Assembly: GCF_003586445.1 (NCBI RefSeq)
Contig: NZ_CP030028.1
Span: forward strand, 3,734,501-3,798,500
From: Bacillus sp. Y1
Lineage (GTDB): Bacteria > Bacillota > Bacilli > Bacillales > Cytobacillaceae
Direction: 5' to 3'
DNA: 64,000 nt
Part shown: positions 1 to 64,000 of the stretch, one piece after another
Layout of the letters: every line of letters starts with the position of its first letter
Position numbering within the stretch: the stretch's first letter is position 1
The notes under the pieces: generated by a model
The model's input: only the letters and a program-made list of their open reading frames with translations
Databases searched by the model: none
Told to the model about the DNA's origin: nothing
Made by a program: the position numbers and the translations under genes

Positions 1-459
1 AAAAAAGCGCTATTCGGCTTTATAAAAGCTCAACTAACTTTAATTTCTATTACAACTGTGATCATCCTTATTGGGCTTTTGATATTACGTGTAGATTATG
101 CGATTACCATCGCACTTGTAACAGGATTAGTCGATATTATTCCTTACTTAGGAACAGGTGCTGTGTTTGTTCCGTGGATTATTTATGAGGCAATTGCTGG
201 AGAGATGAGTATAGCAATTGGTTTAGGAGTTTTATATATCATTGTGCTTGTCCAACGACAGGTCATGGAGCCAAAAGTATTATCTTCCAACATAGGTCTT
301 GATCCTCTTGCAACATTAATTGCGTTATTTGTTGGGTTTAAATTAATTGGCTTTTTAGGGCTAATTGCAGGACCTGTGACCCTCGTCATCATCACAACCT
401 TGCACCGTGCAAATGTATTTAAAGATGTTTGGTCCTTTATTAAGGGGAAAGAAGCATAA
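1..459 (+). CDS. ytvI: YtvI-like AI-2E family membrane protein (3' part)
   Basis: The reading frame is open from the first base, so the start lies outside the window; 152 residues are visible. The segment is very hydrophobic, with about four membrane spans, and carries the C-terminal AI-2E/PerM family pattern, including PYLGTGAVFVP and VMEPKVLSSNIGLDPLATL. In B. subtilis ytvI lies beside fxsA and pyk, and the same order is seen here. YtvI is described as a sporulation integral membrane protein of the AI-2E exporter-like family; its substrate is unknown. A perfect hairpin terminator follows the stop codon and separates it from the convergent fxsA gene. The family call is secure; the specific role is inferred from synteny. 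Confidence 0.8.
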   Translation, partial: KKALFGFIKAQLTLISITTVIILIGLLILRVDYAITIALVTGLVDIIPYLGTGAVFVPWIIYEAIAGEMSIAIGLGVLYIIVLVQRQVMEPKVLSSNIGLDPLATLIALFVGFKLIGFLGLIAGPVTLVIITTLHRANVFKDVWSFIKGKEA

Positions 460-460
460 A

Positions 461-490
461 AGTCCATTCTCCTGAGAATGGACTTTTTTT
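461..490 (+). terminator. Rho-independent terminator of ytvI
   Basis: An 11-bp perfect inverted repeat (461-471 with 474-484, 2-base loop) is followed by six T residues. It lies between convergent ytvI and fxsA and overlaps the fxsA stop codon, so it may act in both directions. Confidence 0.85.
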
Positions 491-875
491 ATTTAATAAT
501 CTTAATTCTTCCTTTATTCATCCAATTTTGGAATGCTTTGCTGAGTATGATTTTGAAGAATTTTCTTGTTGGAGGTGCTAGTAATAGGAAACCTGTTGCA
601 TCCGTTATAAAACCTGGAGTTAATAGGAGCGTACCTCCTATAATAATACAAACTCCGTCCAATAGTACATCGCCAGGCATTTGACCTGATTGTAGGAGCT
701 GTTGAGCCTTTCTAATCGTGTCAAGTCCTTGTTGCTTTGCTAGGTAGGCACCAAGCAAGCCGGTTAGAATGATAAGGGTTATGGTGGTCCAGATACCAAT
801 GGTTTTACCTGATAATAGCAAAAGACCGATTTCTGCTGCCGGTATAATAATTAAAAGTAAAACGATATAACGCAA
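489..875 (-). CDS. fxsA: FxsA family membrane protein
   Basis: A 128-residue protein with three to four hydrophobic segments. It has the FxsA/YtzA signature: an N-terminal membrane helix ending PAAEIGLLLL, a GAYLAKQQGLDTI stretch, and GGTLLLTPGFITDATGFLLL before a basic tail. FxsA was named in E. coli for suppressing F-plasmid exclusion of phage T7; its role in Bacillus is not established. The start is TTG (873-875), chosen because AGGAGG lies just upstream and no ATG fits. It is downstream of pyk on the same strand but separated from it by a terminator, so read-through or its own promoter must express it. Confidence 0.85.
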   Translation of the reverse strand: MRYIVLLLIIIPAAEIGLLLLSGKTIGIWTTITLIILTGLLGAYLAKQQGLDTIRKAQQLLQSGQMPGDVLLDGVCIIIGGTLLLTPGFITDATGFLLLAPPTRKFFKIILSKAFQNWMNKGRIKIIK

Positions 876-932
876 AATAATCGCCTCCTAGTTGTCCTTT
901 AATTATATGTGTATTCCTTACAAACAGCAAAA

Positions 933-958
933 AAGAAGCAGCCATTAGGCTACTTCTT
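933..958 (-). terminator. Rho-independent terminator of pyk
   Basis: Inverted repeat 933-943 with 948-958 (one mismatch), followed on the minus strand by a T-rich run. It lies between the pyk stop and fxsA. Confidence 0.75.
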
Positions 959-971
959 CTCTTCTTTTCTT

Positions 972-2729
972 TTACAGAACGCTTGCGTGACCGTTATAAA
1001 TGACACCATGTGAAGCGTCAATTGTAATTTCTTGTCCATCCTTTAAGCTAGCCGTTGCACCTTCAGCGCCTACAATTACTGGAATTCCAAGGCTAAGTCC
1101 TACTACTGCAGCATGGCTTGTTAAGCCACCTTCTTCCGTAACTAACGCACGGCATTTCTCAATTGCTGGAACCATATCAGCATCTGAGCCAATCGTAACA
1201 AGGATAGAACCTTCTGTTACTTTTTCTAATGCTTCTTTCGCTGAGTTAGCGATCACAACTTTACCAAAAGCTGTTTTTCTTCCAATTCCTTGAGCTTTTA
1301 ATACTACGTCGCCAACAACATGGATTTTCATTAAGTTTGTTGTACCTTTAACATTTACCGCTCCAGCAGTAATTACTACTAAATCTCCGCGAGAAACGAT
1401 ACCACTGTTTAAGCTTTCCTCTACTGCTGTATCAAGCATTTCATCAGTAGTAGTGGCTTGTTTTCCGATTTGAGGATACACACCCCAAGCTAGTGATAAG
1501 CGACGAGATACACCGTCATCAGATGTAACAGCCACGATTGGAGCTTTTGGACGGTATTTGGAGATCATTCTAGCCGTATGACCACTTTCCGTAGGAGCAA
1601 TGATCGCATTAGCACCCAGATTTAACGCTGTGTGTGCAACAGATTGTCCAATTGCATCTGTAATATTATGTTCATTGTCTTTGCTACGGTTAGATAAGAT
1701 TTCTTTATGATCTAATGCAGATTCTGCACGAGATGCAATATTATGCATTGTTTGAACCGCTTCTACAGGATACACACCCGCAGCTGTTTCCCCTGAAAGC
1801 ATAATAGCGTCTGTTCCATCAAAGATAGCATTTGCTACGTCACTTGCTTCCGCTCTTGTTGGACGAGGGTTACGTTGCATAGAATCAAGCATTTGAGTAG
1901 CCGTAATAACTGGTTTCCCTTGTGCGTTACATTTTTTAATTAAGCTTTTTTGAACAAGAGGTACCTCTTCTGCAGGAATTTCTACTCCAAGGTCACCACG
2001 TGCAACCATTAACCCGTCAGAGATTTCAAGAATTTCGTCGATTTTATCAACACCTTCTTGATTTTCAATTTTAGGAATAATGTGGATATGTGTTGCATTA
2101 TGTTCCTCTAATAAACGGCGAATTTCTAATACATCTGATGCACGACGTACAAAGGAAGCAGCAATAAAATCAATTCCTTGCTCGATACCAAAAATAATAT
2201 CGTTTGCATCCTTTTCTGTTATACCTGGCAGATTTACAGAAACACCTGGTACGTTTACACCTTTTTTATTTTTAAGTGTTCCCGTATTTAAAATTTTCGT
2301 ATAAATTTCTCCAGCATTACGGTCAATCTTAGTTACTTCCAAGCCAATTAAACCGTCATCTAGTAAAATTTTTGATCCTTCGTGTACATCATCAATTAAT
2401 CCAGGATATGTAATCGAGAATTTATCGACCGTTCCTTCTACCTCAGTCATAGAAACAATCACATGGTTTCCTGCAACTAACTCAATTGCACCATCTACCA
2501 TATTATTTGTACGAATTTCTGGACCTTTTGTATCTAAAAGGATAGCAACCGTTTTTCCTGTTTGCTTCGCAGCTTCACGGATATTTCTAATACGAACACC
2601 GTGTTCTTCATGATCACCGTGAGAGAAGTTTAGACGAGCAACATTCATCCCAGCCTCAATCAACTGTGTTAATTTTTCTACGCTTTCACTTGCTGGGCCT
2701 ATAGTACAAACAATTTTCGTTTTACGCAT
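972..2729 (-). CDS. pyk: Pyruvate kinase
   Basis: Catalyses phosphoenolpyruvate plus ADP to pyruvate plus ATP, the last step of glycolysis, in the cytosol. The 585-residue length matches Bacillus/Geobacillus enzymes, which carry an extra C-terminal PEP-utilizer-like domain; that domain is visible here near residues 480-580 with [11 protein letters not shown]. Catalytic-domain marks include NFSHG near residue 35, the Mg/K-site block around [13 protein letters not shown], and [10 protein letters not shown]. The ATG start follows AGGAGG. The gene lies 32 bp after pfkA on the same strand, forming the standard Bacillus pfkA-pyk operon. Confidence 0.97.
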
Positions 2730-2761
2730 ACACTTGTGGACCTCCTAATATTTTAAAAACG

Positions 2762-3727
<966 letters not shown>

Positions 3728-3902
3728 TCACCTCTGTATTGGATTGTTGAAGTATTATGTATAGTTAGAAGATGAATAATACGACATGTGATGCACTACT
3801 ATTATTTACAGAATACCCGGGAATATTTCTAAAATACCATGAAGAAACAATGTTCTCAACTCTATCATAAACATAAAATCAATAGACGAAATAGTTTTTT
3901 TA

Positions 3903-3918
3903 TTGAAAGCGCTTAATA
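3903..3918 (-). promoter_or_regulatory. Possible CcpA (cre) site upstream of pfkA
   Basis: The 294-bp gap between pfkA and accA contains TTGAAAGCGCTTAATA, a cre-like sequence (AAGCGCTT core) with about two mismatches to the cre consensus. Apart from this and the accA terminator, no other feature is apparent in the gap. Glycolytic pfk-pyk units are activated through cre sites in some Firmicutes, so a role here is plausible but unproven. Confidence 0.3.
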
Positions 3919-3997
3919 CGCTCATTTTTTTCTAAAAAAGTTCATAATTCTATTTTTACTGTCATTTAATTGGAATTCTCCCTTAAAAAATAAGAAA

Positions 3998-4017
3998 GAG
4001 TGTGTCGAAACACACTC
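3998..4017 (-). terminator. Rho-independent terminator of accA
   Basis: Perfect 8-bp stem (3998-4005 with 4010-4017) around a CGAA/TTCG tetraloop, then a T-rich run on the minus strand. It overlaps the accA stop codon. Confidence 0.8.
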
Positions 4018-4996
4018 ATCCATTTACACCTATATATTCGTGCAAAAATGTATATTTACCCATGTTCTTGTATTTTTCATATCTTAATGCAAGCAGTTCA
4101 TTTTCTTTTAATTGTAACAAACTCTTTAAAGACTTTTGGATCGTCTCCCTAATGCTTTCTGCTTGAGCATTTACGTCTTTATGTGCTCCACCTCGAACCT
4201 CAGAAATAATTTCATCAATTACTCCAAGTTCCTTTAAGTCTGGTGCAGTGATTTTCATCGTTTCCGCTGCTTGTTTCGCAAGAGAGGCATCCTTCCACAG
4301 AATAGCTGCAGCTCCTTCAGGGGAAATCACTGAATACGTTGAGTTTTCAAGCATATGGATATGATCACCCACACCAAGAGCTAGAGCTCCACCACTTCCA
4401 CCTTCTCCAATGACAATACAAACAATAGGTACGGTTAAGCTTGCCATTTCAAAAAGGTTTCTCGCAATCGCTTCGCTCTGACCTCTTTCTTCTGCAGCTT
4501 TCCCAGGATACGCCCCCTTTGTATCTATAAAGCAAATGATTGGACGATTGAATTTCTCCGCTTGCTTCATAAGTCTCAATGCTTTACGGTACCCTTCAGG
4601 ATGTGGCATGCCAAAATTTCTGCGGATATTTTCCTTCGTATCTTTCCCTCGCTGATGACCAATAATAGTAACAGGCAACCCTTGGAATTTTGCTACTCCT
4701 GCTACAATGGCTTCGTCATCTCCGAAAAAGCGGTCCCCATGACATTCAATGAAATCAGAAAAAATAATGGATAAATAGTCAAGAGTGGTTGGCCTTGCAG
4801 GATGTCTCGCAATTTGCACTCTATCCCATGGCTTCATATTGTTATAAATATCTTTTTCAAGCTTTTGAAGTCTTGCCTCAAGCTTTTCAATTTCATCTGA
4901 CAAATCCACGTCAGCACTCGCAGTAAATTCTTTTAATTCTGCAATTTTCTTTTTCAGCTCAACGACTGGTTTTTCGAATTCTAGTTCTCCAACCAT
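4016..4996 (-). CDS. accA: Acetyl-CoA carboxylase carboxyltransferase subunit alpha
   Basis: The alpha subunit of the carboxyltransferase half of acetyl-CoA carboxylase, which moves CO2 from biotin on AccB to acetyl-CoA to give malonyl-CoA. The 326 residues match AccA (about 320-325). Seen are an N-terminal helical region rich in [19 protein letters not shown], and the crotonase-fold glycine block [20 protein letters not shown]. The ATG (4994-4996) follows GGAGGTGAAATAGA. The start overlaps the 3' end of accD by 16 bp, implying translational coupling and equal subunit supply. Confidence 0.97.
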
Positions 4997-5862
4997 TCTA
5001 TTTCACCTCCAGGCGTATGAATATCAAGCAATGTTGAAATTTTCTCCCTCAAGTCACCTCTGGAAATAACCGCATCTAGCTGACCATGCTTTAAAAGAAA
5101 TTCTGCTGTTTGAAAATCCTCAGGAAGCTCTTCTCTGATGGTTTGTTCAATAATTCTTCTTCCCGCAAATCCAATTAAAGCACCTGGTTCAGCGAAATTA
5201 TAGTCACCAAGAGACGCAAAGCTAGCAGAAACTCCACCTGTAGTTGGGTGTGTCATGATCGATATGATGAGATTCCCTTCGTCGCTAAACTTTTTAAGCG
5301 CAACACTCGTTTTGGCCATCTGCATTAAGCTCAATACTCCCTCTTGCATCCTTGCTCCACCTGATGCAGTAAAGATGATGAATGGAATCGATAGCTCACC
5401 TGCTTTTTCAATCGCTCTCGTAATCTTCTCACCAACTACAGAGCCCATGCTTCCCATTCTAAAAGTAGAATCCATCACGGCAACAACCGCGTCATTTCCT
5501 TCCACCTTACACACACCTGTAACAACAGCTTCATTTAAATTTGTTTTCTGACGATCTTTTTCAAGCTTTTCTATATAATCGGGGAATCCAAGCGGGTTCT
5601 CAGAAATCATATATCGATCAAGCTCAACGAAGCTTCCTTCGTCAACGAAGCTATTCAGCCTCTCTTTTGAATTCATCGGGTGATGGTATCCACAGTGAGC
5701 ACAAACCTTAAGATTCTTCATTAGCTCCTTGGAATACATGATTTTCTTACAGCTTGGACACTTGGTCATTATCCCTTCTGGGACATCTTGCTTTGCAGCT
5801 TCGGTTGGAATTGTTGCATATTTTTTCTTCTTTGATTTTGTAAATAGGTCTTTAATCGGCAA
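4981..5862 (-). CDS. accD: Acetyl-CoA carboxylase carboxyltransferase subunit beta
   Basis: The beta subunit of carboxyltransferase, partner of AccA. The N-terminal zinc ribbon is visible as cysteines 35, 38, 54 and 57 (CPSC and CAHC), followed by the crotonase-like domain with SGGARMQEG and [10 protein letters not shown]. Length is 293 residues. The start is TTG (5860-5862) behind GGGGAGG; there is no competing ATG. An operator-like palindrome TGGTCAGACCA is centred about 41 bp upstream, next to a -10-like TATAGT. It forms an operon with accA. Confidence 0.97.
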
Positions 5863-5895
5863 GCTTAAACCTCCCCATATATTTCTAATAATTTC

Positions 5896-5910
5896 AGTGG
5901 TCAGACCACT
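5896..5910 (-). promoter_or_regulatory. FadR/GntR-type operator before accDA
   Basis: Perfect 15-bp palindrome AGTGGTCAGACCACT. The core TGGTCAGACCA fits the FadR-subfamily pattern TNGTNNNACNA. On the minus strand its edge overlaps a -10-like TATAGT, so binding should block accDA transcription. The same 13-bp core recurs upstream of ytsJ, whose operon contains the GntR regulator gene. Confidence 0.65.
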
Positions 5911-6004
5911 ATAACGAAAAATAATGCCTTATTATTAGAAGGCTCGTCTAGTTCTTTTTATCATGTTAGTATAATGTCACAGAAAATTCTGCAGATATTT
6001 GTCG

Positions 6005-6658
6005 TTAGTCATTCGACAGTTTTCGTAGTGAATAGTAGGCCCGAAGAACATCCGCCTCATTTCCACCTAGTAAGGCTTGAACGATTGCGGAGTAGAACGG
6101 ATCCTTTCTCTCCATCTTCGGAAGCTTTAGTGCATCGTAATAATCATTTAATATCGACCAAATACGATAGAATAGATGATTATCTGCTAGCTCAACAATT
6201 TTTATAAAAAATTGATCATCTGTAAACTCACAAGTTTCGATCCAATCTTTTAAATTTTCTAGTTGCTTTTCATTATTTCTTCGGAGAATAAGTCTTAAAC
6301 AATCTAATTCGATTAAATATTTCGTTTCAATCACATCTTGTTTTGCTTTTGTATCTTGAAGCACAAATGTACCAAGAAGTTGCACAAGCTGGTTACTGCG
6401 AAAATCTCTTATAAAGGTACCTTCTCCTCGACGGGTCTCAATAAGTCCTAAAAGCTCTAAAGCTCTTAAAGCCTCACGAACAGAGGAGCGTCCTACATTA
6501 AGACGCTCACAAAGTTCTCGCTCTGATGGAATTTTATCACCCGGTGTTAAGCCATCTTGTTCAATCATATTGCGAAGCTGTTTGACAATTTCTAGATAAA
6601 CCTTTGAGCCTCGTTCCACTGGTTCAATACTCACTTTAAGATCACTCGCTCTTTCCAA
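6005..6658 (-). CDS. FadR-subfamily GntR transcriptional regulator
   Basis: 217 residues: an N-terminal winged helix (about residues 18-85, with PGDKIPSERELCERLNVGRS, SVREALRALE and GEGTFIRD) and an all-helical C-terminal FCD-type sensor domain with the expected acidic and histidine residues (DNHLFYRIW). The start is TTG (6656-6658), overlapping the end of ytsJ by 17 bp, so the two genes form one operon. Its position between malic enzyme and accDA, and the shared palindromes before both operons, suggest it controls both and itself. The effector is unknown; an acyl-CoA or organic acid would fit the family. Not a known B. subtilis gene as far as I recognise. Confidence 0.85.
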   Translation of the reverse strand: MERASDLKVSIEPVERGSKVYLEIVKQLRNMIEQDGLTPGDKIPSERELCERLNVGRSSVREALRALELLGLIETRRGEGTFIRDFRSNQLVQLLGTFVLQDTKAKQDVIETKYLIELDCLRLILRRNNEKQLENLKDWIETCEFTDDQFFIKIVELADNHLFYRIWSILNDYYDALKLPKMERKDPFYSAIVQALLGGNEADVLRAYYSLRKLSND

Positions 6659-7880
6659 TTACGGAAAGCTGGCTAGTTCTTGCCTTAATCTCCAGCGGGT
6701 CAACCTTCATTCTGGCTACACCTGTTTCCATAGCTGCCTTCGCAACTGCTGCTGCTACCTCAGGCGCTACTCTCGAATCAAATGGTGCCGGAATAACGTA
6801 ATCAGCGCTTAGCTCATCTTCTGTAACAAGACTAGCAATTGCTTCAACCGCTGCCACCTTCATTTTTTCATTTATATGAGTGGCTCTTACGTCTAAAGCA
6901 CCTCTGAAGATTCCAGGGAAAGCTAGTACATTATTTACTTGGTTCGGGAAGTCAGAACGTCCTGTTCCGATAACCTTCGCCCCAGCTTTTTTTGCTTCTT
7001 CAGGCATGATTTCCGGTGTTGGATTCGCCATAGCGAAAATAATTGGATCCTCATTCATTGTTTGAATCATTTCACCCGTTAAAGCACCAGCAACGGATAC
7101 TCCAATAAACACATCTGCACCTTTTAATGCGTCTGCAAGACTACCTGTTTCTTGATTACGATTTGTATATTTAGCTATTTCATTTTTAATGTCGTTCATT
7201 CCAAACGGTCTACCTTCATATATAGCCCCTTTAGTGTCACACATAATAATATCCCGTACACCATAGGTATATAGAAGTTTCATAATAGCAATCCCTGCTG
7301 CACCAGCTCCGTTAGCTACAACTTTGATTTCATTCATCGATTTGCCAACTAGCTTTAACGCATTCACTAAGCCAGCAACTGTAACGATTGCTGTACCGTG
7401 TTGATCATCATGAAATACAGGTATATTTGTTTCCTTTTTTAGCCTCTCCTCAATTACAAAGCAATTAGGAGCAGCAATGTCTTCAAGGTTTATTCCCCCG
7501 AATGTTGGTTCTAATAACTTGACGGTCTCAATAATTTTTTCGACGTCGGTTGTACCTAAGCAGATTGGAAATGCATCAACTCCTGCAAAGCTTTTGAACA
7601 AAACAGCCTTTCCTTCCATTACCGGAAGTGCCGCTTCTGGACCGATGTTTCCTAGTCCAAGGACAGCTGTTCCATCAGAAACAACAGCAACCATATTCCC
7701 TTTCATCGTATAATCATAGACCGTTTCAGGCTTGTCATAAATTTCTTTACAAGGCTCGGCCACTCCTGGCGAATAGGCAAGGCTTAGATCATTTGCATTC
7801 CTAACTTGAACTTTTGATTTTGACTCGAGCTTACCCTTGTTTACTCTGTGCATATGTAATGCTTCTTCACGTAAAGTCAA
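6642..7880 (-). CDS. ytsJ: NAD(P)-dependent malic enzyme (YtsJ type)
   Basis: Oxidative decarboxylation of malate to pyruvate; YtsJ is the NADP-preferring malic enzyme of B. subtilis. About 412 residues from the chosen TTG (7878-7880), which lies 8 nt after AAGGGGTGG; a GTG four codons earlier (to 7892) is possible but overlaps that ribosome site. Motifs: SLAYSPGVAEPCK near the N-terminus, FHDDQHGTA with metal-binding Asp residues, the dinucleotide fold VVANGAGAAGIAI, and GTGRSDFPNQVNN. It heads an operon with the GntR gene; the FadR-like operator is centred about 59 bp upstream. Confidence 0.95.
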   Translation of the reverse strand: MTLREEALHMHRVNKGKLESKSKVQVRNANDLSLAYSPGVAEPCKEIYDKPETVYDYTMKGNMVAVVSDGTAVLGLGNIGPEAALPVMEGKAVLFKSFAGVDAFPICLGTTDVEKIIETVKLLEPTFGGINLEDIAAPNCFVIEERLKKETNIPVFHDDQHGTAIVTVAGLVNALKLVGKSMNEIKVVANGAGAAGIAIMKLLYTYGVRDIIMCDTKGAIYEGRPFGMNDIKNEIAKYTNRNQETGSLADALKGADVFIGVSVAGALTGEMIQTMNEDPIIFAMANPTPEIMPEEAKKAGAKVIGTGRSDFPNQVNNVLAFPGIFRGALDVRATHINEKMKVAAVEAIASLVTEDELSADYVIPAPFDSRVAPEVAAAVAKAAMETGVARMKVDPLEIKARTSQLSVIGKSE

Positions 7881-7932
7881 AATGCATTCCACCCCTTAGT
7901 TAAAATAACTTTCTTTTCTCCATCCCCATTTA

Positions 7933-7945
7933 GTGGTCAGACCAC
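7933..7945 (-). promoter_or_regulatory. FadR/GntR-type operator before ytsJ
   Basis: Perfect 13-bp palindrome GTGGTCAGACCAC, identical in its core to the site before accD. It lies between the promoter region and the ytsJ ribosome site, consistent with repression and autoregulation of the ytsJ-GntR operon. Confidence 0.65.
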
Positions 7946-8000
7946 GTATACTTACAACAATACAACAATATAACATAATACAAAAGGATGTAAAGGCTAA

Positions 8001-11000
8001 TTATTTCAAAATGACATTATCTGAACCTAGCAGCGATTGGATTTCACTTAAGAGTACCGTTGTGGGTTGTACATAATCCTCTTTACCAAGCCTGATACTT
8101 TTCCTAGTTTCTTCGTAGTAAAGAATAACAGGTGTTCCTCCACTATATCTGTTTAACAATTTCTTTAATGTGTGCAAGAATTCACCTTGTTCTTGATGCT
8201 TTTGTATTTTTAGGTATAGTACGTTTTTACCTTCCACCGCTTCTTCGTTTTTAACTACTTCCTTAGCCGATGATATAACGAGTTGCTTTCCTCCATTTCG
8301 TTCTTCGATCTTCCCGTCAAAAATCACAATATTTCCTTGTTGTAAGAGAATCGTATATCTTTTAAGAACAGTAGGAAACACAACCGCCTCCATATCACCA
8401 CTTTGATCCGATACAGTCAAGAAAGCCATGGTTTCTCCCTTTTTTGTACGGATTTTCTTCATTTCAGTAATATAGACCAAAACCCTTACATTTCTTCCTT
8501 CGTTCGAAATGGTGGAAATCGCCATTGCTTGTTCCAACTTTGCTTCTCTCTCATAGATCGAAACGGGATGGTCCGAAAGATATAAGCCTAGTGCCTCTTT
8601 TTCCTGTCTTAGTTTATCTTCAGCCCTTATCGGATCAACGTTTACATACTTTGGTTTTAGGAAAAATTCATCATCTGAAAATAAATCCCCTTGCTGAGCG
8701 TCATCCGGATTTACCAACTGTGCATGATCTAAAGCAACGTCAAGGCTAGCCAACAGTACGGCACGGTCTTCTCCGAATTCATCAAAGCTACCGGAATGGA
8801 TGAGCGATTCTAATGCCTTGCGGTTCACCGATTTAGCTGACACTCGAATACAAAAATCAAAGAGGTCCGTAAATTTCTTACTCTTTCTAGCAGTGAACAA
8901 GCCTTTTAAAGCAGCAACACCTATCCCCTTTATGGCTGTAAGACTATATCGAATCGCATGGTTTTCCACTAAGAAGGTATAGCCGCTTTTGTTAATGGAT
9001 GGCGGCAAAATTTGAATACCCATTTCTCGACATTCTTTTATATATTGAGCAATTTTTGATTCATTCCCTATACTTGAGGATAATAACGCCGCCATAAAAT
9101 ACACAGGATATTTCGCCTTTAGGTAAGCAAGTTGATACGCAATTACACTATATGCAACCGCATGGCTCCTGTTAAATCCATAGTTTGCAAATTTTACGAT
9201 AAGATCATATACCTCATTGGCAATGCTTGTCTCATACCCTTTTGTGATTGCTCCTTCAACGAAATGTTGTCTTTCTTTATCAAGAATTTCTTTTTTCTTT
9301 TTTCCAACAGCTCTCCTCAATAAGTCAGCCTCACCTAAGCTAAAGCCCGCCATCGTTGAAGCAATTTGCATGATTTGTTCTTGATACACGATGATTCCAT
9401 ACGTATTTTCAAGAATTGGCTTCAAATCTTCATGCAAATACGAGATATGTTCTTTCCCATGCTTCCTATCAATAAACATCGGAATATTTTCCATAGGTCC
9501 GGGACGGTATAAAGCATTTACCGCAACAATATCTTCAAAATTTGTTGGCTTTAACCGTTTTAATACATTTCTCATCCCTTCAGACTCTAATTGAAACACA
9601 CCCGTCGTTTCTCCACGACTTAACATGGAATACGTATCCTGATCATCCAAAGGGATCGTTTTTATATCGAGATTGATCCTTGCTCTCTTTTTTATCACAT
9701 CAATAATAGATTCTATGAGAGATAAATTCCTTAAGCCCAGAAAATCCATTTTTAATAGTCCAACCTCTTCCAGATCATCCATCGCATACTGAGTGAGATA
9801 TACAGATTGACTGCCATCACTTATGGGGACCGTGTTAACAAGAGGTTCTTCAGAAATGACTACCCCAGCTGCATGGGTAGAAGTGTGCCTTGGAAGCCCC
9901 TCTAACTTTACTGCTGTCTCAAACAGTCTTTGGTTTGTAGAAGATTCATTGACAAATGCACGGAGCCTTTCCGACTGAGCGTAGGCGTCTTTTAATGAAA
10001 TTCCCAGTTGCGAAGGTACCGTTCTTGACAGACCTTCGAGCTCCTTTGTATTCAATCCAAAGGCTCTTCCAACATCACGAAGGGCCGCTTTCGCTGCCAA
10101 CGTACCAAAAGTAACGATTTGAGCCACATGTGCTTCTCCGTACTTGTTAGCAACATACTCTATCACCTCATCGCGGCGATGATCTGGAAAATCGATATCG
10201 ATATCAGGCATTGTGATACGTTCTGGATTTAAAAACCTTTCAAATAACAAATCGTATTTTAACGGGTCTACATCCGTAATGTACAACACATATGACACCA
10301 ATGATCCTGCTGCCGAACCTCTACCTGGACCCGTTAATATATCCTGATCACGTGAAAACCTCATAAAATCCCAAACAATTAAAAAGTAATCAGCAAATTT
10401 CATTTTCTTTATTACGCTTAATTCGTATCGTAACCGATCTGTGTGTGAATCGGTTACATGGCTGTACCTTTCAGTAAGTCCTTTCATGCAAAGCTTTTCT
10501 AACAATCCTTCTGCCGTTTCCCCCTCTGGTGTTGGGTACTTAGGAAGCTTTTGCTTATGTAGCTCAACCATAACATTACATTCTTCAGCAATTCGCCAAG
10601 TATTTTCTAACGCTTCAGGGAAATCTGTAAAAAGTTCAACCATCTCTGAGCTCGTTTTTAAATAATATTGGTCTGTCTCCAAACGTTCCCTGTCATCATC
10701 CTGTAACTTCTCCCCATTCTTTATAGCTAACAAACACTCATGGGCAAATGAATCAGATTGTTGTAAATATCTAACATTATTTGTAACGACTGTTGGTACC
10801 GAATGAAAGTTCCCTAGAGCAACGACTTTGTTTAAAAGACTTGTTTCAGCAGGAACGTTATGAATTTGTAAGGACAGATAAAAGCTATCTTCTCCAAATA
10901 TATGTTTATATAACTCCACACATTTTTCTGCTTGTTCTTCGTTATTCTCTATTAAATACGATTCGATTTCTCCCGCACGGCCAGGAGAAATCGCAAATAA

Positions 11001-11360
11001 TCCCGTTGCGTAATGTCTAAGCCATTTTAATGGAATACCTTCCTTTGACTTCGTTTGTACAACACTAGAAATTTTCATTAAGTTTTGGAAACCCACTTGA
11101 TTTTTTGCTAAAAGTACAAGCGGGTACGCCCTATTGGAAGTTATTTCACTTTGAACATCCACTGTAAGCCCAATGATCGGTTTCATCTCATGCTTTAAGC
11201 ATTGCTTATAAAAGGTAACTGCACCATGCATGACATTATAATCAGTTAATGCGAGCATCGTAAATCCCTTTTCTTTTGCTCCCTTTACCAATTGTTCAAC
11301 GGAAGCTGTGCTTGATAATAAACTAAACGCACTTTGCACTTGAAGGTGAACAAAAGACAT
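8001..11360 (-). CDS. dnaE: DNA polymerase III alpha subunit DnaE
   Basis: Replicative polymerase that in Firmicutes extends RNA primers before hand-off to PolC. 1119 residues from the chosen ATG (11358-11360), matching B. subtilis DnaE (about 1115) and its MSFVHLQV start; an upstream in-frame GTG at 11369 lacks ribosome-site spacing. Order: PHP domain at the N-terminus, polymerase core with the catalytic PDIDIDF near residue 387, helix-hairpin-helix region, and a C-terminal OB fold (VRVLVYITEMKKIRTKKGE). No 3'-5' exonuclease insert, so it is DnaE rather than PolC. It has its own transcription unit upstream of ytsJ. Confidence 0.97.
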   Translation of the reverse strand: MSFVHLQVQSAFSLLSSTASVEQLVKGAKEKGFTMLALTDYNVMHGAVTFYKQCLKHEMKPIIGLTVDVQSEITSNRAYPLVLLAKNQVGFQNLMKISSVVQTKSKEGIPLKWLRHYATGLFAISPGRAGEIESYLIENNEEQAEKCVELYKHIFGEDSFYLSLQIHNVPAETSLLNKVVALGNFHSVPTVVTNNVRYLQQSDSFAHECLLAIKNGEKLQDDDRERLETDQYYLKTSSEMVELFTDFPEALENTWRIAEECNVMVELHKQKLPKYPTPEGETAEGLLEKLCMKGLTERYSHVTDSHTDRLRYELSVIKKMKFADYFLIVWDFMRFSRDQDILTGPGRGSAAGSLVSYVLYITDVDPLKYDLLFERFLNPERITMPDIDIDFPDHRRDEVIEYVANKYGEAHVAQIVTFGTLAAKAALRDVGRAFGLNTKELEGLSRTVPSQLGISLKDAYAQSERLRAFVNESSTNQRLFETAVKLEGLPRHTSTHAAGVVISEEPLVNTVPISDGSQSVYLTQYAMDDLEEVGLLKMDFLGLRNLSLIESIIDVIKKRARINLDIKTIPLDDQDTYSMLSRGETTGVFQLESEGMRNVLKRLKPTNFEDIVAVNALYRPGPMENIPMFIDRKHGKEHISYLHEDLKPILENTYGIIVYQEQIMQIASTMAGFSLGEADLLRRAVGKKKKEILDKERQHFVEGAITKGYETSIANEVYDLIVKFANYGFNRSHAVAYSVIAYQLAYLKAKYPVYFMAALLSSSIGNESKIAQYIKECREMGIQILPPSINKSGYTFLVENHAIRYSLTAIKGIGVAALKGLFTARKSKKFTDLFDFCIRVSAKSVNRKALESLIHSGSFDEFGEDRAVLLASLDVALDHAQLVNPDDAQQGDLFSDDEFFLKPKYVNVDPIRAEDKLRQEKEALGLYLSDHPVSIYEREAKLEQAMAISTISNEGRNVRVLVYITEMKKIRTKKGETMAFLTVSDQSGDMEAVVFPTVLKRYTILLQQGNIVIFDGKIEERNGGKQLVISSAKEVVKNEEAVEGKNVLYLKIQKHQEQGEFLHTLKKLLNRYSGGTPVILYYEETRKSIRLGKEDYVQPTTVLLSEIQSLLGSDNVILK

Positions 11361-11444
11361 ATATATCACACCCTAACTGCTTCATTCTTCTTTTATTATA
11401 TGGGCATAGACGAAAAAAAGAAAATATGTTCGCTTCATGATAGC

Positions 11445-11473
11445 TCATATTTTTTTAAGTTTGTCCATATGAT
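11445..11473 (+). promoter_or_regulatory. Sigma-E-like promoter for ytrHI
   Basis: TCATATT (11445-11451), 14-bp spacer, CATATGAT (11466-11473). This closely matches the mother-cell sigma-E consensus TCATATT-N14-CATACAAT. The element lies about 35 bp before the ytrH start. B. subtilis ytrHI is known to be sigma-E dependent. Confidence 0.6.
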
Positions 11474-11507
11474 GTATCAATACTTATATATTGTGAGGAT
11501 GATTGTT

Positions 11508-11840
11508 GTGAGCGAACAACCGTATATATCGATTTTAATAGATGCCTATTTTATAGCTCTAGGTGTTTTATTAGGCGGGGCACTCATCGGTGGGCTATCT
11601 GCATTCTTGACCGGAAAACCAATGCTAACGGAAATTTACCGAATATCAACTTCGATACGGATTTGGGCAATTATTGCTGCGATAGGCGGAACATTTGATA
11701 CGGTTTATAGCTTTGAAAAAGGTTTCTTAGATGGAGGTACGAAGGATATCTTTAAACAATTCCTGCTCATTCTTACTGCTATGGGTGGTGCACAAACGGG
11801 AGCAACTATCATTAACTGGTTAACTCAGGAGCATATTTAA
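11508..11840 (+). CDS. ytrH: Sporulation membrane protein YtrH
   Basis: 110 residues with three hydrophobic segments, beginning SEQPYISILIDAYFIALGVL and ending GGAQTGATIINWLTQEHI, the YtrH pattern. YtrH and YtrI are mother-cell membrane proteins needed for efficient spore formation in B. subtilis. The GTG (11508-11510) was chosen because GAGG lies 9 nt upstream; an ATG at 11499 is too close to that site. It is followed directly by ytrI, 1 bp away, and preceded by a sigma-E-like promoter. It diverges from dnaE. Confidence 0.88.
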   Translation: MSEQPYISILIDAYFIALGVLLGGALIGGLSAFLTGKPMLTEIYRISTSIRIWAIIAAIGGTFDTVYSFEKGFLDGGTKDIFKQFLLILTAMGGAQTGATIINWLTQEHI

Positions 11841-11841
11841 T

Positions 11842-12348
11842 ATGAGAATCCCGCCTTTCTACCGACTTCGTGCTATCCAGCAGTTTATTGCAGGAATGGC
11901 GTTAGGTGGAGTAATCAGTTGGTGTGTATTTCTTTATATTTACGGAGATTGGCAAGAAACCTACTCAAAAGAGCTGAAACAACAAGAAGAACGTATAAAG
12001 GATTTAGAAAAAGAAAAGAATATTTGGCAAAATGATTACCGTGAACTAAATAAGAAAAACGAAGAACTTCTCATCGTCCAAGATATTAAAATTAAAATTA
12101 TAGTGAATCAAAAATACGAATTAGATTCCTTTAGCATTTATGAGGTGGAAGAAGCCATTAAAGAGGATATCAATCCATTATTAAAGATGGATATAGATAC
12201 TGCTTACAAAAGTAGTGATTGGGTTAAAAAGGTCATTGAAAATCGGACACACAAGATAAATGATAAAAGATACCAATTAAAAGTAAAGGAAATTGTGTTT
12301 TATACTACATTATCCATTCAACTTGAGATGCAATTAGCCAATAATTAA
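11842..12348 (+). CDS. ytrI: Sporulation membrane protein YtrI
   Basis: 168 residues: one membrane span near the N-terminus (about residues 12-33), then a coiled coil rich in K and E (about 38-75), then a mixed alpha/beta region. It starts MRIPPFYRLRAIQQFIAG like YtrI of B. subtilis, and lies immediately after ytrH with its ribosome site inside the ytrH 3' end. It probably acts with YtrH in the mother-cell membrane during sporulation. A hairpin terminator follows. Confidence 0.85.
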   Translation: MRIPPFYRLRAIQQFIAGMALGGVISWCVFLYIYGDWQETYSKELKQQEERIKDLEKEKNIWQNDYRELNKKNEELLIVQDIKIKIIVNQKYELDSFSIYEVEEAIKEDINPLLKMDIDTAYKSSDWVKKVIENRTHKINDKRYQLKVKEIVFYTTLSIQLEMQLANN

Positions 12349-12380
12349 GGTAGGAACAATACGAGTTCCTACCCCTTCTT
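12349..12380 (+). terminator. Terminator between ytrI and nrnA
   Basis: Perfect 9-bp stem (12349-12357 with 12365-12373), then CCTTCTTTT. It lies between convergent genes. Confidence 0.7.
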
Positions 12381-13313
12381 TTACTTACAAACTTCTTCAA
12401 TATCCTTCATGACATGTGGTACTTCATCCCATGAATAGATGGAGGCTCCAGCTGCGAGAGGATGGCCTCCACCTTTATATTTCTTTGCAATGCCATTAAT
12501 AACCGGACCTTTTGAACGAAGGCGAACCCGAATTTGATCATTTTCCTCAATAAAGAAAGCCCATGCTTTAATTCCTTGTACACTTCCTAGAGCACTTACA
12601 AGAAGAGAGGCATCTGCTGCTCTTACATCGTATTTAGCAAGCAGTTCCTTTGGAAGGATCATGGATGCAACACCATTTTCGTTCATTTCAAAATTTTGAA
12701 GGACATAGCCATTCAACTTAACAACATTCATTGGTAGTTCGTACATTCCGTCATAAACTTCTGTACGAGAGAAATTATATTTTATCAACTCGCCAGCATA
12801 TTGGAATGTTCGATCATTCGTACTTGGGTAAAGAAATCTCCCCGTATCTCCAACAATTCCTGCATATAATAATCTAGCTGCTTGATCTGACATTTGTAAG
12901 CCCTTTTCTTGACCATACAAATAAAGTTCATAAATCATCTCACTTGTTGAGCTAGAAGTCGTATCAACCCAGACAATATCTCCGTATGGATCCTCGTTTG
13001 GATGATGGTCTATTTTAATCAATTTGTCTCCAGAGAGGTATCTTTGGTCACAAATACGCTCTTGATTAGCGGTATCTGTCACAATAACTAGAGCCCCATT
13101 ATATGTATCATCACTTATTTCATCAAGCCTTCTCAAATATTGTAAAGACCGTTCCTCTTGTCCAACTGTGTAAATCGTTTTGTCCGGGAAAGAAGCCTTT
13201 AAAACTTCTGCCAGTCCCCCTTGGGACCCATATGCATCCGGATCTGGACGAACATGTCGATGAATAATAATGGTATCGTACTGTTTAATCGTTTCAATTA
13301 TTTGATCTTTCAT
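12381..13313 (-). CDS. nrnA: Oligoribonuclease / pAp phosphatase NrnA
   Basis: DHH-DHHA1 phosphoesterase that degrades nanoRNAs (and pGpG) and dephosphorylates 3'-phosphoadenosine 5'-phosphate. 310 residues. The metal motifs are all present: HRHVRPDPDAYGS near the N-terminus, VTDTAN, IDHHPN, and C-terminal GGGHPLAAGA of the DHHA1 domain. The start ATG follows AAAGGAGATTAGCA. In B. subtilis it is YtqI, next to ytpI and ytrI as here. The product of the diguanylate cyclase gene further along feeds a pathway in which NrnA can clear pGpG. Confidence 0.95.
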   Translation of the reverse strand: MKDQIIETIKQYDTIIIHRHVRPDPDAYGSQGGLAEVLKASFPDKTIYTVGQEERSLQYLRRLDEISDDTYNGALVIVTDTANQERICDQRYLSGDKLIKIDHHPNEDPYGDIVWVDTTSSSTSEMIYELYLYGQEKGLQMSDQAARLLYAGIVGDTGRFLYPSTNDRTFQYAGELIKYNFSRTEVYDGMYELPMNVVKLNGYVLQNFEMNENGVASMILPKELLAKYDVRAADASLLVSALGSVQGIKAWAFFIEENDQIRVRLRSKGPVINGIAKKYKGGGHPLAAGASIYSWDEVPHVMKDIEEVCK

Positions 13314-13428
13314 TGCTAATCTCCTTTTTTTCCTAATACTCTCTTTTTAACACAAAAAGAGAAAAAGTAGAAATTATTTTATATACAAGGTAGAATAATG
13401 GAAGAATGTCGAAGCTTGGAGGAATGAT

Positions 13429-13737
13429 ATGCCTATTTTTGTCATTATCATTGTAGTATCTATTATGTTTTATATCTTTTATAAAATCCAATTCTTTCGT
13501 TCCAACCGCCCGGCAGAAAAGAAATGGATTTCCGCAAAAAGCAATATTGCTCTAGGACTATTTATTGCATCCTTTGGAATGAATCGTATCATGATTTCTC
13601 AATCCACTGTAGTGTATATCATAGGAGCTATTTTTATCGCTCTTGGAGCATACAATATTTGGGGTGGAGTAAAAGCTTATAGGTATTTCCTTCCTCTTGC
13701 AGCAAAGGAAGCTACTGAATTAAAAAAGCATATGTAA
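13429..13737 (+). CDS. ytpI: YtpI family membrane protein
   Basis: 102 residues, three hydrophobic spans (about 2-20, 40-58, 62-80) and a short basic loop; it ends in a K-rich tail. Length, features and place between nrnA and ytoI match YtpI of B. subtilis, whose function is unknown. The ATG follows GGAGGAATGAT. A strong terminator follows. Nothing in the sequence points to an enzymatic role. Confidence 0.8.
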   Translation: MPIFVIIIVVSIMFYIFYKIQFFRSNRPAEKKWISAKSNIALGLFIASFGMNRIMISQSTVVYIIGAIFIALGAYNIWGGVKAYRYFLPLAAKEATELKKHM

Positions 13738-13742
13738 GAAGG

Positions 13743-13774
13743 GGAGTTGTTCATTTATAGAACAACTCCTTTTT
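13743..13774 (+). terminator. Rho-independent terminator of ytpI
   Basis: Perfect 10-bp stem (13743-13752 with 13760-13769) plus five T. It sits between convergent ytpI and ytoI. Confidence 0.85.
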
Positions 13775-13775
13775 C

Positions 13776-15095
13776 CTAGTGTCGATCAATCAGCTGACAC
13801 ATCATCATCGCCTTACCAACTAATACATTTTCGTTATATACTTCCACATCGACCTTCCCGAATTTACGCCCAACCTCTAGCACTTTCGGATAAATTTCTA
13901 ATACACTATCCATTTGAACTGGTTTTAGAAAATATATCGTCATATTTTCAACGACTAGATCACCTTTTTTATATCCTCTTAGAACACCATTAGCTGCCTC
14001 TGTCACAATAGTAGTGAACACACCATAAGAAATCGTCCCAATCGAGTTTGTCATTTGAGGGCTTACTTCACAGCGGAGAACGTCCTCGTTCTTTGTTTTT
14101 CCTTTCGTGACTACAAGCTGATTTGTAACGATGTCATCAATCGTTTCTCCGACTTGAGGCTGTCGTTGAATCATTTGTAGAGCCTTTAGTACATCCTGTC
14201 TGCTAATGATTCCCTCTAAGCGATTATTGTCATCAACAACTGGAAGGACCTCTATTCCTTCCCATACCATCGAGTGGGCACAGGAGGCAACACTCGTTTT
14301 TCCAGTAACAGTCATCGGATTTTTTGTCATGATTTTTTCAATGCTTGTAGTATCTGCAATTCCCATAACGTCCTTTGAAGTAACCATCCCTTGCACCTTC
14401 ATTTGGTGGTCGACTACTGGAAAACGACTATGCTTTGTTTCACGATTTTTTTCATGCCAATCTTCAATCGTATCCGTTGTTTTTAAATAGATGGTCTCGT
14501 TAATTGAAGTTAAAATATCTTCAACAAGTACAATTTCTTTCTTTATTAACTGATCGTAAATTGCACGGTTAATCATTGCAGCAACCGTGAAGGTATCATA
14601 GCTAGTTGAAATAATTGGCAACTGGAGATCATCGGCCAACCTTTTCACTTCATCCTCCGTATCAAATCCACCAGTGATAAGCACGGCAGCTCCAGCATTC
14701 AATGCATACTCGTGAGCTTTTGTTCGGTTCCCTACAATGAGTAGATTACCTGCACCTGTGTAACGCATCATTTGTTCAAGCTTCATCGCACCAATGACAA
14801 ACTTATTTAACGTTTTATGTAAACCTGCACGTCCACCGAGAACTTGTCCATCAACAATATTTACTACTTCAGCAAATGTCAGTTTTTCAATATTCTCTTT
14901 TTTCTTTCTTTCAATTCGAATCGTTCCGACACGTTCAATGGTACTCACATACCCTTTATTCTCTGCATCTTTTATAGCACGATACGCTGTTCCTTCACTC
15001 ACATTAAGCGCCTTGGCAATTTGCCTTACTGAAATTTTTTCACCTATCGGTAGTTCATCAATATATTGAAGAATTTGTTCATGTTTTGTAGCCAA
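13776..15095 (-). CDS. ytoI: YtoI: HTH-DRTGG-CBS-hotdog regulator-like protein
   Basis: About 439 residues from TTG (15093-15095) after AAAGGGTGAAGG, giving an LATKHEQIL start as in YtoI; a GTG three codons earlier would overlap that ribosome site. Domains in order: a winged HTH (VRQIAKALNVSEGTAYRAIK), a DRTGG domain (about 70-185), two CBS domains (about 190-310, with SRFPVVD and EGIISRQDVLKAL), and a C-terminal hotdog thioesterase-like domain (SYGVFTTIVTEAANG). This architecture suggests a regulator sensing adenine nucleotides and an acyl ligand. No target is known. It stands alone, convergent with ytpI. Confidence 0.88.
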   Translation of the reverse strand: MATKHEQILQYIDELPIGEKISVRQIAKALNVSEGTAYRAIKDAENKGYVSTIERVGTIRIERKKKENIEKLTFAEVVNIVDGQVLGGRAGLHKTLNKFVIGAMKLEQMMRYTGAGNLLIVGNRTKAHEYALNAGAAVLITGGFDTEDEVKRLADDLQLPIISTSYDTFTVAAMINRAIYDQLIKKEIVLVEDILTSINETIYLKTTDTIEDWHEKNRETKHSRFPVVDHQMKVQGMVTSKDVMGIADTTSIEKIMTKNPMTVTGKTSVASCAHSMVWEGIEVLPVVDDNNRLEGIISRQDVLKALQMIQRQPQVGETIDDIVTNQLVVTKGKTKNEDVLRCEVSPQMTNSIGTISYGVFTTIVTEAANGVLRGYKKGDLVVENMTIYFLKPVQMDSVLEIYPKVLEVGRKFGKVDVEVYNENVLVGKAMMMCQLIDRH

Positions 15096-15206
15096 GACCT
15101 TCACCCTTTATAAATTCTGTATTTTCTATTAGTTTGGTATTTATCCTTTTATTATAAAGCGTGAAGGGGCTTGATTACAATTTGATTTCTCTTTGCAGAT
15201 GGGTAA

Positions 15207-15449
15207 TTAGTAGGCTCGCACTTTTTTTCGAACCTGTTTTTTTGATAATTGGGCATGAGTACTGGCTTTCTTCTTAGGCGCATACATGATGGCCGACAAA
15301 TTTCCAGCGATTACGAAGATGGCTAATAGTAACCATGCCATGGAGAACACACCTGACAAGCCTGCGTTATACGCTGATAATTGTGGTACTCCGTAATAGA
15401 GCATCACACCACATGATAGCAAACAAAATAAATATCGATTTTTTTTCAT
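15207..15449 (-). CDS. Small two-span membrane protein
   Basis: 80 residues from the ATG at 15447-15449, which follows GGAGATCTAACT; an upstream start would lack a ribosome site. Two hydrophobic segments (about residues 5-20 and 32-52) are followed by a strongly basic C-terminal tail (PKKKASTHAQLSKKQVRKK). I do not recognise the family. It lies between ytkL and ytoI, with the ytkL terminator not far downstream of ytkL, so it is probably expressed alone. Confidence 0.6.
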   Translation of the reverse strand: MKKNRYLFCLLSCGVMLYYGVPQLSAYNAGLSGVFSMAWLLLAIFVIAGNLSAIMYAPKKKASTHAQLSKKQVRKKVRAY

Positions 15450-15500
15450 AGTTAGATCTCCTTTCTTGTCCAATTAGTAAAAATGTATGCAAAAAAATAA

Positions 15501-15544
15501 AAAGTAGTCGATGAATTCAACTATGACGATTCACCGACTACTTT
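15501..15544 (-). terminator. Rho-independent terminator of ytkL
   Basis: Stem of 10 bp (15501-15510 with 15535-15544) extended by a second 5-bp segment, followed on the minus strand by a T-rich tract. Confidence 0.8.
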
Positions 15545-15546
15545 TT

Positions 15547-16227
15547 CTATAATTCTATTGACTGACCTACTTCAAGCACAACTCCAACTCCTGTTGGAAG
15601 CATGTTAACAAATGCTTGTGGATCTTGCTTAAGCAATGGGAAGGTATCAAAGTGAATGGGTACAACCTTCTTCGCTTGGAGAAGTTCTGCCGCATAAGCA
15701 GCATCGTCAGGTCCCATCGTAAAATTGTCCCCGATCGGCAGGAAAGCTACATCAATTTGATTTCGGTCTCCAATTAGTTTCATATCTGAAAATAGTCCTG
15801 TATCCCCAGCATGGTAAATCGTCTTTCCGTCAATCGTTAAAAGGACACCGGCAGGCATGCCAAGGTAAACGATTTCATTTTTCTCGTTTATGTACCCTGA
15901 CCCGTGAAATGCTTGGGTTAGCTTTACCCTACCAAACTCGAAATTAAATCCTCCTCCGATATGCAATCCGTGCGTTCTTACCCCTTTTGAACTTAAATAA
16001 TCTGCCATTTCTGCTGTTCCGATTACTAGCGCATTATTCTTTTTTGCCAGTTCAACGGTATCCCCAAGATGATCATTATGTCCATGAGTTACAATTATCA
16101 CATCTGCTTTTACTTCCCCTACTTTTAAATCGGTTGCTGGGTTTCCATTAATAAAAGGATCAAAAAGAATTCTCGTTCCGTTTGCCTCAACTAAAATAAC
16201 TGAATGTCCATGAAAGCTAATCTTCAT
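15547..16227 (-). CDS. ytkL: Metal-dependent hydrolase YtkL (UPF0173)
   Basis: 226-residue metallo-beta-lactamase fold protein. Zinc motif [10 protein letters not shown] is present with further ligands YHAGDTGLF and PIHFDTFPL. The start ATG (16225-16227) follows GGAGTGTGGAGAA and gives the family's MKISFHGHS start. The UPF0173 family is widespread in Firmicutes; its substrate is not established. It diverges from an M24 peptidase gene. Confidence 0.9.
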
Positions 16228-16343
16228 TTCTCCACACTCCTTTTGACTTTTCAATTTCCTTATACCCATATTGTACTATCAATATAAGTTTACTTTCAAA
16301 AGTAATGTTGTTACTCTAAATTTATAGTAAAGGGGGAATAATT

Positions 16344-17441
16344 GTGACTAGTAAACTGAACACAATAGCTGAATGGCTTAAACAAGAACAAATTGACTTT
16401 TGCTTTTTAACTAACCCTGACAGTGTGTTTTATGTAAGTGGATTTTTAAGCGATCCCCATGAAAGACTACTAGGTGTAGGTATTTTCCAAAGTGGAGACC
16501 CATTCCTTGTTTGTCCTTCTATGGAGAAGGAAGATGCGAAGAAGGCAGGCTGGGGCTATGATATTATCGGATATACGGATATTGAAAATCCATGGACATT
16601 GATACATAAGCTTTGTAACGATCGAACGAATTCAGTAGAAAAAATTGCAATTGAAAAAGAACATATGAATGTGGAGCGCTACGAGCTTATTCGTTCCCTA
16701 TTTCCACAAGCCACCTTTCTTCCTGCAGAGGAAAAGCTCCGCAAATTACGGATGGTAAAAAGCGAAAGCGAAATTGCTGCGATTCGCGAGGCATGTGCCC
16801 TAGCTGATTACGCAATTGAAGTAGGTTGTTCTGAAATTGCGGAAGGGAAAACAGAACTTGAAGTATTAGCAGCCATTGAATATGAATTAAAGAAAAAAGG
16901 TGTTTCAGAGATGTCTTTTTCTACCATGGTTTTGACGGGGGAAAATGGAGCTTCTCCTCATGGAAACCCTGGATTGACTAAAATGAAAAAAGGCGATCTT
17001 GTTCTTTTTGATTTAGGAGTCATTGTTGACGGATACTGCTCAGATATTACTCGTACCGTTGCTCTAGGTGATATTAGTAACAAGCAAAAAGACATTTATG
17101 ATACCGTATTAAAAGCTCAAGCCGCAGCTATCGAAGCTAGTAAGCCTGGTGTCACTTGTAAATCGGTCGACCTTACTGCAAGAAATATTATTTCAAATGC
17201 CGGTTACGGTGAATATTTTCCTCACCGACTCGGTCACGGGCTAGGAATAAGTGTTCATGAATATCCATCTCTCACTGAAACGAATTCGCTTCTGCTTGAA
17301 GAAGGCATGGTCTTTACGATTGAACCAGGAATCTACGTTCCTGGAGTAGCGGGTGTCAGAATTGAAGATGACGTTCTTGTTACCTCCAATGGGGTTGAGA
17401 TATTAACAAAGTTTCCAAAAGAATTACAAATAATAAGATAA
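16344..17441 (+). CDS. M24 family Xaa-Pro peptidase
   Basis: 365 residues, the usual size of bacterial Xaa-Pro dipeptidase/aminopeptidase P-like enzymes. N-terminal creatinase-like domain (about 1-130) and C-terminal pita-bread domain with all five metal ligands: LFDLGVIVDGYCSDITRT (two Asp), HRLGHGLG (His), FTIEPGIY (Glu) and VRIEDDV (Glu). The start is GTG (16344-16346) behind AGGGGGAATAATT. It probably releases proline-linked dipeptides in the cytosol. It lies alone between ytkL and ald. Confidence 0.9.
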   Translation: MTSKLNTIAEWLKQEQIDFCFLTNPDSVFYVSGFLSDPHERLLGVGIFQSGDPFLVCPSMEKEDAKKAGWGYDIIGYTDIENPWTLIHKLCNDRTNSVEKIAIEKEHMNVERYELIRSLFPQATFLPAEEKLRKLRMVKSESEIAAIREACALADYAIEVGCSEIAEGKTELEVLAAIEYELKKKGVSEMSFSTMVLTGENGASPHGNPGLTKMKKGDLVLFDLGVIVDGYCSDITRTVALGDISNKQKDIYDTVLKAQAAAIEASKPGVTCKSVDLTARNIISNAGYGEYFPHRLGHGLGISVHEYPSLTETNSLLLEEGMVFTIEPGIYVPGVAGVRIEDDVLVTSNGVEILTKFPKELQIIR

Positions 17442-17479
17442 AGAAAAGCTCCTTGAATATTTTTCAAGGAGCTTTTCTT
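17441..17479. terminator. Bidirectional terminator between M24 peptidase gene and ald
   Basis: Long 17-bp perfect stem (17441-17457 with 17463-17479) with A-rich and T-rich flanks, suitable for both convergent genes. Confidence 0.85.
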
Positions 17480-17484
17480 GTATT

Positions 17485-18603
17485 CTATTTTTCTAATAGT
17501 TCACGAGAAGCTGCATATTCTAATCCATGAGCTTCCGCCACAGCTTCGTATGTAACATACCCTTCAAGGGTATTGATTCCTTTTAATAATGCTTCATTTT
17601 CAAGACAAGCTTTTTTATAGCCCTTGTTTGCAATTTGAAGTGCATAAGGTACCGTTACATTTGTTAAAGCCATCGTTGAAGTACGTGGTACTGCGCCTGG
17701 CATGTTTGCTACAGCATAATGCACAACGCCATGCTTTTCATATGTTGGCTTATCATGTGTGGTAATACGGTCAGTCGTTTCAAAAATACCACCTTGGTCA
17801 ATGGCAATATCCACTACAACCGAGCCTGGTGACATCGACTGAATCATTTCTTCTGTCACAAGCTTAGGCGCTTTCGCTCCTGGTATTAACACCGCACCAA
17901 TGACTAAGTCGGAGCTTTTTACTTCTTCAGCGATATTGTAGTGGTTAGACATAAGAGTCGTCACATCACTGCCGAAAATGTCATCAAGCTGACGAAGTCT
18001 ATCAGGACTAAGATCGATAATCGTTACACTTGCACCTAGCCCAATTGCCATTTTTGCTGCATTTGTTCCTGCAACTCCACCACCAATGATGGTTACTTTC
18101 CCTCTATTCACACCTGGCACACCAGCAAGAAGAATTCCTTTCCCGCCATGTACCTTTTCTAGGAATTGAGCACCAATCTGTGTAGCCATTCGTCCAGCTA
18201 CTTCACTCATTGGAGTTAATAGCGGAAGGCTTCCATTGGATAGTTGGACCGTTTCATAGGCAATTCCAACTACTTTGTTTTCGATTAATGCCTTTGTTAA
18301 TTCTGGCTCTGGAGCTAAATGTAAATATGTAAATAAAATCAATCCTTCTCGGAAATACTGATATTCCTCTGGAAGTGGTTCTTTAACTTTCATTACCATA
18401 TCCATCGACCACGTTTCTAAAGCGCTTTCAACAATGATAGCACCTGCATCCACATAATCAGCGTCACTAAAACCTGATCCAAGACCAGCCCCTGTTTCAA
18501 TATGTACTACATGCCCAAACTTCACTAAATTAATAACACCAGCAGGAGTCATAGCGACTCGATTTTCGTTGTTCTTTATTTCTTTAGGAACTCCAATATG
18601 CAT
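17485..18603 (-). CDS. ald: Alanine dehydrogenase
   Basis: Interconverts L-alanine with pyruvate, ammonia and NADH; important for growth on alanine and for sporulation in Bacillus. 372 residues, slightly shorter than B. subtilis Ald (378). N-terminal [20 protein letters not shown], catalytic-domain SEVAGRMA, and Rossmann motif [18 protein letters not shown] are present. ATG follows GGAGGGTAAGGC. Monocistronic. Confidence 0.96.
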
Positions 18604-18754
18604 GCCTTACCCTCCAAAATATGTAATCAGTGATCATGAAGCCGATAATAAATATACCACTTTTTTATTATAGGAATAAAGAGATTTCTGTCATCCTTTG
18701 ACATAATTTCCTGTTATAATGGTGATAATTTCATTTTTAAAGGATAGGTAATCA

Positions 18755-20833
18755 ATGGAACGATTCGAAATATTTCGTAATGCAATCATTCGGTTTTGGA
18801 GAAACACACATATTACCCAATTTTTATTATTACTTCTTCTAGTTTTTGTATTATTTGCGATTCTTTATTTTGCTTTCATCGCAAGCCAAGCAAATGTACA
18901 AACCTTAAAGGAAGGGTTAAAACAATCAACAGTTATTTACGACAAGGACGGAGACGTGGCTACAGAGATTAGCACTAATCGTAACAAAGGCGTGGAGATT
19001 TCAGATCTCCCTGATTATGTTGGCAACGCAGTTGTTGCTATAGAGGATCACCGTTTCTATAAGCATAATGGATTTGACCTGAAAGGTATTACTAGAGCAT
19101 TCTTTAAAAATTTACTGGCTGGTCGTATTACGGGAGGCGGTAGTACGTTAACCCAGCAATTAACCAAAAATGCACTACTCTCCCCTGAGAGAACGTATAA
19201 AAGAAAAATTGAAGAATTATTCCTAGCCCTTGAAATCGAAAAAAAATACGAAAAAGATGAAATCCTTCAGATGTATATGAATCAAGTATACTTTGGACAT
19301 GGGGCATGGGGGATTGATCAAGCAGCTGCCAAGTATTTTAATAAAAGTGCTAGTGAATTAACTATTAGCGAAGCCGCATTGCTTGCCGGACTTCTTCAGG
19401 CACCTTCTGCACGTAATCCATTTCAAAATTACGATACAGCTATTGAACGCAGAGATGTTGTACTCGCAGAAATGAAGGAAAATACATTTATCACAGAGCA
19501 GGAGTATAAAGAAGCGATAGGAGAAAAGATTGTTCTTGAAGAAGGTGGCGGCAGCTTTCTAGATCGAAAATATCCTTCCTATACGGATGCGGTTCTTGAC
19601 GAAGCGATATCAAAATATGGTTTAACACAAGAAGAAATCTTAACTAGAGGGTACAAAATTTATACGGAAATGGATCAAAACCTTCAATCCTCTCTTGAAA
19701 CCATCTATTCAAATAACAACAATTTTCCAAGAGGAAAGAACGATGCAATTGTTCAAAGTGGTTCTGTACTTCTAGATCCCTCGACTGGTGGTGTAAGAGC
19801 CCTAGTTGGAGGACGTGGAGAATCCGTTTTCCGTGGATTTAATCGGGCGACCCATTTAAAGGCACAGCCAGGATCGACATTAAAGCCATTAGCTGTTTAT
19901 ACCCCTGCACTAGAAGAAGGATACGCCTTATCCTCCGTGTTAGAAGATAAGCAGCAAGCATTTGGTGACTATCAACCCGAAAACTATAATAAAACATATG
20001 CAGGTGAAGTCCCTATGTATGTTGCGATACAGGAATCTCTGAATCTCCCAGCCGTTTGGCTTTTAGATCAAATTGGATTGAAAAAAGGAATAGAATCGTT
20101 AAATAAATTTGGCATTCCTCTCCAAGAAGAGGATGAACATTTGGCAATTGCACTCGGAGGAATGAACGAAGGTACCTCTCCACTCCGATTAGCGGCCGCT
20201 TATTCCGCCTTTGCCAATAAGGGAAAACGCGCTGATGATCATCTTATAACAAAAATAGAAGGTCCAACAGGGAATATTATCGCCGAACATAAAAAAAAGG
20301 TCGTACAAGTGACAACCAAAAAAGTCGCGAATGAAATGACCTCCATGCTTTTAAATGTTGTGGAATCAGGAACAGGTACCGCTGCACAGATTAATGGCTC
20401 ACCTATTGCTGGGAAAACAGGTTCCACCCAGCTAAGCTTTTCAGGCGTTGATGGAACAAAGGATCAATGGTTTGTCGGGTATACTCCTGACCTAGTGGGT
20501 GCCATCTGGATTGGTTATGATCAGACCGACCAAGACCATTATTTATCCGGTTCAAGTTCAGAAACAGTCGTTCCAATTTTTAAGAAGATTATGGAGGCGG
20601 CCATTCCATATACGGATCAAACCTCCTTTACCGTGAAGTCTGTTAATGCTAGAATGCAAGGCGAACAAGATGCGGAAGAAACTCAAGAAGCGATTAAGGA
20701 AAAAGCTGAAAAGATTGAGCAAGTAATTAAAGAAGAGAGCTCAAAATGGAGCCATGTGATAGATAAAATGAAAGAAGATTTAAAAACAGCCGGACAATTG
20801 TTAAAAGAAAGACTACATGAACTAAAGCAATAG
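18755..20833 (+). CDS. Class A penicillin-binding protein (PBP1A family)
   Basis: 692-residue bifunctional peptidoglycan synthase. Order: cytoplasmic tail, membrane helix (about 20-44), GT51 glycosyltransferase domain with EDHRFYKHNGFD (Glu97) and GGGSTLTQQL, then transpeptidase domain with the Ser-x-x-Lys motif STLK (near 373), SLN motif in IQESLNLPAV, and KTGST near 553. The C-terminal ~60 residues are a highly charged helix. Length is close to B. subtilis PbpG/PbpF, but I cannot assign which. ATG follows AAAGGATAGGTAATCA. It stands alone, divergent from ald. Confidence 0.93.
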   Translation: MERFEIFRNAIIRFWRNTHITQFLLLLLLVFVLFAILYFAFIASQANVQTLKEGLKQSTVIYDKDGDVATEISTNRNKGVEISDLPDYVGNAVVAIEDHRFYKHNGFDLKGITRAFFKNLLAGRITGGGSTLTQQLTKNALLSPERTYKRKIEELFLALEIEKKYEKDEILQMYMNQVYFGHGAWGIDQAAAKYFNKSASELTISEAALLAGLLQAPSARNPFQNYDTAIERRDVVLAEMKENTFITEQEYKEAIGEKIVLEEGGGSFLDRKYPSYTDAVLDEAISKYGLTQEEILTRGYKIYTEMDQNLQSSLETIYSNNNNFPRGKNDAIVQSGSVLLDPSTGGVRALVGGRGESVFRGFNRATHLKAQPGSTLKPLAVYTPALEEGYALSSVLEDKQQAFGDYQPENYNKTYAGEVPMYVAIQESLNLPAVWLLDQIGLKKGIESLNKFGIPLQEEDEHLAIALGGMNEGTSPLRLAAAYSAFANKGKRADDHLITKIEGPTGNIIAEHKKKVVQVTTKKVANEMTSMLLNVVESGTGTAAQINGSPIAGKTGSTQLSFSGVDGTKDQWFVGYTPDLVGAIWIGYDQTDQDHYLSGSSSETVVPIFKKIMEAAIPYTDQTSFTVKSVNARMQGEQDAEETQEAIKEKAEKIEQVIKEESSKWSHVIDKMKEDLKTAGQLLKERLHELKQ

Positions 20834-20841
20834 TTTTGATT

Positions 20842-20871
20842 AAAAAAGGAAGCCAAAGGGCTTCCTTTTTT
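20842..20871 (+). terminator. Rho-independent terminator of the PBP gene
   Basis: Perfect 13-bp stem including the A and T tracts (20842-20854 with 20859-20871, AAAG loop). Confidence 0.85.
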
Positions 20872-20876
20872 CATTA

Positions 20877-21047
20877 CTACTCCGACTCATTCCCAATCAT
20901 GCTATCATATTTTTCATTGTCAAACTGACCGTTAGGCTGATCAATGACACCACTATTATAGGCATCCATAATTTGTGCACTAACGCTGCTCTCGCCTTGC
21001 TGGTCGTAAATATAATGCGATTGCCCTTTAATCTCTTCCTTTTTCAT
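20877..21047 (-). CDS. Short hypothetical protein (56 aa)
   Basis: An open frame of 56 codons from ATG (21045-21047) to TAG (20877-20879). A ribosome site AAAGGAG lies about 10 nt upstream. The product is hydrophilic and acidic, beginning MKKEEIKGQSHYIYDQQGE and ending SMIGNESE; no membrane span. It resembles the many small, soluble Bacillus proteins of unknown role, and I cannot name a family with certainty. It fills the gap between the PBP gene and the usp gene, and ends next to the PBP terminator. Confidence 0.6.
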   Translation of the reverse strand: MKKEEIKGQSHYIYDQQGESSVSAQIMDAYNSGVIDQPNGQFDNEKYDSMIGNESE

Positions 21048-21159
21048 TGATTATGAGCTCCTTTAAAGTGTATTTTCCCGCCTATATTATTTTTCGAAAA
21101 TTTGCTACAGATATACATGAATTGGGTATTGTATAATAAAAGTAAAGGAGGAGATGAAC

Positions 21160-21606
21160 ATGAGTCTTACGTATAAGAAGATATTAGTTGCTGTGGACGG
21201 TTCTAAAGAAGCAGAATGGGCTTTTAAAAAATCAATCGAAGTGGCCAAACGGAACAATGCAACTATTTTATTAGCTCACATCATCGACACTCGAACTTTT
21301 GCAACCGTTGAAGCATATGACCGTACGATTGCGGAACGAGCAGACAAGTTTGCTACGGAGCTTATGGAAAGCTACAAAGAGCAGGCATTGAATGCAGGCG
21401 TTCAACATGTAACCTACGAGATCGATTATGGTTCTCCAAAGGTGAAAATTCCTAAAGACTTAGCTAAAAAGCATGAAGTGGATTTAATTATCTGTGGAGC
21501 AACAGGATTGAATGCGGTAGAACGATTTTTAATCGGAAGCGTTTCCGAACATATTACCCGTTATGCACGCTGTGATGTTTTGGTTGTACGTACAGAAAAA
21601 GAATAA
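21160..21606 (+). CDS. Universal stress protein (UspA family)
   Basis: 148-residue single Usp domain. Begins with the beta-strand KKILVAVDGSKEAEWAF and carries the ATP-binding C-terminal motif GATGLNAVERFLIGSVSEHI (G-2x-G-9x-G-S/T). The ATG at 21160 was chosen over one two codons earlier, since AAAGGAGGAG is correctly spaced only for it. It probably binds ATP and acts under stress; the target is unknown. Convergent with argH. Confidence 0.92.
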   Translation: MSLTYKKILVAVDGSKEAEWAFKKSIEVAKRNNATILLAHIIDTRTFATVEAYDRTIAERADKFATELMESYKEQALNAGVQHVTYEIDYGSPKVKIPKDLAKKHEVDLIICGATGLNAVERFLIGSVSEHITRYARCDVLVVRTEKE

Positions 21607-21613
21607 ATAACGC

Positions 21614-21649
21614 AGAAAAGCACGCTATTAGTCATTAGCGTGCTTTTCT
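21614..21649. terminator. Bidirectional terminator between usp gene and argH
   Basis: Perfect 14-bp stem (21614-21627 with 21636-21649). The last codons of argH lie inside its loop and right arm. Confidence 0.8.
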
Positions 21650-23022
21650 TGCTTTATCTTTGATTTTGCTTTAACGATGGCCTCTTCGACCTGAGCAAAC
21701 CCTGTTCCACCTGCTGAGTTTCTTCGTTTTACTGCAGTGACTGGGTTTAACACCTCATATATATCATTCTCGAATAATGGATTTGCTTCCTTATATTGTT
21801 CGAGTGGTAAGTCAGCCAAATAACATTGACTTTGAACGCATGTAAGCACTAGCTTTCCTACGATTTCATGAGCTTCACGGAACGGAATTCCTTTCCCTGA
21901 TAAATAATCAGCAAGCTCTGTCGCATTAGAGAAGTCCTGCTTTGTAGCAACTTCCATTTCGTCCGCATTCACTTTCATGGTTTCAACCATTCCAGCAAAA
22001 ATCTTCAATGAGCCAGAAATTGTCTTTACCGTATCGAACATGCCTTCTTTATCTTCCTGCATATCCTTGTTGTAAGCAAGCGGCAGACCCTTTAAAACCG
22101 TTAACAAACCAAAAAGATTGCCATATACTCTTCCTGTCTTCCCACGGATTAACTCAGCCATATCAGGATTTTTCTTTTGCGGCATAATGCTAGATCCAGT
22201 CGTAAAGCTATCATCAAGCTCAATAAAGCGAAACTCTTGACTTGACCATAAAATAAACTCCTCAGCAAGTCTTGATAAATGCATCATCAAGATTGAGCTT
22301 CCAGACATAAATTCCAATATAAAATCTCGATCACTCACAGCATCTAAACTATTCTCATAAATACTAGAAAACTCTAGTAAGCTAGCTGTAAGTTCACGGT
22401 CAATAGGAAATGTAGTTCCGGCTAAAGCACCTGCACCTAGTGGAGATTTATTAATTCTCTTAAGACTTTCTTGGAATCTCTCTTTGTCACGCTCAAGCAT
22501 CCAAAAATAGGCAAGCAAATGATGAGCAAATGAGATAGGCTGCGCTCTTTGTAAGTGTGTATAGCCTGGCATGACCGTTTCCACATGTTTTTCAGCCTGT
22601 ACTAACAGACTTTGTTGCAGTCCTTCAATCAGTTCAACAACATGCAAAGTTTCTCTTCGTAAGTACAAATGCATATCTGTTGCCACTTGGTCATTTCTAC
22701 TTCTTCCTGTGTGGAGCTTTCCACCAACAGGACCAATTAATTGGATAAGCTGACTCTCAAGATTCAAGTGAATATCCTCTAATTCTACGGAGAATTCAAG
22801 CTCATCATTGATTGCCTTTTCTTGTAAAACCTTTAGCCCATCTGTAATTTGAGCTGCTTCCTCGTGCGATATAATACCGCACGAAGAGAGCATACTTACA
22901 TGTGCTAAACTACCTTGAATATCTTCTAGGACTAGCTCTTTATCAAAGGAAATAGAGGCTCCAAATTCGTCTACCCATTCCTCTGCTGTTTTAGTAAAGC
23001 GTCCTCCCCAAAGCTTTTTCAC
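21628..23022 (-). CDS. argH: Argininosuccinate lyase
   Basis: Last step of arginine synthesis: argininosuccinate to arginine plus fumarate. 464 residues, typical. Starts [11 protein letters not shown] and carries the superfamily signature [12 protein letters not shown]. The start is GTG (23020-23022) overlapping the argG stop by 4 bp, so translation is coupled. A hairpin terminator shared with the usp gene ends the operon. Confidence 0.97.
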
Positions 23023-24224
23023 ACAGTCACCTTCTTTTGTTGCACTTGAGATTGCACCTTAGTTGGCAGACCCCATAGCTGAATAAAACCAACCGCAGAT
23101 TGATGATCAAACTGATCTTCTGCTGTATACGTTGCTAATTTTTCATCATACAAGGAGTACTCTGACTTTCTTCCTTCAACAATCGCATGACCTTTAAATA
23201 GCTTCACACGAACGGTACCTGTTACATACTTTTGCGTTTCCTTAAGGAATGCTTTTAAAGCCGTTGTTAGTGGAGAGAACCAAAGTCCATCATAAATCAC
23301 TTCAGCAATCTTTTTGCTAATAATAGGCTTAAAATGAGCTACTTCCTTCACAAGTGTTAAGTCTTCAAGCTCTTTGTGCGCTTTTAATAATGTCATTGCT
23401 CCTGGGCACTCATACACTTCACGTGATTTAATACCCACAAGTCTGTTTTCCACATGGTCGATACGACCAACACCATGCTTACCAGCCAATCCATTTAACT
23501 CTAATATAAGTTCAGAAAGTGGGTAGCTTTTTCCGTTTAGGCTAACAGGAACTCCACTAACAAACTCAATTTCAACGACATCCGCTTGATCTGGTGTTTG
23601 CTCAAGTGGCAATGTAATATCGTATGCACCTTCAGGTGGTGCTGCCCAAGGATCTTCTAATACTCCACATTCAGCTGCTCTACCCCAAAGATTTTGGTCA
23701 ATTGAATATGGGCTATCTAAGTTAATAGGAATTGGAATTCCGTTGTTCTTTGCATACTCAATTTCTTCTTCACGAGACCAGCTCCACTCACGTACTGGAG
23801 CAAGAACCTTTAAATCAGGGTTTAACGCAGAAATCGATACTTCAAAACGAACTTGGTCGTTTCCTTTTCCTGTACAACCATGCGCTACCGCAACTGCTCC
23901 TTCTTGCTCAGCAACTTCTACTAATTTTTTCGCAATTAGTGGACGAGATAGTGCTGATACAAGAGGATACTTATCTTCGTACATCGCTTGTGCTTGCAGT
24001 GCAATTAATGCATATTCATGCGCGAATTCTTCTTTTGCATCAATCACGTACGAGGATACCGCACCCACCTGCAATGCTTTCTCTTTAATAAAATCTAAAT
24101 CTTTACCTTCTCCTACATCCAAACAACACGCAACTACTGCGTACCCTTGATCTTGAAGCCACTTTACTGCTACTGATGTATCTAATCCTCCTGAATAAGC
24201 AAGAACAACTTTTTGAACTGACAT
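23019..24224 (-). CDS. argG: Argininosuccinate synthase
   Basis: Condenses citrulline and aspartate using ATP. 401 residues. The PP-loop [10 protein letters not shown] is at the N-terminus; [10 protein letters not shown] and other citrulline/aspartate-binding segments are intact. ATG follows GGAGGATTACC. First gene of argGH; an ARG-box-like sequence lies about 20-35 bp upstream of the start, consistent with repression by AhrC/ArgR. Confidence 0.97.
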
Positions 24225-24240
24225 GGTAATCCTCCTAATA

Positions 24241-24258
24241 TCGAATAAATATTCAAAT
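24241..24258 (-). promoter_or_regulatory. Candidate ARG box before argGH
   Basis: TCGAATAAATATTCAAAT contains the palindrome GAATAAATATTC, resembling the Bacillus ARG box (CATGAATAAAAATTCAAG). A second, weaker A/T-rich match (around 24339-24355) lies about 100 bp farther upstream, as expected for paired operator sites. Confidence 0.45.
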
Positions 24259-24435
24259 GATTTATATTTTTATACTTTAATAATATGTATACAAATGTAA
24301 CAAGTTTTCTTCTTATTTTCAATACTTATTCTTAAAAATGTATAAAAATTTATTAAAATATTTATAGAGCTTCCTTCTGGAAGGCATGAATGGACTGTAG
24401 TAGAATGATTATTAGATGAAATGGAGGAGCTTTCA

Positions 24436-24750
24436 ATGGAAAAACACTTTGAATTAAATGAGAGATTAGGAATCAAGCTCCCTACTTTGCATAAAAACTG
24501 GGAGGATTATACCTTTCATACACAGCAAAGCATTCTGTTGGAGTGGGAGAAAATAAGGGGACATATTCCTGATCGAATAGCAGAACTAGAAGAACATATT
24601 AATAAGAAGCAAGCCTCTTTATCAGATGAAAGTGATTTTCAGAAATCATGCCAATTAAATACCGAAATCGCTGAACTCGCTTCCATAATTAATGATTTAT
24701 GGCTATGGTATCGAACAAACCAGGATATCGGTGGGAAAGCTCACCATTAA
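24436..24750 (+). CDS. Hypothetical coiled-coil protein (104 aa)
   Basis: 104 residues from the ATG at 24436, which follows GGAGGAGCTTTCA. No membrane span. Mostly helical and charged, with a likely coiled coil across the IAELEEHINKKQASLSDESD region, and aromatic residues (NDLWLWYRTNQDIG) near the end. I do not recognise the family. It diverges from argG and ends at a strong terminator. The good ribosome site and terminator support a real gene. Confidence 0.65.
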   Translation: MEKHFELNERLGIKLPTLHKNWEDYTFHTQQSILLEWEKIRGHIPDRIAELEEHINKKQASLSDESDFQKSCQLNTEIAELASIINDLWLWYRTNQDIGGKAHH

Positions 24751-24780
24751 AAAGAACCTTCAGACTCCTGAAGGCTCTTT
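24751..24780 (+). terminator. Terminator after the 104-aa gene
   Basis: 13-bp stem with one mismatch (24751-24763 with 24768-24780), followed by TATTCTTTATT; between convergent genes. Confidence 0.7.
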
Positions 24781-25916
24781 TATTCTTTATTATTTATTAT
24801 ATATTCTAGCGTGTTTGAATGATCGTTTCTCAATGCATCAATAATTTCCTCATCAGGCTGGACTAGAGGCACCTTTTCTTTTCCTGATTTTTTATAAATC
24901 GATCTCACCTCAGATCGAGAGTCTACTACCTTCCACACATCATTTACCTTCCTGATTGACAAATCAATAATCCCTAAATGATTCCCCCAATATCCAGCTT
25001 GAACTAATGGAGTATTATGGATGGTGCCTTTTTCAATATTGATAAATTGTTGCTGTAAAAAATAATCATCGTTAGGAAATAGAGAGTGGCTATGACCATA
25101 TAGAATGGCATCAATTCCTTCCACTTCTGATAATGCCATTACACTATTCTCACTTTTGTTTACTACACCCTCATCAGCAGCCAGACCAGCATGGGCTAGA
25201 ACAATAATGATATCAGCACCTTTTCCCTTCATAATCGGTATGAAATGCTTAGCTGATGACACCATGCTTTTTATTTTTATTTTCCCCTTAAAATGCTCCT
25301 CATCCCACTTTGCTGCAATAGGAGTAATTAACCCAAGTACACCGACCTTGATATTTTGCTCAACCCCCATTGTATCTGTAAACCTTTTATCTAATATGAG
25401 GTACGGATTAAAATAGTTGATATCATCAAATGAGTGTAAATTATGGTCTTCCACATAAATATTAGCATTCACATATGGAAAATCAGCTCCCCGTAAGCTC
25501 GTTTGCAAGAAGTTTAATCCGAAATTAAACTCATGATTTCCAAGTGTTGCCCCGTCATATCGGAGACGATTTAATGCCTTAAATGCTGGATGGATAAAGC
25601 TTTGGTCAAATTGATACGTTTTAGAAGCAAGCTCACCTAATGCACTTCCTTGAATTAAATCACCATTATCAAATAGAAGTACATTTTTTGCTTCCTTTCT
25701 TGCTTCTTTAATCAAACTTGCCGTCCTCGCAAATCCGAATTCCACTGTTTCTTGATTGTTTCGATAATCATAATCCATCATATAACTATGTAGATCTGTC
25801 GTCTCCAGAATACGTAGATCGATTGACGGAGGAACTGGCTCTTCTATTGCGATCACTTGCTCAGCAGGTGATGCAATAAGAAAGGCAATAATAACGAAAA
25901 AGAATAAATTTCTCAT
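24780..25916 (-). CDS. CpdB/YfkN-like metallophosphoesterase, single-domain form
   Basis: 378 residues with a signal-like N-terminus (hydrophobic residues about 4-23). The calcineurin-like metal site is complete: LRILETTDLHSYM, LFDNGDLIQGSALG, TLGNHEFNFG, IVLAHAGL and YGHSHSLFP. These match the N-terminal catalytic domain of secreted 2',3'-cyclic-nucleotide 2'-phosphodiesterases. The usual C-terminal 5'-nucleotidase domain is absent: the protein stops after DALRNDHSNTLEYIINNKE, where that domain's linker would begin, and a terminator follows at once. It may be a natural truncation or a stand-alone phosphoesterase outside the membrane. Confidence 0.8.
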   Translation of the reverse strand: MRNLFFFVIIAFLIASPAEQVIAIEEPVPPSIDLRILETTDLHSYMMDYDYRNNQETVEFGFARTASLIKEARKEAKNVLLFDNGDLIQGSALGELASKTYQFDQSFIHPAFKALNRLRYDGATLGNHEFNFGLNFLQTSLRGADFPYVNANIYVEDHNLHSFDDINYFNPYLILDKRFTDTMGVEQNIKVGVLGLITPIAAKWDEEHFKGKIKIKSMVSSAKHFIPIMKGKGADIIIVLAHAGLAADEGVVNKSENSVMALSEVEGIDAILYGHSHSLFPNDDYFLQQQFINIEKGTIHNTPLVQAGYWGNHLGIIDLSIRKVNDVWKVVDSRSEVRSIYKKSGKEKVPLVQPDEEIIDALRNDHSNTLEYIINNKE

Positions 25917-25984
25917 CTACCCACCTTCTACTGTAAGAAGTGATTGATTTATTACTCTTCCCAAACTACCCTTCATTTAACCAA

Positions 25985-26013
25985 AAAAAGTGAGAACTAA
26001 CGTCTCACTTTTT
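25985..26013 (-). terminator. Rho-independent terminator of moaB
   Basis: Perfect 11-bp stem (25985-25995 with 26003-26013) immediately after the moaB stop. Confidence 0.8.
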
Positions 26014-26525
26014 CACAAATCTTTTTTTAGTTCTCTCACTATATGGCCGAGCTCTGGCAAGATTAATTTATTCATCGCAAGCCCTACTGCCCCTGTTGAA
26101 CCTGGAGTAGAAAAGATCGCTTTATTTTGAATAACACCAGCAATCGCTCGAGATAAAATAGCAGCAGAGCCGATGTCCTCTGTATAGCTAAGCATTCGAA
26201 ACAATTCCCCAAACCCACTTATTTCTTTTTCAAAAAGCGCTTGAACCGTTTCAATCGTTACATCACGTTTCGCAATACCAGTACCGCCATTTGTTAATAT
26301 GATTTCGACCCTGTCATCGATACAGCCCCGAAGAACTTCCCTTGTAATTTCCTCTCGTGAATCTTTAACAATCACGTAATCTCCAATCACATGACCATTT
26401 TCCTTCAATAAGGATATCATGAGCTGACCACTTTTATCGGTTTCCACTGTTCTTGTATCACTCACGGTAATTACTTTACATGTTACAGAGCGTGGTGCAG
26501 TTTGCTTGTGCTCATCTTTACTCAT
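26013..26525 (-). CDS. moaB: Molybdenum cofactor biosynthesis protein MoaB
   Basis: MogA/MoaB family protein that adenylylates molybdopterin. 170 residues, close to B. subtilis MoaB (169). Motifs: VITVSDTRT, NGGTGIAKRDVT and FSTPGSTGAV. ATG (26523-26525) follows GGAGAATACATACG, a ribosome site inside the end of the upstream EcsC gene; the two genes overlap by 8 bp and probably form one transcript. No other Moco genes are in the window. Confidence 0.93.
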   Translation of the reverse strand: MSKDEHKQTAPRSVTCKVITVSDTRTVETDKSGQLMISLLKENGHVIGDYVIVKDSREEITREVLRGCIDDRVEIILTNGGTGIAKRDVTIETVQALFEKEISGFGELFRMLSYTEDIGSAAILSRAIAGVIQNKAIFSTPGSTGAVGLAMNKLILPELGHIVRELKKDL

Positions 26526-27360
26526 CGTATGTATTCTCCTTTTCTCCTAGATAACGCAATTGATAATAGGAGTGAGCAAAATCCGTAACTTTCCGTGTTA
26601 ATTGATAATTGCTCCCTGCCCCAATGGCCATGGATAGGAGAGGAATTCCTTGAAGGGTCTTATTTTTAAAGAAAAGAATCGCAATCGATTTAAAGATCTG
26701 CTTCAGAGGTTGTTCCATCCATGTAATATCTGTAAGTTCTTCTTTTCCCTCATAAAAGTATTCTCTATGTTTCCCGATATCCTGCTTTAATTCCTCCCAG
26801 CTATACACCTGCATTCGGACAGGAAGGGTTGCAGCATGAAATACTTTCAATGAATTCATCATTTCAAATGGAGTATTAACTTCGTAACCATAGGTCATAG
26901 CAATTAGTTGAATCACTCTAAGATTTATGACTGTAACTGCAGGAAGATCCACACCCAATAAAAGAGCCCCACCAGTTCCAGACATTCCTCCTTGAGCAAA
27001 GGAATAAAGTCTATGTCTCGAAATTTGTTGTTCAGCAATGTACTGGAGTTGATCAATGCTTAAATGTTTCAAATCCTCAATTTGTGTAATACTTTGGTCG
27101 AATACCCTTCCAGCTGATAGGATTCGCTCTTTTGCATCGAACTGAAGTTGGCTTCCTTGAATTAATGCATGTAAATGGAATAACCAACTATCTAAGGCTA
27201 TGTAAAACTGCTTCTGTGTTTCTTCTGGTAATAGGGAAAAAACTCGCTCTACGTATTTATCATACGTTACTTCAAGATCATTAGGAGAATAGCTGTAAAG
27301 ACTCTCTTCCCATTCTTTAATCGAGGCCATCACTTGTTTTTCACGACTTGTTAAAGCCAT
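26518..27360 (-). CDS. EcsC family protein
   Basis: 280 residues. The EcsC-family core is visible: a glycine-rich hydrophobic segment (about 125-145, QGGMSGTGGALLLGVDLPAV) and NLRVIQLIAMTYGYEV, plus a second hydrophobic stretch near IPLLSMAIGAGSNYQLT. EcsC of the B. subtilis ecsABC operon has no assigned biochemical function. This is a paralogue-like gene outside any ecsAB context, cotranscribed with moaB. Probably membrane associated. Confidence 0.82.
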   Translation of the reverse strand: MALTSREKQVMASIKEWEESLYSYSPNDLEVTYDKYVERVFSLLPEETQKQFYIALDSWLFHLHALIQGSQLQFDAKERILSAGRVFDQSITQIEDLKHLSIDQLQYIAEQQISRHRLYSFAQGGMSGTGGALLLGVDLPAVTVINLRVIQLIAMTYGYEVNTPFEMMNSLKVFHAATLPVRMQVYSWEELKQDIGKHREYFYEGKEELTDITWMEQPLKQIFKSIAILFFKNKTLQGIPLLSMAIGAGSNYQLTRKVTDFAHSYYQLRYLGEKENTYDE

Positions 27361-27423
27361 TGCCTTCCCTCCTTCTTAACTAGCTTAAGTATAGCATACT
27401 CATTGTTTTTGGAGAAAAAAGCA

Positions 27424-27454
27424 ACAGGCAAATGCCTAATCAGCATTTGCCTGT
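27424..27454 (-). terminator. Rho-independent terminator of ackA
   Basis: Perfect 12-bp stem (27424-27435 with 27443-27454) followed on the minus strand by TGCTTTTTT. Confidence 0.85.
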
Positions 27455-27465
27455 GTATAAAAATA

Positions 27466-28653
27466 TTATTGAGCTAATTTTACAACATCACGTGCAATCA
27501 TAACTTCTTCATTCGTAGGAATGACGATTACTTTTACTGGAGAATGCGGATAGTTAATAAACGCTTCTTCTCCACGTGTCTTGTTTAGAGCTGGATCCCA
27601 ATATACACCCATAAACTCTAAGCCCTGAAGTACACGTGCACGAATTGCCTGGCTGTTCTCACCAATACCTGCTGTAAAGATGATTGCATCAACACCATAC
27701 ATGCGAGATGCATAAGAACCAATATACTTGTGGATTCGGTTACCGAATACTTCTAACGCTAATTCCGCACGTTCATTCCCTTTCTCAGCTTCCAACTCGA
27801 TATCACGAAGGTCACTTGAGAATCCGGATACTCCTAACATTCCACTCTTTTTATTAAGGATATCTAATACTTCATCAGCGTTGTTTCCTGTTTTTTCCAT
27901 AATGAAAGGGATTAACGCCGGGTCAATATTTCCTGAACGAGTTCCCATTGTTACACCAGCAAGTGGAGTGAAGCCCATAGATGTATCAATAGACTTACCA
28001 CCTTCAATCGCTGCAATACTTGCACCGTTACCTAAGTGACAAGAGATTAAGCGAAGCTGTTCAAGTGGACGACCTAATAGTTCTGCTGCACGCTCTGACA
28101 CATACTTATGTGACGTACCGTGGAAACCATATTTACGAATGCCATATTCTTTATAGTACTCGTAAGGCAAGCTGTATAAGAAAGAGCTTTCTGGCATTGT
28201 TTGATGGAAGGCTGTATCAAATACAGCAACCGCCGGCACATTTGGAAGTACCTGTTGGAAAGCACGAATTCCAGTAATATTAGCTGGATTATGAAGAGGT
28301 GCTAGCTCTGACAAATCTTCAATCTTACTTAACACTTCATCTGTAATTAAAACAGAGTCATTGAATTCTTCCCCACCATGAACGACACGGTGACCAATAC
28401 CATTTATCTCATCAAGTGACTTAATAATTCCAGATTCAGTTAGCTTATTTAAAAGCATTTTAACTGCAACAGAATGATCAGGAATATCTGTAACCTCTTC
28501 AACCTTTTCACCATTTACAGAAATCGTGAAAATAGAATCCTTAAGACCAATACGCTCAATTAACCCTTTTGTGATAACATCTTCATTCGGCATTTCGAAT
28601 AATTGAAATTTCAGTGATGAACTTCCTGCGTTAATCGCAATTACCTTTGACAT
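27466..28653 (-). CDS. ackA: Acetate kinase
   Basis: Converts acetyl phosphate plus ADP to acetate plus ATP in overflow metabolism. 395 residues, identical to the B. subtilis length. Sugar-kinase/actin-fold motifs: [13 protein letters not shown] at the N-terminus, [22 protein letters not shown], and [15 protein letters not shown] follows AAAGGAGCGGTACTTATAAT. It is downstream of ytxK, as in B. subtilis, but here a terminator and ~220 bp separate them, so it should have its own promoter. I did not find a clear cre site in that gap. Confidence 0.97.
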
Positions 28654-28839
28654 ATTATAAGTACCGCTCCTTTTTTAAAGAAACTCTCAATACGCTAATA
28701 CAAATATATTTTGCACTAAGACGCTCGTTTCTATCTCTCCATTCCCCATTTAATCACTGCCTCACATACATTTCAAGAACAAGCTAATTTTGGTATCGGT
28801 TACAGAATAAAGTAATTATATTCTGAAAATAAGGCAAAA

Positions 28840-28869
28840 AACCGATAGCCTTTTTATTAGCTATCGGTT
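28840..28869 (-). terminator. Rho-independent terminator of ytxK
   Basis: Perfect 10-bp stem (28840-28849 with 28860-28869) and a T run on the minus strand. The rest of the gap up to the ackA start (28654-28839) shows no further gene. Confidence 0.85.
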
Positions 28870-28874
28870 CCCTA

Positions 28875-29858
28875 TTATTTGTTCTCTTTTATCCATATAT
28901 CAATGTTTCTAAGCATTCGCTCCACATCTTGTCCTTTGGAAAGTGTCGGAATGTTTACAAGAAGTACCTGCTTAGGCGGCTTAATCTCCCCACCTAGTTT
29001 TTGCAGGATTAAAATGCTTTTTGCTGCTTGTTTATTTTTAAACATTGTCATTGGTAATTGCAGGATTCCTTGGATATGAGCCTGTTCCTTTAAGAAAGCA
29101 TGAAGCTTAGGCGCCTCTTCACTTTCAAATAAACCATTGGGGATAATAAAAAATAAATATCCGCCAGCCTTCGTATGTTTCACACTTTGCTCAATAAACA
29201 AATGATGGGCGTATGAATGCCCTTCAGATGACTTTAACTGATAATCTTGTGCTCGAACATCATTTGGATAATAGCCAACTGGTAAATCAGCCACGACTGC
29301 ATCAACAGGATCAATAAATAGCGGTTCTAAACTATCCTGATTGAACAATTCAATTTGATGTTCTTGAAGGTTTGCATTCACGAATGAAAGATGTATTAAT
29401 AAATCGTCTATGTCTACTCCAATCGCAGTTACCTTTTTATTCACTTGATGATTCATCACCGTCGTTAGTAAGTTTCCAGTACCAACCGCTGGGTCAAGCA
29501 ATCGGAAGTTTGTCGATTGGACAAACTTATCCACTAAATAACCTACCAACATTCCTACGGCATCTGGAGTCATCTGATGGTTCGGTTGTACACTTTCCTT
29601 CATCCCTTTTAATATAGCTAATTGATACGCCTTACGTAATTCCTCAGCTGAATATTTATCCGGACGAAACGCTTCGTAGCTTTTCTTTAATCTCTTAAGT
29701 GTTAATTCACTTAACTCTTCTTGTAAGACTGATTGTTGAAATAGGTTTTCACCAGTTTCAGCTAATGCCTCTAGGTATGTACAATTTAGCTCCTCCTGTA
29801 AAATAGAAGCCGTCTCATTAAACAATGTAAATAAATCTTCTAAAGTAGAAGGTGACAT
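28875..29858 (-). CDS. ytxK: YtxK, N6-methyltransferase-like protein
   Basis: 327 residues. N-terminal helical region (about 1-85) and a class I SAM-binding domain with motif I LLDPAVGTGNLL, an acidic strand IGVDIDD, and VVADLPVGYYP in the place of the NPPY catalytic motif of DNA adenine methyltransferases. It therefore resembles a HsdM/Taq-type methyltransferase whose catalytic tetrapeptide is altered; a target is unknown. ATG follows AGGAGGAAGAAAT. Gene order tpx-ytxK-ackA is that of B. subtilis. Confidence 0.9.
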   Translation of the reverse strand: MSPSTLEDLFTLFNETASILQEELNCTYLEALAETGENLFQQSVLQEELSELTLKRLKKSYEAFRPDKYSAEELRKAYQLAILKGMKESVQPNHQMTPDAVGMLVGYLVDKFVQSTNFRLLDPAVGTGNLLTTVMNHQVNKKVTAIGVDIDDLLIHLSFVNANLQEHQIELFNQDSLEPLFIDPVDAVVADLPVGYYPNDVRAQDYQLKSSEGHSYAHHLFIEQSVKHTKAGGYLFFIIPNGLFESEEAPKLHAFLKEQAHIQGILQLPMTMFKNKQAAKSILILQKLGGEIKPPKQVLLVNIPTLSKGQDVERMLRNIDIWIKENK

Positions 29859-29936
29859 ATTTCTTCCTCCTGAAAAAATTCATATCTTCTATTGTATCTA
29901 GCATGGGGAAAGAAGGCAATTTTAAAGAGATGTAAA

Positions 29937-29962
29937 AAAGCCTCGAAGGTGATCGAGGCTTT
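29937..29962 (-). terminator. Rho-independent terminator of tpx
   Basis: Perfect 10-bp stem (29937-29946 with 29953-29962), T6 on the minus strand. Confidence 0.85.
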
Positions 29963-29972
29963 CTTATATTTA

Positions 29973-30473
29973 TTATTGTGCTGCTCTCGCTGCTTCCACT
30001 GCTGCTTCATAGTTTGGATGATCTGTTGCTTCACTTACGTATTCCACGTAAGTTACTTTGTCATTAGAGTCAATAACAAAAACCGCACGAGCAAGAAGGC
30101 GTAATTCTTGGATTGCCACGCCATATGCTTCTCCAAAAGAAAGATCTCTATGGTCAGAAACTGTTTGTACCTTATCAATCCCTGCTGATGCACACCAACG
30201 CTTCTGTGCGAATGGTAAGTCAACGCTAACTGTTAGAATTTGCACATTATCTAACTTCGCTGATTCTTCGTTAAAACGACGAGTTTGTGCATCACATACT
30301 CCTGTATCAATCGATGGTACGACACTGATTAGACGAACTTTACCCTTGCTATCAGCTAATGTCACTGGTGATAAATCATTAGCTAAAACTGTGAAATTAG
30401 GTGCTGTGTCACCCACTTTAACTTCTTGACCTAATAGTGTAACTGGATTCCCCTTAAAAGTAATTGATGCCAT
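29973..30473 (-). CDS. tpx: Thiol peroxidase
   Basis: Atypical 2-Cys peroxiredoxin that reduces lipid and hydrogen peroxides with thioredoxin. 166 residues from ATG (30471-30473) after GGGAGGAATTTTTTT; an upstream in-frame start has no ribosome site. Peroxidatic Cys60 in [15 protein letters not shown] and resolving Cys94 in KRWCASAG are both present. Monocistronic. Confidence 0.95.
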
Positions 30474-30567
30474 AAAAAAATTCCTCCCATTCCAGAATAT
30501 GTACACAAAAATCATAGCCCGTTCAACTTAATTTTGCAAATAATTACGCTCATCTTTCAAAGAAAAA

Positions 30568-30594
30568 GGTTAACTCCCTAACAGGAAGTTAACC
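30568..30594 (-). terminator. Rho-independent terminator of ytfJ
   Basis: Stem 30568-30575 with 30587-30594, strengthened by CC/GG inside, followed by TTTTTC on the minus strand. Confidence 0.75.
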
Positions 30595-30602
30595 CGTTAC
30601 TA

Positions 30603-31058
30603 TTATATTTGTAAATCATGCTTTGGACCTTCATAATCACTTGGATTTGGCTGTTGGCTTCCGTCACTGCCTTGATCCTTATTTTTTGACATCATTTGTT
30701 GAATTTTGTCTACTGCTTGAGGAGCCAAATCCAAAATCTTTTCATATAAATGTGTACTCTCATCAAGGTGAACCATTTTGACCTCTTTGGAATTTACAAT
30801 CAAGAAAGCAATTGGAGTAATAGAAACTCCGCCACCGCTACCTCCACCAAATGGGTGCTTCGAAGCTTCTTCCTTCCCGTTATCAAGAGTAAACTCACTA
30901 CCACCCGCTGCGAATCCAAAGCCAACCTTTGAAACAGTTAAGATTACACTGCCATCAGGGGTTTCAACTGGGTCACCAATGATTGTATTTACATCAATCA
31001 TTTCCTTTAGATTTTCCATTGCTGTTGTCATTAACCCTTGTATTGGATGCTCAGACAT
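30603..31058 (-). CDS. ytfJ: GerW family sporulation protein YtfJ
   Basis: 151 residues. Features of the GerW/YtfJ family: HPIQGLMTTAMENLKEMIDV, the VSKVGFGFAAGGSEF strand-turn, and the GGGSGGGVSITPIAFLIV glycine run; the last 25 residues are hydrophilic. GerW is made in the forespore and is needed for germination with some germinants in B. subtilis. ATG follows AAGGAGGAGTTTAT. It is cotranscribed with the upstream ytfI-like gene, 12 bp away. Confidence 0.93.
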   Translation of the reverse strand: MSEHPIQGLMTTAMENLKEMIDVNTIIGDPVETPDGSVILTVSKVGFGFAAGGSEFTLDNGKEEASKHPFGGGSGGGVSITPIAFLIVNSKEVKMVHLDESTHLYEKILDLAPQAVDKIQQMMSKNKDQGSDGSQQPNPSDYEGPKHDLQI

Positions 31059-31070
31059 ATAAACTCCTCC

Positions 31071-31766
31071 TTATAGGGATTTAGATTTTTCATTAGATAA
31101 AGTAGATAACGGCTTTGTTTTAAAAGTAGGCCGTCCACCCTTCCAAAATTTAATCAGTTTAATTCCTGCTAACATAGCATGCCCGATACGAAATTGAATC
31201 ATACATGTAAAGGTAGTTTGAGATATCGGCATTTGAAAGTGAGGGGTAACTGTTATATGCGGAAGATTCCTCATTCGCATATAGGTACTTAGAACGCCGA
31301 TGAGACTGCCTTTTGCTGCCCAACATGCACCAATAATCATCCCCGTATATGCAGCATCTCCAACACCAATAACGGAGTCCCATTTTATATCTGTAATCGT
31401 TACTTTTTTTAGAAACTTACGAACAATTCTATGTAACCCCACAACATGCTTTATTAAAGTTTCGTAATCTTTAAAGCTATCCAAGATCTCTTTTGGTGTA
31501 AACTTACTGGTTTCTTCATCCTTCACTTGTTCTTTTGCACCGGGCTCTTTTTTTGTTTTTACAACAACTGTGGGTGAATCATCATCTATTTGAATGACTG
31601 GAATTTCAAGTTTGTATTGAATAAGACCAAATAAAGCTTTGAATTTAATTCTTAAATGGTCATCGTCTTGTCCATGATAGAAGTGGATAAACACCTTTAG
31701 TTTTAAAAAAATGATAAGCAAAAATAAAAGCAATAGTATGATTAGGATTAAAAGTAGCCACTTCAT
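31071..31766 (-). CDS. ytfI: YtfI-like DUF2953 membrane protein
   Basis: 231 residues from ATG (31764-31766) after AAGGGTGTGAGAGTA. One strong N-terminal membrane helix (about 2-25) is followed by a beta-rich domain with LFGLIQYKLEIP, then the conserved WDSVIGVGDAAYTGMIIGA and TPHFQMPISQTTFTCMIQFR blocks of DUF2953. Always next to gerW/ytfJ in Bacillus, suggesting a sporulation or germination role, but no activity is known. Confidence 0.85.
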   Translation of the reverse strand: MKWLLLILIILLLLFLLIIFLKLKVFIHFYHGQDDDHLRIKFKALFGLIQYKLEIPVIQIDDDSPTVVVKTKKEPGAKEQVKDEETSKFTPKEILDSFKDYETLIKHVVGLHRIVRKFLKKVTITDIKWDSVIGVGDAAYTGMIIGACWAAKGSLIGVLSTYMRMRNLPHITVTPHFQMPISQTTFTCMIQFRIGHAMLAGIKLIKFWKGGRPTFKTKPLSTLSNEKSKSL

Positions 31767-31811
31767 TACTCTCACACCCTTCCGCCTACCATTATCGACA
31801 ATATACAAAAA

Positions 31812-31847
31812 AATAAACCTGCCAACGGATTTGTTGACAGGTTTATT
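31812..31847 (-). terminator. Rho-independent terminator of yteJ
   Basis: 15-bp stem with one mismatch (31812-31826 with 31833-31847) and a T7 tract on the minus strand. Confidence 0.82.
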
Positions 31848-31849
31848 AA

Positions 31850-32347
31850 TTATTGTTCGTGAACAACAGTAGTATCTGCAAATAGATCATGTATTCCTTG
31901 CTTTTTAGGAAGAAACGCTACAAGCACATATAAAATAAAGATAAACGTGGAAATAAATCTACCAATCCACTCCCGAAAAAGTACCGTGCTCCACGTTAGC
32001 TTTTCACCGTGTAAATGAATAACCCGTAAACCAAAAACCATTTTTCCTATTGTTTGACCGAAGAATTTTGTCATTAATACAAAATATCCATAAAACGTGA
32101 GAGCCGTAGCGATTGTAATTGGAGCAAAAAAGTTACCACTATGCAAGTCTAAACCTATGGCTCGAAAGATCGGATTGATGAGGATTCGATCGATGCTTCC
32201 AATCACAAGAAGATCTAATAAGTACGCCCAAAATCTCATCCAAAAGCCTGCGAACCGTGCATTCGAGAATAGGGTATACCCTGTTTGAGAGGGAGCTGGT
32301 TGTTCCTCCCATTCCATTCGCTCCTTATCTAATTGATTGTTATCCAT
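31850..32347 (-). CDS. yteJ: RDD family membrane protein YteJ
   Basis: 165 residues from ATG (32345-32347) after AAGGAGGGTGACAAT. Three or four membrane spans. The RDD-type motif appears as FAGFWMRFWAYLLDLLVIGS (Arg and Asp in helix 1) and a following FGQTIGKMVFGLRVI. In B. subtilis YteJ works with SppA and inhibits or modulates it during lantibiotic resistance. It is directly downstream of sppA (13 bp), so co-expressed. Confidence 0.9.
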   Translation of the reverse strand: MDNNQLDKERMEWEEQPAPSQTGYTLFSNARFAGFWMRFWAYLLDLLVIGSIDRILINPIFRAIGLDLHSGNFFAPITIATALTFYGYFVLMTKFFGQTIGKMVFGLRVIHLHGEKLTWSTVLFREWIGRFISTFIFILYVLVAFLPKKQGIHDLFADTTVVHEQ

Positions 32348-32360
32348 ATTGTCACCCTCC

Positions 32361-33371
32361 TTATTCCGCATACATATACATCAGTCTTGGAGAATTAGGC
32401 TGTGACAATAGCTTCATTAGACCAGTCATCTCTAAATCTTTCCCAACCATTTTACTAGCTGCCATACTGAACAATGAACCAAAACCAAAGTTCTCACTGT
32501 AGCTAACTACCTGTGCTCCAGCTAATTTTTCATTTTTCTTCATAGCTTCTGTAACATCTTCAAAATATCCAAAATCATCAATTAAACCAATTTCTTTCGC
32601 TTGCCTTCCATCATAAATTCGACCATCTGCAATCGTTCTTACTTCTTCCTCAGACAATCCTCTGCCAGAAGCAATTACATCCACAAAACCTTCGTATGAG
32701 TTGTTAATCATCGTTTGAAGAATATTTTTTTCCTCTTCCGTCATCTCTCTCGAAGGACTCATAATGTCCTTAAATTCACCACTTTTGATCGTTACAAATT
32801 CCACACCGTATTTTTCTGCTAATCCTGCATAATTGACTCCTTGCATTATTACTCCTAATGAGCCCGTTAACGTTTCAGGACTTGCGTATATCTTATCGGC
32901 AGGAGCAGAAATATAATACCCGCCTGAAGCTGCCATCGAACCCATTGATACATAAATTGGTTTTTTTGTCTCTTCAGAGATTTCTACGAGCTTGTCATGA
33001 ATCTCTGCACTTTCAACCACGCCGCCACCAGGTGAATTGACCTTTAAAATAATACCTTTCACATCTTTATCTTCTTTTACATGTTCCAAGTTCTCCATAA
33101 AAGCTGAATGATTATATCCAGGTGACTGGAAAAATGACGTTACATCCCCCGTATCTTGAATCGCTCCATTTACTTCTAGCACAGCAATTTTCTTTGCTGC
33201 ATTTCCTTCCTCAATTACTTCTTCGATAAAAGGCTCCTCTGTGGCCGAAAACACCTCTGTCCATGAGCTCTCGATATTGCTAAAAGCCATCGATGAGAGT
33301 GCATTTGTCACCCACGAAATAAATAATAATACCGCAGCAATCACTATTGCTGCCCAACGCTTTCCATTCAT
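32361..33371 (-). CDS. sppA: Signal peptide peptidase SppA
   Basis: Membrane-bound Ser/Lys protease that degrades cleaved signal peptides. 336 residues; one N-terminal membrane helix (about 5-25), then an extracytoplasmic protease domain. Nucleophile Ser149 in [10 protein letters not shown] and general base Lys201 in [23 protein letters not shown] is the conserved oxyanion/substrate strand. ATG follows AAAGGAGGATCATAG. Operon with yteJ. Confidence 0.95.
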
Positions 33372-33517
33372 CTATGATCCTCCTTTTTCCGCTTCCTCTA
33401 CTATTACGGTTCTCCTTTTAAAATGTTTCAAAAACAGGTAAACTAAATTCCATAGCCTACATTTTAACAAATTAAAGATATAATGGTAAATTTAAAAATT
33501 GTCTGGAGGAATTTACA

Positions 33518-34318
33518 ATGCCTAACCGTCGAAATATTTTTTTATATCACAAAAAAGATTCGGATATGTTAGAAACGGTTTCACCACTTTATGAGCTTGC
33601 AGCTAAACAAGGGTTTACGGTAGTCAAAGACCACAAAGACGCAAATATTATCGTAAGTGTCGGTGGGGATGGAACATTCCTACAAGCAGTTAGAAAGACT
33701 GGCTTTCGTGAGGACTGCCTATATGCTGGTATTTCCACAAGTGAAAGTTTAAAAGTCTATTGTGATTTCCATATCAATGAAACAGATAAAATGATTGAGG
33801 CTATGACAAATGAACAAATTGAAGTAAGACGCTATCCAACCATTGATGTTTTGGTGGATGAACAAATGTCGTTCCAATGTTTGAACGAGTTTAGTATTCG
33901 CTCATCTATTATTAAGACATTCGTCCTAGAAGTATTTATTGATGATCTTCATTTCGAAACCTTCCGTGGAGATGGGATAATCGTTTCTACACCAACAGGC
34001 AGTACAGCATACAGCAAATCGGTCAATGGAGCAGTTGTAGACCCATTCCTACCGTCGATCCAAGTAAGTGAGCTTGCGTCCTTAAATACGAATTATTACC
34101 GTACGTTAGGATCTCCCTTTATCTTAAGCGGTGAAAGAAAGCTTTCTTTAAGAGTCGTACAAGATGGAAACGATCACCCAACAATGGGTATGGACAATGA
34201 AGCCCTCAGCTTACAACATGTTGAGAGAGTGGATATCCAACTTAGTGAAAAGAGAATTAAAACAGTGAAACTAAAGGACAATTCATTCTGGGAAAAAGTG
34301 AAGAGAACATTCTTATAA
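33518..34318 (+). CDS. nadK2: NAD kinase 2
   Basis: Phosphorylates NAD to NADP. 266 residues, same length as B. subtilis YtdI/NadK2. The GGDGT motif is in VSVGGDGTFLQAV; the NE pair is in CLNEFSIR; the second glycine-rich motif is in FRGDGIIVSTPTGSTAYSKS. ATG follows TGGAGGAATTTACA. It diverges from sppA. An NERD-domain gene follows 47 bp downstream after a GC-rich hairpin. Confidence 0.95.
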   Translation: MPNRRNIFLYHKKDSDMLETVSPLYELAAKQGFTVVKDHKDANIIVSVGGDGTFLQAVRKTGFREDCLYAGISTSESLKVYCDFHINETDKMIEAMTNEQIEVRRYPTIDVLVDEQMSFQCLNEFSIRSSIIKTFVLEVFIDDLHFETFRGDGIIVSTPTGSTAYSKSVNGAVVDPFLPSIQVSELASLNTNYYRTLGSPFILSGERKLSLRVVQDGNDHPTMGMDNEALSLQHVERVDIQLSEKRIKTVKLKDNSFWEKVKRTFL

Positions 34319-34365
34319 TTTAATTTCGGGGGCTTTGGACAAGCCCCCATTTAGGAGGTTATCAA

Positions 34366-35271
34366 TTGATCATAAAACAAAGAACGGTACCGAAAGAACT
34401 CTTGATTTTAAGGTACTTGGATAAACGAATGAAATTATTAGAGGTTGATCGGCTTGAAAAATTGGAAAAAGGGTATACCGGAGAATTGCAGTGGGATTCC
34501 CTAATAACTAGTGGACTATCATCCTCCAATTATTTAATGATGAATGATTTATTACTTACAAATAGTGGTGGTCATACATTTCAAATTGACTCATTACTCT
34601 TAAAAAGGAAGTTTATCATTTTTGAAGTGAAAAATTATGAAGGAGAATATTTTTTAGAAAATAATCGTTGGTATACGCTTTCGAAAGTGGAAATCCAAAG
34701 CCCCCTCATACAACTCCAGCGAACCGAAATCGCCTTTAGAAGATTATTGAAAGACCTAGGCATAAACATCCCCGTTGAAGCTTATCTAGTATTTGTAAAC
34801 CCCGAGTTCACTCTCTTTCATGCACCCATTCATTCTTCTATGTTACTTGCAAGTCAATTAAATCGGTTTATACAAACTGTAAATCGCGATAATTTTGGTA
34901 TTACTGCTCAGGACGAAGCTCATGCAGAGGAAATAATTTCATGCCATTTGGATAATAACCCATTTGAACGCTTGCCTAATTATAGTTATCAAGAGTTAAC
35001 AAAAGGAATTCCTTGTTCCTTATGTGGAAAGTTTCTATTTCCATTTAGTCAATCCTATATATACTGTAAATCTTGCGGTAATAAGGAATCAGTTGAAGCA
35101 GCTGTACTAAGAAGCGTTGTCGAATATAAAAAACTGTTTCCTGATAAACAATTAACTACTAATGGTGTATCTGACTGGTGCGGAGAGGTTGTGTCGGAAA
35201 AATCTGTACGACGAATACTAAAGAAACAATTTATTAGTCAAAGCTCGAAGCGATACACTTACTTTATTTAG
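34366..35271 (+). CDS. NERD-domain protein with zinc ribbon
   Basis: 301 residues. The NERD nuclease-related core is at about residues 38-150, with the endonuclease-like residues GYTGELQWD (Glu), FQIDSLLL (Asp) and FEVKNYEGEY (Glu-x-Lys). A zinc-ribbon-like CSLCGKF...YCKSC pair lies near 228-250, followed by a basic helical tail. The start is TTG (34366-34368) behind TAGGAGG. NERD proteins are predicted nucleases of unknown substrate. The 47-bp gap from nadK2 holds a GC-rich hairpin without a T run. Confidence 0.82.
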   Translation: MIIKQRTVPKELLILRYLDKRMKLLEVDRLEKLEKGYTGELQWDSLITSGLSSSNYLMMNDLLLTNSGGHTFQIDSLLLKRKFIIFEVKNYEGEYFLENNRWYTLSKVEIQSPLIQLQRTEIAFRRLLKDLGINIPVEAYLVFVNPEFTLFHAPIHSSMLLASQLNRFIQTVNRDNFGITAQDEAHAEEIISCHLDNNPFERLPNYSYQELTKGIPCSLCGKFLFPFSQSYIYCKSCGNKESVEAAVLRSVVEYKKLFPDKQLTTNGVSDWCGEVVSEKSVRRILKKQFISQSSKRYTYFI

Positions 35272-35312
35272 ACCTGTTTTTTCATTGAACCTAGCAATCT
35301 TCTTTCTATCTT

Positions 35313-35620
35313 ACCGCTTCACCTTTTTTTCCACTCAACGGAGCAATTAGAATTCCTCTATTTGACCATTTCACCTGCTTTGCCCCTCAACCGGGCAGTT
35401 AGAGCGCTTCTATTTAACCAATTCACCTGTTTTACCACTCAACCGGGCAATTAGAATTCCTCTATTTGACCATTTCACCTGCTTTGCCCCTCAACCGGGC
35501 AGTTAGAGCGCTTCTATTTAACCAATTCACCTGTTTTACCACTCAACCGGGCAATTAGAACTCCTTTATTTAACCGCTTCACCTGTTTTTATCACTCATC
35601 CGGGCAATTAGAACTCAATT
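35313..35620. repeat. 52-bp tandem repeat, six copies
   Basis: Units begin at 35313, 35365, 35417, 35469, 35521 and 35573, an exact 52-bp period, each containing ACC..TTCACCTG and CAACCGGGCAATTAGA-like blocks. Two subtypes alternate (GGGCAATTAG and GGGCAGTTAGAGCGC), making a 104-bp higher-order repeat; 35343-35456 is identical to 35447-35560. It fills most of the 419-bp gap between the NERD gene and rarD. The period is not a multiple of three and no gene spans it. No spacers, so not CRISPR. Confidence 0.9.
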
Positions 35621-35653
35621 AACTTATCCGTTTATAACACAAACACAGATAAA

Positions 35654-35678
35654 AAGCTGACTGCCAAGCAGTCAGCTT
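35654..35678 (-). terminator. Rho-independent terminator of rarD
   Basis: Perfect 11-bp stem (35654-35664 with 35668-35678, 3-base loop), TTTTTAT on the minus strand. Confidence 0.85.
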
Positions 35679-35690
35679 CTCCTTTTCCCA

Positions 35691-36617
35691 TCATGCCCCA
35701 AATCTTTTTCGGACAGGTCCCAGTGTGTTTGCAAATAGTTTCGTTTTTGATAATGAGTAAATGGTAAGAGCGGACCAGATAAAGACAAATGCTTGTAAGT
35801 GGTGCTTGGTAAAGTGCTCACCGTATACAAGAACACCTAACAATAAAGTGATTGTCGGTGCAATGTATTGGAGCAAACCAAGCATGGAAAGCGGAATCTT
35901 TTGGGCACCTTTTGCAAAATACAGAAGCGGCAAGGCAGTCGCTGCTCCAGCTCCGACCAATAAAAGATCGGTTGATACAGAACCTGAGAATAATGCATGC
36001 TCCCCATTAAAAAATAGAAAAACCATATAGGCTAAAGCAAACGGGGTAACAACCATTGTCTCTAGTGTTAGCCCCACAGCAGAGTCTACTTTAATCATTT
36101 TTTTCGCTAGTCCATAAACTCCGAATGAAAGAGCTAGAACGACCGAAATCCATGGGAATTTCCCATATGAAAGACCTAAAATAAGAACTCCAACACCAGC
36201 GATAATAAAGGACGCGTACTGAGCGGGAGAAAGCTTCTCCTTTAAGAAAATAACTCCTAACAATACACTAACCAACGGATTAATATAATAGCCAAGACTC
36301 GCTTCAATCATTTGATGATGATTTACTGCCCATATATAGATAAACCAATTGGTACTAATTAAAAAGGATGCGATAATTAGTGCATACATTTCTTTGCGAT
36401 TTTGCTTAAAGCTTTTTAGGACGGAATATAAATTTCTGATCTTTTTTGAAAAAAATAAAACCACCATCATAAATGCGAAGGACCAAAAGATACGATTGGC
36501 TAAAATATCTTCTGCGTTCACATGATCAAGTAGCTTCCAGTAAATCGGTAGAATTCCCCATATTAAATACGAAAGGCCCGCTTGAAACGCACCTGTTTTT
36601 ATTTCATTTCTCTCCAT
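35691..36617 (-). CDS. rarD: RarD-type EamA family transporter
   Basis: 308 residues and about ten membrane spans in two EamA repeats. RarD marks: YLIWGILPIYWKLL at the N-terminus, NRIFWSFAFM, and NWFIYIWAVNHHQMIEASLG. RarD proteins are predicted drug/metabolite transporters (linked to chloramphenicol sensitivity in Pseudomonas); substrate unknown. ATG 36615-36617 follows GAGGGTACTC. Monocistronic. Confidence 0.92.
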   Translation of the reverse strand: MERNEIKTGAFQAGLSYLIWGILPIYWKLLDHVNAEDILANRIFWSFAFMMVVLFFSKKIRNLYSVLKSFKQNRKEMYALIIASFLISTNWFIYIWAVNHHQMIEASLGYYINPLVSVLLGVIFLKEKLSPAQYASFIIAGVGVLILGLSYGKFPWISVVLALSFGVYGLAKKMIKVDSAVGLTLETMVVTPFALAYMVFLFFNGEHALFSGSVSTDLLLVGAGAATALPLLYFAKGAQKIPLSMLGLLQYIAPTITLLLGVLVYGEHFTKHHLQAFVFIWSALTIYSLSKTKLFANTLGPVRKRFGA

Positions 36618-36704
36618 GAGTACCCTCTATTCTTTCTAGACTCGAAACATTTACTTATTATAAGGGGAAAATTCAAATCATGCTATACATTTTTTTCAAA
36701 AAAA

Positions 36705-36728
36705 AGAGAAGAACTTGGATTCTTCTCT
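36705..36728 (-). terminator. Terminator of the acyl-CoA synthetase gene
   Basis: Perfect 9-bp stem (36705-36713 with 36720-36728) followed by T8 on the minus strand. Confidence 0.82.
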
Positions 36729-36740
36729 CTGACTTATTAT

Positions 36741-38327
36741 TTAATTTTGACCTGCCAGCTCCTGCTCTTTCTTTCTTAACTCGACTCTGCGGATTTTTCC
36801 AGAGGTTGTTTTCGGCAATTCCTTGATAAAGTCAATTTTCCTTGGATATTTATATGGAGCTGTTAACTCTTTGACATGGTTCTGAAGAGTGCTAATAAGC
36901 TGTGGATCTTTTTCATCTATTCCTTCCTTTAGAACGACAAACGCTTTTACGATACTTCCTCGTACTTCATCCGGACTTGCTACTACAGCGCATTCTTTCA
37001 CAAAAGGATGCTTCACAAGAGCGTCTTCGACTTCGAACGGCCCAATCGTATAACCAGAGCTGATAATAATGTCATCACCTCGGCCTTCAAACCAGAAATA
37101 TCCGTCTTCATCCTTCTTCGCTTTGTCACCTGTTATATAGTAATTCCCACGGAACTGCATGGCGGTTCTTTCGGCGTCCTTGTAATAATTTTTAAAAAGG
37201 GCTGGGGTATCGACATGGACCGCAATATCACCAACTTCTCCTATCTCACAAATCTCACCGTATTCATTAATAATTTCCACACTATTTCCTGGGGTCGGTT
37301 TCCCCATCGAACCAGCTTTTAATGTCATTCCTTTTGTAATTCCTACAAGTAATGTGTTTTCCGTTTGACCATATCCGTCACGAACATCAAGCCCGAAATG
37401 CTTTTTAAAAGTGTCAATCACATTTCTATTTAATGGCTCACCCGCAGACACCGCGCTATGAAGGTTACTTAATTGATACTCATGAATATTTTCTACCTTT
37501 GCCATCAGGCGGTATTCAGTCGGAGTACAGCAGAGTACATTTATTTCGTAATTTTGTAATAAGGTCAAGTATTTGCTTGGATCAAACTTTCCATTGTAAA
37601 CAAAGCCAGTTGCTCCAGAGCCTAACACTGATAAAAACGGACTCCAAATCCACTTTTGCCATCCAGGTCCTGCCGTTGCCCACACACGATCTCCTTCTTC
37701 AATACATAACCAGTTAGGAGCTGCAGTTCTCAGATGAGCGTAAGCCCAGCCATGCGTATGAACAACCCCTTTTGGATTCCCCGTCGTTCCTGAAGTGTAA
37801 GATAAGAAAGCCATGTCATCACTTCTTGTAGATGCTAATTTGAGCTCTGCAGAAGTCGTCTTCATTTCTTCTTCTAACGTCTTCCACCCATCTGCTTTTC
37901 CACCAATGACAAAACGATGGATACCGCTACACTCATCTATCTCACTAAATTGGTCAATATAAGGATAATAGCTTACAACTGCCTTTACGTCTCCATGTTG
38001 AATACGGTATTGTAGGTCCTTCGTACGCAGCATTTCAGAGCTTGGAATAACGACAAGTCCAGCTTTAAGTGCCGCAATATATACCTCATAGGCTTCAATT
38101 AATCTAGGCACAACAATAAGAACAACATCGCCTTGTTTTAAACCCTCATTCAAGAAAACGTTTCCAATTTTATTTGCATTCACTAATAAATGGTGATATG
38201 TGATTTGCTGTTTACGTCCCTGCTCATCTTCCCAAATAAGAGCAACTCTTTCGTGATCGTCAGAAAATCGTTCCATTTCACTTACTAAATTATATTTTTC
38301 AGGTGCTAGTAAATCTTCTCGTTTCAC
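36741..38327 (-). CDS. ytcI: YtcI-like acyl-CoA synthetase
   Basis: 528-residue ANL-superfamily adenylate-forming enzyme that activates a carboxylic acid to its CoA thioester with ATP. Motifs: P-loop YTSGTTGNPKGVVHTH, DGYGQTENTLL, YYITGDKAKKDEDGYFWFEG and the C-terminal catalytic Lys in TTSGKIRRVEL. Length and locus match YtcI (529 residues), a medium/branched-chain acyl-CoA synthetase-like protein. The start is GTG behind AGGGGGAGAGGCA. Its exact acid substrate cannot be told from sequence. Confidence 0.88.
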   Translation of the reverse strand: MKREDLLAPEKYNLVSEMERFSDDHERVALIWEDEQGRKQQITYHHLLVNANKIGNVFLNEGLKQGDVVLIVVPRLIEAYEVYIAALKAGLVVIPSSEMLRTKDLQYRIQHGDVKAVVSYYPYIDQFSEIDECSGIHRFVIGGKADGWKTLEEEMKTTSAELKLASTRSDDMAFLSYTSGTTGNPKGVVHTHGWAYAHLRTAAPNWLCIEEGDRVWATAGPGWQKWIWSPFLSVLGSGATGFVYNGKFDPSKYLTLLQNYEINVLCCTPTEYRLMAKVENIHEYQLSNLHSAVSAGEPLNRNVIDTFKKHFGLDVRDGYGQTENTLLVGITKGMTLKAGSMGKPTPGNSVEIINEYGEICEIGEVGDIAVHVDTPALFKNYYKDAERTAMQFRGNYYITGDKAKKDEDGYFWFEGRGDDIIISSGYTIGPFEVEDALVKHPFVKECAVVASPDEVRGSIVKAFVVLKEGIDEKDPQLISTLQNHVKELTAPYKYPRKIDFIKELPKTTSGKIRRVELRKKEQELAGQN

Positions 38328-38428
38328 TGCCTCTCCCCCTAAAATATTTTCTATGTAATGTCCCTGATGTCACACATGTTATTATACAAAATTATTGAAA
38401 AATTTAAAATTGTTTTATAACAAATAAA

Positions 38429-38457
38429 AGAGGCACCCCGGTTAAGGGAATGCCTCT
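38429..38457 (-). terminator. Rho-independent terminator of the SASP gene
   Basis: Stem AGAGGCA/TGCCTCT (38429-38435 with 38451-38457), extended by CCC/GGG, then TTTATTTG on the minus strand. Confidence 0.75.
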
Positions 38458-38486
38458 GTAGCCATTTCTCTATTTAGTTGAATTGA

Positions 38487-38687
38487 TTATTGTCTTCCGC
38501 TCATAGATTGTTGAGCAAAAGAAACTAGGCGTTTTGTAATTTCTCCACCAACAGATCCGTTAGCACGAGAAGTTGTTTCAGCACCTAAGTTAACACCAAA
38601 CTCAGTAGCGATTTCGTACTTCATTTGGTCGATAGCTTGTTGAGCACCTGCTACAAGTAATTGATTTGAATTGTTGTTGTTTGCCAT
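38487..38687 (-). CDS. sspA: Alpha/beta-type small acid-soluble spore protein
   Basis: 66 residues from ATG (38685-38687) after AAGGAGGTGATTCAC. DNA-binding spore protein that shields DNA from UV and heat. The GPR protease recognition site TEFGV is at residues 28-32 (cut between Glu29 and Phe30). Conserved [17 protein letters not shown] and [13 protein letters not shown] segments are present. A sigma-G-like promoter precedes it. Which of the several paralogues it is cannot be decided; sspA is suggested by its place next to thiI. Confidence 0.95.
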
Positions 38688-38709
38688 GTGAATCACCTCC
38701 TTGTGAGTA

Positions 38710-38740
38710 TAGAATGTGTCAAACACATGGCCTTCATTCA
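38710..38740 (-). promoter_or_regulatory. Sigma-G-like promoter for the SASP gene
   Basis: On the minus strand TGAATG (38735-38740), an 18-bp spacer and CATTCTA (38710-38716) fit the forespore sigma-G consensus (GHATR-N18-CATNHTA). Confidence 0.6.
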
Positions 38741-38771
38741 AATAATTACTTGGAAATTGTTCACAATTACA

Positions 38772-39983
38772 TTAGAATAATTCTCCAAATACTTGATCCT
38801 TTTTATTGTTATCTGGTTTTATTTGTATGGTTTCAATTTTATCAACCGCTTCTTGAATCAACTGCTCAAAGTCTACAAAGCTTTCGTAGTATTGAACCTT
38901 TTCAAGCTTTGGTTTTGTTTTGGGTGCTGCAGGGACAAAGACGGTACAGCAGTCCTCATAAGGCTGAATCGAAATATGATGGGTATCAATCCTTTTTGCA
39001 ATATCGATTATTTCGGATTTATCCATAGTGATTAAAGGTCTTAATATTGGAGTAGATGTCACATCATTGATTGCTAGCATACTTTCTAAGGTTTGGCTTG
39101 CCACTTGGCCTAAGCTTTCTCCCGTAACGATGGCTAATCCTTCAAATCTGCGGCGAATTTCATCTGTTATACGAAGCATCATTCGTCTAGTTGCCGTCAT
39201 TGTATAGTTTTCAGGTATTTGTTTTTGTATAAGCTGTTGAATAGCTGTAAAAGGAACGATATGGAGAGTAAAGTAACCGCCATTTAGTAATGACAACTTT
39301 TCTGCCAATTCAACTACCTTTTGTTTGGAACGCTCACTTGTAAAAGGGGGACTAAAGAAGTGAATAGCCTCTATTTCAACCCCTCTTTTCATTGCCATAT
39401 AGCCAGCAACTGGGCTATCTATTCCACCTGATAGCATCAACATGGCCTTCCCGCTAGATCCGATAGGCATTCCACCTGCCCCCATAATCGTTTCGATCGA
39501 GAGATAAACAGCTTCTGTACGTACCTCAACCTGAACGTCAATGGTTGGATTTTTCACATCTACCTTTAGATCAGGGACATTTTGTAAAATGTGAGAACCA
39601 AGAGTATAATTTAGTTGCCCCGTATCAAGAGGATATTCCTTATTCGCTCGTCTTGTTGAAATTTTAAAAGTATCTCCTACTTTATATTTGTTTAAGAATA
39701 ATTGTAAAGCCGCTTCCTTAATTTCCTCTAGCTCCAAGCTGGTCTTAATGACCGGACTAAAGGATTGAATGCCGGGAAGGATTTTTAACTTCTCAATAAT
39801 TCCCTCACCATTTTCCCCATTCAACAAAATATACATACGGTCCCTAGTTGTCTCAATAATGATGTTTGGAAATTCTGTTAGTGCACGCTTTGCACTTCTT
39901 TTCAATTTTTCTACAAACTTCGTACGATTTCGGCCCTTTGTTGATATTTCACCGTACCTTATTAAAATTCGATCGTAATTCAT
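38772..39983 (-). CDS. thiI: tRNA 4-thiouridine synthase ThiI
   Basis: Transfers sulfur to U8 of tRNA and takes part in thiamine thiazole synthesis. 403 residues: N-terminal ferredoxin-like and THUMP domains (about 1-165), then the PP-loop ATPase SGGIDSPVAGYM. No C-terminal rhodanese domain, as usual in Bacillus. The ATG shares one base with the nifZ stop (TAATG), so the pair is translationally coupled; NifZ supplies the sulfur. Confidence 0.96.
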   Translation of the reverse strand: MNYDRILIRYGEISTKGRNRTKFVEKLKRSAKRALTEFPNIIIETTRDRMYILLNGENGEGIIEKLKILPGIQSFSPVIKTSLELEEIKEAALQLFLNKYKVGDTFKISTRRANKEYPLDTGQLNYTLGSHILQNVPDLKVDVKNPTIDVQVEVRTEAVYLSIETIMGAGGMPIGSSGKAMLMLSGGIDSPVAGYMAMKRGVEIEAIHFFSPPFTSERSKQKVVELAEKLSLLNGGYFTLHIVPFTAIQQLIQKQIPENYTMTATRRMMLRITDEIRRRFEGLAIVTGESLGQVASQTLESMLAINDVTSTPILRPLITMDKSEIIDIAKRIDTHHISIQPYEDCCTVFVPAAPKTKPKLEKVQYYESFVDFEQLIQEAVDKIETIQIKPDNNKKDQVFGELF

Positions 39984-41125
39984 TAGTGCATAACCTCTCT
40001 TAGTTCAGTAACTGTTGTTTGTATGATTGAAATCGCCTTGCTCGCCTCTTCAAGAGTGTTTTCATACGATAAGCTCATGCGAATCGCACTTTCTGCGACG
40101 TCCTTTGAGACATTCATAGCCAATAGCGTATGGCTTACAGCCTTCTTTTTTGAAGAACATGCACTTGTCGTCGAGACGATTAACCCTTTCTCTTCTAACG
40201 CATGTACAAATACTTCTCCTCTAAATCCTTTTACAGAGAAATTTATGATATGAGGAGCTCGTCCCCTGCTTGGAGTATGAATGACAACATCTACAAGCGT
40301 TTGTAGTTCTTTAAGAAGATAATATTGAACTTTGGATATTTGACTTAACTTTGTTTCATAACTTTGTAAAGTTAGTCTCAATGCTTTTGCCATTGAAACA
40401 GCACCAGCAACATTCTCCGTCCCACTTCGGAGCTTCCATTCTTGATTTCCTCCTGAAAAAAGTGGAGAAATTTGGACCCCCTCACGAACGACTAACACTC
40501 CTGTTCCCTTTAACCCATGAAATTTATGTGCTGATATCGAGCACAAATCAATATGATGTTTTTGAATATCGAGTGCTACTTTTCCAACCCCTTGTACATA
40601 ATCCACATGAAATAATATTTTTGAATATCCTTTTAGCATGTTGCCGATTTCTTCAATAGGCTGAATTGTACCAACCTCATTATTTACATGCATGATCGAC
40701 ACTAATATCGTATCGTGACAGATGGCATCCTCAATATCGGAAACAGACACTCTACCTTCTTCATCAACTGGAATGACCGTTATTCGAAACCCTAGTTCCA
40801 TCAGCTGTTGAAACGCCTCTCTTACGGAAGCATGTTCAACCGCTGATGTAATAATATGTTTCCCTCTGTTTCGATACATAAGAGCTGTACCTTTAATTGC
40901 TAGGTTATTGCTCTCCGTACCTCCGGATGTAAAGTAAACCTCGCTCGGATTTACTTGTAATAGCTCACCTATTTGTTTTCTAGCTTGAGCTAACAGACTT
41001 TCCGCTTCTATACCTAATCGATGAATAGACGAAGGATTGCCAAAAAAATCACTTGAAACTTTTACAAATGAATCCACAACTTCTGGAAATGGTTTTGTTG
41101 TTGCACTGTTATCAAAATAAATCAT
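39983..41125 (-). CDS. nifZ: Cysteine desulfurase NifZ (IscS-like)
   Basis: PLP enzyme that mobilises sulfur from cysteine and hands it to ThiI. 380 residues from ATG (41123-41125) after AAAGGGGTCTTCAGAC, giving the family's MIYFDNSATTKP start; an in-frame start 14 codons upstream is less likely. PLP Lys in SISAHKFHGLKG; active-site Cys in STTSACSSKKK near 323. Operon with thiI, as in B. subtilis. Confidence 0.94.
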   Translation of the reverse strand: MIYFDNSATTKPFPEVVDSFVKVSSDFFGNPSSIHRLGIEAESLLAQARKQIGELLQVNPSEVYFTSGGTESNNLAIKGTALMYRNRGKHIITSAVEHASVREAFQQLMELGFRITVIPVDEEGRVSVSDIEDAICHDTILVSIMHVNNEVGTIQPIEEIGNMLKGYSKILFHVDYVQGVGKVALDIQKHHIDLCSISAHKFHGLKGTGVLVVREGVQISPLFSGGNQEWKLRSGTENVAGAVSMAKALRLTLQSYETKLSQISKVQYYLLKELQTLVDVVIHTPSRGRAPHIINFSVKGFRGEVFVHALEEKGLIVSTTSACSSKKKAVSHTLLAMNVSKDVAESAIRMSLSYENTLEEASKAISIIQTTVTELREVMH

Positions 41126-41211
41126 GTCTGAAGACCCCTTTATCTTACCAATCACGGGTAAACTCAACTAATAATGTTATCATATAAATGACAATCAGGA
41201 AAACGAATAGG

Positions 41212-41241
41212 AAAAGACCGCTTCAAAAAAAGCGGTCTTTT
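41212..41241 (-). terminator. Rho-independent terminator of ezrA
   Basis: Perfect 12-bp stem (41212-41223 with 41230-41241) just after the ezrA stop. Confidence 0.85.
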
Positions 41242-41245
41242 CCAT

Positions 41246-42943
41246 TTAAACCTCTACCGTTTCTTGTAATAAAGCTTCAATTCGCTTTAATGCACCAGGC
41301 TCTACTTCCTCAATGGAGGTTGCAGCAACTTCCAGTGCTGCTTGATAATCATAGCTTCTAAAAGCAATTTCCGCATCAACCAAAGCTTTTTGTACAGCCG
41401 GATAACTGCTCCGGTATCTATTACCATACTGTATAACCTTTTCAGATAGGAGAACCGTCTCAATGAGCTGAGAGGTATGGTCATATACTTTATCTACCGT
41501 CATAACAGCCACCTCTAAGTATTTTTGAACGGTAGGTATATTTAATGGCTTTTCTTCTAGCTTTGTTTTTACATTAGAAATGCTCTCTCTCGCATCCTCT
41601 AATAAATAACGATATTCTTCTGGAAGACCTGGAATATTGCTTTTATTTATAAGACGAATGCAATCAGCAATTTTTTTGGAAAGTTCAACTACTGTCTCCC
41701 GTGCGGCAATTTCATCTTTTCTAAGTGTTTGCAGTCTTTCAGCGTATTCTTTTTGCTCTAGAGTTAATTTTTCAAGCTCGAGCTTTAACTCAGCTAGCTC
41801 ATCCTTTAGTATCGTAAGAGCCGTTTCATCAGCTACAATTTTGTGTTCTAGTACTTCAAAGCGTTTCATTAACTGAGCAAGTTTCTTTTCAAACTGTGCT
41901 TGCCCTTCTACTTCACTCTCTTCAAGGTGATAACTTTGCTGTACTTCCTGCACTTCAAACTTCAGTACATTATTTTCTTCCTTTACTGCAAATAACATGC
42001 TTCTCGTTGGCTCTTCGTTTTCTATAACAAACCGTTTGGCATTAACCTCTTGTTCCAATAGATCATAAATAACTTCAATTTTTTCCTTTACTTCATCTAT
42101 TTTCTTTTGAAGCTGATCAATCTCGGTTTGTTCAATTAACTCCAAACATGCATTGACTTCTGAATGAAGTTTTTCTAACTCCTCTTCAAAATGAAGATGT
42201 TCTAGCGGATAGCTTTGATTCTGCATCTCACGGAATCCGTCTCTCAGATTCTCAATTTCTGAAGGAATACTTGATTGGCATTCTATGAGTAAATTTGGAA
42301 TAGCATCCATCTTCTTGCTCAATTCATCTGTCTTTGACTGAATTAAAAGCACAACCTCACGAGCTTGCAGATAATCGCCATTTTCTGTTCTTTCCTCAAA
42401 ATTAGTAAAACATGCTACTATTTCATCCAGAAGGACTTCTAACTTAGCTTCTGCACGTCCAAAATTATGACGATGTGCAAGTAGAGTTTTGCGGCGCTCA
42501 CGATACACCTCTTTTAACTCTTCAATTTCTATTCTATTTTTCTCTTCACTTCCAACCAATTCATTGATTTCGTCAAGTAACTTTTGAATTTTATCTTCCG
42601 TTTCTTTTAAATGAGAATCAATGGCACGCTGAACCTGTTTTGCTTTATTAAAGCGGTAGCGGTCAATGTATTCCTCCGCATCAAATAGATACTCTTCTAC
42701 CTCTGGAAGCTGACTGGTTACGATGTCATCCCAATCATTTCTCCAGTTCTCGAATAGTTCTTCAGTTTCTCCCGTCATATTAAGCTGTTTTACCTTCGAC
42801 ATTTCATCAAGGACTGGGCGATTCGTAATATCTATTTTCCAGTTCTCCAGACGGTCAATTTCTTTATAAAGCTTTTTTTTCATCGTATATCCAATCACGT
42901 ACAGAGCTAGTAAAAGAACTAAGCCCCCGATTATGTACTCCAT
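41246..42943 (-). CDS. ezrA: Septation ring formation regulator EzrA
   Basis: Membrane-anchored negative regulator of FtsZ ring assembly. 565 residues, near the family's 562. One N-terminal membrane helix (residues 3-21) with the body in the cytosol, then four to five long coiled-coil/spectrin-like repeats very rich in E, K and L. ATG follows GGGGGCTTAAC. The conserved C-terminal QNR-like patch appears as QYGNRYRSSYP. Monocistronic between nifZ and a divergent PHP gene. Confidence 0.96.
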   Translation of the reverse strand: MEYIIGGLVLLLALYVIGYTMKKKLYKEIDRLENWKIDITNRPVLDEMSKVKQLNMTGETEELFENWRNDWDDIVTSQLPEVEEYLFDAEEYIDRYRFNKAKQVQRAIDSHLKETEDKIQKLLDEINELVGSEEKNRIEIEELKEVYRERRKTLLAHRHNFGRAEAKLEVLLDEIVACFTNFEERTENGDYLQAREVVLLIQSKTDELSKKMDAIPNLLIECQSSIPSEIENLRDGFREMQNQSYPLEHLHFEEELEKLHSEVNACLELIEQTEIDQLQKKIDEVKEKIEVIYDLLEQEVNAKRFVIENEEPTRSMLFAVKEENNVLKFEVQEVQQSYHLEESEVEGQAQFEKKLAQLMKRFEVLEHKIVADETALTILKDELAELKLELEKLTLEQKEYAERLQTLRKDEIAARETVVELSKKIADCIRLINKSNIPGLPEEYRYLLEDARESISNVKTKLEEKPLNIPTVQKYLEVAVMTVDKVYDHTSQLIETVLLSEKVIQYGNRYRSSYPAVQKALVDAEIAFRSYDYQAALEVAATSIEEVEPGALKRIEALLQETVEV

Positions 42944-43162
42944 GTTAAGCCCCCTGTTCTCATCCGAGCTACATTTATGTTATCTATATAAAGGTTCATA
43001 TAAATGTATTTTCAATGCTCTTATGATACCATGTAAACGACATTTTTTGACTATTAATTTCAAATTTTTTGTACTAAAATTTATTTACAATCACTTTAGC
43101 TACATCACATCTCTCTTTTCGACAAATACTGCAAAAATCATAAACAAGGAGGCTTACTCATC

Positions 43163-43954
43163 ATGCGTGATGGTCATGTCCATTCAAAGTTTTGTCCCCA
43201 TGGTTCGAAAGATGCTTTTCAAACCTATATTGAGCACGCAATAGAACTTGGAATTACCACTATCTCATTTACGGAACACGCTCCTCTTCCAGCTGGCTTT
43301 ACCGATCCAACCCCCCTTCAAGACAGCGCTATGAAAATGGAGGATTTACCGGCATATTTAGAAGAGCTAGCTGTTCTAAGAGAAAAATATAAAGGACAGA
43401 TTACCATACATACAGGTTTAGAAGTAGATTTCATTGAGGGATTTGAAAAAGAAACAACAGATTTTCTAAACAAATACGGTCCATCTCTGACTGATAGTAT
43501 TTTGTCAGTCCATTTTTTAAAGCATGAAGGAGAATATGATTGTTTAGATTATAGTCCTGACGTATTTAGTGATATGATTAAGCGCTATGGTGGGATAGAA
43601 AACGTATATGAAGCCTACTACCGAACGCTTTTGCTGTCCATAAAATCCAATTTAGGAAGTTATAAACCTAAGCGTATCGGACATATAACTTTAGTTAATA
43701 AATTCCAAAAAAAATATCCTTGTCCAGTTAGCTTTAACAAGGAGATACAAAGTATTTTGATAAAAATGAAACAAAAAAACTACGAGCTCGATTATAACGG
43801 AGCTGGAACAGCAAAGCCGTTATGTCGGGAACCTTATCCGCCAACAGCGATAGCTAACCAAGCCATTCAATTAAACATTCCGATGGTATATGGATCGGAT
43901 GCTCATCAAGCGAAGGAACTCCTTCAAGGGTATGAGCAATTACTTAGGAGTTAA
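43163..43954 (+). CDS. hisJ: PHP-family histidinol-phosphatase
   Basis: Dephosphorylates histidinol phosphate in histidine synthesis. 263 residues, PHP fold. Metal ligands: [12 protein letters not shown] (His5, His7), [25 protein letters not shown], and the C-terminal [10 protein letters not shown] follows AGGAGGCTTACTCATC. Known as HisJ/HisK in Bacillus and placed between ezrA and refZ there too. Convergent with refZ. Confidence 0.94.
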
Positions 43955-43959
43955 AACGA

Positions 43960-44583
43960 TTAAAACACTAATTCCTTTGGATGGTGGGGAGTTAATACTC
44001 CTTCAATCCAGTTATTGATTTCACCAATATATTTCTGTGTAAAATACGGTTCATGAGGAAAAACATGAAGAACCTCTGAGAGATAATGAGTATTAAGAAA
44101 AGGCATGGATAAAAGCGATTTGAGTTGAACAATAGTAAAAGTGACAGACACTTGTCTGAACTCTCCAGTTATGATTCCTTCCTCAATGACAGCTTTAAAA
44201 TAATACTTTTCCTTTGCAAAGTACGTACTCATTATTTCTCGAACCGTTTGCGAATCAATGGACATTTCTCTTAATATTAATCTTGTCAGCTGCATGTTCT
44301 CCGTGTGGTAATTAATAATGCTTTCAGCCATTTTCTGAAGTGTTGCCTTTGCTCCTTGGTCAATACATAAAAATGCTGATTCAAGCTCTGCAATATACGT
44401 TTCAAAATACTTTAAAAAGCAATACTCAAGTAGACCATGTTTATTCTGGAAATAGTAGGAGATGTTAGAGACGTTGCTGTTTGCCTTTTGGGCAATATCT
44501 CGAATCGTTGTTCCTGAAAACCCCTTCGTGTTAAAAAGATAAATTGCTGCCTCGACAATGGAATCCTTTGAATTTTTCTTCAT
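43960..44583 (-). CDS. refZ: RefZ, TetR-like Z-ring regulator
   Basis: 207 residues from ATG (44581-44583) after GGAGGTGGTTCCAA. N-terminal TetR HTH with FNTKGFSGTTIRDIAQKANS and SNISYYFQNKHGLLEYCF, then a helical dimer domain. In B. subtilis RefZ (YttP) binds sites near the origin and helps reposition the Z ring and capture the chromosome at sporulation. It sits beside hisJ and ytsP, as expected. Confidence 0.9.
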   Translation of the reverse strand: MKKNSKDSIVEAAIYLFNTKGFSGTTIRDIAQKANSNVSNISYYFQNKHGLLEYCFLKYFETYIAELESAFLCIDQGAKATLQKMAESIINYHTENMQLTRLILREMSIDSQTVREIMSTYFAKEKYYFKAVIEEGIITGEFRQVSVTFTIVQLKSLLSMPFLNTHYLSEVLHVFPHEPYFTQKYIGEINNWIEGVLTPHHPKELVF

Positions 44584-44733
44584 TTGGAACCACCTCCATC
44601 TCTTAATCACAGAAAATAGCCTTATGTATTAACATTCTTTATTCGACATTTGTTCTCCTGTATAAAAAACTCGACAAAGTCTTCTTGTTTTCGCTAAAAT
44701 ATGATAATTACCTATGTGTTTGGAGGGAAGGAA

Positions 44734-45216
44734 ATGTTTGAAGTAAAGCATTACGAAGGGACGAGAGAGGAAAATTATCGTCTATTAATAAAACAACTGA
44801 AGGCGCTTCTAGAAGGCGAAACGAACTCGATTGCCAATTTAAGCAATGCGTCATCTCTTTTAAATCAATTTTTGTCTGACGTCAACTGGGTTGGTTTTTA
44901 CTTAATGGATGGGGACAAAGAATTAGTGCTAGGACCATTCCAAGGCCTGCCTGCATGTGTAAGAATTCCTCTTGGTCGGGGTGTTTGCGGAACTAGTGCG
45001 AAAGAAAGAAAGACGATTTTGGTTGAGGATGTTCATCAATTTCCTGGACATATTGCATGTGATGCAGCTTCTCAATCAGAAATTGTTGTTCCCATGATAA
45101 AAGAAGGACAACTTCTGGGAGTTCTAGATATAGATTCACCTAGCAAGAACCGTTTTGACACTTTAGATCAAAAAATGCTTGAGCAATTTATTGATGAATT
45201 AATTAATCACTTATAA
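44734..45216 (+). CDS. ytsP: Free methionine-R-sulfoxide reductase (GAF domain)
   Basis: 160 residues, single GAF domain. The three conserved fRMsr cysteines are present: Cys75 (LPACVRIPLGRG), Cys85 (GVCGTSA) and Cys109 (HIACDAAS). Reduces free methionine-R-sulfoxide using thioredoxin. ATG 44734 follows TTGGAGGGAAGGAA; an upstream in-frame ATG has no ribosome site. Corresponds to YtsP. Convergent with a methionine lyase-like gene. Confidence 0.94.
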   Translation: MFEVKHYEGTREENYRLLIKQLKALLEGETNSIANLSNASSLLNQFLSDVNWVGFYLMDGDKELVLGPFQGLPACVRIPLGRGVCGTSAKERKTILVEDVHQFPGHIACDAASQSEIVVPMIKEGQLLGVLDIDSPSKNRFDTLDQKMLEQFIDELINHL

Positions 45217-45239
45217 AAGAGGCAGATGGTCTGCCTCTT
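45217..45239. terminator. Bidirectional terminator between ytsP and the PLP lyase gene
   Basis: Perfect 10-bp stem (45217-45226 with 45230-45239) containing A and T tracts on both sides. Confidence 0.82.
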
Positions 45240-46431
45240 ATTTATATAAAGCGTTCAAAGCATGATCCAAATCTTCCTGAATATCTCCCCATGCTTCTAA
45301 CCCAACCGATAACCGTATCAAATTATCTTGTATCCCCATCTTTTCTCTCTCTGCTTTCGGAACAACTGAGTGGGTCATCGTTGCTGGGTGCTGTATTAAG
45401 GTTTCCGCATCACCTAGACTAACAGCAATCTTTATTAACTGTAACTGGTTCATAAACTTCTGTGCTTCTTCCACCCCTCCATGCAAAGTAAAAGAAAGTA
45501 ATCCGCCTGCCTGACGCATTTGCTTTTTCATTATTATATAGTCTGGATGCTTACTATCCCCTGGGTAGAATACTTGATTCACAGCCACATGCTCACTTAA
45601 AAACGAGTGAATCTTCCTAGCATTCTCACAATGCCGATCCATTCTTACCGGCAAGGTTTTCAACCCTCTTAATAGCAACCAAGCATCAAACGGCGAAATA
45701 ATTCCTCCAATATCTTTTTGTGTGGTCATTGCCATTTCTTGAAGGAAATCACGCTTTCCAACAACGATACCAGCAATCACATCCCCATGCCCACATATAT
45801 ATTTAGTTGCACTATGAACGACAACATCGCAACCAAGCTCAAGAGGTGTCTGTAAATAAGGAGAACAAAACGTATTATCAACAACAACAGGAATCCCTTT
45901 TTCTTTTCCAACTGCAGCAATCATTTCTAGGTCAACAAGCTTCATGGTTGGATTGATTGGGGTTTCCACATAAATGCACGTAGTTTCAGGCTTGATGGCT
46001 TGTAAAAGCTGTTCCTTTGTTTCCATCTCTGAAAAGTTATATGTGATTTGATATTTATGATTTAGCATCTTGAGCAAACCAAAAGTACATCCGTACACAC
46101 CTTGAGAACAGAGAACATGGTCACCTGCTTTCGTAAGAGAAACTAATACAGCCGACACGGCAGCCATACCTGAACCAAATGCTAGAGCGGCTTCCCCTTT
46201 CTCAATTGCTGCCATTCTCTCTTCAAGTATAGAAACGGTTGGATTACCTAAACGGGAGTAAATATATCCTAAATCTTCTCCAGCAAACCTCTTTTCCCCT
46301 TGCTCTGCAGTTGCAAAGCAATACGTAGATGTCTGAAAAATAGGCGGAACTAAGCTGCCTTCAAATGAACTAGCATCATAACCATGATGAATCACTTCTG
46401 TTTCAATTTTAAAAGATTTTTTCTCTCCCAT
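45238..46431 (-). CDS. Methionine gamma-lyase-like PLP enzyme
   Basis: 397 residues, Cys/Met-metabolism PLP family. PLP Lys210 in SATKYICGHGD; phosphate-site IYSRLGNPTV; MALRGLK-type LLRGLKTLPVRMDRHCENA. Cys115 in GVYGCTFGLL is the cysteine typical of methionine gamma-lyases, which favours that call (methionine to methanethiol, ammonia and 2-oxobutyrate) over cystathionine gamma-synthase/lyase. ATG follows AAAGGAGGAGCAT. A perfect cre palindrome sits just before the ribosome site, implying carbon catabolite repression and a catabolic role. Confidence 0.85.
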   Translation of the reverse strand: MGEKKSFKIETEVIHHGYDASSFEGSLVPPIFQTSTYCFATAEQGEKRFAGEDLGYIYSRLGNPTVSILEERMAAIEKGEAALAFGSGMAAVSAVLVSLTKAGDHVLCSQGVYGCTFGLLKMLNHKYQITYNFSEMETKEQLLQAIKPETTCIYVETPINPTMKLVDLEMIAAVGKEKGIPVVVDNTFCSPYLQTPLELGCDVVVHSATKYICGHGDVIAGIVVGKRDFLQEMAMTTQKDIGGIISPFDAWLLLRGLKTLPVRMDRHCENARKIHSFLSEHVAVNQVFYPGDSKHPDYIIMKKQMRQAGGLLSFTLHGGVEEAQKFMNQLQLIKIAVSLGDAETLIQHPATMTHSVVPKAEREKMGIQDNLIRLSVGLEAWGDIQEDLDHALNALYK

Positions 46432-46444
46432 ATGCTCCTCCTTT

Positions 46445-46458
46445 TGTAAACGCTTACA
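46445..46458 (-). promoter_or_regulatory. CcpA cre site before the methionine lyase gene
   Basis: TGTAAACGCTTACA is a full match to the cre consensus and nearly perfectly palindromic. It lies 5 bp upstream of the ribosome site of the PLP lyase, where bound CcpA would block elongation or initiation. Confidence 0.75.
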
Positions 46459-46514
46459 CTTTTATCATGAATCTCTCTTTACTAGCATATGTGATACCTT
46501 TCCAAATGGAAAGT

Positions 46515-46545
46515 AAAAAGGAGCTCGAAATTTGAGCTCCTTTTT
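46515..46545 (-). terminator. Rho-independent terminator of the diguanylate cyclase gene
   Basis: 12-bp stem (46515-46526 with 46534-46545) ending in a T5 run on the minus strand. Confidence 0.8.
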
Positions 46546-48413
46546 TAAGGTGATGTTATCTTTTCTTGAACCACAACTCGATCCTTGCCCGTATCCTTTG
46601 CTATATAAAGGGCTGTGTCCGCTCGCTTGAACAAGTTTGTAAAGTTATCTGGATTGTCCACATTCCAATACGAAACCCCACAGGAAATGGTTATTGATGG
46701 TTTAGATAATTCCCTTACTTTATCTACTAATCGGTTTGCAATGCTTATTCCCACTTCAAGTGGGATACGTGGTAGATAAACAGCAAGTTCCTCTCCACCC
46801 CAACGGGCACCAATATCACTTTCTCTTATATTACTTTTTATAATATCCGCAACTTGGATAAGGATTTCATCTCCAACTTGGTGTCCATATTTATCATTAA
46901 CACCTTTAAAATTATCAATATCAATTAAAAGGAAGGTTCCTTGCTGATCTTCATCAAGTGATTCATGAACCTTTGCATCTAAATAGTTCCTTGAGTACAG
47001 CTTTGTTAAATGATCTGTAACAACCATTTTCTCTAATTCTTCTCTAAGCATAGAATTTGTAAAAGCTAAGGTAGAATGATGAATTAATGACTGCATTAAC
47101 TTAAAGGTCTCGAAAGAAAAATGATACGGCTCGGTATGCATTACGAGAGCTATCCCTTTAATTACTCCAGATTGTACCATTGGAACCGCCATAATGGAAC
47201 GATATTGTTGTACATCATGATCGAGGTTTATTTCTATATCTCCAATAAAAATGGAATCATGTTCTCTCTTCAATCTGTCGACTACGTATTGAACGTATGC
47301 CATGGACGCTTCCGTATCAAAAAATGGTGTCGAACCTGCTAATACGCTAATTGGTCTCAAATCCGACGATAGCAATACAAAGCAAACCTCTTCCGCATCA
47401 AACGACTGAACAATTTGTTCCGTCATGTACGACATTGTTTCGGTCAATCGCAAATTAGAATTTAAACGATGCGAAGTCTCATTGATCAATTGAAGGTCAG
47501 CAATTAATCGTTTTGATTGCTGATAGAGCTGTGCATTTTCAAGCGCAGAACCAGCGGTATTTGCTAATAGTTTTATAAACTCCACTTCGTTACTTGGAAA
47601 CGTCAATGTGTCTGGAGCAATAACTTGGAGTACTCCGTATACACCTTGTTTTCCTTTTAAAGGTGCATAAAGAACGGAACGCCGTTCGTTCAAAGAATCC
47701 TCCATTTGGATCGTACCAGTAACATAGGCTTCCATCGCTGCTAAATTTTCACTATCATATTCCAAATCCTTAATTGGCAGTTCGCTATGATTATCATTAT
47801 CATGAGACAGCATTAAGTAGTACGTAAAACTCGGATATACTTCTTGAAGCGTATAGATAATCTCACCTAGCACAGCATCCATATCCATTGTAGAATGAAA
47901 TTTTTCATTCACACGAAATAGCTGTTTATAACGTTTCTCTTCCATAACAATTTTGTATAATTCTTGAGCCTTCTGTACAAATGACGAGCACACAATCGCA
48001 AATTGTTCAAACCACTCTTGGTTAGAAGGGGTAATAGATGATTGATTCCCTTTTAAGCATAAAACACCTAAATTCCTGCCCGATTTCGCAAGTGGAATAA
48101 GTACTTGGTAGTCCTTAAAGCTCAGGTCTGTTGGGGAAAAATCTATCGTTTTCAATGAACTTAACCAGCCACTTGAAACGTTGGATGGTATAACCCCCAT
48201 TTTGTTTTCGATTGTAGAAACTTCAAAGGAAAATTGGTTATTCCAAGCATGACAAATGAACAAAGTAACTTCATCAAGCTCGAGCATTTTTTGAATCGTT
48301 TTAAGCATGGTCTTTAAAACATTTTGATAGTGAAAAACTCCTGACTCCGTGTCAATTAGATCAAAGAACTGACTTTTAAGTGTTTCAATTGATTTATCAG
48401 TAAGAAATCTCAT
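46545..48413 (-). CDS. dgcP: GAF-GGDEF diguanylate cyclase DgcP (YtrP)
   Basis: About 622 residues from ATG (48411-48413) after AGGTGATGACGTA; an ATG 16 codons upstream lacks a spaced ribosome site. Three GAF-like sensor regions (about 30-170, 180-320, 325-460) precede a GGDEF domain. The active site is intact as RWGGEELAVYL (near 536), and the inhibitory I-site RESD lies five residues before it, so product inhibition is likely. It should make cyclic di-GMP. No membrane span. Matches YtrP/DgcP at the same locus. Confidence 0.9.
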   Translation of the reverse strand: MRFLTDKSIETLKSQFFDLIDTESGVFHYQNVLKTMLKTIQKMLELDEVTLFICHAWNNQFSFEVSTIENKMGVIPSNVSSGWLSSLKTIDFSPTDLSFKDYQVLIPLAKSGRNLGVLCLKGNQSSITPSNQEWFEQFAIVCSSFVQKAQELYKIVMEEKRYKQLFRVNEKFHSTMDMDAVLGEIIYTLQEVYPSFTYYLMLSHDNDNHSELPIKDLEYDSENLAAMEAYVTGTIQMEDSLNERRSVLYAPLKGKQGVYGVLQVIAPDTLTFPSNEVEFIKLLANTAGSALENAQLYQQSKRLIADLQLINETSHRLNSNLRLTETMSYMTEQIVQSFDAEEVCFVLLSSDLRPISVLAGSTPFFDTEASMAYVQYVVDRLKREHDSIFIGDIEINLDHDVQQYRSIMAVPMVQSGVIKGIALVMHTEPYHFSFETFKLMQSLIHHSTLAFTNSMLREELEKMVVTDHLTKLYSRNYLDAKVHESLDEDQQGTFLLIDIDNFKGVNDKYGHQVGDEILIQVADIIKSNIRESDIGARWGGEELAVYLPRIPLEVGISIANRLVDKVRELSKPSITISCGVSYWNVDNPDNFTNLFKRADTALYIAKDTGKDRVVVQEKITSP

Positions 48414-48478
48414 TACGTCATCACCTAATACCTTAGCTGGTATGAAACCATTTGATCCCATCCCGCATGAAATATATA

Positions 48479-49072
48479 TTAATTTTTCATTGTGGAAATT
48501 ATTATCTCTTGATCAGTAATAACAAGCCACAGGGAACCGTCCTTTGATAAGGGAAATAGTTGGTAAATTTCCCTCTCACCCACATCCAACTGCTTGTCTC
48601 CCAATTGAACGATCGTGCGTCCATCTTTTTTTATTGTGGTCAAGTTTGATTGTTCTACAGAATTACGTTCTCTATACACAGTTGATCGTGTAGCTAGTTC
48701 AAAATCACTTGTGAAATAATTCCACTTTCCTTCGATTTCCACCCATATACCTATACTCTCTTTATCTAAAGAAATCATCGTTGGCTTTCCTTCTAGGGTG
48801 ACTGCCTTCCTTGTCTTAAATAGATAGTTATCATCTATTTGAACCTCATATTCGGCTAATATATAGTTGTTTTCTTGTTTTTTTGCTAAAACGATGATAG
48901 GATTATCTTCTTTATCTAAGCTTTGATGGAGGACTGTAACAAGTGGAGGACTAATTATTTCTCTTTGTTTACTATATTTATAGTACAATGCTCCTATTGT
49001 AAAACTAATACAAATAAAAAGCAAAAGAAATCGTACTCTTCTTTCTTTCCTAGTTTCACGCACTTTAACCAC
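48479..49072 (-). CDS. Hypothetical single-span membrane protein
   Basis: 197 residues. Short basic cytoplasmic N-terminus (KVRETRKERRVRF), one membrane helix (about 14-32), and a beta-rich extracytoplasmic domain with several ILAEYEVQIDD-type strands. No cysteines in a lipobox. Start is uncertain: GTG at 49072 or the GTG three codons later, which has a weak GAGTGG ribosome site. I do not recognise the family. It lies between dgcP and rpsD on the dgcP strand, 65 bp before dgcP, and may be co-transcribed with it. Confidence 0.65.
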   Translation of the reverse strand: MVKVRETRKERRVRFLLLFICISFTIGALYYKYSKQREIISPPLVTVLHQSLDKEDNPIIVLAKKQENNYILAEYEVQIDDNYLFKTRKAVTLEGKPTMISLDKESIGIWVEIEGKWNYFTSDFELATRSTVYRERNSVEQSNLTTIKKDGRTIVQLGDKQLDVGEREIYQLFPLSKDGSLWLVITDQEIIISTMKN

Positions 49073-49149
49073 TCTTTTTCATAATTAGATTATACCATAA
49101 GAACTACTATCCTATAGATAATAACATATTCCTAAAAAATAAAATTACC

Positions 49150-49179
49150 TTGACTTTCTATCACTTAAAAATATATAAT
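49150..49179 (+). promoter_or_regulatory. Sigma-A promoter of rpsD
   Basis: TTGACT (49150-49155), 18-bp spacer, TATAAT (49174-49179). It stands about 205 bp before the rpsD start, leaving room for a long leader. Confidence 0.75.
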
Positions 49180-49189
49180 ATTCTTTGTG

Positions 49190-49375
49190 TAAAATATCGC
49201 AGCCTATGTGAACGCCTTTATGAATACATTTTGTTCCTCAATAGAAGTTGACCTTCTAGGATGGGGTATCGGTAACCCTTAAGCTGCTAGGGCGAAGGTA
49301 CATGAAAACAAAATGGTCATACTGCTTGTGAACACTACTGTTTTTATTTTACAACAAAATAAAAACACGAGGAGG
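49190..49375 (+). ncRNA. Ribosomal protein S4 leader RNA
   Basis: The ~200-nt untranslated leader of rpsD is structured: CATTTTGTT (49227-49235) can pair with AACAAAATG (49307-49315), enclosing a small hairpin AGAAG/CTTCT (43-57 of this block, 49243-49257) and a GGGT...ACCC element followed by a conserved-looking GCTGCTAGGGCGAAGG stretch. In Bacillus S4 represses its own synthesis by binding such a pseudoknotted leader. Ends are approximate. This explains the 311-bp gap between genes. Confidence 0.7.
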
Positions 49376-49383
49376 AGTCATTC

Positions 49384-49986
49384 ATGGCTCGTTATACTGG
49401 CCCAAGCTGGAAATTATCACGTCGTCTTGGAATCTCTCTAAGCGGCACTGGTAAAGAATTAGAAAAGCGTCCTTACGCTCCTGGACAACATGGTCCAAAC
49501 CAACGCAAGAAGTTATCTGAATACGGTTTACAATTACAAGAGAAGCAAAAGCTTCGTCATATGTATGGAGTGACTGAGCGTCAATTCCGTAACTTATTTG
49601 ACAAAGCTGGTAAGATTTCTGGTAAGCACGGTGAAAACTTCATGGCTCTTTTAGAGTCACGTTTAGATAACGTAGTATACCGTTTAGGTCTTGCTCGTAC
49701 TCGTCGTCAAGCTCGTCAGCTTGTTAACCACGGTCACATTTTAGTAAATGGCAAGCGCGTTGATATCCCATCATTCCGCGTATTACCTGGTCAAACAATT
49801 TCTTTACGTGAAAAGTCACGTAATCTTGACATCGTTAAAGAAGCAGTTGAAGTTAACAACTTCGTACCTGATTTCTTAACTTTCGATGCTGACAAATTAG
49901 AAGGTACATTCACTCGCTTACCTGAGCGTTCTGAATTACCAGCTGAAATCAACGAAGCTCTTATCGTTGAATTCTACTCTCGTTAA
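49384..49986 (+). CDS. rpsD: 30S ribosomal protein S4
   Basis: 200 residues, same as B. subtilis S4. Primary 16S rRNA binder at the start of small-subunit assembly. N-terminal [15 protein letters not shown] and the S4 RNA-binding domain (about 92-155: [20 protein letters not shown] and [14 protein letters not shown]) are clear. Strong codon bias typical of ribosomal genes. ATG follows GAGGAGGAGTCATTC. Monocistronic with its own promoter, autoregulatory leader and terminator. Confidence 0.98.
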
Positions 49987-49994
49987 TAAAAAAG

Positions 49995-50025
49995 AGATCC
50001 AGCGAAATTTCGCTGGATCTTTTTT
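49995..50025 (+). terminator. Rho-independent terminator of rpsD
   Basis: 10-bp stem (49995-50004 with 50011-50020), extendable through AAA/TTT in the loop, then T6. It lies against the convergent floT stop. Confidence 0.88.
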
Positions 50026-50029
50026 CTTA

Positions 50030-51247
50030 TTATTCTGCTTTGTTTTCTTTTAAATCCTCTGCTAACTGATCAATACTTTGACGAACATTTCCTTTACCCG
50101 CAAATGTTTCAAGTAAGTTTTTCACATCAATTCCAGAAGACGCCTTCAAGGTTTCCTGTAATGAAGACATCAAGTTGGTAGCGTAACCTGTCACTTTATT
50201 GGCTCCGCCTCCTTCACCACCACCTGTATCAACAACGGTGATTTTATCAATATTGGAAAGTGGACTTGCAATTTCCTTCGCGTACTCCGGCAACATTCTC
50301 ACAATCATGTCCATCACAGCTGCTTGGCCGTACATTTCAAACGCTTCTGCAATTTTACGCTTCGCTTCTGCTTCAGCTAGCCCTTTCAGGCGAATGATTT
50401 CTGCTTCTGCTTCCCCTTGAGCTCGCTCAGACTCCGCTTTAGCTAGACCATCCAGTCGTACCTTTTCAGCATCCGCTTTTGCCATCGCTTCAATTCGATA
50501 TTTATTCGCATCGGCTTCAGCTAATTGTCTTGCCTTGTCTGCTGCAGCTGCTTGTTCAACCGCATAACGATCCGCATCGGCTTTCTTCTTAACCTCTGAG
50601 TCATACTGTCTTTCTCTACGCTGAATTTCTTTCTCTTCTAGTTCAATTTGCTTTTGACGCTCGATAATTTTGATTTGCATTTCATGCTCTGTAACTTCTT
50701 GCTTTGCTCTTGCCGTTTCAAGATCATACGCTTGGTCAGCACGTGCTTTCGCTATATCCTGTTCACGACGATACTCAGCAATTTTCATTTGATTCACTTT
50801 TTCTGCCTCAGCAATTTCTGTGGCTCTTTCAAGCTCTGCCTTCTGTGCGTCTTTCGCTGCTTCCGCCCGCTTAATTCGTGTTTCTTTTTCTGCCTCTGCA
50901 GTCGCAATGTCTGCATCTCTTTTTACCTGGGCAATTCTTGGCTTACCTAATGAATCCAAGTATCCGTTTTTGTCTCTAACATCCTTGATTGTAAACGATA
51001 CAATTACTAGTCCCATTTTTGCTAAATCTTGTGATGCTACTCTTTGTACTTCTTGAGAGAACTTATCTCGATTTTTGTAAATTTCCTCTACAGTCATTGA
51101 GCCGAGGATTGAACGTAGATGTCCTTCTAAGACTTCCTTCGCTTCGTTTTCTCGGTCTTCCTTCGCTTTCCCTAAAAACTGCTCTGCCGCAGTTGCAATT
51201 TCTTCGATGGATCCCCCAATCTTAATAATCGCTACTCCATCAGCCAT
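50030..51247 (-). CDS. floT: Flotillin floT, C-terminal part of an interrupted gene
   Basis: 405 residues matching FloT (YuaG) from its MADG motif to the end: the second half of the SPFH/PHB domain (IIKIGGSIEEIATAAEQFLG, SMTVEEIYKNRDKFSQEV), the long EA/KA-rich coiled coil (about 100-310), and the C-terminal NKVTGYATNLMSSLQE. The N-terminal membrane anchor and first half of SPFH, about 100 residues, are missing. Upstream codons continue in frame as GVPV (as in intact FloT) and then diverge at the recombinase gene. So an element has inserted within floT. A GAGGGG sequence by chance lies 8 nt before the ATG, so a truncated protein could be made. FloT organises membrane microdomains. Confidence 0.9.
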   Translation of the reverse strand: MADGVAIIKIGGSIEEIATAAEQFLGKAKEDRENEAKEVLEGHLRSILGSMTVEEIYKNRDKFSQEVQRVASQDLAKMGLVIVSFTIKDVRDKNGYLDSLGKPRIAQVKRDADIATAEAEKETRIKRAEAAKDAQKAELERATEIAEAEKVNQMKIAEYRREQDIAKARADQAYDLETARAKQEVTEHEMQIKIIERQKQIELEEKEIQRRERQYDSEVKKKADADRYAVEQAAAADKARQLAEADANKYRIEAMAKADAEKVRLDGLAKAESERAQGEAEAEIIRLKGLAEAEAKRKIAEAFEMYGQAAVMDMIVRMLPEYAKEIASPLSNIDKITVVDTGGGEGGGANKVTGYATNLMSSLQETLKASSGIDVKNLLETFAGKGNVRQSIDQLAEDLKENKAE

Positions 51248-51285
51248 AACAGGTACCCCTCTACTAACAGTGTAGAACGTTGATA
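51248..51285. other. Element-chromosome junction (attL/attR half) in floT
   Basis: Between floT codons (GVPV encoded through GGGGTACCTGTT, 51248-51259) and the recombinase stop codon at 51286 lies the junction. FloT-like sequence is recognisable up to GGGGTACC; beyond it (51261 onward) the sequence is not flotillin. A weak inverted repeat CTAC...GTAG (51261-51264 with 51272-51275) is present. The exact crossover cannot be fixed without the partner end. Confidence 0.65.
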
Positions 51286-52878
51286 TTACTGGCTTTCTAA
51301 ATCCTCAAATCTATAATATATATCTATTTCTGCGTTTTCATGAACAATGATCTTGTTTATTAAATTTAATAAATCGTACCTTTTTTCTTCTATTGTCTTT
51401 GAAGGATAACTAATGATTCCTTTGATGTTATTTTTAAACTTTTCAATCTTATCGTCAGAGTCATTTGTTTCCAACATCTTTAACTCGATTTCCTCAAGCG
51501 TTTCAGACAATGAGTTAAGCCTCTCAGAATACTTCGCGTTCATAACTTTGTACTGTCGATCGTCTATGTCCCCGGTCATATTCTTTTCCAGAAGCTTCTC
51601 CATTAAATTTGTTACCTTAATAATTTCTTTATCGACTTCATTTCGCTCTTTTTCGTAACCGTCGCTCACTTTCGGTAACTTCGATTTGTGTTGATGGAAT
51701 AACGCATTAAGCTTCGCTTTATTTTTAGCCAGCTCAGTTAAGTCATCCAAGATAATAGTCTCCAACTCGTCCGCCCCGACATGGTGCGAAGTACAATACT
51801 GCTTTCCGTACCTTATATAATTCATACAGTAGTAATTGTCTTTCGTTACGACATGTCCAAGGTGATTCTTACGACCTCGCTTAAAAGTCATCCCACTTCC
51901 GCATTTTCCGCAAACAGCGATACCAGCGAACAACGATACATTATTCCGGATACCCTTACGCTTAGCCTTCGTTTCCATCATTTCTTGAACTCTACCGAAT
52001 GCCTCTCGTTCTATAATCGCCGGATGCGCGTTCTCCGTAATAATCCAAGCGTCCCTGTCGTTATAATCGTTACCTACGTATACGTCGTCCGAAGTCTTGC
52101 CTATTAGTGCAGGCTGTTTGTACGGTCGCTCCTTTTTGCTACGTTTATTGTAGACGATATTTCCGATATATACTTCGTTCTTTAAAATAAATCCGATTGT
52201 ATATTCGCTCCACCTTTTTGATCTTGGCGACAGATACTTTTTACCTTCGGTATTATCTCCGTTTAAATAATGCGCAATTGACTTCATTCCCATGCCGTTT
52301 TTATAAAGGTCGAATATCATCTTCACTATCGTTGCATTTGCGTGGTCAATCTCGAGCTTCTTAGTCGTTGAATTGTACGAATACCCAAACGGTACACTCG
52401 ACGCTTGATTCCATTCGCCAGCATGCGCTTTTTCAATCTGCGTATATTTAATACGATCCGCTAGTTTCTTCGATTCCATTTCGGAAAACATTAAATACAT
52501 TGTAATACGCGACAGGTCCAACTTATTCGTGCTCGTCCGATGTTCTTGCGAATCAAACATTTCTTCTACGGTAATAACACGAATACCACTTCGGTCGAGT
52601 TTCTTAATTAACCCAAGTCCTTTTTCAGTATCGCGATAAAGACGTGAGATCCCTTTCATTATTACGCATTCATACTTACCATTAATCGCGTCTTCAATTA
52701 GCTCTTTTACTTCTGGACGGTTTAAGTCATCTGTACCTGTAGCTGAGTCAGTTTTAATATCTACGATTTCCAGTCCGTTGTCTTGAGCATAACGTTTGCA
52801 TATTTTAATTTGGTTCTCAATGGTTTCTTTTTGCCCTAGTTTTTTCGTCGACTTACGTGCGTATATTGCCGCTTTCAT
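51286..52878 (-). CDS. Large serine recombinase (integrase)
   Basis: 530 residues. N-terminal resolvase domain (1-145) with catalytic Ser10 in YARKSTKK and the Arg cluster KGISRLYRD; recombinase domain (about 160-270); zinc ribbon with Cys323, Cys326, Cys351 and Cys362; a coiled coil (about 400-480) as in phage integrases. ATG follows TTAGGAGTGATAAA. Its stop codon is less than 40 bp from the floT junction, the usual place for an integrase next to its att site. It should integrate the element into floT and, with a directionality factor, excise it. It has its own promoter (52911-52939). Confidence 0.95.
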   Translation of the reverse strand: MKAAIYARKSTKKLGQKETIENQIKICKRYAQDNGLEIVDIKTDSATGTDDLNRPEVKELIEDAINGKYECVIMKGISRLYRDTEKGLGLIKKLDRSGIRVITVEEMFDSQEHRTSTNKLDLSRITMYLMFSEMESKKLADRIKYTQIEKAHAGEWNQASSVPFGYSYNSTTKKLEIDHANATIVKMIFDLYKNGMGMKSIAHYLNGDNTEGKKYLSPRSKRWSEYTIGFILKNEVYIGNIVYNKRSKKERPYKQPALIGKTSDDVYVGNDYNDRDAWIITENAHPAIIEREAFGRVQEMMETKAKRKGIRNNVSLFAGIAVCGKCGSGMTFKRGRKNHLGHVVTKDNYYCMNYIRYGKQYCTSHHVGADELETIILDDLTELAKNKAKLNALFHQHKSKLPKVSDGYEKERNEVDKEIIKVTNLMEKLLEKNMTGDIDDRQYKVMNAKYSERLNSLSETLEEIELKMLETNDSDDKIEKFKNNIKGIISYPSKTIEEKRYDLLNLINKIIVHENAEIDIYYRFEDLESQ

Positions 52879-52910
52879 TTTATCACTCCTAATAAAAAGA
52901 ACCTTCCACT

Positions 52911-52939
52911 ATTATAATGGAGGTCTCTGTTAAGTGTAA
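52911..52939 (-). promoter_or_regulatory. Recombinase promoter with overlapping palindrome
   Basis: On the minus strand TTACAC (52934-52939), 17-bp spacer, TATAAT (52911-52916). The imperfect palindrome CCATTATAATAGTGG (52906-52920) covers the -10, a likely repressor site. Confidence 0.5.
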
Positions 52940-52940
52940 A

Positions 52941-53075
52941 CTATTTACTTTTTTCTAACAATAACGCTACCTCTTTTTGAAGGTAATCTTCAAATTTAAA
53001 TTCACCCAAGAATACGCGCTTTCTAATTTTTATTTTTGGCGTTTCAGATTTCGCTGTTGCCGCAGCTTTCTCCAT
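52941..53075 (-). CDS. Small basic protein (44 aa), possible directionality factor
   Basis: 44 codons from ATG (53073-53075) to TAG (52941-52943), with ribosome site AGAGGTGAGCGGGA. The product is lysine rich, with a basic patch KIKIRKRVFLGEFKFEDYLQ and a leucine-rich helix at the end. It is immediately upstream of the recombinase gene, on the same strand. Small basic proteins in this position often act as recombination directionality factors for serine integrases, but there is no homology I can name; that role is inference. The rest of the 349-bp stretch 52879-53227 holds the promoter of the recombinase, a palindrome and a terminator. Confidence 0.5.
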   Translation of the reverse strand: MEKAAATAKSETPKIKIRKRVFLGEFKFEDYLQKEVALLLEKSK

Positions 53076-53104
53076 TCCCGCTCACCTCTGTAGTATTTAC
53101 GTAC

Positions 53105-53118
53105 AGGACAGTTGTCCT
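53105..53118. promoter_or_regulatory. Palindromic operator candidate AGGACA-GT-TGTCCT
   Basis: 6-2-6 perfect inverted repeat about 30 bp upstream of the 44-aa gene start, in the region where its promoter should be. Candidate element repressor site. Confidence 0.4.
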
Positions 53119-53206
53119 ATTACTTTATTTAACGCACGAAGAAGAATTTTCGCGCATCCTATACTTACATTGACGCGTGAGTTTTTAATTTCGGACAAAA
53201 AAAATA

Positions 53207-53228
53207 ACGGCATGCCTCCGCACACCGT
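53207..53228 (-). terminator. Terminator of the yolD-like gene
   Basis: 8-bp stem allowing two G-U pairs (53207-53214 with 53221-53228) followed on the minus strand by TATTTTTTTT. It overlaps the yolD-like stop. Confidence 0.65.
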
Positions 53229-53545
53229 CAATCAACGACTTCCACCGCAATCACATCCGCCATATTAATCCGCGTATCAGCCAGCCGCACCTGCTTAGCG
53301 TTCACATCTACGTAATGCACTCGCCCCACCACTTCGGCAGTTTTACCCGCTTCCCATATCGTAAACTTAATCGGCAACGCGTACTCCATTGCGTAACATA
53401 TCCGCTCATCAAATTCCGCCATCTGATATTCGTCGACGATCGGCTTTTTGACGAAGTTGTATTCCGTATTTAACTCGCGCAATAGTTCGGTGTGTTCTGT
53501 CATGAAAAATCCTTGCCATTTCTTCGTACCGCGGTCTTTAATCAT
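53228..53545 (-). CDS. YolD-like family protein
   Basis: 105 residues. Matches the YolD-like family: DRGTKKWQGFFMTEHTELLR at the start, then KKPIVDEYQMAEFDERI, and a beta-rich end with GRVHYVDVNAKQVRLADTR. YolD-like genes in Bacillus phages and chromosomes usually pair with Y-family polymerase (uvrX/yqjW) genes and are SOS induced. No polymerase partner is seen here. ATG follows GAGGTGAGCGT. The promoter carries a LexA-type box in its spacer, so it should be DNA-damage induced. Confidence 0.88.
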   Translation of the reverse strand: MIKDRGTKKWQGFFMTEHTELLRELNTEYNFVKKPIVDEYQMAEFDERICYAMEYALPIKFTIWEAGKTAEVVGRVHYVDVNAKQVRLADTRINMADVIAVEVVD

Positions 53546-53574
53546 ACGCTCACCTCGTTCGTATTTATGACGTT

Positions 53575-53603
53575 ATTATACCCGAACGTACGTTCTTTTA
53601 CAA
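53575..53603 (-). promoter_or_regulatory. SOS promoter of the yolD-like gene with LexA box
   Basis: Minus strand TTGTAA (53598-53603), exact 17-bp spacer, TATAAT (53575-53580). The spacer contains the palindrome GAACGTACGTTC; in the wider site CGAACGTACGTTCT (53583-53596) 13 of 14 bases fit the Bacillus LexA consensus CGAACRNRYGTTYG. Confidence 0.75.
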
Positions 53604-53615
53604 AATAAAAAATAA

Positions 53616-53635
53616 AACGCCGATTACTTGGCGTT
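53616..53635 (-). terminator. Rho-independent terminator of the HNH-like gene
   Basis: AACGCC/GGCGTT stem (53616-53621 with 53630-53635) followed by TTATTTTTTATTTT on the minus strand. Confidence 0.7.
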
Positions 53636-53652
53636 AAAATTAGTATTGAACC

Positions 53653-54504
53653 CTAACTAATATTCTTGTATCCATTATCTCGCAACGATTTACTCGTAGC
53701 TTCTTCAATCGTCCAACCTCTCGATAGTCTTTTATATAAAACACTGTATCTTATCCCGCATTTATCCGATATTTGGGAAAGTGTATATTTTCCACCCTCG
53801 AAGTCATAATATTTATTCCGTCTAGTATTGTTTGATTGTTCTTTTTGTGTTATCCATCTACAATTACTTGGTTCATAATTTCCATTTACATCAATCCTGT
53901 CGAGTGTTAACCCTTCTCTATACCCTTTGTCAATCGCCCACCAATAGAATAAAGTAAAATCACTCCTCCAATCTTTATCTACACAGATCCCACGCTCGCC
54001 ATAATACGGATAACTATCACTATTAGGGTTATGACATCTTTCTTTCATTCCTACCCAAATCTGATAAATTTTTGTTTTAGATAAACCGTGAGTGGTATTG
54101 GCTTTAGACGCATTCTCTCTTTGCGCACATCCGCAACTTGTTGTAGAACCGTTTCTTAAAGATGCTCCTCTTACTGTGGTTTCGTTACCACACTCGCAAA
54201 CACATTTCCACAGGGCTAATTTTGACCTACCAGAAACATGTGTCCCATCTCTACAAATAACTTTTAATTTACCAAAACTCATTCCAGTCATGTCCTTAGA
54301 AAATCTCTTTTTTGCTTCGCTATTTTTATAACACCCACAACTTATTACAGTTCCATTTATTAACGAGCTTCCAACGAATGCTTTAGTGGTCCCGCATTCG
54401 CATCTACATAACCAAGTAGCTTTTCTGTGATTATTCAGCCCTTCAAATTGTAGCACTTCTAGCCGACCGAATTTCTTTCCAACGATACTATTGACTTTTC
54501 CCAA
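53653..54504 (-). CDS. HNH/AP2-like phage protein with two zinc modules
   Basis: 283 residues. Two related N-terminal modules (about 8-58 and 73-126), each beginning G-x-x-FG-x-L-x-V and containing a CxC..C...C.C cysteine set (WLCRCECG...ISCGC and WKCVCECG...TSCGC), look like zinc ribbons. The C-terminal part has the HNH-type TLDRIDVNGNYEPSNCRW block followed by TQKEQSNNTR, common in free-standing phage homing endonucleases. The last ~50 residues resemble a DNA-reading HTH. TTG start behind AAGGAGGAGTTAAG. More AT-rich than the genes upstream, so perhaps a later insertion. Function inferred. Confidence 0.75.
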   Translation of the reverse strand: MGKVNSIVGKKFGRLEVLQFEGLNNHRKATWLCRCECGTTKAFVGSSLINGTVISCGCYKNSEAKKRFSKDMTGMSFGKLKVICRDGTHVSGRSKLALWKCVCECGNETTVRGASLRNGSTTSCGCAQRENASKANTTHGLSKTKIYQIWVGMKERCHNPNSDSYPYYGERGICVDKDWRSDFTLFYWWAIDKGYREGLTLDRIDVNGNYEPSNCRWITQKEQSNNTRRNKYYDFEGGKYTLSQISDKCGIRYSVLYKRLSRGWTIEEATSKSLRDNGYKNIS

Positions 54505-54652
54505 CTTAACTCCTCCTTATTTTCGAGATTTTGCCTTCAACAGATAATACATCCGATAAAGTTAACTTCGGACATCTCCATCCAGCAATACCCACAATAT
54601 AAATGACGCGCGAAGGAATAAAATCGGACAGCTAATCATAAAAATAAGCGCC

Positions 54653-57028
54653 TTAATTGGCGCCTGATTGTATTTGTTTAATTCTATCTTCAACCCTTCC
54701 AGGTAATTTTGTTATAAAACGCGCATACCCTTCGCGAGATTTGACGTAGTTCATAGAATAATACGGCTTCATATTCGCCAAGTCTTCCTCGGTGAAGGGA
54801 TAAAGCTCCGACCGTAGCTCGGAATAATTATCGCGATCGCATCCGGCAATCAACATATATGACGTATTGGCCGACCGCAATTCCCTCCGCATGTGCTTCA
54901 ACTGATTAATGTAGTGGCACGATATAATAGGTTTACAAATAAACTTCGCGATTTGCGATAGCTTCGTCGTCATAAACTTTTCCGTATTCTCAACCTGGTA
55001 GATTTCGTCGATAACGAGGTTTACTTTGCGCCGTTGCTTTTTATCGCGAATCTTATCCGCACGAATCTGTAGCGCTAACCATATCTTCGTAATCCAATAC
55101 GTCGTACAAATATCGCGCTCGCCTTGCGTTGGAAATTTCGATTCGGGCATCCGTATGCAAATAACTTGGCTCCGTTGCATCTCCTCGACTAAATCGATAT
55201 TGTTGTCGATATCCGTTTTCAGCATCATTTCCATTTGCGTATTGCGTTTGAGCACCGAAAGCCTATCGATAATACCGACGATAAGATTCAGTTTGGTTCC
55301 GATAATTACACCATCCTTCTTCTCGTCAAGTTCGGTCAGTGATGTCATGTATTCCTCCATATACTCGTATTGTGACTTCGGTACTTTTGCGAGGAAATGA
55401 TGGCGCGATTCGTGGTTCTGTAGTACGTGAAATACATCGCGAATGCTACCCGTATTGACGAATACGCAAAGGCTGGCCGCCTCCAAGTAACGCTCCATTT
55501 TCGCAGACAGTCGACTTTCATCGACGTTAATTGCATTTACTAGCGCTAGCAAGTTCGCCGTTTGTCGCTTGGCATTTTCGTAACGCTGGAACGGATCCTC
55601 AGCGATACCTACCTCGTTATAACCGAGGCCCTGTATTTTCGACGGGTCGCTATTGTCAATGTTGAGCACTTGATCAGCCGGAAACAGCGCCGCAATGTCA
55701 TCGCTCAGTTCGCAGTTTTCGATAAAGTCGAAGATAATCACGCACTCGCCCGCCTGTATCGCGTCAATGCTCAGGTTTCCGATAAGGTTCGATTTACCTG
55801 CGCGAGTCGGTCCGATTAGCAGCGTCAGCAAATTCCGGTAATGTTCGTAGTTACTCAAATACGCCTTTTGCTTCGTACCTCTAAACGTACTCTCACCGAT
55901 ACACATCGTTCCCGTCCGTAAATCCTCCGGCACCTGCGCCTCTTGCGTTTCTACCTTTTCGATAAAGTTGTGGCGCTCGAGCAATTCGCGTCCAGCCAAC
56001 GATAGAAAGTTCTGCGCTTCTAAGTCGCCTACCTTGTTCACTTCCGCGCCACTTATCGAATAGTCCGTATACTTAACCGGCTTCTTTAACCTCTTTGCCA
56101 CTAGCCGATTGTCACCCGCCACCGCATCGAAACTCTGCGCCATGCTCCGTGCATTATTCGCCTGCCTCAGCCGGTCATCCGATTCGCTCATGACGACAAT
56201 CTGTGTATTTAGTACGGCAGCGCTCGCCTTTTTGACCGTAGCCTCGTCGATTTTCTTGCCGCCGTTTAAGCGCTCTAACAAGCCCTCTAGGACGTTGTAA
56301 TCGTCCACCTTACCTTTACCCTTGCCGTCATTTAACGCGCCTCCTATGTCGTCTATAAGCGTTGAAATCACGCCAACAGCCGTCTTTAGTGCATAACTCA
56401 ATCCGTACTTATTTCGGTCAACAGGCAGATTGCGCTTGACCTTCCGTATAGTCGCTTCGTACTTGCTCCGCCAGGTAAATTGCGTCGTCGGCATGAAGTT
56501 GTAAAACACGCCAACCTTATCGCCTTCCTCGAGGACATCAACTACGTTCAGCTTCGAGTTGAGCAAGTCATTATCGCGCCGATCAATCGCAAGGCTGAGC
56601 GCATCTTCCTTCGTATAAGATAGCTGATACTGGACGGCGTTATTGCTGAACTCCGGCAACGCTTCGACTTCCTTGACGGTCACATTCGTCCAGACGTCCG
56701 ACATACGCTCTTTAATAATCGATAGGAAATGTCGCGGAATGATGAAGTAGAACTCGGCGCGCTTCTTTTCGACGTAAATGTAATACGACACTTTTGACGG
56801 CACGGCGATTGAATACTTTGTTCCGAATAAGAATTCGCGCCCGAGCACCTTCAGCAACTTCGCTTCCTCGCGTTTGATGTTTTGCGCTAAGTTTCGATAC
56901 AGCGACGCAATGGTTCGCGCTAGCTTATGCGTATTGTTATTTCGAATGGAATTGTTCGGAGTTAGGCGCAAGTATACGTACTCCGGCTTGATGACGTTAA
57001 TATATTCCGATAACTTTATCGACTTCAT
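54653..57028 (-). CDS. VirB4/HerA-type secretion ATPase
   Basis: 791 residues. The N-terminal half (about 1-380) has no motif I recognise. P-loop ATPase domain: Walker A GPTRAGKS at 406-413, an acidic strand VIIFDFIE, Walker B LVIDEIYQVEN near 672, and a C-terminal sensor/arginine region (SCHYINQLKHMRREL). This is the pattern of VirB4/TraU-HerA ATPases that power type IV secretion, rather than FtsK. The ATG lies 1 nt after the M23 gene stop, with its ribosome site GGGGTG in that gene, so translation is coupled. Neither a VirD4 coupling protein nor a relaxase is seen in the window. Notably richer in G+C than the host genes. Confidence 0.82.
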   Translation of the reverse strand: MKSIKLSEYINVIKPEYVYLRLTPNNSIRNNNTHKLARTIASLYRNLAQNIKREEAKLLKVLGREFLFGTKYSIAVPSKVSYYIYVEKKRAEFYFIIPRHFLSIIKERMSDVWTNVTVKEVEALPEFSNNAVQYQLSYTKEDALSLAIDRRDNDLLNSKLNVVDVLEEGDKVGVFYNFMPTTQFTWRSKYEATIRKVKRNLPVDRNKYGLSYALKTAVGVISTLIDDIGGALNDGKGKGKVDDYNVLEGLLERLNGGKKIDEATVKKASAAVLNTQIVVMSESDDRLRQANNARSMAQSFDAVAGDNRLVAKRLKKPVKYTDYSISGAEVNKVGDLEAQNFLSLAGRELLERHNFIEKVETQEAQVPEDLRTGTMCIGESTFRGTKQKAYLSNYEHYRNLLTLLIGPTRAGKSNLIGNLSIDAIQAGECVIIFDFIENCELSDDIAALFPADQVLNIDNSDPSKIQGLGYNEVGIAEDPFQRYENAKRQTANLLALVNAINVDESRLSAKMERYLEAASLCVFVNTGSIRDVFHVLQNHESRHHFLAKVPKSQYEYMEEYMTSLTELDEKKDGVIIGTKLNLIVGIIDRLSVLKRNTQMEMMLKTDIDNNIDLVEEMQRSQVICIRMPESKFPTQGERDICTTYWITKIWLALQIRADKIRDKKQRRKVNLVIDEIYQVENTEKFMTTKLSQIAKFICKPIISCHYINQLKHMRRELRSANTSYMLIAGCDRDNYSELRSELYPFTEEDLANMKPYYSMNYVKSREGYARFITKLPGRVEDRIKQIQSGAN

Positions 57029-57029
57029 T

Positions 57030-57659
57030 TCAATACACCCCGAATAAAAATTTAATTAATACGTTCGCAACGAGTAGCATTCCGGCGTACCTTCCGCCGT
57101 CTCGCCAGCCAGCGACTTTCAACACTATCAGCACCGCAGTCCCTACGAGCGTGCCCGCTAGCAAGAAATCCTTCAGCGCATCGAATATGCCGAGAATGAT
57201 TTCGGTGGCTACGTCCGCAGTCTTGTCGCGAACCGTTTCGCCAAAGAGTGTCGGAATCAAGCCCGGCTGTACTTCGCCACTGATTTCCGCTAACTTTTCA
57301 GCGAGTGGAGTCGGATCCATTACGTGACCGCCTGCGTCCCTCATACCGAAATGTAAGTGCGCACCGGTCGAGTGCCCCGTATTTCCGCTGAGCCCAATAA
57401 CCGCGCCCGCATCGATATGTTCGCCGACTTTCGCCTGGACTTCGTTCATATGTCCGTAGATAGCCCGTGTGCCGTCCGGAAACTTTATTGACAAGCCTTT
57501 ACCGATGGCGTCCGTTCCATCAAAGACTCGGTCGACTACGCCTTCACCAATCGCACGGAGCGTCGTGTTTTCGGGAATGGCGAGGTCGATTCCGCTGTGT
57601 GGCTTCCAGTTTCGAACCGGTGACAACTCGCCGTATTCCGCAGATAATCGAAACTTCAT
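57030..57659 (-). CDS. M23 peptidase with C-terminal membrane anchors
   Basis: 209 residues. LytM-type zinc site complete: His21 and Asp25 in PHSGIDLA, His101 and His103 in AHLHFG, and YGHMNEV. Two hydrophobic segments follow (about 158-180 and 190-208). There is no N-terminal signal peptide, unlike usual cell-wall M23 enzymes. It probably cleaves peptidoglycan cross-bridges to let a secretion channel or virion structure through the wall. ATG follows GGAGGTAACGACG. Sits between the VirB2-like and VirB4-like genes. Confidence 0.88.
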   Translation of the reverse strand: MKFRLSAEYGELSPVRNWKPHSGIDLAIPENTTLRAIGEGVVDRVFDGTDAIGKGLSIKFPDGTRAIYGHMNEVQAKVGEHIDAGAVIGLSGNTGHSTGAHLHFGMRDAGGHVMDPTPLAEKLAEISGEVQPGLIPTLFGETVRDKTADVATEIILGIFDALKDFLLAGTLVGTAVLIVLKVAGWRDGGRYAGMLLVANVLIKFLFGVY

Positions 57660-57671
57660 CGTCGTTACCTC

Positions 57672-58079
57672 CTATACGTCCGCCGTTAAATCTTTGAATA
57701 TCGTATCGATTTCATCCATCGCCCAAGGCAATCCGAATAAGAAGATATAGACGAGGATATACGAAATGAATCCTTTCTTCGCCGAATCGAAATCGCCTCC
57801 CGCCATATTCTTAATCGTATCGAATCCGCCCTTGAAGATAATCACCCACTTACCTATCGACAATAGTTTCGCGTATAACTTCTGCGCGCCCACTTCGATA
57901 CTCTCGCCTGCAGCAAACGCATAATCAAATCCGCCACCCGCTACGATAATCACAATCGTCGAGCCAACGATTTTATAAACGATGCCATATTTCCGAAAAT
58001 GCCTTTCGAATTTCGTTTCCGTTGGCTCGGGACGACCGTGTAAAAAGTCCTTGATACTCATGCGCTCATATTTACTCAT
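57672..58079 (-). CDS. VirB2/TrbC-like small membrane protein
   Basis: 135 residues from ATG (58077-58079) after AGGAGGTAATACGAAAA. A charged N-terminus (to about 30) is followed by three hydrophobic segments; the last two flank a NMAGGDFDSAKKGFISYI loop, which resembles the GD..AK.G signature of VirB2/TrbC pilin-like proteins. Ends acidic. It is 12 bp upstream of the M23 gene. The VirB2 likeness is by pattern only; other membrane components of transfer systems are possible. Confidence 0.6.
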   Translation of the reverse strand: MSKYERMSIKDFLHGRPEPTETKFERHFRKYGIVYKIVGSTIVIIVAGGGFDYAFAAGESIEVGAQKLYAKLLSIGKWVIIFKGGFDTIKNMAGGDFDSAKKGFISYILVYIFLFGLPWAMDEIDTIFKDLTADV

Positions 58080-58176
58080 TTTTCGTATTACCTCCTGTTG
58101 TACGTGCATAATTTCGGCATGGCTCGCATAAGCTGACGATAGACCAACGTCAGCGACTTGGGCGACCTCCACGCAT

Positions 58177-58383
58177 CTAGAGAAAGCTATCGACGACCGC
58201 CCGTTTCGCCTGACTTGGCGCCTTTACTACCGCCTGCACGCCGCCTTCCTTGTCTCGCTGTATGAGTCTTTTGATATACTTCGAAAATGCTCCGTTGCTT
58301 ACCGCATAATCGTAGAGCTCCTTCTCGAATCGATCCGTTAGATTGAACGACACCGGCTGTACTTTTCGGCTACTTGCTTCCAT
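58177..58383 (-). CDS. Ribbon-helix-helix DNA-binding protein (ParR candidate)
   Basis: 68 residues. Beta-strand QPVSFNLTDR then helices FEKELYDYAVSN and FSKYIKRLIQRDKEG match a ribbon-helix-helix fold. The start overlaps the actin-like gene by 14 bp, the typical parM-parR arrangement, so it is most likely the centromere-binding adaptor that also represses the operon. ATG follows GCGAGGGGTCATT. Confidence 0.72.
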   Translation of the reverse strand: MEASSRKVQPVSFNLTDRFEKELYDYAVSNGAFSKYIKRLIQRDKEGGVQAVVKAPSQAKRAVVDSFL

Positions 58384-59209
58384 AATGACCCCTCGCTATC
58401 TCGTAAAATCCCGCTGCATTGGCGTAGGTTGGACCAACGAACGTCATTGCGCTATGTCCTTTCGGCACCATCGGCTTCATGACCGCTACGTTCCCGAAGT
58501 ATTTCCGCAGTAACGGCGCCATCACTTCCGCCATGCCTCCGCACACCCTTACACAATCTCCTTTCGCCCATCGCTTGCTTGCATTTGCGATAATCGCGTC
58601 GACTAATCGTTCCACGTCGTAACTTTCCGCCGAGTTAGCGCCGAATGCCAACGTCCATGAATCGCGATCATTGAAGCGACCATCGACCACTGTTGCGCAA
58701 TTGACTGTCGCACTCCCTACGTCAACTATCCGCACTTTCGATTCACCGCCCCGATACGCCACATATGCGCCAGCTCCTTCGGGCGCGACCGCTACATTTC
58801 GAATCGTAAACGTCTTCGTTACGCCGTTCACCGTAATCGTGTGCTTGCCACGCAACATTTCGACGATGCGCGATTTATCCGCCTTGTGTCGACGGATAGG
58901 CTGACCGACGATAATGTCGTGCTCGAGGTCGGATGCGTAACGGTGGATGCCGATTAATATTCGTAGCACCGCGTCCTCATGCGCTTTGGTATCGCCAGCC
59001 ATTTCGCGAATGAACAGCGACTCCTTTTCGGCGAGCGTGCCCGCAAACCCCTTCGTTCCTTTATATTCGTAAATGATGTCATCGTCTGTTAGTGCGCCCG
59101 TGTCGAGGTTGAATTCGCGCCACTCGCCGAGGCAAGAGCGAAATTTGAATGCGCCGTGAGCTGTGACGAGCTTTGATTCGTAGTTGCCCGCGTCAATTCC
59201 GATAATCAT
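58370..59209 (-). CDS. ParM/Alp-type actin-like ATPase
   Basis: 279 residues with the actin-fold nucleotide motifs: phosphate 1 IGIDAGNYESKL (3-14), phosphate 2 IVDVGSATVNCATV (161-174), and adenosine motif VRVCGGMAEVMAPLL (221-235). Shorter than R1 ParM (320), within range of Gram-positive plasmid actins. Such filaments push plasmid copies apart. ATG follows AAGGAGGCGGTCAT. First gene of a minus-strand run: actin, RHH, VirB2-like, M23, VirB4-like. Repeats upstream resemble parC. Confidence 0.85.
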   Translation of the reverse strand: MIIGIDAGNYESKLVTAHGAFKFRSCLGEWREFNLDTGALTDDDIIYEYKGTKGFAGTLAEKESLFIREMAGDTKAHEDAVLRILIGIHRYASDLEHDIIVGQPIRRHKADKSRIVEMLRGKHTITVNGVTKTFTIRNVAVAPEGAGAYVAYRGGESKVRIVDVGSATVNCATVVDGRFNDRDSWTLAFGANSAESYDVERLVDAIIANASKRWAKGDCVRVCGGMAEVMAPLLRKYFGNVAVMKPMVPKGHSAMTFVGPTYANAAGFYEIARGHYGSK

Positions 59210-59227
59210 ATGACCGCCTCCTTATTC

Positions 59228-59277
59228 GTATTACATCGGTAATACCGACTTGCTTGCCGGTGTTACGTTTGTAATAC
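59228..59277. repeat. Paired 7-4-7 inverted repeats (parC-like / operator)
   Basis: Site 1 GTATTACatcgGTAATAC (59228-59245) is a perfect inverted repeat; site 2 GTGTTACgtttGTAATAC (59260-59277) differs at one arm base. Their starts are 32 bp apart, three helical turns. They lie just upstream of the ribosome site of the actin-like gene, where parC sites of plasmid parMRC loci sit, and in the divergent gap with an HTH regulator gene. Confidence 0.65.
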
Positions 59278-59372
59278 ATCTATATGGGCGTCTGATTGTC
59301 CGTGATACCGATTTTTTGCAAAAGTTTAAAAAATTGATAACGTGGACATACTGATTGCCGAGGTGATGCGGA

Positions 59373-59603
59373 GTGGACTGGTTTAATCTCGGTAAAAAAC
59401 GTAGCAAATTCGGGAAGTTTATAGATAAGGAAGGAATTTCGCAGACGGAATTACGAAAGAAGACGAAGTTAGGGCACGGAACGGTTACGTCCTTGTGCAA
59501 CGATAAGGATTACGTGCCGAAGATTTCGACGTGGGTAAAGGTACAGCGCGCGCTGAAGTCGATGGGCTACGACGTGGATCGCAAAGATTACTTCGATATG
59601 TAG
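59373..59603 (+). CDS. XRE-like helix-turn-helix protein
   Basis: 76 residues. HTH at about 20-50: ISQTELRKKTKLGHGTVTSL. C-terminal half has VKVQRALKSMGYDVDRKDYF. GTG start behind GAGGTGATGCGGA. Small phage-repressor size; it is divergent from the actin-like operon and may bind the repeats in the shared 163-bp gap, either in place of or alongside the RHH protein. Confidence 0.75.
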   Translation: MDWFNLGKKRSKFGKFIDKEGISQTELRKKTKLGHGTVTSLCNDKDYVPKISTWVKVQRALKSMGYDVDRKDYFDM

Positions 59604-59613
59604 AAACACAAAA

Positions 59614-59655
59614 AGCGCCCCAACCGCGCGTGTCGCTTGCGAGGTCAGGGCGTTT
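59614..59655. terminator. Hairpin between convergent genes
   Basis: AAAGCGCCC (59612-59620) pairs with GGGCGTTT (59648-59655) with one bulge, with further internal pairing. It lies between the HTH gene and the 93-aa membrane protein gene. Confidence 0.45.
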
Positions 59656-59657
59656 AA

Positions 59658-59939
59658 TTATGCGCGTTTACTAATTTCCGATAAGCTCTTGCGCTGGTCG
59701 TTTGATAACTCTTCGATTAATTCGATTATTTTGCCGAGGCCAACAAGCACAAGTCCGAAGAATGCCGAAGATAGAATCGTGCCGAAACCGTAAGCCCAGC
59801 GCAATGGATGAGGATCGTCGTAAAGAAACCCTTCCGTTAAGCCTGGCGTATAAATTTTCATGGTGCCTCCGAGATAAAGACCGACAATCGCTCCGACTAT
59901 TAAAATCGTATACCCTACATACTTGATAATTAACGTCAT
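59658..59939 (-). CDS. Small membrane protein (93 aa)
   Basis: Two membrane spans (about 6-26 and 48-70) and a charged C-terminal tail (LIEELSNDQRKSLSEISKR). ATG follows GGAGGCGGTTGGC. No family recognised. It sits among phage-like regulators; holin-like topology is possible but unsupported. Confidence 0.6.
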   Translation of the reverse strand: MTLIIKYVGYTILIVGAIVGLYLGGTMKIYTPGLTEGFLYDDPHPLRWAYGFGTILSSAFFGLVLVGLGKIIELIEELSNDQRKSLSEISKRA

Positions 59940-60098
59940 GCCAACCGCCTCCGTTTTCCGATTATTTTAAATTTTACCGTATATTACCTATGTATGCAAG
60001 GACGGGCATAAGTATGCGTAATTATTTCGTTTATATTTTCGGTAACTTTTCGTCGGTAAGCGCATATACTTTCGTATAAACAACAAGGAGGCAACACG

Positions 60099-60311
60099 AT
60101 GGAAAAATTAGCGCAATATTTATTAACGACATGCTCCGAAACTGAGGCGCGTTTCATGCTTGACGGAATGACGGCGAAAGAATTGAAGGAGTTGGCGAAG
60201 GAGATGGCGGTGATAACGCGAGGCAAGAATAAGAAGGAAATCGTTGATAAGATCGTGCAGGTTGCGATTACGAATCGGATTGCGATGAAGCAATTGCGCG
60301 AAAGAGCGTAA
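60099..60311 (+). CDS. Small helical protein with SAP/Rho-N-like fold (70 aa)
   Basis: 70 residues, basic. The segment MTAKELKELAKEMAVITRG then KNKKEIVDKIVQ has the helix-loop-helix pattern of SAP or Rho N-terminal DNA/RNA-binding domains. ATG follows AAGGAGGCAACACG. A palindrome TATAC-TTTC-GTATA (60065-60078) lies just upstream in the promoter region. Terminator at 60345. Possibly a nucleic-acid-binding regulator of the element. Confidence 0.65.
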   Translation: MEKLAQYLLTTCSETEARFMLDGMTAKELKELAKEMAVITRGKNKKEIVDKIVQVAITNRIAMKQLRERA

Positions 60312-60344
60312 TGTCACTATCTTTTACAAGAGCGTAATAAGATT

Positions 60345-60375
60345 GCCCTCCTTCGTGATGAAAGAGGGCTGTTTT
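60345..60375 (+). terminator. Rho-independent terminator of the SAP-like gene
   Basis: GCCCTC/GAGGGC stem (60345-60350 with 60364-60369) with inner TTC/GAA pairing, then TGTTTTT. Confidence 0.7.
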
Positions 60376-60908
60376 TATGCGTATAAATGTACCGATTCTT
60401 TTTCAAGCGACCTGATTTCTCTAGCCGGAACACCAGCGTATAATGTGTTCGGTTTACATTCATTGGTTACGACTGATCCCGCAGCAATAACACATCCATC
60501 CCCGATTGTCACGCCAGGAAGAATTGTAGCCCTCGCCCCGATCCAACAACCTCTCCCGATTGTGACTGGTTTTCTATCAGATTCCCCAGCTCGCTTAAAT
60601 GAATCACCAATTTTATGACTAGATGTACAAATCAAAACATCAAAGGCAACTGCTGTGTTTTCTTTAATAATAACCTTTTCCCAGCCATCGATAAAAACAT
60701 TGTGGTTAAGGAATACCCCTTTCTCAAGAAAGATACTCTTTCCTCTGAAGGTGCAACCTGAGCGAATATTAGTGGTAGCTGTATTCATTCCAGCAAATCT
60801 ATATAGTGTGTATCTTATCTTCTTAGGTACAAGTATTGATTTACCGATAACGTTGACCATTAAATTCCAAACTAATTCGGATAACTTAATCTTTATCTTT
60901 AGTAACAT
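60375..60908 (-). CDS. Hexapeptide-repeat acyltransferase
   Basis: 177 residues of left-handed beta-helix type: isoleucine/valine-spaced hexapeptides (GKSIFLEKGVFLNHNVFI, TIGRGCWIGARATILPGVTI) and the conserved end GDGCVIAAGSVVTNECKPNT then YAGVPAREI, as in WcaF/NodL/CatB O-acetyltransferases. The catalytic His is probably in TSSHKIGD. Likely acetylates a sugar. In a phage-like element this suggests modification of cell-wall or surface polymers of the host. ATG follows GGGAGGGGTTTT. AT-rich, like the downstream chromosome. Confidence 0.85.
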   Translation of the reverse strand: MLLKIKIKLSELVWNLMVNVIGKSILVPKKIRYTLYRFAGMNTATTNIRSGCTFRGKSIFLEKGVFLNHNVFIDGWEKVIIKENTAVAFDVLICTSSHKIGDSFKRAGESDRKPVTIGRGCWIGARATILPGVTIGDGCVIAAGSVVTNECKPNTLYAGVPAREIRSLEKESVHLYA

Positions 60909-60959
60909 AAAACCCCTCCCGTTTAATGAATATTCTACAAGAGGGGAATAATGTCCTTT

Positions 60960-62249
60960 TTATAATTCTGATACATTAAACTTATACCCTTTGTAATCCG
61001 TATAAGCATATACTTCATTGTTATAAACCGCGATTCCCTGTATATCTCCAGTAGCGCCAACTAAAGGGATATATTCGCTGTCAAAATAGCCGTTATTTAA
61101 AAGAATACATTTCCGAATATTATTAGAACCTTTTACCCCAGTGTAAATAAATCCTTTGTAAAAAAACATTCCACCTAAGATATCATCCGTTCTCGACACC
61201 CAAGTGTTGAGAATTGAATAACTTCCGTTATATCGATCACTTGCTGTCCCGGTTATGAATGTGCCTAAACCTTTGTTATCTGTACCCTTTCCTAATAAAA
61301 CCTTTCTAATAATGCGATTATCATTGGTAAATAGATAAACGATATCAGAAGATTCATAGCCCCAGCATAATTGCCCCTTATACTCACCTGTTAACTGAGT
61401 AAAGTCTAATTCAATTTTATCGACTGTATTAAACTCTAAGACACTACCGTTTACTAATTTGGACTTAAAGTTAGGAATAATCCATCCTTTAGGTAGTAAA
61501 GCGTAGTCCTTTGATCCATTTCCAACTATAAAACTGTCTTTTACATGAGAGTAATTTGGTGCGTTTAAGTGACCAAAGTTATGTGTCATACTAAAGCCTG
61601 TGCTACTTATCGTTGCGTAATCAGTGTGAAGGTCATTTGAATGAATACACTTATATACGGTCCCGTCCACAATGAATATACCTTGAGTAGATCCAGTTGA
61701 AGAAATTTCAGCACCTTCTATTTCCCTAACAGGTATTGACAAAGAATCCTCGCCCATTACACAATACTTGCTAAGGATTCCTCCGATATTACCTAAGTTG
61801 TTATATAGCAATAAATATTCATTGGCTGTTAGTGAAACGTTCCCCCAAGTTCCATTCTTTGTAGATAGGGTATTAGTAGATACATTGTAGATTAAAGCAT
61901 CATTATCCAACAAAGTCCCATCAGGGATGTCTACCCATTTAAGGGAAGCTCCAGATGTCCAAACAAACAATCTTCTATATCTATTAGTGTCGAGTGTTGG
62001 AAATGTGTAATTTACTGTACTGTCATCTGTGTTTTTTCGAGCGTTTATCATTGCGCCCCTTAGAGAAAACATAGTGTACCCTCTACCACTTACTGATACT
62101 TCAGTTGTTCCACCACTTCCACCTAAGCTTCCGTCTTCAATTGCCTGTTTTAATGTTTTGTTGGACTCTACAAAAACACCCTCCGCAACCGTTACCGGAA
62201 AAGCATATTTACCTGTATTATCTTTTAATTTTTTAATTTTACCTTGCAA
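60960..62249 (-). CDS. Phage tail-fibre-like protein
   Basis: 429 residues. The N-terminus GKYAFPVTVAEGVFVESNKT then LKQAIEDG resembles the short trimerising segments that begin many Firmicute phage tail-fibre/baseplate proteins; a glycine linker (SLGGSGGTT) follows. The remaining ~370 residues are beta-rich with repeated aromatic strands (DIVYLFTNDNRI, GFIYTGVKGSNNIR, AVYNNEVYAYTDYKGY), suggesting a beta-propeller-like receptor-binding head. TTG start behind GGAGGTGATTCGAA. It follows the 575-aa protein by 15 bp and is likely co-transcribed. Confidence 0.68.
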   Translation of the reverse strand: MQGKIKKLKDNTGKYAFPVTVAEGVFVESNKTLKQAIEDGSLGGSGGTTEVSVSGRGYTMFSLRGAMINARKNTDDSTVNYTFPTLDTNRYRRLFVWTSGASLKWVDIPDGTLLDNDALIYNVSTNTLSTKNGTWGNVSLTANEYLLLYNNLGNIGGILSKYCVMGEDSLSIPVREIEGAEISSTGSTQGIFIVDGTVYKCIHSNDLHTDYATISSTGFSMTHNFGHLNAPNYSHVKDSFIVGNGSKDYALLPKGWIIPNFKSKLVNGSVLEFNTVDKIELDFTQLTGEYKGQLCWGYESSDIVYLFTNDNRIIRKVLLGKGTDNKGLGTFITGTASDRYNGSYSILNTWVSRTDDILGGMFFYKGFIYTGVKGSNNIRKCILLNNGYFDSEYIPLVGATGDIQGIAVYNNEVYAYTDYKGYKFNVSEL

Positions 62250-62264
62250 TTCGAATCACCTCCG

Positions 62265-64000
62265 TTAAATGTAGTAAATTTTGATGTTCGCAGCAGTTAA
62301 ATACGCACTGACACCAGCTACATCTATGCTTGCAAGTGTACCCTTAGGTAATAACATTTCCATTGTTCCATCTGCATTAATTCGCAGATTTTTAAAAGTT
62401 TTACTAAATACATAATCTGCAGTAGGTGAAACTATATATCCGTTTGAAGCAAAGAACTTGTTAGCTACAGTCGTGGTAGGTATATAGTCTCCAATTCCAT
62501 CATTTAGAACAAACTTAACATACTCAAAGTTAACAGTGTCTACGTTCGTGGTTCTTGTTGTAACAGTCGAGATATTAGAAGAAATGTTCAAAGTCTTATA
62601 ACCACTTGCTAACTTTACAGATAACTTTTTATCAGTGTTCTGGAGATACGTATTTAAAGTGGCTGAATCTGCTCCTCTGGATGTAGAAAGTTTAATAGCC
62701 ATTTTCCCAGCGTTAGAACCTGTAGCGATAGAAACGTTTTCGTTATAATCAACTGTATGAGTCGCAGAATAAGTGACAAATGGTAAATTATCGAATTTAA
62801 AAGGATCTGGTAGCGATTGATCAAATAAAGCTGTTAATGCAACGGTTGCAGCCATTCTTATATAACTTGCATCAGATTGACCTGTTAAGGCAGCCCATGT
62901 ATATTGACTTGGAGGCATTACTAAATAGCCGTTTTCTGGATAAACAATATTATAATTTATCGCTGTCTGCTTCGTATAAGTCACCGTCTGTACCGCACTA
63001 GCATTATTCGCACTATCCACCGCATAAGCTTTGACCGTAGTAGTGGCTGTCAACGTTACCGCAGTCGTATATTGAACTCGTGTGCCTGACGTTGTTGGGT
63101 CGCTACCATCAACCGTATACCAAATCGTAGCCGTTTCATTTGCGCTCATTGTTACGGTTTGCGTATCGCTAAAGGTTGCTGCAGGAGTAATCGTTAATGT
63201 TGGTGCTGTCGTATCCGGAAGGTTAATCGTATAAGTCGCAGCGACTGGCGTACTTTGGTTGCCCGCAGTATCACGTGCAATAAACTGAAGCGTAGTAGTC
63301 GCGCTAATACTAATCGGTCCGCTATACACCGTGCTCGATGTCGTAGGAGTTGTACCGTTGGTAGTATAGTAGATCGTCGCAGTCTCATTCGCCGTCAAAG
63401 TAACGGACTGAGCCGACGTATAAGTACCCGCTGCCGGCGATGCTGTGACTGTAGGTGCTGTCGTATCCGCCGGCGCACTTACATCCTTCGTAAATGTGAC
63501 CGTCTGTACAGCCGAACTGTTGCCCGACGTATCCCTTGCGAAAGCCTTTAACGTTGTAGTAGCGCTTAGTGACAATGGCGCCAAATACTGCGTGCTGCTT
63601 GTCGTAGGTGTCGATCCGTCAAGCGTATAATAAATCGTGGCTGTTTCGTTCGTTGTCAACGTTACGCCTTGAGTGCTTGCGAAGTTGCCTCCGTTCGGGC
63701 TAATCGTAAGCACTGGCGCCGTTGTGTCGGTCGGTGGCGTTGTGTTTGTGTCGATTATAACCGTTTCGCCTTCCGTCCAATCTTCGAAAAGGATTACGTT
63801 GGATGGCACGGAACCACCACCGCCAGGACTCTGCTCCAACACGGCGACCTTCTGCTTTAAATCGTCGATATTAACGAATATTTCTTGCACTAGCGACAGA
63901 TTACCCGTTTCGTCCGTAATCTCGCCCGTACCAATATCCGGCTTAATTTGAATGCCGAACGGACTAGTCGAATAACGCTCCGTATTATCCACGCTATAAA
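62265..64000 (-). CDS. Phage-like surface/tail protein with three chitobiase-type repeats (5' end may be outside)
   Basis: At least 575 residues from a GTG at 63992; the frame remains open to the window edge and no ribosome site is visible, so the true start may be off the edge. N-terminal segment with SPFGIQIKPDIGTGEITDET and VNIDDLKQKVAVLE (short coiled coil), then a T/P linker, then three ~82-residue repeats (about 90-169, 176-257, 260-341), each starting DTTAP and carrying NETATIYYT-like and D/NGSTPTTS blocks of the CHB_HEX_C family. The C-terminal 230 residues are beta-rich and unassigned. Probably a carbohydrate-binding tail or adhesion protein. Confidence 0.72.
   Translation of the reverse strand, partial: YSVDNTERYSTSPFGIQIKPDIGTGEITDETGNLSLVQEIFVNIDDLKQKVAVLEQSPGGGGSVPSNVILFEDWTEGETVIIDTNTTPPTDTTAPVLTISPNGGNFASTQGVTLTTNETATIYYTLDGSTPTTSSTQYLAPLSLSATTTLKAFARDTSGNSSAVQTVTFTKDVSAPADTTAPTVTASPAAGTYTSAQSVTLTANETATIYYTTNGTTPTTSSTVYSGPISISATTTLQFIARDTAGNQSTPVAATYTINLPDTTAPTLTITPAATFSDTQTVTMSANETATIWYTVDGSDPTTSGTRVQYTTAVTLTATTTVKAYAVDSANNASAVQTVTYTKQTAINYNIVYPENGYLVMPPSQYTWAALTGQSDASYIRMAATVALTALFDQSLPDPFKFDNLPFVTYSATHTVDYNENVSIATGSNAGKMAIKLSTSRGADSATLNTYLQNTDKKLSVKLASGYKTLNISSNISTVTTRTTNVDTVNFEYVKFVLNDGIGDYIPTTTVANKFFASNGYIVSPTADYVFSKTFKNLRINADGTMEMLLPKGTLASIDVAGVSAYLTAANIKIYYI

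Follow-up and report, generated by a model that had tools for sequence, protein, structure and literature searches.

The floT gene of Bacillus sp. Y1 is split by a 68-kb insert which, judged by the genes it carries, is a siphophage-type, arbitrium-type prophage, and the arrangement is very probably that of a temperate phage of this type whose own large serine integrase inserted it into floT, where it has a fixed attB. The window, meaning the whole stretch of DNA analysed, comprises 64,000 nucleotides (G000:C1:3734501-3798500) of a genome assembled as a single contig of 5,028,825 bp, and contains one junction between floT and the insert. Integration of this kind is a known and ordinary event; the attachment gene is new and is reused. 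An element in floT was not named in the titles or abstract openings found by a search of the open literature. The features at the junction within the window are as follows.

50030..51254, minus strand: 3' part of floT (host DNA), consisting of an ORF for M101-505 (50030-51247, 405 aa) and the remaining host bases between it and the core
51255..51260, minus strand: att core, AGGGGT on the minus strand (ACCCCT on the plus strand), common to the far junction at G000:C1:3853726-3853731
51255..64000, no strand assigned: prophage part inside the window, continuing to G000:C1:3853731
51261..51277, minus strand: phage half of the junction, TTCTACACTGTTAGTAG, whose outer arm (51268-51277) inversely repeats the arm of the far junction
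51286..52878, minus strand: large serine integrase, 530 aa, with Resolvase (PF00239), Recombinase (PF07508) and Zn_ribbon_recom (PF13408) domains all above cut-off, and a match to the phrog_95 integrase family (E 2.6e-103)
52911..52940, minus strand: promoter-like site of the integrase, TTTACA-18-TATAAT, of vegetative type, with 11 of 12 consensus bases

The 405-residue product of the floT 3' part matches Band_7 and Flot in Pfam and is 99-100% identical to the FloT of four same-genus relatives (G001-G004). The in-frame sequence upstream of its start reads ...SRGVPVMADG, and host sequence therefore begins within GVPVMADG, as had been proposed in the sequence-only reading of this DNA; more precisely, the 3' part starts at the attachment site within the Val98 codon. 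The same reading placed the end of a 530-residue serine integrase less than 40 bp from the floT part, and the distance is 38 bp to the floT ATG and 25 bp to the core. The only other integrase match in the genome is 28% identical to this protein. A promoter scan of the integrase region returned 4 sites where 6.8 were expected, and the site listed above is a candidate by virtue of its score and position.

The 5' part of floT had been predicted to lie at the far end of the element, with its absence from that end, or an intact floT elsewhere, named as evidence against a split gene. A search of the whole genome placed floT residues 3-101 at G000:C1:3853713-3854009, 68 kb away and on the same strand as the 3' part, in the following frame.

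G000:C1:3853716-3854018, minus strand: 5' part of floT, a 100-codon ORF ending ...EVYTEQGVPC-stop

Given this ending, the 5' half of floT runs into phage sequence right past the core. The shared core takes in G97 and codon positions 1 and 2 of V98, and the remainder beyond is phage. The whole-genome search found no further floT copy, intact or otherwise. As assembled, the genome has no intact floT, but floA and spo0A are present.

On the floT strand, TTCTACACTGTTAGTAGAGGGGT is joined to ACCTGTTATG at the 3' junction and CAGAACAAGGGGT to TCCTTGTTAATCAGTGTAGAA at the 5' junction, with 67,971 bp between the two cores. A GGGGTACC-containing repeat had been expected at both ends; a direct repeat does exist, but the far end reads GGGGTTCC and the common repeat is only the 6 bp AGGGGT. 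The phage arms TTCTACACTG and CAGTGTAGAA are mutual inverted repeats, with 14 of 22 positions pairing between the two half-sites, and the dinucleotide at the centre of the dyad is GT (51255-51256), which forms positions 1 and 2 of the Val98 codon. In the viral contig L018, which encodes an integrase 85% identical, both half-sites are found next to one another as a free attP. Over 22 bases, core bases included, the phage half-site at the window junction is identical to this attP at 20 positions and that at the far junction at 19. Of 20,000 mononucleotide shuffles, 18 attained the pairing within the free attP of L018 (12/22) and 2 that of L019 (13/22; integrase 58% identical). The attP layout of a phage large serine integrase, in which dyad arms flank a short core common to attL and attR, is thereby present.

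The GT dyad centre also occurs in L019 and, counted by eye, in L045 (integrase 56% identical) and at the junctions of an element in Aquibacillus saliphilus. Among att sites of integrases at least 56% identical, GGNGTNCC stands at the dyad centre in all five that are wholly readable (the floT prophage described here, L018, L019, and, by eye, L045 and Aquibacillus). The contigs L020, which ends within the att site and equals L019 in its readable part, and L044, which ends at the integrase stop, stand outside this count. GGNGTNCC falls on the codons for Gly97, Val98 and Pro99, and its two N coincide with the wobble positions of Gly97 and Val98. The core thus appears to vary at codon wobble positions, and we infer rather than observe a codon reading of it because GG..CC is also favoured by dyad symmetry. 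A first attP pattern with the wrong spacing found nothing. The corrected pattern, drawn from the present site and those of L018 and L019, returned only the L018 and L019 contigs and therefore added no independent case; the L045 site, in which the arms differ, could not match it. In IMG/VR, a search of provirus edges turned up no floT fragments.

Matches to floT at E 0.001 were obtained in 76 of 101 genomes searched, the source genome included. In all four other same-genus genomes, of which G002 is only 66% complete, floT is continuous, with one open frame of 507 codons. The insertion, which the sequence-only reading had suggested seeking in related genomes, is therefore absent from these four, and the same site is used in Aquibacillus saliphilus. 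The G001 gene aligns to the left flank of the insert up to base 2296 of its locus and to the right flank from base 2287; with both flanks aligned and a 10-bp overlap at the junction, the gene is complete across the two flanks. At codons on which the four relatives agree, the split floT differs from them at 25 of 503 codons, all synonymous, with no amino-acid change of its own. The undecayed halves fit a recent insertion and equally some retained function, for example a gene kept by excision. In a survey of the family, 176 of 193 genomes had a floT match at E 1e-15, and the 17 that did not include some incomplete assemblies.

The genes of the prophage that lie within the window beyond the integrase include the following.

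53228..53545, minus strand: YolD-like protein (PF08863, E 3.1e-19)
53653..54504, minus strand: HNH endonuclease-like protein (phrog_374, E 2.4e-89)
54653..57028, minus strand: 791-aa ATPase-like protein of phage family phrog_5156, which has no stated function (E 2.6e-88); no Pfam match
57030..57659, minus strand: M23 peptidase (PF01551, E 2.4e-23), its C-terminal part hydrophobic by eye
58370..59209, minus strand: ParM/Alp-like actin, a partition protein (PF17989, E 1.1e-18; phrog_691, E 5.7e-51)
60375..60908, minus strand: hexapeptide acyltransferase-like protein (PF14602/PF00132)
62265..64000, minus strand: protein with chitobiase C-terminal (PF13290, E 2.2e-62) and Fn3-associated (PF13287, E 5e-45) repeats, running past the window

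The phrog_5156 protein, whose family is represented in 32 phage records, some annotated as ATPase-like or as conjugative DNA transfer proteins, is placed with the M23 peptidase and the ParM-like actin between the integrase and the lysis genes. The position of the chitobiase/Fn3-repeat protein suggests a tail or baseplate role. Across the whole insert, a greedy caller kept 100 ORFs of at least 45 aa, 89 of them on the floT strand, where they cover about 90% of the insert. The gene set of a temperate tailed phage (terminase, portal, capsid, tail, lysis, replication and lysis-lysogeny genes) is present. Profile matches identified a portal (phrog_533, E 1.5e-38), an amidase endolysin (PF01520, E 1.4e-43) and a holin (PF04531, E 5.1e-6), and a tape measure protein, DnaB, primase, SSB and a family-A polymerase are also encoded. 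An AimR was recognized by PF22871 (E 9.3e-32) and by several homologues named AimR by their sources. The end of aimR is overlapped by a candidate AimP of 48 codons with a hydrophobic N-terminus and the ending SEKVGG, comparable to the INAIGG and DIRPGG endings of its relatives. The major capsid gene, of SU10 type, is split between two reading frames, and each piece matches PF17236. This break may be real or an error, and it makes infectivity uncertain. Just inside the far phage end, a hairpin followed by a T-run (-15.7 kcal/mol, z -4.6; in L018 -12.5, z -2.7) may insulate the phage genes from floT transcription; a scan for consensus terminators around it gave 1 terminator-like site against 1.1 expected. 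Four genes lie beside the far junction, two with matches to PHROGs of unknown function and two without any PHROG match, and no directionality factor could be identified among them.

Similar in size to the prophage, at 64-68 kb, are the Bacillus phages 268TH007, 268TH002, phi18-2 and vB_BauS_KLEB27-1. The TerL proteins of the first three are 74-75% identical to that of the prophage (74.6% for 268TH007), and the AimR proteins of all four are 27-36% identical. In 268TH007 and KLEB27-1, aimR is followed by AimP-like peptides ending in GG, as in the candidate described above. When 28 proteins of 268TH007 were compared to the insert, 14 matched, one of them over 23 residues only, with the circular order preserved: TerL, scaffold, capsid, tape measure, minor tail proteins, helicase loader, DnaB, primase, AimR, sigma-like protein, SSB and endonuclease. 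For the other 14, such as portal, endolysin and holin, tblastn at 1e-3 gave no match. The corresponding region encodes a tyrosine integrase in 268TH007 and an integrase of unspecified type in KLEB27-1, whereas that of the floT prophage is a serine integrase.

The clade of this integrase holds at least 86 protein clusters at E 1e-60, the present one included, among the best 7,997 candidates by common words that were scored; Peribacillus and Paenibacillus entries in it are 62-66% identical. Within genomes it is sparse, being found in 2 of 193 family genomes at E 1e-60 (the source genome and, at 34% identity, G029), in 1 of 397 order genomes at 1e-70 and in 2 of 398 class genomes at 1e-100, the second apparently the Ammoniphilus genome considered below. 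The 11 kb around the G029 integrase contained no floT match. Ammoniphilus resinae, with an integrase 50% identical, was rejected as a floT case given that its floT is continuous and that an ORF for a trypsin-like protease neighbours its integrase; at this level of identity, the single case examined thus uses a different site.

For members of the clade floT serves as attB, because an Aquibacillus element with a 62%-identical integrase occupies the same floT codon. In Aquibacillus saliphilus (L016, G574) this integrase is directly followed by floT residues 18-100 on the opposite strand. The floT pieces are located at C34:56489-57616 (residues 93-489) and C34:199030-199317 (residues 6-101) and, being on one contig, delimit an element of about 141 kb at the same codon as in Bacillus sp. 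Y1. The two junctions have GGTGTACCCGTA in common and arms of the same kind, and the attP is oriented toward floT in the same way, with the integrase gene on the other (floT 5') side. At twice the size of the floT prophage, the element also differs in its polymerase: a DnaE-type polymerase and a thymidylate synthase are encoded near the Aquibacillus integrase, compared to the family-A polymerase of the Bacillus phage. By its size, polymerase and integrase position, as read from the element ends, it appears to be a different phage. Site choice belongs to the integrase, or at any rate to several clade members, and not to the one phage described here, and such phages seem to dock at floT regularly. 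On the basis of two separate integrations and of five att sites that match, flotillin, a much-studied membrane-organising gene, joins the protein-coding phage attachment sites in these bacteria, and FloT-negative lysogens are suggested to occur naturally.

In the favoured explanation, the integrase would insert the phage at the floT attB and lysogeny would follow, with a 100-codon truncated FloT flanking the phage at one end and codons M101-505 at the opposite end. The lysogen would lack intact FloT and so be dependent on FloA. On induction, the integrase and a directionality factor would excise the phage, and floT would be rebuilt without loss or gain of a base. The presence of both gene halves, a common core, the attP match and a second species at the same codon points to site-specific insertion in a frame-restorable form; excision and the FloT deficiency of lysogens are the presumptive part of the explanation, against which stands a capsid gene in two frames, with which this copy may form no particles. 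It is extremely improbable that phage DNA was fused to floT by an assembly artefact, as nothing was found to support one, the genome is a single contig with consistent att structure at both ends, both flanks align to G001 and the same arrangement exists in Aquibacillus. The capsid break is also the one feature expected of a defective, stranded prophage that makes no particles and has cost the lineage its floT permanently. Such a fate is unlikely, however: the break lies in an A-rich run and is possibly a sequencing error, minus-strand ORFs extend over about 90% of the insert, the frames for terminase, portal, lysis, replication and aimR are open, and the floT halves are undecayed.

The insert could instead be a regulated intervening element, excised in sporulation, stationary phase or envelope stress to rebuild floT in the manner of SPbeta and spsM. 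The sequence-only reading had compared it to skin, SPbeta and vfbin, sporulation intervening elements of a class that also holds gin and yin, and the likeness extends to the split-gene anatomy of SPbeta in spsM and of phi3T in kamA. In the published accounts, these Bacillus subtilis phages likewise have a serine integrase, insertion within a coding gene, a short core with inverted repeats and an arbitrium system, and their gene is rebuilt on excision (PMC8270828, PMC4191935). The floT prophage differs in target gene, att sequence and phage genome, and measures 68 kb against 128-140 kb (PMC8270828). With this anatomy present, developmental control of excision would be a possibility, and the presence of spo0A, the reuse of the site in two genera and the intact coding of both floT halves are in keeping with it; recent insertion would account for the last of these as well. 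The nfeD-like gene and floT form a pair behind TGAAAC-N16-CGTA, which we take to be a sigma-W-type promoter and which also precedes the pair in G001 and G004; one further match in 76 kb indicates the chance level, and the NfeD match is below the Pfam cut-off. Behind such a promoter, floT is therefore not apparently a mother-cell-only gene. According to PMC7360373, FloT of B. subtilis is produced during stationary growth, under wall stress and in sporulation; it is thus not mother-cell-specific there, and regulated excision would be compatible with this pattern.

Regulated excision is nonetheless quite unlikely. A scan of little power over 2.4-2.8 kb at either end (0.015-0.76 matches expected by chance) gave no sigma-E/sigma-K-like motif; no mother-cell promoter was identified within this weak scan, nor was an sprB-like factor, in contrast to SPbeta. 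The gene itself is seemingly optional, given the family genomes without a match, some of them incomplete, and the presence of floA. The vegetative-type promoter of the integrase also speaks against regulation without deciding the matter, since sprA of SPbeta is likewise expressed in vegetative growth and sprB sets the timing (PMC4191935). It is similarly unlikely that an integrase clade of large phages, arbitrium-using ones among them, has adopted floT as a reversible switch, with FloT restored when peptide signalling, stress or sporulation triggers excision. Were this so, a phage would control host membrane microdomains and the timing of stress and sporulation responses, and an att core varying only at the wobble positions of G-V-P would let one integrase follow floT across genera. 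With integrase, attP and attB defined, site-specific integration at floT is directly testable, and the question of whether phages switch flotillin is opened.

Among the matches listed for the family, floT is in more than one piece in the source genome, G053, G027, G050, G206, G214, G230, G138, G039 and G033, and in some distant two-piece matches; the first four were inspected. G050 was rejected as an insertion, its gene having a frame break without an insert. In Bacillus cereus ATCC10987, the gin element, which interrupts gerE (PMC5595907), resembles the floT prophage in lying within a gene of a spore-former. It differs in not being a phage and in having three recombinase genes, and is closer to the floT elements of G053 and G027.

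The flotillin gene floT is likewise in two parts in genomes from two further genera of the family, G053 (loci L021 and L031) and G027 (L023 and L024), with the break at about codon 94 in the former and about codon 141 in the latter; in each genome the two halves sit on different contigs. Next to the floT 5' half, they carry tyrosine-recombinase-like genes identified by profile matches (phrog_1, E 1.2e-11, and PF00589, E 9.7e-8, in G053; phrog_1, E 5.8e-6, in G027). These genes are reminiscent of the gin element, which has three recombinase genes (PMC5595907). In G053 the remaining floT half adjoins genes that, judged by eye, resemble those of type I restriction systems.

The 50%-identical integrase of Ammoniphilus resinae ends next to a trypsin-like protease ORF on the opposite strand (L017:7483-7992), and its attachment gene probably differs from floT. 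Additionally, DNA with 69-73% identity to floT was present in unannotated Enterococcus and Listeria 'phage' records (OR846627.1, PQ520226.1, OR847422.1 and OR849508.1), where it is probably bacterial DNA.

Within the Bacillus sp. Y1 prophage, the following features were located.

L009:15660-15695, and L018:3365-3415 in the related viral contig: terminator-like hairpin close to the end of the phage that faces the floT promoter, on the phage side
L009:6090-7377 (G000:C1:3844089-3845376): AimR and candidate AimP
window 54653-59209: phrog_5156 ATPase-like protein, M23 peptidase, small protein and ParM-like actin, in one block
window 60375-60908: hexapeptide acyltransferase-like gene, adjoining tail genes

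The hairpin occurs in both phages. The candidate AimP ends in SEKVGG; AimP-like peptides of related phages end in INAIGG and DIRPGG. The four-gene block, whose small protein matches no known family, resembles a module for transfer or partition carried within a temperate phage, and the acyltransferase-like gene is possibly surface-modifying cargo. The major capsid gene (PF17236) lies in two pieces in differing frames (L007:13051-14141; G000:C1:3813050-3814140), which may reflect a defect, frameshifting or a sequence error.
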